Source of the DNA: a virus
Reading direction: 5' to 3' (one strand)
IMG/VR virus record: IMGVR_UViG_3300020190_000404
Coordinates: 1-21,852 of that record
Length of the DNA: 21,852 bases
Shown here piece by piece: positions 1-21,852 of this stretch (its first letter is position 1; each line of letters begins with the position of its first letter). A program made the translations under genes and the position numbers. The notes below the pieces were generated by a model, which saw nothing but the letters and a program-made list of their open reading frames with translations, was not told where the DNA came from and ran no database searches.

Positions 1-163
1 TAATACCTTGAGGATCAAAGGTATGGAACACACTATCTAAAATAGTTGCGCCACATATGATTGCTGCTTTACGAAGAGTGTCGTTAATAAACTGTAGATC
101 GTTCAGCAACTCACTTTTAGTGCCGTAGATCTCAAAAGTACAATGTTGTCCTAGATTTTCCAA
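1..163 (-). CDS. speD: S-adenosylmethionine decarboxylase proenzyme, partial (N-terminal part)
   Basis: The visible 54 codons read like the start of bacterial/cyanophage SpeD: LGQHCTFEIYG, then SELLNDLQFINDTLRKAA, then a GATILDSVFHTFDPQG segment, matching the family pattern of a strand, the 'LLNDLEFL..LL.EAA' helix and 'GAT.L...FH.F.PQG'. SpeD makes decarboxylated S-adenosylmethionine, the aminopropyl donor for spermidine; it is a known host-derived gene in cyanophages. The self-cleaving serine that forms the pyruvoyl group would lie beyond the left edge. No in-frame ATG follows the upstream TAA (188-190). I chose TTG at 161-163 because GAGG (171-174) sits exactly 7 nt before it; the nearby ATG (166-168) is out of frame and hits a stop after five codons. 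A late-promoter-like box lies at 185-192. An unusual upstream ATA start cannot be excluded. Confidence 0.85.
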   Translation of the reverse strand, partial: MENLGQHCTFEIYGTKSELLNDLQFINDTLRKAAIICGATILDSVFHTFDPQGI

Positions 164-184
164 ATCATATCCTCGACCACGATG

Positions 185-192
185 TATTTATT
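185..192 (-). promoter_or_regulatory. T4-type late promoter box (AATAAATA)
   Basis: On the - strand this reads AATAAATA, fitting the T4/cyanophage late consensus NATAAATA. It lies 22 nt before the proposed TTG start of speD and just past the 3' end of tRNA-Leu. A start site 5-7 nt downstream would leave a short leader containing the GAGG ribosome site. Such an A+T-rich octamer can also occur by chance. Confidence 0.5.
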
Positions 193-195
193 AGG

Positions 196-278
196 TAGGG
201 AGAGGGGGACTTGAACCCCCACGGGCAATGCCCAACAGATTTTAAGTCTGGTGTGTCTACCGATTTCACCACCTCCCC
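196..278 (-). tRNA. tRNA-Leu (anticodon UAA)
   Basis: A complete cloverleaf of 83 nt can be folded on the - strand. The acceptor stem GGGGAGG pairs with TCTCCCT (with G-U ends), the D arm contains GGTAGAC, the anticodon loop is CTTAAAA with UAA, there is a long variable arm typical of class II tRNAs (GGGCATTGCCC), and the T arm is GGGGG-TTCAAGT-CCCCC. The discriminator base is A, as expected for leucine. CCA is not encoded. It lies 3 nt from tRNA-Asp, so both are probably cut from one transcript. Confidence 0.97.
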
Positions 279-281
279 AGG

Positions 282-353
282 CGACCCTAACGGGATTTGA
301 ACCCGTGATACTACCGTGACAGGGTAGCGTGATAACCGCTTCACTATAGGGTC
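282..353 (-). tRNA. tRNA-Asp (anticodon GUC)
   Basis: A standard 72-nt cloverleaf on the - strand: acceptor GACCCTA/TAGGGTC, D stem GTGA/TCAC, anticodon stem around loop CTGTCAC (anticodon GUC) and T arm ACGGG-TTCAAAT-CCCGT. The discriminator is G, the identity element for aspartate tRNA. CCA is not encoded. It forms a tandem pair with tRNA-Leu. Confidence 0.96.
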
Positions 354-373
354 ATAAGACTATGATAGCAGGA

Positions 374-628
374 TTAGAATGGCATGTCAAGAGGAGGACC
401 TGCAAGTCCAATATCAGGAGATTCTATGGCTTTTTGCATCTCCTGTAATTCTTGCAGAATATCTTCAGGAATAGGACCTTTTTCAATTACAGGAACTAAT
501 AAGAAATCACCATACTCTTCAGTGGTCACTCTCAATGACATCCTATTTCTTCCAACAAGGACTTCACAGATAAACTCTGCGTTGTCTCTTAGTTCTGATA
601 GACTAATTACAGGTACTTGTGTGTTCAT
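374..628 (-). CDS. Small acidic protein of unknown function (84 aa)
   Basis: I do not recognise this protein. It is acidic, with a predicted beta-rich middle (FICEVLVGRNRMSLRVTTEEYGDFLLVPVIE) followed by a helix (EDILQELQEMQKAIES) and a Pro/Gly-rich C-terminus. The start is supported by an ATGA overlap (625-628) with the stop of the upstream 65-aa gene, a coupling typical of phage operons. It lies directly upstream of the tRNA pair on the same strand. The + strand open frame covering the same bases is judged a shadow. Confidence 0.75.
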   Translation of the reverse strand: MNTQVPVISLSELRDNAEFICEVLVGRNRMSLRVTTEEYGDFLLVPVIEKGPIPEDILQELQEMQKAIESPDIGLAGPPLDMPF

Positions 629-822
629 AGTTTATAGATACGTTGTTCAGGTGTAAGAACTTTCTGGCAGTATTCTACCATATTTTCAAATTGAATCCGT
701 CCTACATCAGTAAAGGGACATGATTCAGATATAAATTCACCATCAGTACCATGAAGTTCAATAGTACGTTTAGTAAAATCTAGAACAACATGATCTAATT
801 CAGAAAAGGCAGTGATTTTCAT
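625..822 (-). CDS. Small protein of unknown function (65 aa)
   Basis: Not recognised. Residues 1-35 look like short beta strands (MKITAF, HVVLDFTKRTIELHG) and residues 40-60 like one helix (VGRIQFENMVEYCQKVL). A GAAGG ribosome-binding site lies about 11 nt before the ATG. It overlaps the downstream 84-aa gene by 4 nt, so the two are probably translated together and may be made in matched amounts. Confidence 0.75.
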   Translation of the reverse strand: MKITAFSELDHVVLDFTKRTIELHGTDGEFISESCPFTDVGRIQFENMVEYCQKVLTPEQRIYKL

Positions 823-880
823 ACAGATTTAACCTTCGATAAACTCATCATAACATGACCAGCTGCCTTTGTCAAGGGAG

Positions 881-3325
881 TTAATTTAATTTGATGGTTG
901 CCCCCTGAAGAGCCATGATTGCAGTTGCTGTAAGATTCATGCTTGATCCAGAAAATATTGCCATAGGACCAGTTGTTGCACTAATTGATGTAGCACCTGC
1001 AGCACAAGTCATAACCATTGCCCCAGTCGTAACTGTAAGTGTATAATTAAGCAGTGCTGTCATCATGATTGATCCACCAAGGTTCTTAACACAGAATCTG
1101 GGAACAGCATCTGGTCCTAATGATGCTGGAAATTGGAACATATCATAAGAACCAAACATGAAAGTTTTGATGCCAGAAACCCTAGCCAGTGGATTTGCGG
1201 GGAAGTTAATTTTTCTAGTAAGACATGGGGTTTCAACAAAAATTGCATTACCAGCACACAGTTTTAAGTCATTCGAGCAATTGATATTTAAAGAAGGAGC
1301 ATTCAGATTTAAGGTATCAGTAATTAATTTAACATCTGTGCCTGGTTTTGCAATAGTACTATTAGCTACACCTTGTGTCTCAAATTTACCTCGACAATTT
1401 ACTTCTGTATCAGAGTCAAAGATGATACTATTTTTGGTTGCCTTCATCCCTTGACCAGATGCTGTTCCATCATTTTTCTTTGATTTGGGAGCATTTTTAA
1501 CATGAAGTGCAAGTCTTCCTTCAACTTCAATATTCAAACTTCCTACAATTTTTAGTGAGTAATCACCGTCTACGGTATGAACGAAAGAACCTTTATTATA
1601 GACACCGAAGTCTTTATCACTATTGATTGAAGTAGGATGTGGGAATACAAATTCGTCGCCAGCAACAGTATTTCTAGCATTGCCTGGAGTGATAGCTCTT
1701 GGATCACTGTTTGGATTATTTTTCTGGCGATTCATTTCTCTGACATAATTATTATATGTCGTATCATTAGTTTTAAGTGAACGGTGCTCTGCGCCAGATG
1801 GGAAGTGCGTAATTGTTCCTTGTCTACCAGGTGTTCCCAGTTGAGCCTGACCATAACCACTGGGTGAGGTATATACTGCAGTTCTAAATGCATCTGCATG
1901 TTTTACAACCTGCTGTAAAATATTAGCTGCTGCAGACGCTGCTGCCGCTGCACCTGCTGATCCGCTCCCGCAAGGTCCAGGACTTGCTGGATTGCTGCCT
2001 GGCGGATCACAAGAAGTAGTTCCTCTAAATGGAGTAAATCTATTCAATCCCTCATTTGGTGCTTGTCGATCACATTGAGTCAAGAATAAACCTAATATCA
2101 TTGAAATTACACTAGCGATACTAGTGATATTGTTAATATCTAGTTTTTCTAAGTTTTCGAAGAATGTTTTTCCTGTCTTGATAATGTCAGCAATTGCTTT
2201 AGCGACTTGAATTGCAGTTTTAATCGCACTGATAATACTTCGTATAGTGTTGAATGCACCATTAATTGCACAAATAATGCTATTAACTAGAGTATTATAT
2301 GCTTTATTGAGCATAGCAATAAGTGAATCTAATGCTTGTCCAATAATACCTATGACAAATCCTGACAAATTACCTAGGGCAGATAATGCTTGACTTAGAA
2401 AACTACTATCAATACCACAAATATATTGTAATACTAGTTGAATAATTGCTTGAATTGCAGTAGTAATAATTAGAGGAATACCAGTCTGTCCAAATATTCT
2501 AATTGCTTTAAGTGCCTTTGAAATCTGTTGCAAGAACAGTTCTTTTAATCCAGCAAGTGCTTCAGAAAATATACCCATGACTAGATTTTCTATCTTACCT
2601 ATTAGGGCATCAACATTAGTCAATGTTCCATCTAGTGTATTTAAAAATCCACCACCATTGTTGGGTACTAAATGACTAACACGATGAGCAAGATCAGCAA
2701 ACATTGACTTCATGTGTTGCTCAAAATTACTCTCCATTCCATTTGCTGCAGGTATGTCTTGAGTCGCTGCAGTAGCTAATCCAGTATTCGTGAGTGGGTT
2801 CGTAGGATTTGGTTTAGTCTCAGTGCCTGGGGGCGCAGCGTTGCTGGTTTGAGGACCTGGAGTCTCCACTACTGGAGAATTAGTTCCTGCTACGCTTTGA
2901 TTTGCTTCTGATGCATTAGTGTATTTTTGACCTGTTAGACCTTCGATTAAACCATTCTCTGTTGATGGTTTTTTTGTTCCTCGAACAACACCCATAACAA
3001 TTGGAGATTGTGCCTCTTCACCATCTAGGAAAAATCCCATAACCATAGCGCCTTGCTGCAGTTGACCTGCAGACTCACCCGATGCAGCAACTCCAGACTG
3101 ATTAGTAGGTTGTAAAACAACTGCCCATGGTAGATCAGTATCTGGCATAGTCGTTCTGAAATCCGACGAAGTACCAGTATACCAACCAAAAATACGTACT
3201 CTAACCCTACCGACTTTTAATGGATCTCTATTGTCTACAACTTCTCCAAACCACCAATAATATCCGTCCTTTCCAATAAAATCAACTTTAGGTTCATTAA
3301 TAACCCCATCAAAAGAGCGTGACAT
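881..3325 (-). CDS. 5: gp5-like baseplate hub/central spike protein without a recognisable lysozyme domain
   Basis: This is the T4 gp5-type spike at the tip of the tail tube. With the start at 3325 it has 814 residues. Residues about 10-135 form the OB-fold (GYYWWFGEVVDNRDPLKVGR, DLPWAVVLQPT, MVMGFFLDGEEAQSP, VMGVVRG). A Pro/Asn/Thr linker follows. Residues about 210-430 are a hydrophobic, mostly helical stretch rich in Ile, Leu and Ala. From about 600 to the end, short hydrophobic/small-residue repeats (LNLNAPSLNINCSNDL, MVMTCAAGATSISATTG) fit the triple-stranded beta-helix needle. T4 gp5 has a lysozyme domain between the OB and helix parts; none is visible here, while a separate lysozyme gene sits immediately upstream. 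I prefer ATG at 3325 (MSRSFDG) over 3346, because 3346 lies only 4 nt from a perfect late promoter box (3350-3357). Confidence 0.9.
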   Translation of the reverse strand: MSRSFDGVINEPKVDFIGKDGYYWWFGEVVDNRDPLKVGRVRVRIFGWYTGTSSDFRTTMPDTDLPWAVVLQPTNQSGVAASGESAGQLQQGAMVMGFFLDGEEAQSPIVMGVVRGTKKPSTENGLIEGLTGQKYTNASEANQSVAGTNSPVVETPGPQTSNAAPPGTETKPNPTNPLTNTGLATAATQDIPAANGMESNFEQHMKSMFADLAHRVSHLVPNNGGGFLNTLDGTLTNVDALIGKIENLVMGIFSEALAGLKELFLQQISKALKAIRIFGQTGIPLIITTAIQAIIQLVLQYICGIDSSFLSQALSALGNLSGFVIGIIGQALDSLIAMLNKAYNTLVNSIICAINGAFNTIRSIISAIKTAIQVAKAIADIIKTGKTFFENLEKLDINNITSIASVISMILGLFLTQCDRQAPNEGLNRFTPFRGTTSCDPPGSNPASPGPCGSGSAGAAAAASAAANILQQVVKHADAFRTAVYTSPSGYGQAQLGTPGRQGTITHFPSGAEHRSLKTNDTTYNNYVREMNRQKNNPNSDPRAITPGNARNTVAGDEFVFPHPTSINSDKDFGVYNKGSFVHTVDGDYSLKIVGSLNIEVEGRLALHVKNAPKSKKNDGTASGQGMKATKNSIIFDSDTEVNCRGKFETQGVANSTIAKPGTDVKLITDTLNLNAPSLNINCSNDLKLCAGNAIFVETPCLTRKINFPANPLARVSGIKTFMFGSYDMFQFPASLGPDAVPRFCVKNLGGSIMMTALLNYTLTVTTGAMVMTCAAGATSISATTGPMAIFSGSSMNLTATAIMALQGATIKLN

Positions 3326-3349
3326 GTAAAAACTAAGACACTTCAAAAA

Positions 3350-3357
3350 TATTTATA
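3350..3357 (-). promoter_or_regulatory. T4-type late promoter (TATAAATA)
   Basis: A perfect TATAAATA on the - strand, 24 nt upstream of the preferred gp5 start. In T4 this box is read by the gp55-containing RNA polymerase helped by gp33, and a gp33 gene is in this window (20914-21240). The box lies directly after the terminator of the upstream lysozyme gene, so gp5 appears to be its own late transcription unit. Confidence 0.8.
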
Positions 3358-3362
3358 CAAGA

Positions 3363-3390
3363 AAAGGGAGGGTCTGCAGCACCTCCCTTT
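3363..3390 (-). terminator. Rho-independent terminator after the tail lysozyme gene
   Basis: A 9-bp perfect stem (AAAGGGAGG with CCTCCCTTT) closes a 10-nt loop. On the - strand it continues into TTTTC, giving a short U tract 5 nt after the lysozyme stop codon. The gp5 late promoter follows immediately. Confidence 0.75.
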
Positions 3391-3395
3391 AACTT

Positions 3396-4025
3396 TTAAA
3401 CTTCTACCGTGATCAGTTTGGAAGCATAATCATGTGCATAATGTGTGCGAGCACCATGAATGCCCCAACCAATCCAATCATACGCATAGTCCATGTAACG
3501 ACTGATAGACTTACCAGGAGTTTTCATCTTCTCCTCAATGTCTAACCATTGGACCTCATTTGTTAGATAACGAAGTTGCGTGTCAAGTGTTGATGGTGAA
3601 CCACCATACTTCTTAGCAAAATCACCCAATCCATAATATCTATTGGCAGATGTCCATTGGATCAGTCCGTAGCCGCCGTAGCAACCACCGTAACTGGTCC
3701 TGCTGCCACCTTCGCAAATATTAGGAACAAAAGTAGACTCTTGTTTAATATTGCCCATGATGGTAGCAAGGGCGTTTCTGTCTTTAATTCCACGATCCTG
3801 GAAATATGCCAGGGTAGCATTCTCATTGTCTGAACACCCTTTACAAATTAGCCTTTTCTCTTTTGGCTTTTCGGGAGCAACCTCTTTGGTCGCTGTCGTT
3901 TCAAACTCCTTAATAATAGAAAACGGCACTGGAGGTGTCGTCAAAGGAGGAAATATCGGCATCGTTGCCATATTGGTTGTAACCGTTGCCACGAGAGGCA
4001 GGGCTACAGTAAGGAATTGTTGCAT
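3396..4025 (-). CDS. Tail-type lysozyme (phage tail lysozyme family) with hydrophobic N-terminus
   Basis: This 209-residue protein probably cuts peptidoglycan. Residues about 68-205 match the phage tail lysozyme fold: LATIMGNIKQESTF with the likely catalytic Glu at E96, then YGLIQWTSANRYYGLGDFAKKYG, a core found in many hub lysozymes. Residues 1-20 (MQQFLTVALPLVATVTTNMA) are hydrophobic like a signal or signal-anchor, followed by a Pro/Thr-rich linker. C61 and C64 form a CxxC pair, with further Cys at 104 and 115, possibly disulfides. Its place upstream of a lysozyme-free gp5 suggests it supplies the enzyme activity that T4 carries inside gp5. The hydrophobic N-terminus also leaves open a secreted endolysin role. 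Confidence 0.82.
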   Translation of the reverse strand: MQQFLTVALPLVATVTTNMATMPIFPPLTTPPVPFSIIKEFETTATKEVAPEKPKEKRLICKGCSDNENATLAYFQDRGIKDRNALATIMGNIKQESTFVPNICEGGSRTSYGGCYGGYGLIQWTSANRYYGLGDFAKKYGGSPSTLDTQLRYLTNEVQWLDIEEKMKTPGKSISRYMDYAYDWIGWGIHGARTHYAHDYASKLITVEV

Positions 4026-4054
4026 TTAAATCGATTGAACTCTACATCCGAATA

Positions 4055-4143
4055 GAAGGGGGGTATACCACCCCTCTCGGGGGGCACCTTCCTCGGCTCT
4101 AATGGTAATACTCATTCTCTCATAATGTTTTTTGGTATTACCA
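4055..4143. other. Intergenic region with strong inverted repeats
   Basis: Between tRNA-Val and the lysozyme gene lie two structures. At 4055-4091 a GAAGG/CCTTC outer stem encloses GGGG, CCCC and GGGG blocks, where the C block can pair with either G block. At 4103-4143 a 9-bp inverted repeat (TGGTAATAC with GTATTACCA) ends 2 nt from the 3' end of tRNA-Val. Neither has a clear U tract, so they may be processing or stability hairpins rather than terminators. Confidence 0.5.
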
Positions 4144-4144
4144 A

Positions 4145-4216
4145 TGGGCGATGACGGATTCGAACCGCCGACCAATTGCGTGTAAAGCAACTGCGCTACC
4201 GCTGCGCTAATCGCCC
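4145..4216 (-). tRNA. tRNA-Val (anticodon UAC)
   Basis: A 72-nt cloverleaf on the - strand: acceptor GGGCGAT/ATCGCCC, D arm GCGCAGCGGTAGCGC, anticodon loop TTTACAC with anticodon UAC, T arm GGCGG-TTCGAAT-CCGTC (with one mismatch), discriminator A and no encoded CCA. Its first 21 nt are also the last codons and stop of the CpeT-like gene upstream on the same strand. Confidence 0.96.
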
Positions 4217-4651
4217 GAAATGGTAATAATCAAGACTACCCCATACTAATTTGTCATCTACAAATCCAGCATCACGAGTTAAAAATTGACCTGGTTGTAA
4301 TTGGAACTCAGAACGGAGTGTGGCACCATTAATGATACACCCCGTTCCAAGATTATTTCCAATCCACACTCCATCAGAATTTGTAATGACCATATCACAC
4401 AAGGCATTCCGAGTACCATCAATATCCCAAGTTTGTGCTAAAATCCCAGATTCTATTTCAATAAAAGTTTTAATCTTTTCTCGGTAGGGTTTATCTTCTC
4501 CCATGTAGTGATACCACTGCTTTGAAAGAATTTTTCCTTCACCGACATCATTCCAAGAACTAAGAATCCAGGAGTAGCGTGTTGGGTTGCTGAATGCTTG
4601 ATCTTTGTTTGACCATCGACCAAGCAGGCAACTCAGGAACTCTGTTATCAT
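4196..4651 (-). CDS. cpeT: CpeT-like protein (phycobiliprotein bilin lyase family)
   Basis: CpeT/CpcT proteins attach or handle bilins on phycobiliproteins of the host's light-harvesting antenna; cyanophages are known to carry homologues. The family signature is clear: LLGRWSNKDQAFSNPTRY near the start, KQWYHYMGEDKPYREKI, CDMVITNSDGVWIGN, GCIINGATLRSEF and a C-terminal VWGSLDYYHFGR like the family's 'WGS..GPF.F.R'. I chose ATG 4651 (151 aa) because the family begins near this point and it lies after the CP12 stop; an in-frame ATG at 4693 would overlap CP12. No strong ribosome site is seen for either start. The last residues (RLAQR) and stop codon lie inside tRNA-Val. Confidence 0.85.
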   Translation of the reverse strand: MITEFLSCLLGRWSNKDQAFSNPTRYSWILSSWNDVGEGKILSKQWYHYMGEDKPYREKIKTFIEIESGILAQTWDIDGTRNALCDMVITNSDGVWIGNNLGTGCIINGATLRSEFQLQPGQFLTRDAGFVDDKLVWGSLDYYHFGRLAQR

Positions 4652-4671
4652 AACACGAGAAGAGTGGGTTG

Positions 4672-4884
4672 TCAAATGTCGTACTTTTTGCATTCTACTG
4701 CATCTGGATGACCATCACAGAATAACTCTAGTGAAGTGGGATCATGGTCATCATTGGGATGATGCTGTTTATATGTTTCTAGAGCAGCAAGTTCTTCCTC
4801 TGTGTGCCTACGAGCTTGTGGAGACGTTTGAGGGTCATCTAGAATTTTTCTATCATGCTCTATATGTTGATCAATATTTTCCAT
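4672..4884 (-). CDS. cp12: CP12-like Calvin cycle regulator
   Basis: CP12 is a small, mostly disordered protein that locks phosphoribulokinase and glyceraldehyde-3-phosphate dehydrogenase into an inactive complex, slowing carbon fixation. The 70-residue product has the C-terminal GAPDH-binding signature: LELFCDGHPDAVECKKYD, with both Cys and the Asp/Tyr end. A charged helix (RRHTEEELAALETYKQH) sits where the family has its central helix. The N-terminal cysteine pair of plant-type CP12 is absent. Cyanophages are known to carry CP12, thought to divert reducing power to nucleotide synthesis. It is followed by cpeT on the same strand, and a late-like box lies at 4912-4919. Confidence 0.9.
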   Translation of the reverse strand: MENIDQHIEHDRKILDDPQTSPQARRHTEEELAALETYKQHHPNDDHDPTSLELFCDGHPDAVECKKYDI

Positions 4885-4911
4885 TGAACGTATCTTAATG
4901 AACGTTATGAG

Positions 4912-4919
4912 TATTTATC
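4912..4919 (-). promoter_or_regulatory. Possible late promoter box (GATAAATA) before CP12
   Basis: GATAAATA on the - strand begins inside the TGA stop of the gp27-like gene and lies 28 nt before the CP12 ATG, a suitable distance. It fits NATAAATA. If used, CP12, cpeT and tRNA-Val would be transcribed late as one unit. Confidence 0.5.
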
Positions 4920-6264
4920 ATGCTGGTGTATTAACACCTAGAGAATCCTTAACTACGGTTATTTCAGTACTTAGTGTATTTCCCCCAGCAAACTTATGTC
5001 TGACTCCAGCAATGACGTATTTACCACTGTATATCCTGTCCAGTTCTATATTTGTTGATGATGAATTTTGGTTTATCATCTTTGGTATTTCAATCTCAAC
5101 ACCTTTCCCTGGAGTTAATTTGATATTACCAGGAACTTTCATATCTAATTTGATATGTGAAAAATTATTTTTTCTGCAATAATTATAAATTGCAGTTTCC
5201 TCCCAACGCACAGGAACTTCTCCAGTATTAGGATTTGCTGTTCCTGCAGTAGTTCCAGTATTCTTATCCCATAAATGCAACTGATTTGTACGATAACGAT
5301 TTCTTCTTACGGAATTTAATAATGTATCGTATGCTGCCCCATCGCCCGTTTGAGTATATGGATTTTGGTTTCCAAGGTGTTCCATTCGATTATAAATTTC
5401 TGTCAATTTAAATACTACACCTGAATAAGGAATCTGTTTATTTCCTGTTGGAGTAGGAACTTTTGATAACGGTAGATAGTCTAATGAAATACCAGTAAAT
5501 ATTCCTGCCCAGGTTCCATTTCTCAAATTACCTAAAGCATCAAAAAGAGATGGATATGCAATTGACTCTATAGTATACAGATCTTGCCCATCAGCATTAG
5601 GTTGAGTATTTTTCATTGCATATCGATATCTGGGAAGTTGACTCGCAGATTTAATATCTGCAATGATTTTATCAAAAGAAGTATAATTATACCCAAATTG
5701 ATTTTCAAAAAAGATAAATCCACCTTGTTTATTGTTTGCTGATCTTACTGCCTTTCCACCTAACCAGTTAATAACTTCAAAAGGTCTCCAATTTGGTATG
5801 ACACATTGAACCTTATCTGCAGTAGATTCTATTTTTGTTCTACTACTAGATATGCTTAAATTTGTTTCTAGAAGCTCTTTAACTATTTCATGAGATTTTT
5901 TATTCTTATATGATTTAAATATAGATGTAATTTCATTCATCATAAATTCTGGGGACACACATTCTATTGTATATGCTTCCTTTTTCTCCATTCTAATCCT
6001 ATTTGTCAATCGATATGCACGTACTTCATAGGTGTAAGTTTGATCGTCTGTAGTCTTGGGTTTTATCCTTATACGAATCAATTCATTACCACGCAATCGA
6101 TCTATGAAATTTACAGAATCATTCACAGCAATAGATATTCTCCTGCATGGGAAATCTAAGGACTCAATAATGTTGAATTCAGTGACAAGTGGCATGATAT
6201 CAAAATTACCATTGGCGGTGTTTCCAACAACTGTAATTTCTTCTACTTTTACTTCAGCTGACAT
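4918..6264 (-). CDS. 27: gp27-like baseplate hub protein
   Basis: This 448-residue protein resembles T4 gp27 in its cyanophage form, the hub ring that joins the tail tube to the gp5 spike. Features are the opening tube-like beta domain (FDIMPLVTEFNIIESLDFPCRRISIAVNDS...NFIDRLRGNELIRIRI), the second strand set (YTYEVRAYRLTNRIRMEKKEAYTIECVSPE), a middle FKSYKNKKSHEIVKELL helix, and a C-terminal beta region (LTPGKGVEIEIPK...YSGKYVIAGVRHKF) typical of hub proteins. T4 gp27 is 391 aa. The start is supported by AAGGGAGA about 8 nt before ATG. It begins 13 nt after the stop of the 1280-aa tape-measure-like gene, and is followed by TGA TAA in tandem. Confidence 0.85.
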   Translation of the reverse strand: MSAEVKVEEITVVGNTANGNFDIMPLVTEFNIIESLDFPCRRISIAVNDSVNFIDRLRGNELIRIRIKPKTTDDQTYTYEVRAYRLTNRIRMEKKEAYTIECVSPEFMMNEITSIFKSYKNKKSHEIVKELLETNLSISSSRTKIESTADKVQCVIPNWRPFEVINWLGGKAVRSANNKQGGFIFFENQFGYNYTSFDKIIADIKSASQLPRYRYAMKNTQPNADGQDLYTIESIAYPSLFDALGNLRNGTWAGIFTGISLDYLPLSKVPTPTGNKQIPYSGVVFKLTEIYNRMEHLGNQNPYTQTGDGAAYDTLLNSVRRNRYRTNQLHLWDKNTGTTAGTANPNTGEVPVRWEETAIYNYCRKNNFSHIKLDMKVPGNIKLTPGKGVEIEIPKMINQNSSSTNIELDRIYSGKYVIAGVRHKFAGGNTLSTEITVVKDSLGVNTPA

Positions 6265-6277
6265 ATTTTAATCTCCC

Positions 6278-9200
6278 TTATCTCTGCATTAAATTATATT
6301 GGAACATTGATGCTGATGGATTGTATGCTTCTATGGCAAGATTTCTATCTCGCCCAGGCAGGATAATTGGTGGTTGTTGCGTAGCTACTGGTTTTCCAGA
6401 TCCAGGTGGAACTGCTTTACTAGAACCAAAAGCTGCTGTAGCTGCACTAGTTATTTTCGTTTGTTGTGCCTTATCTGCTAATACTTTATTTGCCTTCACA
6501 CTTGCAGTTGCAGCAGTTAAAGCTTGACCCGTACCACTACTTGCGGGAGCAAAGGCTTTGGCAGTTATGCCTTTAGTATCCATCTTGTTTAGATTTTTTC
6601 CTGCAGCATCACCTGCTGCAGCAACCTCTGCTGGAGTTCCTGGAGTAGCACCAGCAGCACCATCAGATGGTGTATTTAGTTTTACAATATCATCAGCAAG
6701 TTTCCCAAGAAGATCACTAAGTTGTTCTTCTTTTGTCTTTTCTGGTGCAGCAGCATCATCTGATCCTTCTTTTGTTTCATCTGGGGTATCACCACCCCCA
6801 GTTCCTGGGGCATCAGGAGCTTTTCCTGATTTAAATGCTGCCGCCAGGGCGTCAGTATATTTAGTTCCTTTAGTACCAAATCCATCTTTGCCTACAACAC
6901 CAGTTTTCATCCACTTTTCTGCACCACCCATTCCTTGGTTATGTGCATAACCTAAGATTTGCATTTTTTGATGTAAAGATTTCTTTTTATAGTCCGCATT
7001 GCCCAACAAATAACGATGATTTGCAGCAGTATAACCAGCAAATAATGTTTCTTGTAAATCTGGATCCTTTCTAAATGCCTCTCTTGCAGCTGCCCCATGC
7101 CCAGGATCTTTCACTCCTGCCTGTCTAGATCCATCTTTCTTTGCAGCTGCACCTAATTGATATCTGCCATCATAATGTCCACCAGAACCTCCTTTAATAT
7201 TATATTTACCACCAGACTCAATACTTGCAATCGTATCTCTAAAGATATCCCAACTTTTATTATCTGCACCTAATTTAGATGAAGCTAAATCATAGCGAAC
7301 TTTTCCTCCTGCTGCTTTTTTACTATAAATGGATTTTATGGGTTTTGATGCTTTTGTAATTCCGCCGAAATTAAAGGTTGGAAGTTGATATCCACCAGCC
7401 TTTGCTTCCGTCATCCTTCTATTAGTTAGATTTGGACTTCCTTTGGTAGCAGGTGTATTGAAAGGAACTACAAATGCTCCGCCAGATGCTTTTTTAAATC
7501 CAACCCATTCTTTACCATGACCTTCAAAAGCAATAGATCTGCCACCATCTAATGAAACTGGATAACCACTCATGGGACCATTAATCCATCCCCCACCTGC
7601 TTTTTCATTCAATACATTTAATGGTCCGCCACCAGAAAACTTAGGAACAAATCCACCACTCATTTTTTTAGGTGGTAGGGGTTTCTTGCCACCTTCAGAC
7701 TTAGCCCAATCAGTGATGAGGAAAGTATTTTTCCCATCTGTGGTATCTACTGCAGCTTTGTTTTCACCCTTTTCTTTATCAGTTTGCCCGAGGACGTTAG
7801 CAACTATTGCACCTAGATTATCAGCTGCTCCAGCAACACCTGTCCTGAAAAATTTAAAACCTTCTTTAGTTTTATGAGCAATATATTCATTGCCATCACT
7901 AGCCTTGAATTTTCGTTCATCACCGACCTTCATTCCATAATTTTTGTCAATCGATTGATCTACTGACGTAGTAGCATCCTTCACTTCAGTATCAAACTTT
8001 GCTTTTAGTGTTGTGTAATCTTTTGGATGTATTTTATCAGACCCTGCTTCATATCCACCTAACCATGTAGCACCATATTGCTTTGCTAAAGCTTTTAATT
8101 TCTCATTTAATGGTGCATACGTTGGATTATTAGTTGGAACACCCACCAACTGAACTTTTGCCCCAGCTTCTTTAAGAAACTTGAGTTGTTCTTCAACACT
8201 CTTTAAATCCTTAGGAGAGTTTAATATACCAGAAGATAGTCTAAGTGTTTTATCTTTATAAGCTTCTTTACCTTGGGATTTAAGATAATCTAAAACTCCT
8301 TTAGAAGATCTACCTACCTTTGTTGCATCTGCATCAGTTCCTTCGCCCTGACCACCTGAAAGACCTCTGGCAACACTATCACCAACGTGCATATCATTTT
8401 CCACCTTGCCGCCACCAGTTCCATCTTTTTTAGTTGGTCCTGGTCCACTACTAGTTCCACTACCTTCTTTTTTACCTCCAATTTTATTAGCAATAACAAG
8501 GGCAGCACCAAGCATATCAGATAGTAATCCTAAAACCGTTGTTTGACCTTTTTTAGCATAATTCTTTTGATCTTTACTTACATTTGGAGTTGTTCCTTTA
8601 CCAAATAATCCTGGAAGGATTGACTTCTTCTTCTTATCTGGTTTAGTTGCATCAGATTTAGATGCCCCTTTGCCAGCAGCAGATTTAACAATTGTTGGAG
8701 GAACACCAAATGCATTAGCAATTGGTGTAATTAATCCACCAAGCATAGGTGTAATTGTCGCTCCTGCTGCACCAGATACTTGTCCAACTGTTTCCGTTAT
8801 ATTTGAAATAATACCAGTACCAATACCCTTAAATGGTGCTAGGAATAATTTTGAAAGACTATCTGCTTTTTTAGAATCAAATCCAGATCCAGGTCCCATT
8901 CCACCAAGAGATGATAATGGTTGAATACCTGCTCTTGATCTTCTTTGATTATTATCTGCAGGAATTGCGGGGCGGGGACCAAGAGGGACTCGCATTTCTG
9001 GTCCTCTTTCTCCAACAACAGAAGCAGTTGGTTTTGTAAAGACACCACCTTCTAGAGAAAAAGGAATATCCATTCCTGCTGCTGATGGTTCTTGTGCTTC
9101 CATCCCACCTGATGCTGGTTTCAGAGAACCACTTTGTTGAGGTTGAGCTGGTGGTTTATCTTTATTTTTATCACCACCTCCCATCATAGCACCAAGACCA

Positions 9201-10120
9201 AATGCGGTTCCTGCTAATGCCAGTCCGCCCAAGAGTAATTTTGCCTTACCTCCTGGTCCTTTGACTTTTGGTGCATCGGGTGGTTTAGGACCCCTTTGAT
9301 TCATGTCGGCAGACCAAGAACCAAATCCACCTTTAGCTGCGTTTGCACCTGCTTTATCTAATGCTGCGGATTGTTTAGCAATGTTCTGTTTGGACTTTGT
9401 TAAACTACCAAATAATTTTTCTAGAACAAATTTAAATGCTTTGAGAACGCCAACTGGATTTCTTAGAAAAGCAAATCCAAGAAGTAAGGCACCAAATCCA
9501 GTTATAAAACTACCAAATCCTTTTAGTCTATCCCAAAAACCTAGATTACTATCAAACATGTCAACAAGACCTTCGATAGTTTTCGCCAGATTTTCAGTGA
9601 TGAATTTAAACAACCACGTAAATACCTTAATTAATCCACCAACTATTTTTGCTAATTTTTCTCCATTTTTAGGATCTGCTATCCATCGCAAAATAGCTTG
9701 ACCTAGAAATGCCCTAAGAAAAAACTGTCCTAGTTGAGCAAGACCCTCAAAAAAATCACTAACTCCTGCAACTGCTGCTCCCGCAAACTTTTCTGCCCAA
9801 TTGATTTTACCATCGCCCACTGAGCTCATCTTATTCTTATTTGCCTTTTCACTTTCAAATTTCTTTCTTTCGTTCTCTAACTCTGAATTCTTTAATTTAA
9901 GTCCTTCCTGTAAAGATTTAAGGATTTGTAAATTAATTATGATCATACTATTAACAGTAGCACCAAGTTTGTTGATGCCAGTTAAAAATGCAGAATATGA
10001 AGAAACAGCAGTAGAATCTGAAGACGTTTTTTTAGTACCTGTTCCCATCTTGGCAGATGGAATACTTACCATTTTATAAAGCGCGGGTTTTGGTGGTGAT
10101 TTTGTTGCTGCTGCTGCCAT
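6278..10120 (-). CDS. Tape-measure-like tail protein B with SGNH esterase and transglycosylase-like domains (1280 aa)
   Basis: It is a probable tape-measure or inner-hub protein with built-in enzymes. Residues about 115-235 are hydrophobic helices containing RWIADPKNGE, shared with the next protein upstream. At about 360-380 FTKPTASVVGERGPEMRVPL matches the GE.GPE..PL motif common in tape-measure proteins. Residues about 575-715 look like an SGNH hydrolase: G580-D581-S582, SSGILN near 629-634, and D695-K-I-H698-P. Residues about 955-1095 look like a lytic transglycosylase/lysozyme fold: SIESGGKYN with E968, then YDGRYQLG and AHNQGMGGAEKW. Around 1122-1150 is an APEKTKEEQ helix shared with its paralogue. 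Gly-rich AGG linkers separate the modules. It starts 3 nt after the upstream gene's TGA, with no clear ribosome site, so coupling is likely. T4 gp29 is much shorter. Confidence 0.7.
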   Translation of the reverse strand: MAAAATKSPPKPALYKMVSIPSAKMGTGTKKTSSDSTAVSSYSAFLTGINKLGATVNSMIIINLQILKSLQEGLKLKNSELENERKKFESEKANKNKMSSVGDGKINWAEKFAGAAVAGVSDFFEGLAQLGQFFLRAFLGQAILRWIADPKNGEKLAKIVGGLIKVFTWLFKFITENLAKTIEGLVDMFDSNLGFWDRLKGFGSFITGFGALLLGFAFLRNPVGVLKAFKFVLEKLFGSLTKSKQNIAKQSAALDKAGANAAKGGFGSWSADMNQRGPKPPDAPKVKGPGGKAKLLLGGLALAGTAFGLGAMMGGGDKNKDKPPAQPQQSGSLKPASGGMEAQEPSAAGMDIPFSLEGGVFTKPTASVVGERGPEMRVPLGPRPAIPADNNQRRSRAGIQPLSSLGGMGPGSGFDSKKADSLSKLFLAPFKGIGTGIISNITETVGQVSGAAGATITPMLGGLITPIANAFGVPPTIVKSAAGKGASKSDATKPDKKKKSILPGLFGKGTTPNVSKDQKNYAKKGQTTVLGLLSDMLGAALVIANKIGGKKEGSGTSSGPGPTKKDGTGGGKVENDMHVGDSVARGLSGGQGEGTDADATKVGRSSKGVLDYLKSQGKEAYKDKTLRLSSGILNSPKDLKSVEEQLKFLKEAGAKVQLVGVPTNNPTYAPLNEKLKALAKQYGATWLGGYEAGSDKIHPKDYTTLKAKFDTEVKDATTSVDQSIDKNYGMKVGDERKFKASDGNEYIAHKTKEGFKFFRTGVAGAADNLGAIVANVLGQTDKEKGENKAAVDTTDGKNTFLITDWAKSEGGKKPLPPKKMSGGFVPKFSGGGPLNVLNEKAGGGWINGPMSGYPVSLDGGRSIAFEGHGKEWVGFKKASGGAFVVPFNTPATKGSPNLTNRRMTEAKAGGYQLPTFNFGGITKASKPIKSIYSKKAAGGKVRYDLASSKLGADNKSWDIFRDTIASIESGGKYNIKGGSGGHYDGRYQLGAAAKKDGSRQAGVKDPGHGAAAREAFRKDPDLQETLFAGYTAANHRYLLGNADYKKKSLHQKMQILGYAHNQGMGGAEKWMKTGVVGKDGFGTKGTKYTDALAAAFKSGKAPDAPGTGGGDTPDETKEGSDDAAAPEKTKEEQLSDLLGKLADDIVKLNTPSDGAAGATPGTPAEVAAAGDAAGKNLNKMDTKGITAKAFAPASSGTGQALTAATASVKANKVLADKAQQTKITSAATAAFGSSKAVPPGSGKPVATQQPPIILPGRDRNLAIEAYNPSASMFQYNLMQR

Positions 10121-10123
10121 TTA

Positions 10124-13100
10124 TCAAAAACCGTAAGTGATTGGTATTCTTGCCCTAACTACTTGGGGTGGAGCTGTTCGAATTTGAGATTGTCCTCCTC
10201 TATTTATTGGAACTGGTATAGGGACCGTAGATCCTTTTGTTGTTTCTGCTTCTTCTGCAGCAGCATTATTTGCAGATGCTGTACTAAGTGATGCTCCAGA
10301 TGATGAAGCAGCAGGTGCTGGTTGAGCAGGTGAAAGTTTACTAGCATGTTGCTGAGGAATGCCCATAACTGCATTAGCAACATATACATCATAGGCTTTT
10401 CCAGTCAATCCAGCAGCTTTTGCTTCCGATCTTGCTTTTTGTGCTACTGCAAACTGCTCTCTAGTTAATGACTTATCTGGTCTTTGTCCTGGTACTAGTG
10501 CTCCTGGTGGGTTTCCTGTTGGAGGTGCTGGTGTGCTGCCAGCTGGCGGGGCAGGTTTGCCAGATCCTGGGGCAGGTTTTGCTGGAGTTCCCGTTGTTTC
10601 AGCAGCAGGTGCTGCATCTGGTTTTTCGCCAGTATTTAGTTGAACGATATCTGAAGCCAACTTGTCGAACAAGTCCTTGAGTTGCTCTTCTTTTGACTTT
10701 TCTGGTGCTTCAGCATCACCATCACTTTTTGGTGTTGCAGACCCATCTGGTCCACCAGAAGCATCAGCAGGATCAAAATTATCACCATCTTTTGATCCCA
10801 TTAAAGATTTTCTACTGATCTCTTGTCCGTTAACACCAGCGCCATATTCTCTCTTCATTGCAGAAAAATGCATAGCATCATCAAATGCATTACCCCAACC
10901 CAATCCATGTTTTTTTGCAATTTCTTTTATGTTAGATGGAAAATCGTTAGGTGCTTTTTTGAATGCGGGATTCCTATTCCAGTTAATATCAATTGCAGCA
11001 CCATAGGGGTGAGAGTACTGTGGACCTTTTCCATCTACATTACCATATGGAGGTCCATCTTTTCTAAATCCACCAAGTTGATCAATCTTATAACCAGTTC
11101 CTTTTAAATCATTTAGAAATCCTTGAAATCTTTTAGCTAAAGGTACAGCAACTTCAGCTGAATGACCATTAGCTCTTACATACGTTAGTGGGATTCCTGC
11201 TGACCAAGATGACTCAGGAGTATTTGGAATAACTCTATGACTTCCACCAGCGGCAAACTTTTTCTTATTTTTTGTTTTTTTTGCGTCAGTTAATCCTGAT
11301 TCAACTGCACGAGGTGTTTCTCTGCTTCGGTATGCAGCAGATGGTAATTTGGGACCGCCCATGGCAAACTTCAGAAGTCCACCAAGCATTTTACCTGGTT
11401 CTGCTGCTGGTGCTGGTGCTGGTGCTGGTGCTGCTGCTGGTGCCTCTGGTGCTGCTGCTGGTGTATTTAATTGAGTAATTGCTCCAGCAATCTGATTCAT
11501 AAAATCAGATATTTGCTCTTCTTTTGACTTTTCTGGTGCTTCTTGTGAATCTTCATCAGTTTTATCACCACCCTTACCATCTCCACCTGTCCCAGTATTA
11601 TCAGTAGGAGTTCCACCATCTATAGAACCTTTTCCAGAAACATTCTCCCAGTGCCATGCTTCATGTCCATCTGGATTATTGGTTCTAAAATGTGGTATTT
11701 GGTCAAATCCAAATTTTGGTCCATTTTTCTTTAACCACTTAAACGCTCCATTAGTAAACCACAAGTCAACCGCAAGTCCAAAACCATGATTTGAAGTTCC
11801 TGCTCTTGCCGCAGTTCCAGGACCCAACTCTTTATATAATTGAGCTTGTCTTTCATATGATCGATAAGATGAATTAATTCTAAATCCAGATCCTAAAGCA
11901 TGACCATCACCTTTAGCAGCCTCCATCATTGCTCTAAACTGTTTAGCAACACTTTTGTGCAACTTATGACCATTACCAATACTTTCTAATTCACTGTCTG
12001 GCAACTTACCGTTTTTGAACTTACCTCCTGCGGCAAACTTTTTCCATCCTCCCTCTGGGGGATCCTTTGCTTCAATGATATCAAATGATTCACCAGGAGG
12101 CGCGTTTTTTCTATTCCATGCCATGACTGAACCGCCGCCAGCCATCTTTGCTAATACTGCGTTTGAATCTGCTGCTCTCTCTCTTTGTTCTTCTGGACCC
12201 TGATCGGCTGGTTTTTCATAGTTTTTAAGAACCCAGTTTGATGCTGCTGCAGCATTTTTTGTATTATCAAACACATGAGACTGATAAGTTTTGAATTCCT
12301 CTACTAAGAATCCAAATGCCATTTGGTGCGTAGCATTTTTTGTTTTCCAATCAAACCCCTTCTTCTCCATATACTTGGCAAAATTTTTCTGCCTGCTTGG
12401 CTCTGTCCACTGTGGGTAAGAATATCCAGTTTTTCCATCAAGTTTTAGAGTGCCACCCTTTGATGGTGGATGATTTTGTACTCTATCTGGTACAAGAGCA
12501 CTTTCTTGTATCAGGTTGCCAACAATACCAGCAGCTTGATAGTCTTTGATGCCTAACTTCGACATCAGTTGCTTTGCAAATTGAGCACCCTTAGAGTGCA
12601 TGGGTCCAGGTTTAATCACTGGCAGATCACTCATATCTGTATCATCATTCTCGCCACCACTATTATTACTACCACTGCTACCAGAAGATCCCTTATTGCC
12701 ACCTCCTCCTTTTACCTTTTTATTAGCAGCATCTGATAGTGCAACAACAATATTTGCTAATGCAGCTCTCATGTTATCCATTCTGGCAGTGCCAGTTGTA
12801 TTAGGCTTATCAGTACCAATTAATTGTGCTACTACTGCATCAACATCATTATCAGATTTTTTATCTTTAACTTTGACAACACTTTTACCTAATGTCTCTC
12901 CTGGTGTTGCAGCACTGACTGACTTAATATTAAAAGCCGTTTTAACGTTTTGGAGATCACCAGACAATACTTGTCTAGCAAGTTCTCCTGAAGCGCCCAT
13001 TGATCTTAACGAACCTTCAATAGCAGATACTAAAGTCTGAGCAATACCATCAGCAGAATTGTTTACTTGCTGAAGAGGAATAAGTGCTTCTGGTTGTCTC

Positions 13101-14812
13101 TCACCCAACACTGCAATAGTGGGTTTTGTGATTATACCACCATCATTAAGAAAAGGAACCTTTGGCAGTGAATCCTGGATAGACTTGAGTGGAGACATGA
13201 CTCCACCAATAATCTTGTCAAGAAATTCGTTTTCTTTCTTAACTACATCTGGGAAGAAGTCTCTACCAAATAGATATGCATCCAATCCCAGAGAGATCAT
13301 TGGACCAGGAGCAAATCCAAATAGTCCAGATAGATCTAGAATAGCAGATAACGCTTCGAGAGCAGCACCAGACTTATCGCCATTCCTTAATCTATCATAA
13401 GCAAAATAAAGGTTTACTAGTCCACCGATAATTGGAATTGCTTTTCCACCAATCTTACCAAGCATTTTCTCGCCACCTTCTTGGGCGACTTTTTTCATTA
13501 CTTTATCATAACCAGGTATTTTTGTAATAGCATTTTTAGCTTTTTGACCTACCTTTTTTGCAGTAGATATTATTCCCTTCTTCTCAAGAAGATCATACGC
13601 ACTCTTAGCAATCTTTGATAATTTTTCGCTGACTCCTTTTTCAAACCATTTTTTGGATGCTGCCAGTTTCTGTCTAATGCCTTTGGTAAGACTACCGCCG
13701 AGCATCTTGACATTATCCCATCCCTTCATGACACCAGACTTCAGGTTATCCAGTCCACCTGCCGCTTTCTTCTTCCAAGTCTCCATTAAATCACCAAATT
13801 GACCAAGAGGACCCTTTGGTTTTACTGGAAGTTTTTTAAACCTACTCCTTACAGCAGTAAGTGCTTGTACTGGATTTTTTCCTCGTGAAATTAAATCATC
13901 ATAATACTTTGCAGCATCATCACCATATTCAGCTGCAATTTTTTGTACTGCTGCCCTTGGTTTAGCAGCTGGAGTTGGTGCTCCGCCTGGACCTGGAGTT
14001 GGTGGTGCACCTGGAGTTGCTGCTGGAGGTTTCTTATTGAATAAATTACCAACAAGTCCAAGAACATCACCAACCAAAGCAAATGGATTCAACAGGTACA
14101 TTGCTGCTTTTAATCCAGCGATACCTAAAATTATTTGACCTAATCCACCCAATACTTCAGCAAATCTAGCTAATCCTGTCTTAGATCCATCTCCAAATAC
14201 ACTAGAAACTCCAGTCAGAAATTGATCTACAGACCACTGAACAACACCAAATACAAATCCAAAATACTTGGTGAGACCATCAACAATTTTTCCTAACCTC
14301 TCTCCATTTTTAGGATCTGCTATCCATCGTAAAAGAGCTTGAGATATAAATGCACGTAAAGCAAATTCTATGATACCTTTAAATGGTTCAAATAATTTTT
14401 CTAACCAACTAAGTTCTTTTTTGCCCTTTTCTTTTACTTCCTCTTCTTCAACAATCTTTGGTTGTTGACTCTCAGTTGCTTTTTCTGATGCTTGATCTCT
14501 TAAATATTGCTCTTTTCTTTTAAAAAATTTCTTTTTAGATTCTCCAATAGCAAACTCAGATACTATTGTATCTCGTATCTGCTGTTGAACAAGACCAAGA
14601 GAATAGATAGATCCACCTAATCTATTCAATCCTAGTAATGATCTTTTAGCAACGACGACCGTTGTCTGAGAGGGAGGAGGAGAAGAAACATCCGTTTTAT
14701 TATCTTTTCCTACAGATTTTTTAATAGCAGTCGCCATTGCAAATCTTGGTGTCTTAATCAACCCAGGATTTACGAAACTAAATGGTTTGACTTTGCTGCT
14801 ATATGTTGCCAT
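10124..14812 (-). CDS. Tape-measure-like tail protein A with tail lysozyme and two M15-type peptidase domains (1562 aa)
   Basis: This is the largest protein in the window. Residues about 145-260 are hydrophobic helices with RWIADPKNGE; residues about 555-580 contain GGIITKPTIAVLGERQPEALIPL-type sequence, the tape-measure GE..PEA..PL motif. Three enzyme domains follow. Residues about 738-885: tail lysozyme, with GNLIQES and E770. About 945-1060: VanY-type M15 peptidase, with SSYRSYERQAQLY, SNHGFGLAVD (H1009, D1016) and WHWE (H1054). About 1196-1325: second M15-like peptidase, with SHPYGAAIDIN (H1268, D1275) and MHFS (H1315). Each M15 domain is preceded by KKFAAGG and followed by an APEKSKEEQ helix and Ala/Pro linker. 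The ATG overlaps the stop of the gp51-like frame by one base. Direct placement after a frameshifting chaperone gene supports the tape-measure role; exact tail position is inferred. Confidence 0.72.
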   Translation of the reverse strand: MATYSSKVKPFSFVNPGLIKTPRFAMATAIKKSVGKDNKTDVSSPPPSQTTVVVAKRSLLGLNRLGGSIYSLGLVQQQIRDTIVSEFAIGESKKKFFKRKEQYLRDQASEKATESQQPKIVEEEEVKEKGKKELSWLEKLFEPFKGIIEFALRAFISQALLRWIADPKNGERLGKIVDGLTKYFGFVFGVVQWSVDQFLTGVSSVFGDGSKTGLARFAEVLGGLGQIILGIAGLKAAMYLLNPFALVGDVLGLVGNLFNKKPPAATPGAPPTPGPGGAPTPAAKPRAAVQKIAAEYGDDAAKYYDDLISRGKNPVQALTAVRSRFKKLPVKPKGPLGQFGDLMETWKKKAAGGLDNLKSGVMKGWDNVKMLGGSLTKGIRQKLAASKKWFEKGVSEKLSKIAKSAYDLLEKKGIISTAKKVGQKAKNAITKIPGYDKVMKKVAQEGGEKMLGKIGGKAIPIIGGLVNLYFAYDRLRNGDKSGAALEALSAILDLSGLFGFAPGPMISLGLDAYLFGRDFFPDVVKKENEFLDKIIGGVMSPLKSIQDSLPKVPFLNDGGIITKPTIAVLGERQPEALIPLQQVNNSADGIAQTLVSAIEGSLRSMGASGELARQVLSGDLQNVKTAFNIKSVSAATPGETLGKSVVKVKDKKSDNDVDAVVAQLIGTDKPNTTGTARMDNMRAALANIVVALSDAANKKVKGGGGNKGSSGSSGSNNSGGENDDTDMSDLPVIKPGPMHSKGAQFAKQLMSKLGIKDYQAAGIVGNLIQESALVPDRVQNHPPSKGGTLKLDGKTGYSYPQWTEPSRQKNFAKYMEKKGFDWKTKNATHQMAFGFLVEEFKTYQSHVFDNTKNAAAASNWVLKNYEKPADQGPEEQRERAADSNAVLAKMAGGGSVMAWNRKNAPPGESFDIIEAKDPPEGGWKKFAAGGKFKNGKLPDSELESIGNGHKLHKSVAKQFRAMMEAAKGDGHALGSGFRINSSYRSYERQAQLYKELGPGTAARAGTSNHGFGLAVDLWFTNGAFKWLKKNGPKFGFDQIPHFRTNNPDGHEAWHWENVSGKGSIDGGTPTDNTGTGGDGKGGDKTDEDSQEAPEKSKEEQISDFMNQIAGAITQLNTPAAAPEAPAAAPAPAPAPAAEPGKMLGGLLKFAMGGPKLPSAAYRSRETPRAVESGLTDAKKTKNKKKFAAGGSHRVIPNTPESSWSAGIPLTYVRANGHSAEVAVPLAKRFQGFLNDLKGTGYKIDQLGGFRKDGPPYGNVDGKGPQYSHPYGAAIDINWNRNPAFKKAPNDFPSNIKEIAKKHGLGWGNAFDDAMHFSAMKREYGAGVNGQEISRKSLMGSKDGDNFDPADASGGPDGSATPKSDGDAEAPEKSKEEQLKDLFDKLASDIVQLNTGEKPDAAPAAETTGTPAKPAPGSGKPAPPAGSTPAPPTGNPPGALVPGQRPDKSLTREQFAVAQKARSEAKAAGLTGKAYDVYVANAVMGIPQQHASKLSPAQPAPAASSSGASLSTASANNAAAEEAETTKGSTVPIPVPINRGGQSQIRTAPPQVVRARIPITYGF
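11401..11462 (-). repeat. GGTGCT-type hexanucleotide repeat coding for an Ala-Pro linker
   Basis: On the + strand the unit is GGTGCT repeated about five times and flanked by GCTGCT copies. On the coding strand it gives Pro-Ala alternation (PAPAPAPA) at residues about 1117-1138 of the 1562-aa protein. It is a stretched linker between the first APEKSKEEQ helix and the next module. Slippage here could change linker length in steps of two residues without breaking the frame. Confidence 0.85.
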
Positions 14813-15027
14813 TAGAGACTACTTCTACCTTGTGCTTGATTCTGCTGTTGCTTATATCTTTGCTCTTCCTTCTTCAAATGACCAATCAACATATCAACAT
14901 ATACATCTTTTTCCCACGGAACAAGATTTTCTAAATCAGATAACGACCATTTGTGGTGATGCATCAAGGCAAAATTAGTCTCTAGATGATTCCCTAGAGT
15001 TGTATGAAGAAGGGCTACTCGAAAAAA
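14812..15027 (-). CDS. 51: gp51-like C-terminal extension, probably joined to gp26 by -1 frameshift
   Basis: A reading frame in the -1 register runs without a stop from the end of gp26 to TAA at 14812-14814. It contains MHHHKWSLSDLENLVPWEKD followed by YVDMLIGHLKKEEQRYKQQQ, like the short gp51-type hub assembly proteins with their 'LEN..PWE...Y..ML' core. The only in-frame ATG (14964) has no ribosome-binding site, while the frame is open upstream through the slippery site at 15021-15027. A -1 shift would add 69 residues to the first 236 of gp26, giving a 305-residue fusion. This mirrors the G/GT tail chaperone pairs of other phages. A stand-alone 50-aa protein is the alternative. Confidence 0.75.
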   Translation of the reverse strand, partial: FFRVALLHTTLGNHLETNFALMHHHKWSLSDLENLVPWEKDVYVDMLIGHLKKEEQRYKQQQNQAQGRSSL

Positions 15028-15728
15028 GCTCCGAGACCTTCTAACTTAACTGTACTCTTAACTCCAGTATTGGGGTTTTCAACTTCAATGTCATATTCTA
15101 GTTTTGGCATATTAGAGAAGAAGTCTTGAATTTTCAAGAACTGATCACTTTTCATACTCTCTAGAAAGTCAGATAGTTCTTTTTTAGTATAATTTTTTGC
15201 TTCATACACATCTTCACCTTCATAAATTTGATTAATACAAGTTGTGGCAAGTTCAAAGACATTATCAACAGTAATATTATTGCCAGTAAAGTTTAATTTT
15301 ACAAATGTATCAATAGTTGGATATTTCATAACAACACCAACGCTATCAGACAAATCGATTTTAGTTGATGTATTCTCTGGCCAAATGATTTCAACTTCTT
15401 CTAGAGGAATTTCAACTGGAACTTGTGTTTCTCCATCATCAGGACATGTAATAAGAACTTTTGACACTTCTCCAACAGATTTTGCGCGAATCTTCAGGAA
15501 TAGATATTCAATATCAAATGTAGATAGATCGTCAATTCTTCCTTTAATATTAGTACAATTTTTGATAATTGTTTTCACAGTACTAATCATCTCTTTCTCT
15601 CCACCCATTTCCATGGCAACGAGAAGAAGTTTTTCTTCTTTGACCAAAAATGGTCTATATTTTACAGTTTCTTTTGTTGAAGGCAATTCCAGTTCATATT
15701 CAGGAACCACTAATTTAGGTAAAGGCAT
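15015..15728 (-). CDS. 26: gp26-like baseplate hub assembly protein
   Basis: This 237-residue protein is the T4 gp26-type hub assembly factor. Recognisable parts are MPLPKLVVPEYELELPSTKETVKYRPFLVKEEKLLLVAME near the start, IIKNCTNIKGRIDDLSTFDIEYLFLKIRAKSVGE, and a CPDDGETQVPVEIPLEEVE beta segment. GGAG lies 8 nt before ATG. A CTAAATA box lies 32 nt upstream. The gene ends GLGAFFE-stop, with the run GCT TTT TTC just before the end. That run is a T TTT TTC slippery heptamer in the correct frame for a -1 shift into the gp51-like frame. Confidence 0.88.
   Translation of the reverse strand: MPLPKLVVPEYELELPSTKETVKYRPFLVKEEKLLLVAMEMGGEKEMISTVKTIIKNCTNIKGRIDDLSTFDIEYLFLKIRAKSVGEVSKVLITCPDDGETQVPVEIPLEEVEIIWPENTSTKIDLSDSVGVVMKYPTIDTFVKLNFTGNNITVDNVFELATTCINQIYEGEDVYEAKNYTKKELSDFLESMKSDQFLKIQDFFSNMPKLEYDIEVENPNTGVKSTVKLEGLGAFFE
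15021..15027 (-). promoter_or_regulatory. Putative -1 programmed frameshift site (T TTT TTC)
   Basis: In the gp26 frame the bases read GC-T TTT TTC GAG TAG: a canonical X XXY YYZ heptamer two codons before the stop. GGAG lies three bases and GAAGG about nine bases upstream, which could act as an internal Shine-Dalgarno stimulator. Downstream, CTCTAG and CTAGAG can pair as a 6-bp stem about 24 nt after the site. The -1 frame stays open for 69 codons. Confidence 0.7.
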
Positions 15729-15759
15729 AATATCTCCAATAATGAAGTTCAGTTAGAAT

Positions 15760-15766
15760 TATTTAG
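15760..15766 (-). promoter_or_regulatory. Possible late promoter box (CTAAATA) before gp26
   Basis: CTAAATA on the - strand, 32 nt before the gp26 ATG, lying at the gp54-gp26 junction. It differs from TATAAATA by one base at the second position. If active it would drive gp26, the two tape-measure-like genes and gp27. Confidence 0.5.
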
Positions 15767-15773
15767 CAAGGTA

Positions 15774-16649
15774 TTAGATGAATCCGACGGAACCACCTGA
15801 GGCAAGAACGGTTGGAGTTGAACCACCTACTCCAACTCCTGCTGCAGTTGCAGCTGCAATTCCCGAAGCAGCAGAACTAGACGCTGCACCACCAGCAGTA
15901 ACAGGAATGTTTATATCGCCTGATGTTGGGTTTGGCGGAGTATAGAATCTATATCGTTCATAGTAAAAAGATACTTCCATTTGTAATAATGCTCTTGGAC
16001 CAGCATTTAAGTTAATACTACTAATATTGAATGGGAACACATTTTTTAGACACCAAACTCCAGAGCATCTGTTAAATTTAACAGCTGTCGAACTATATTG
16101 ATTTGCACCTGCTGCTTTAACAGTTGGAGATAATACAGAAGAAAATGATGTCCAATCAGTTGGCACTGGTGTCATTCCTCCTCTTTCATACTTAAATATA
16201 TCTAAGTGTGAACAGATATAATTATCATAATACTGAACTATTTGTGTAGAGTCATTTGATGTATAATTCATCCATCTTTCAAAAAACATCCTGGTGAACA
16301 TAGTTCTAGGTACAATGAAAGAAATACTAATTTCACTAAATGTTGTTCCTGTGGCATATCTATACATGGCACCGACTGTTTTTGCATCACCTGTTGTTAA
16401 TTGTCTACTAGGAACAGTAACATCTGTAGCATAATAAGTTAATAGTCTAGCATTATCTACTCCAGGACCAGTAGTAATACCATTATTGAATGCATCAACG
16501 CCGTCTGGATATACACCAGCAAAAATTGCTGGAGGTGTTCGAAATCGAACCCAATAAAGGTTTGATGCTGCTGGCTCTGCGCGAGATAGCAAAGACAACA
16601 TTCCTTGATAACTATTAGGACCCGATAAAGGAGTAAAGGCTAATGGCAT
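15774..16649 (-). CDS. 54: gp54-like baseplate tail tube initiator
   Basis: The 291-residue product matches the cyanophage form of T4 gp54 (320 aa in T4), which sits under the first tail tube ring and shares the tube-protein fold. Supporting segments are ASNLYWVRFRTPPAIF, LLTYYATDVTVPSRQLTTGD with TVGAMYRYATGTTFSEISISFIVPRTMFTRMFFERWM, and WCLKNVFPFNISSINLNAG followed by LLQMEVSFYYERYRF, the usual ending of tube-fold proteins. A Gly/Ala/Ser-rich tail follows. It is divergent from gp4, and its promoter candidate overlaps the gp4 start codon (16684-16691). The partner gp48 lies on the other strand nearby. Confidence 0.85.
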   Translation of the reverse strand: MPLAFTPLSGPNSYQGMLSLLSRAEPAASNLYWVRFRTPPAIFAGVYPDGVDAFNNGITTGPGVDNARLLTYYATDVTVPSRQLTTGDAKTVGAMYRYATGTTFSEISISFIVPRTMFTRMFFERWMNYTSNDSTQIVQYYDNYICSHLDIFKYERGGMTPVPTDWTSFSSVLSPTVKAAGANQYSSTAVKFNRCSGVWCLKNVFPFNISSINLNAGPRALLQMEVSFYYERYRFYTPPNPTSGDINIPVTAGGAASSSAASGIAAATAAGVGVGGSTPTVLASGGSVGFI

Positions 16650-16652
16650 TAC

Positions 16653-16660
16653 TATAAATA
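16653..16660 (+). promoter_or_regulatory. T4-type late promoter (TATAAATA) for gp4-gp48-gp53
   Basis: A perfect TATAAATA on the + strand, 28 nt before the gp4 ATG and 3 nt upstream (relative to gp54) of the gp54 start. It is well placed to drive the three + strand structural genes up to the terminator at 18828. Confidence 0.78.
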
Positions 16661-16683
16661 TTAGTGGGTTGGTAATCTAAATA

Positions 16684-16691
16684 TATTTATG
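16684..16691 (-). promoter_or_regulatory. Possible late promoter (CATAAATA) for gp54
   Basis: CATAAATA on the - strand, 34 nt before the gp54 ATG. Its first three bases are the complement of the gp4 ATG (16689-16691). It faces the + strand late promoter at 16653-16660, so the two initial transcripts would overlap by a few dozen bases. Confidence 0.55.
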
Positions 16692-17123
16692 AACTATAGA
16701 GGACGATTTAATCCGAAAAAATCTCAAAAATACAAAGGAGATCCAAAAAATATTATATATCGTTCTTCTTGGGAATTAAAATTCATGATATACTGTGATA
16801 ATAATGATAGTATTTTAGAATGGGGAAGCGAAGAAATTTTTATACCATACATATCTCCTGTTGATGGCAAAAAACACAGATACTTTCCAGATTTTTACAT
16901 CAAAGTAAAAAATAAAACTGGAGAAACAAAAAAATACTTGGTAGAGGTTAAACCACAATATCAAGTTAATGGTCCAAAAGTTCAATCTAGAAAAACCAAA
17001 AAATATATTAATGAAGTAGTGACATATGCTGTAAATCAGGCAAAATGGAAGGCAGCACAAGAATTTTGTAATGATCATCTATGGGAATTTATTATACTTA
17101 CAGAAAACGAACTAAAGGTTTAA
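16689..17123 (+). CDS. 4: gp4-like head completion protein (TnsA-like nuclease fold)
   Basis: T4 gp4 (also called gp50) finishes DNA-filled heads before tail joining and resembles a restriction-type nuclease. The 144-residue product fits in length (T4 150 aa) and in motifs: MNYRGRFNPKKSQKYKGDP, IIYRSSWELKFMIYCD with the conserved SSWE, ILEWGSEEIFIPY, KKHRYFPDFYIKV with the active-site-like Asp, and KYLVEVKP with E-x-K. The SSWE, PDF and EVK set is the TnsA/PD-(D/E)XK pattern. No clear ribosome site is seen. It is first in the + strand operon with gp48 and gp53. Confidence 0.92.
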   Translation: MNYRGRFNPKKSQKYKGDPKNIIYRSSWELKFMIYCDNNDSILEWGSEEIFIPYISPVDGKKHRYFPDFYIKVKNKTGETKKYLVEVKPQYQVNGPKVQSRKTKKYINEVVTYAVNQAKWKAAQEFCNDHLWEFIILTENELKV

Positions 17124-17129
17124 ACATAC

Positions 17130-18110
17130 ATGCCAGCGACCACTACACTTGTATATCCAAAAGTTGCCCCTAACCCTACTAGTAAAGCAGATGGGTTAGG
17201 TGGTGGATTAATGTCGGAAGGTGGTGAATTCCCAACAGGAAGTATGGATTATATAAAATTTCAAGAATTTAGCGTTGATTACAAGGGAGGCGGAGGCATC
17301 TCTTCCACAGGAGCAAAAACATCTACAACTAATTTAAATGAATGCTATCTTTACGTACCACCAAGTGTAAGTGCTGCTTACGGGGCAAATTATAATCCAG
17401 TTGCATTTGGGGCACTCGGCATCGAAGCAGTAAAAAATTTACAATCGACGAGTAAAGAAGAGATAGTCAAAAGTTTACAAGATGCTGCTAATGCGGCAAC
17501 ACCAGAAGCACTATTTGGAACAATTGCAAGTGGTATATCAGGTGTTAATAATTTACTAGGTATTGGTGGAAGCGTCAGTGCAGGTGCTGCAAGTGCTGTT
17601 GGAACTGGTTTAGTATTCAATCCATATACTGAACAGGTTTTTGAGGGAGTAAGTTTCAGAGAACATAACTTCTCATTTAAATTAGTAGCAAGAAATGCAA
17701 CAGAAGCATTGGAAATTAAAAATATAATCAAATTCTTCAAGAAAGGTATGTTGCCATCTTTTGATGGGGGACCTGCAACAGGTGCTGCTGCCCTGCCAGC
17801 TCCAGCTGGAGGTGCAGGATCAACTACAGGAGCACGTTATTTAAAAGTTCCAAATCGTTTTAATTTATCGTTCGTCAGAACAAATTCAGTTGGATTGCCA
17901 ACTGGTGTTAGTGTATCATCAAAATCTCTTGGAGATATACCAGGACTTTACAGGTTTAAACCTTGCGTTTTAACAAACGTTGGAGTTGGTTATACTCCAG
18001 ATGGTCAATACGTATCTACCCCAGATGGAATGATTCCTGCAATAACCTTAGACTTACGTTTTGCCGAAACCGCAATGGTGACCAAAGAAGATATCGATTC
18101 AGATTTCTAG
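17130..18110 (+). CDS. 48: gp48-like baseplate tail tube cap protein
   Basis: T4 gp48 (364 aa) caps the baseplate and together with gp54 starts the tail tube. This 326-residue protein has the family's layout: MDYIKFQEFSVDYK, ECYLYVPPSVSAAYGANYNPV, an Ala/Gly-rich middle, then FNPYTEQVFEGVSFREHNFSFKLVARN followed by EALEIKNIIKFFKKGMLPSF, the conserved 'NP..E..F.G...R.F.F.F' tube-cap segment. The C-terminal part (RYLKVPNRFNLSFVR, LYRFKPCVLTNVGVGYTPDG, AITLDLRFAETAMVTKEDI) is also characteristic. It starts 6 nt after the gp4 stop and ends 9 nt before gp53. Confidence 0.9.
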   Translation: MPATTTLVYPKVAPNPTSKADGLGGGLMSEGGEFPTGSMDYIKFQEFSVDYKGGGGISSTGAKTSTTNLNECYLYVPPSVSAAYGANYNPVAFGALGIEAVKNLQSTSKEEIVKSLQDAANAATPEALFGTIASGISGVNNLLGIGGSVSAGAASAVGTGLVFNPYTEQVFEGVSFREHNFSFKLVARNATEALEIKNIIKFFKKGMLPSFDGGPATGAAALPAPAGGAGSTTGARYLKVPNRFNLSFVRTNSVGLPTGVSVSSKSLGDIPGLYRFKPCVLTNVGVGYTPDGQYVSTPDGMIPAITLDLRFAETAMVTKEDIDSDF

Positions 18111-18119
18111 GATTCTAAA

Positions 18120-18785
18120 ATGTCAAAATACTTTTCCCATCTCCCAAACATCATGGTTGGTGATTCATCTGATGACTCAACCGTGTCTAACTTTGTCAAA
18201 ACAAAAAATCTTTTCAGAAGATCAAGAGTACTGCCTGATGCTCTGAAAAATTTCACATTTTTCCAGAGATATACTATTCCTGGTAATTTTAAACCATATC
18301 AAGTTTCACATGCAGTATATGGAACTCCTAATTATGAATGGGTTATTTTAATTACTAATGATATTACAAATATATACACCCAATGGCCACTATCAAGCGA
18401 AGAATTTGATAAAAAAATAAGAACTGTCTATGGAGTTGGAGATAAAACATTAGATACAAAATGCTGGAGGACAAAGGAGTTTAAAACGCCTGAGGGAGTA
18501 ATACTCGTTCCTGGAGGTTTGATTGTTCCTGAGTCATATACGTATAGACTTCCAAATGGTGAATTCATTCCAAAAAACAGATTAATAGAAAGAGTGACCT
18601 ATTACGAATATGAAGTAGAGTTAAATGAATCAAAGAGAAATATACAACTAGTGTTTCCAAGTGTTATAGAGAGATTTATTACCGAATATGATCAAGCGTT
18701 GCAATATCCAAATCATTCCGATTTGATCCAGGGAGAGGAAAACACCAAAAATCCAGGAAATGAGTCGTTTAATAGATTAACATAA
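18120..18785 (+). CDS. 53: gp53-like baseplate wedge protein
   Basis: T4 gp53 (196 aa) is the wedge protein that ties the wedges to the hub. The 221-residue product shows MSKYFSHLPNIMV, FKPYQVSHAVYGTPNYEWVILITNDITNIYTQWPLSSEEFDKKI (the conserved 'YG.P...W.I...N.I.' segment), and a C-terminal TYYEYEVELNESKRNIQLVFPSVI. It is last in the + strand operon and is followed by a terminator at 18828-18848. Confidence 0.9.
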   Translation: MSKYFSHLPNIMVGDSSDDSTVSNFVKTKNLFRRSRVLPDALKNFTFFQRYTIPGNFKPYQVSHAVYGTPNYEWVILITNDITNIYTQWPLSSEEFDKKIRTVYGVGDKTLDTKCWRTKEFKTPEGVILVPGGLIVPESYTYRLPNGEFIPKNRLIERVTYYEYEVELNESKRNIQLVFPSVIERFITEYDQALQYPNHSDLIQGEENTKNPGNESFNRLT

Positions 18786-18827
18786 TTTCTTTAACATTTC
18801 TTAACATTTCCTTTTTGGAAAAAATAT

Positions 18828-18848
18828 GGGGCGCTTTTGAAGTGCCCC
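18828..18848 (+). terminator. Terminator of the gp4-gp48-gp53 operon
   Basis: A 7-bp stem GGGGCGC/GTGCCCC (one G-U pair) with a 7-nt loop, followed on the + strand by TTTTGTTTT. It lies 43 nt after the gp53 stop codon. An A-rich run before it means it may also act on the opposite strand. Confidence 0.85.
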
Positions 18849-18926
18849 TTTTGTTTTCAATAGGTGATTTTGGTTTTAGTCCCTTTTGCTTAACATTTCT
18901 TAACATTTCTTTTTTCATAAAAAAAT

Positions 18927-18947
18927 GGGGCGGTTTTGAAACGCCCC
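18927..18947 (-). terminator. Terminator of gp32
   Basis: A GGGGCG/CGCCCC stem with a 9-nt loop. On the - strand it is followed by ATTTTTTT, an excellent U tract, 28 nt beyond the gp32 stop. It is the diverged second copy of the hairpin at 18828-18848. Confidence 0.88.
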
Positions 18948-18974
18948 AATGGTTTTTAACATGCGATTTTGGTT

Positions 18975-19913
18975 TCAGTCCTCTTCAGCGAGACGAGCAA
19001 AATAACTCAGGTCATCATCCTCTTCCTCACTATTGAAAGTTGGAAGAGAAGGAGCAGCTGCACTTACGTTAGAACGAAAGGTGCTAACCTCTTCACTCCA
19101 ACTAGAGGGAGAAGAAGGACGTGCAAACATCTCATCCTCTTCAGTCTCTTGATCAACCCGACGAGCAGGAGCTTTAGAGTTGAGCACTGCATTAAGACGC
19201 ACTTCAAGTTCCTCAAAAGTCTTGAAGTTAGATGGAGAGGTGAACTCAACCAGGGGATATTGCTGTTTCCAAACTGCCTCTAGTTCGTCATCAGTCATAC
19301 GACCAAGAGTACCAGGACGAGAAAACTCAGACTTGTCATAGTTCCAGTATCCATCCACCTTGCGGATCTTCACTTTGAAGTCTGCTCCTTTCCAGAAGTC
19401 GAAGGGGTTGATGGGGGTTTCATCTTTGAATTCTGGTGACATTGCTGCCATGATTTTATCAAAGATTTTCTTGCCAAACTTATAGAGGAAGACTCGTCCT
19501 TCATTCTCTGGATGTGCAGGATCTTCCACAACATAGATGTTAGCATAATAACTTAGCTTCCGTTTTTGCCTACGTGCGATCTCCTTATCTAAGTCGCTAC
19601 CACTGTTCCAGAGTTGACGATTCATTTCGCCAACAGGATCACTTTTGCCGAGGGTAGTGAGACTGTTCTCAATGTACCAACCACCAGGACCTTGGAACGC
19701 ATGACTCCACACCTTTGCCCAGGGAATGTCTTCTCCATCAGGGGCAGGCAGGAATCGAATAACTGCATAACCATTACCTGACTTATCCATTTCTGGTTTC
19801 CAGATGCGTTCGTCAGCACCAGAACTACTTTCAGGATTGGAAATCTTCTCGACCTCCTTAGTCAGTTTCTCAAAAACTGAATTGGATTGTTTTTTGAGGG
19901 TTGCAAATGACAT
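18975..19913 (-). CDS. 32: gp32-like single-stranded DNA-binding protein
   Basis: T4 gp32 coats single-stranded DNA in replication, repair and recombination and represses its own translation. The 312-residue product aligns along the T4 core: ERIWKPEMDKSGNGYAVIRFLP, HAFQGPGGWYIEN, KRKLSYYANIYVVEDPAHPE, NEGRVFLYKFGKKIFDKI and NFKTFEELE, ending in an acidic tail (EEEDDDLSYFARLAEED) like the T4 protein-interaction tail. The start at 19913 is set by CGGAG about 8 nt upstream; an in-frame ATG at 19952 would run through the leader pseudoknot. The Zn-binding cysteines of T4 (C77, C87, C90) are missing and the protein has no Cys at all, although the matching His (H71) is kept. Confidence 0.95.
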   Translation of the reverse strand: MSFATLKKQSNSVFEKLTKEVEKISNPESSSGADERIWKPEMDKSGNGYAVIRFLPAPDGEDIPWAKVWSHAFQGPGGWYIENSLTTLGKSDPVGEMNRQLWNSGSDLDKEIARRQKRKLSYYANIYVVEDPAHPENEGRVFLYKFGKKIFDKIMAAMSPEFKDETPINPFDFWKGADFKVKIRKVDGYWNYDKSEFSRPGTLGRMTDDELEAVWKQQYPLVEFTSPSNFKTFEELEVRLNAVLNSKAPARRVDQETEEDEMFARPSSPSSWSEEVSTFRSNVSAAAPSLPTFNSEEEDDDLSYFARLAEED

Positions 19914-19936
19914 TTGTATTCTCCGTATTAATTGTA

Positions 19937-19969
19937 TTTGTTGGATGATCATACCAACAAAGGTATGAT
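19937..19969 (-). promoter_or_regulatory. Predicted H-type RNA pseudoknot in the gp32 mRNA leader
   Basis: In the - strand RNA, AUCAUACC (19969-19962) pairs with GGUAUGAU (19955-19948) as an 8-bp stem. Its loop UUUGUU (19961-19956) is fully complementary to AACAAA (19942-19937), separated by CAUCC. It is followed by an A/U-rich unstructured stretch and the GGAG/ATG of gp32, 23 nt beyond the structure. T4 gp32 mRNA has a pseudoknot in the same position, where gp32 nucleates binding and shuts off its own translation. Confidence 0.7.
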
Positions 19970-19973
19970 ACTC

Positions 19974-19980
19974 TATTTAG
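19974..19980 (-). promoter_or_regulatory. Possible late promoter box (CTAAATA) before gp32
   Basis: CTAAATA overlaps the TAA stop of the DUF1825 gene and lies 60 nt before the gp32 ATG. A transcript starting 5-7 nt downstream would begin right at the foot of the pseudoknot stem. T4 gene 32 is also read from its own late promoter. Confidence 0.4.
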
Positions 19981-20309
19981 TCCACCTTGTCAAGCGATGC
20001 CCGCACGTTGTCCAAATATTTCGTCATAGAATCAAGAGATTCTGACAAAGTATTGTATCCAAACATGTTGGTAATTAAGTCGATACGATGTCTCATATCA
20101 GCTGCATCTTCGTCTTCACAAGAAGATAATTGAAGTCTAATATAGAAAAGTTTTTGCTTCTCAATGAGTGCCTTAGTTTTTTCTATGTGTTTAATTGCTT
20201 TATCTTTTGGCATTTCGCCAATTGCTTCTGCATTCTTTTGCAGTTCTAGATAGTTGTCGTAAATTGATTGAAGTTGTTCCTGAACGATTTCAGAATTAAA
20301 AAAGCTCAT
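19977..20309 (-). CDS. DUF1825-family protein, also found in cyanobacteria
   Basis: The 110-residue, helix-rich protein opens with MSFFNSEIVQEQLQSIYDNYLELQ, close to the cyanobacterial DUF1825 opening 'MAFFDSEIVQ.E...L..DY..L', followed by a second helix (KAIKHIEKTKALIEKQKLFYIRL) and a C-terminal helix pair (LSESLDSMTKYLDNVRASLDKV). No enzyme motif is seen; the function of the family is unknown to me. It overlaps gp59 by 4 nt and lies directly upstream of gp32, so it is probably made with the replication proteins. UvsY, another small helical T4 protein, was considered but the opening does not fit. Confidence 0.75.
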   Translation of the reverse strand: MSFFNSEIVQEQLQSIYDNYLELQKNAEAIGEMPKDKAIKHIEKTKALIEKQKLFYIRLQLSSCEDEDAADMRHRIDLITNMFGYNTLSESLDSMTKYLDNVRASLDKVD

Positions 20310-20917
20310 ACCTTTTCTCTAACAGTCTTTAATATGATTGACTTATATTCTTTACAATCAATACTTAGAAAGGGAGCATACTTTATTACTTGAGTTTTAA
20401 CTTGTTTCCAAATTGGATCTGTTAAGATTTTATCCATTGTTTTAACATATCCCAAACATGTATCAAAAATAATTAAGGTTTCTACACTTATCTCTTTCCT
20501 CAAATAGGATGTAAGAATAATTGGATGACGACCCTTTGAACAAGTAAACAAACTGTCAAAGTTGTCTTCGTAAGGAGATTCAATATTGTCTAGTAAGACA
20601 GACAATTCCTCTCTAAAAATATATAGGAATTTCTCCTGTCTAGTTTTCCATTCTTGATAGGTTGTTTCTCCTAATGGTCGAATGATTTCTTTAATGTATC
20701 CTTTGTTATCACTTACAAAGTTTGATATGAAATAGTCTTGTATCTTATCTCGTTCATATTTGGATGCAAGTTTTTTAAAAAAATAAGCATCCTTTCGTTT
20801 ATCAAATGATGCTTGATTTGCTCTAGTCTTACCACGAAATCGGAAGTAATCGTAGTCGTCTTTAGTAAAGTGAAGTTTGAGGGACAGATACATCTGATAA
20901 ACTTCAAATCCAGTCAT
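20306..20917 (-). CDS. 59: gp59-like helicase loader
   Basis: T4 gp59 (217 aa) loads the gp41 helicase on gp32-coated forked DNA. The 203-residue product matches it: GFEVYQMYLSLKLHFTKDDYDYFRFRGK, then SFDKRKDAYFFKKLASKYERDKIQDYFISNFVSDN, the latter very close to the T4 'YQKRRDKYFFQKLSEKY...FISNLVAN'. The order 33-59-(DUF1825)-32 matches T4's 33-59-32 except for the inserted gene. Start and end overlap neighbours by 4 nt (ATGA), suggesting translational coupling. Confidence 0.93.
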   Translation of the reverse strand: MTGFEVYQMYLSLKLHFTKDDYDYFRFRGKTRANQASFDKRKDAYFFKKLASKYERDKIQDYFISNFVSDNKGYIKEIIRPLGETTYQEWKTRQEKFLYIFREELSVLLDNIESPYEDNFDSLFTCSKGRHPIILTSYLRKEISVETLIIFDTCLGYVKTMDKILTDPIWKQVKTQVIKYAPFLSIDCKEYKSIILKTVREKV

Positions 20918-21240
20918 AATGGTAGGATTCCTCTAGAAGTTTTCTTCATGTAATTCAGGTTTTGAGCCTGATATTTAATTTTTTCTTTGAGTGGTTTGGA
21001 AATTAATTTAGAAACTGTCTCTAATTCTATATTGTGTTCTTCACAATACACAACTATTGCTTCAATGTAATTAACTAATCCATTAGATTCTTTAACAATT
21101 CTTTCTATCGTTTCAGAAAATTTTGCAGATGTTAAGAACTTTTCCTCAGCAACCTCAGGAGAAACAGAAGGAGTATATTTGTAAAATGAATCATTACGAA
21201 CTGGTCCTTTACCATCTTTCCTTTGTTGCTTATTATCCAT
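20914..21240 (-). CDS. 33: gp33-like late transcription coactivator
   Basis: T4 gp33 (112 aa) binds RNA polymerase and links the late sigma gp55 to the sliding clamp so that TATAAATA promoters fire. The 108-residue product is called from its position directly upstream of gp59, its size, and its ending (KYQAQNLNYMKKTSRGILPL), which resembles the gp33 C-terminus that touches the clamp. The start at 21240 overlaps the nuclease stop by 8 nt and has AGAGGTAGAG just upstream; the longer frame from 21264 lies inside the nuclease gene. The presence of several late promoter boxes in this window fits its role. Confidence 0.8.
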   Translation of the reverse strand: MDNKQQRKDGKGPVRNDSFYKYTPSVSPEVAEEKFLTSAKFSETIERIVKESNGLVNYIEAIVVYCEEHNIELETVSKLISKPLKEKIKYQAQNLNYMKKTSRGILPL

Positions 21241-21852
21241 CAACTCTACCTCTAGTAAAAGCATCGATATACTCCTTTAATAATGTAAAATAATAATCTA
21301 GGTTGTCTTTCACAATTAACTGGCAATGACCTTCTTCAGTTGCAATAATAGTAACAATTTTTTTAGGTTGTAGTCCAGTGCGTTCAAAAAACATAGCAGC
21401 ATATCCAGTTTCTTGGACAAAATAATTTTCAATCCATTCTTCTTTTTTATCCTTGTCTGAAGTTTTGAAATCAATTACAGCAAGCTCGCCATCGAACTCA
21501 GCAATACAATCAACACGACCAGCAATACCAAGATAATCGGAATAAAGAGACCCTTCCAAAACATGAATATTATTAATGCGATTAATAGTAGATTTCGCAA
21601 CTTGAAATAACGTGAGAGGAAGAGGATCAACAGTAGCAGGATCAATAGACTCATTTTTTAAATATGCCTCAACGATACTGTGAAATGCTGTGCCTCTAGT
21701 TGTTGCTCTTGTTGTCTTCCTGTCTGCTACTTCAGAACCCACACGTTCTCTCCACTCCTTAAAGAATGCTGCTTTCTTAAAGGAAGTGACAGTGGTGATA
21801 GACGGATAAAATTTACCACATGGAACAGGATAATATCTGCTTCCATCTCTAT
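21233..21852 (-). CDS. PD-(D/E)XK (RecB/Cas4-like) exonuclease, partial at the 5' end
   Basis: Visible are 205 codons; the true start is beyond the right edge. The frame stays open from 21850, reading RYYPVPCGKFYPSITTVTSF and FFKEWRERVGSE before the GTG at 21742, so that GTG is not the start. Motifs of the RecB-type nuclease family: RGTAFHSIVEAYL (motif with His), GRVDCIAEFDG (metal-binding Asp), LAVIDFKTS (the D-x-K core) and the Q/Y motif (FVQETGYAAMFFE). Such proteins degrade DNA ends; in phages they may recycle host DNA or act in recombination. It is the first gene of the overlapping run to gp32. T4 has a different gene at this place. Confidence 0.88.
   Translation of the reverse strand, partial: RDGSRYYPVPCGKFYPSITTVTSFKKAAFFKEWRERVGSEVADRKTTRATTRGTAFHSIVEAYLKNESIDPATVDPLPLTLFQVAKSTINRINNIHVLEGSLYSDYLGIAGRVDCIAEFDGELAVIDFKTSDKDKKEEWIENYFVQETGYAAMFFERTGLQPKKIVTIIATEEGHCQLIVKDNLDYYFTLLKEYIDAFTRGRVDG

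Follow-up and report, generated by a model that had tools for sequence, protein, structure and literature searches.

Where a tRNA gene follows it, the cpeT gene of T4-like cyanophages was found to run into that gene without a stop codon and to take its stop from inside the tRNA. The locus was analyzed in a 21,852-base virus record from a T4-like cyanophage (this whole stretch is called the window) and in related regions of other phages. Its anatomy (gene identities, the overlap and its conservation, the late box, and the nested sites) is strongly supported by the sequence comparisons; promoter activity, timing, competition with RNase P, and any benefit are what we infer from that anatomy. At roughly even chances, CP12 and CpeT would be transcribed late, a promoter for the tRNA would be nested in this unit, and CpeT and tRNA-Val would be alternative products.

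Gene content and order of the locus

Features are given in window coordinates and were as follows:

19965-19993, minus strand: sigma-70-type site TTGACA-17-TATNAT before gp32
4918-6264, minus strand: tail/hub gene at the gp27 position (PHROG 350 'tail protein')
4912-4919, minus strand: late-type promoter box GATAAATA (sequence scan; predicted start ~4905)
4672-4884, minus strand: CP12 gene, 70 aa (Pfam PF02672, E 2.4e-12; PDB 6gfo, 3zdf)
4647-4675, minus strand: sigma-70-type site TTGACA-17-TATGAT (predicted start ~4640)
4196-4651, minus strand: cpeT, 151 aa, T-type phycobiliprotein lyase family (PF06206, PHROG 488, PDB 5hi8)
4196-4216, minus strand: cpeT/tRNA-Val overlap, 21 nt; the cpeT stop TAG is tRNA nucleotides 19-21 (D-loop)
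4145-4216, minus strand: tRNA-Val, anticodon TAC (ARAGORN)
4103-4143, minus strand: hairpin directly 3' of the tRNA, arms 4135-4143 and 4103-4111, 9 bp, with compensatory changes in relatives
3396-4025, minus strand: small Phage_lysozyme2 protein (PF18013, PHROG 512), variable cargo between tRNA and gp5 (Pfam, PHROG)
881-3346, minus strand: gp5-like baseplate hub/tail lysozyme (Gp5_OB; Pfam, PHROG), with TATAAATA at 3350-3357
847-875, minus strand: sigma-70-type site TTGACA-17-TATNAT before the DUF7294/Phd-like antitoxin small gene pair
362-390, minus strand: sigma-70-type site TTGACA-17-TATNAT before tRNA-Asp

The transcription order on the minus strand is therefore the gp27-position tail/hub gene, CP12, cpeT, tRNA-Val, the lysozyme-like gene, and the gp5-like hub. 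The CP12 translation matched PF02672 at 47.9 bits against a curated cut-off of 22.7 and aligned to the CP12 chain of PDB 6gfo and to 3zdf. It keeps the C-terminal cysteine pair (FCDGHPDAVEC) in the region that binds GAPDH in the family. The N-terminal pair of typical host CP12, which the family profile does not require, is absent, the translation having two C-terminal cysteines only; because this pair is missing, the product was named a CP12-domain protein and not a full host-type CP12.

The open reading frame at 4196-4693 matched Pfam CpeT (PF06206; E 3.7e-9, 37.2 bits against a cut-off of 21) and PHROG 488 'CpeT-like antenna protein' (E 1.3e-33). CpeT also matched PDB 5hi8 (E 3.8e-8), deposited as 'Antenna protein', which we take to be the CpeT of phage P-HM1. 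By family it is a relative of the bilin lyases, and bilin attachment is predicted. No tRNA-related family was matched in the Pfam and PHROG profile searches. The conserved start is the ATG at 4651 and not the codon at 4693, which is ATG in the window and TTG in S-CREM1.

A sequence-only reading of the window had placed CP12, CpeT, and tRNA-Val between gene 27 and the tail lysozyme, had taken the two proteins for host-derived metabolic regulators lying within a structural cluster, and had regarded the set as an inserted cassette. The placement was confirmed by ARAGORN and by the Pfam, PHROG, and PDB matches, and the family matches and neighbors likewise upheld the description of CP12 and CpeT as host-type metabolic proteins in a structural cluster. 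The neighbors had to be partly corrected: gp5 proper (Gp5_OB, 881-3346) does lie downstream, but the gene adjoining the cassette (3396-4025) encodes the small Phage_lysozyme2 protein, and the 'gene 27' label of 4918-6264 has position and PHROG 350 as its basis, without a direct gp27 match.

The idea of an unusual insertion did not hold. The order tail gene-CP12-CpeT-tRNA-gp5 was found in Syn9, S-SM1, S-RIM4, S-RIM8, S-H38, S-MS29, and S-8S29, and S-CREM1 has a gene order identical to that of the window. S-MbCM6 keeps the order and has no tRNA, and in S-T4, DSL-LC02, DSL-LC03, and SynMITS9220M01 CP12 lies directly between the tail gene and gp5. Relatives of CpeT and of CP12 occurred in 332 and 362 phage records, respectively. 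As early as 2010, a paper reported a hot spot 'near gp5 with tRNAs' and placed cp12 close to gp5 and tRNAs (PMC3037559). Judged from these records, gp27-CP12-CpeT-tRNA-gp5 is the standard order of the Kyanoviridae and no new insertion. Variable cargo, for which a comparison between cyanophages had been proposed, was indeed present, and the varying genes lie between the tRNA and gp5 only; relatives usually carry variable genes there, with other cargo in S-CREM1, S-H38, S-MbCM6, and S-SM1. Genes at other loci of DSL-LC02, DSL-LC03, and S-SRM01 share ~81-86% DNA identity with the lysozyme-like gene at 3396-4025, which therefore seems to be mobile between sites.

The cpeT stop codon inside the tRNA

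The cpeT frame reads ...HFGRLAQR-stop; its last six codons and TAG are nucleotides 1-21 of tRNA-Val, and no stop codon lies ahead of the tRNA. The overlap survey covered 89 distinct regions with cpeT, taken from GenBank and IMG/VR, and counted a tRNA if it lay ≤150 nt downstream. The stop was inside the tRNA in 69 of 69 tRNA-bearing regions and before it in none; 20 of the 89 had no tRNA. Four regions had been found by a pattern that itself contains the overlap, and without them the count is 65 of 65. Stops fell at tRNA nucleotides 8-10 (36 regions), 19-21 (the D-loop TAG; 30 regions), or 1 or 6 (three regions), and the overlapping tRNAs were Val, Gly, or Thr. At least 11 changes of junction state were needed on a cpeT tree built without the tRNA-encoded tail. 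Judged from this tree, the junction is one that has changed repeatedly, yet the stop is still inside wherever a tRNA is present.

The cpeT end of S-MbCM6 (L108), GGCGCATAACTCA, equals 12 of 13 letters of the start of a near relative's tRNA at the same place, a match that is not significant as a free search and is notable by its position. It seems to be a fossil, left when the tRNA decayed and the stop codon stayed behind.

Gene ends inside tRNAs occur elsewhere in cyanophages as a far weaker habit than at cpeT: frames of ≥50 aa ended in a tRNA at 12 of the 70 tRNAs not following cpeT (same loci; 128 tRNAs), and other such genes are found in S-RSM4, S-SM1, and S-RIM4. Non-CpeT frames of 89-117 codons in three regions (L098, L103, L196) end 10-11 nt inside tRNA-Thr, like many cpeT stops. 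Host relatives that might have served as a control for the overlap were not found in a single-protein scan. Among open-access papers, none was found that names the cpeT/tRNA overlap. The tRNA-Val with anticodon TAC matches codon GTA, which is used more by S-CREM1 than by its host (17.8 against 4.0 per thousand codons; PMC9964418) and stands at 16.5 per thousand codons in the window, in line with a need to supply this tRNA.

Sigma-70-type sites at and within cpeT

The minus strand of the window holds four TTGACA-17-TATNAT sites and the plus strand none, where 0.015 would be expected per strand. The -35 of the site at the CP12/cpeT junction overlaps the CP12 stop, its -10 contains the cpeT ATG, and TG precedes the -10. 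The site scores 11/12 with a 17-nt spacer, within the 16-18 nt expected of a sigma-70-type promoter, and its position is conserved in relatives: S-CREM1, S-H38, and IMG/VR relatives retain the hexamers at the same spacing but differ in the letters between them and in the flanking codons. RNA from this site could carry the tRNA but no full-length CpeT, because the expected start (~4640) lies past the cpeT ATG. The three other sites (362-390, 847-875, and 19965-19993) are likewise strong and are inside or beside late clusters.

Among 68 tRNA-bearing cpeT regions that were scored, 13 had the junction site only, two had both, and 53 had only a site inside cpeT; the 15 with a site at the cpeT start are the window clade and S-H38. 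The internal site has the form T[G/T][G/T]ACA-17-TAT[G/A][A/C]T, mostly TGGACA-17-TATGAT, and occupies one fixed place within cpeT, where it coincides with the residues W-T-R-x3-C-D-M-I. All 28 representatives have ACA as the Thr codon there, whereas ACA makes up about one third of Thr codons overall. No other codon of cpeT is under stronger synonymous constraint, on scores that are overstated by the relatedness of the sequences. GAT and TGT, in the -10 region, likewise do not vary. The internal site is also present in some cpeT genes without a following tRNA, so other genes may be its targets, or a different constraint may account for it.

No strong terminator was found between the CP12, CpeT, and tRNA-Val genes. 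In region L087, a terminator-like stem (GAGGGTTGACAACCCTC-TTTTTTT) stands just after CP12, and L090 is similar; the stem holds the -35 box of the next sigma-70-type site (with TATTCT or TAAAAT at 17 nt).

The late-type box before CP12 and the timing of the set

Late promoters of the T4 type have the form TATAAATA, and NATAAATA in S-PM2 (PMC2984593). The window has GATAAATA at 4912-4919, where it shares bases with the stop codon of the tail gene upstream, and encodes a gp33-type late-transcription coactivator (PF16805). ATAAATA as such is no rarer than chance on the AT-rich minus strand of the window (5 observed, 4.7 expected). Positional blocks and the opposite strand were used as controls; a reversed-sequence control was of no use, ATAAATA being identical when read backwards. 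Of 124 distinct upstream regions, 102 had TAAATA ≤60 nt before CP12; the two 60-nt blocks further out had it in 12 and 3, and the opposite strand in 0. With 92 cluster representatives, the counts per 60-nt block from CP12 outward were 74, 8, and 3. Many of the CP12 regions without TAAATA are those in which CP12 directly follows the tail gene.

By these counts the late-type box that the sequence-only reading had proposed is real, its position before CP12 being conserved far beyond chance across CP12 loci. It is a TATAAATA-like box shortly before a gene, in a phage with the gp33-type coactivator; it differs from the T4-type case in preceding a metabolic gene and in that its activity is predicted. 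From the conserved position, late transcription of CP12 is predicted, and CpeT expression by read-through is a reasonable further prediction.

The same reading had expected late expression of the whole set and had called such timing surprising for metabolic genes. The late box speaks for the CP12 part of the first claim; a single late unit for the whole set is unlikely, since CP12 and CpeT have a conserved sigma-70-type site between them. The surprise has its source in phages such as P-HM2, in which all metabolic genes, including cp12, belong to the middle cluster (PMC5082946). P-HM2 is no direct precedent here. Its cp12, a measured middle gene (PMC5082946), also has a TAAATA box upstream, as in the window, but it lies at another locus, next to talC, and TTGACA-17-TAGGAT overlaps that box on the same bases. 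The window CP12 has the late box without a site like TTGACA-17-TAGGAT. Because P-HM2 cp12 is at this other locus, its timing need not carry over to the window. Two cp12 contexts that had previously been discussed as one timing class can thus be told apart, with a late box at the gp5 locus and a sigma-70 site at the talC locus.

The CP12 leader (4884-4910) and those of relatives L012-L020 share a conserved ACGTTCA, in many cases as a repeat at a distance of 15-16 nt. The window clade has no clear ribosome-binding site in this leader; other clades have AGGAGG.

Proposed mechanism and alternatives

In the reading that we favor, two overlapping transcription units would share one tRNA. An RNA started at the late-type promoter, or extended into the locus from the tail operon, would carry CP12 and CpeT and run into tRNA-Val. 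Cleavage by RNase P at the tRNA 5' end would strip the last codons and the stop, leaving a stop-less cpeT mRNA, and a copy on which ribosomes had finished cpeT before the cut would make CpeT; each long transcript would thus yield either CpeT or mature tRNA-Val. From the sigma-70-type promoter at the cpeT start (inside cpeT in other genera), an RNA without the cpeT start codon would be made. It would serve the tRNA and downstream genes only, so that tRNA-Val could be supplied before CP12-CpeT and independently of it. The nested start, ~420 nt before the tRNA, implies a long leader and counts against this arrangement. That T4-like cyanophages in general use tRNA maturation as a built-in CpeT switch, together with an earlier tRNA-only supply from a promoter in cpeT, is put forward tentatively, as possible rather than probable.

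The strongest competing explanation is passive, unregulated compaction: a tRNA would have arrived at the cpeT 3' end, its conserved letters would have closed the frame by chance, the overlap would persist only for want of genome space, and both products would be made in sufficient amounts from the same RNA. We regard this as a real possibility, though not the one on which we would settle. Conserved letters of tRNA-Val close two of the three frames that can enter it, and a tRNA that comes to lie at the end of a gene can therefore produce an overlap passively; the 12 non-CpeT cases among the 128 tRNAs, the S-RSM4, S-SM1, and S-RIM4 genes, and the repeated changes of junction state on the cpeT tree fit the same account. 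It does not lead one to expect that none of the 69 tRNA-bearing cpeT genes would have a stop before the tRNA, which a point change could make, or that every tRNA-bearing cpeT scored would have a sigma-70-type site at its start or inside it.

The single late operon of the sequence-only reading, with CP12, CpeT, and tRNA-Val all driven by the late box, agrees with the conservation of that box, the common strand, and the lack of a strong intervening terminator. It is improbable given the conserved junction site, whose hexamers are kept while spacer letters change, and the like sites that precede non-structural genes elsewhere in the window. The location of the junction site exactly at the cpeT 5' end would suit a middle promoter of cpeT itself, in keeping with the middle timing of P-HM2 metabolic genes (PMC5082946), if translation began at an unrecognized start codon further downstream. 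After the ATG at 4651, no in-frame ATG, GTG, or TTG occurs before codon 50, which is inside the domain, and the N-terminal CpeT residues are conserved; such a promoter is very improbable.

Comparison with known systems and consequences

Near gp5, Syn9, S-SM1, and S-RIM4 have the same genes, order, strand, and flanking structural genes as the window, and their tRNA/cpeT overlap is already visible in record coordinates. The window clade differs from them in having the sigma-70-type site at the cpeT start, not inside the gene, and the lysozyme as downstream cargo. The closest precedent for cpeT/tRNA is bacterial selB-selC (Mukai 2021, PMC8124441). There the protein frame enters a tRNA on the same strand, with the stop inside the tRNA in some lineages; remnants are still found where the tRNA has been lost, and protein and tRNA were proposed as alternative products. 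The overlap logic is shared, the cpeT frame likewise ending in a same-strand tRNA. In selB-selC, however, the tRNA is mostly nested whole and is bound by the protein, whereas the products of cpeT/tRNA are functionally unrelated, the stop lies at nucleotides 8-10 or 19-21, and several tRNA types take part. The cpeT/tRNA pair may work like selB-selC but is not a member of that system, because CpeT has no match to a tRNA-related family.

An intact cpeT frame without a CDS annotation was found in S-CREM1, S-H38, S-MS29, and S-8S29 (L001, L107, L109, L114), and cpeT is not mentioned in the S-CREM1 paper (PMC9964418). We infer that the tRNA overlap made gene callers drop cpeT; surveys of cyanophage metabolic genes may undercount it, and the overlap possibly explains the missing annotation. 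Here a tRNA, which may be of several types, supplies the stop codon of a protein gene throughout a family of viruses abundant in the sea and in fresh water, and this offers a direct, testable link between tRNA processing and the expression of a metabolic gene.

The hairpin after the tRNA

The 9-bp hairpin at 4103-4143 was also found in 12 related regions, and the differences between relatives include several compensatory changes. The right arm of the hairpin is similar to the tail of cpeT. A target-site duplication flanking tRNA-Val was considered and dropped: the repeat is present in the window clade only, and its downstream copy is better described as the hairpin arm. The cpeT tail could compete for the left arm, with 8-9 of 9 pairs formed in most relatives, and such pairing was considered as a possible RNA switch. 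The hairpin is the better kept partner, and a compensated change in region L014 breaks the pairing with the tail.
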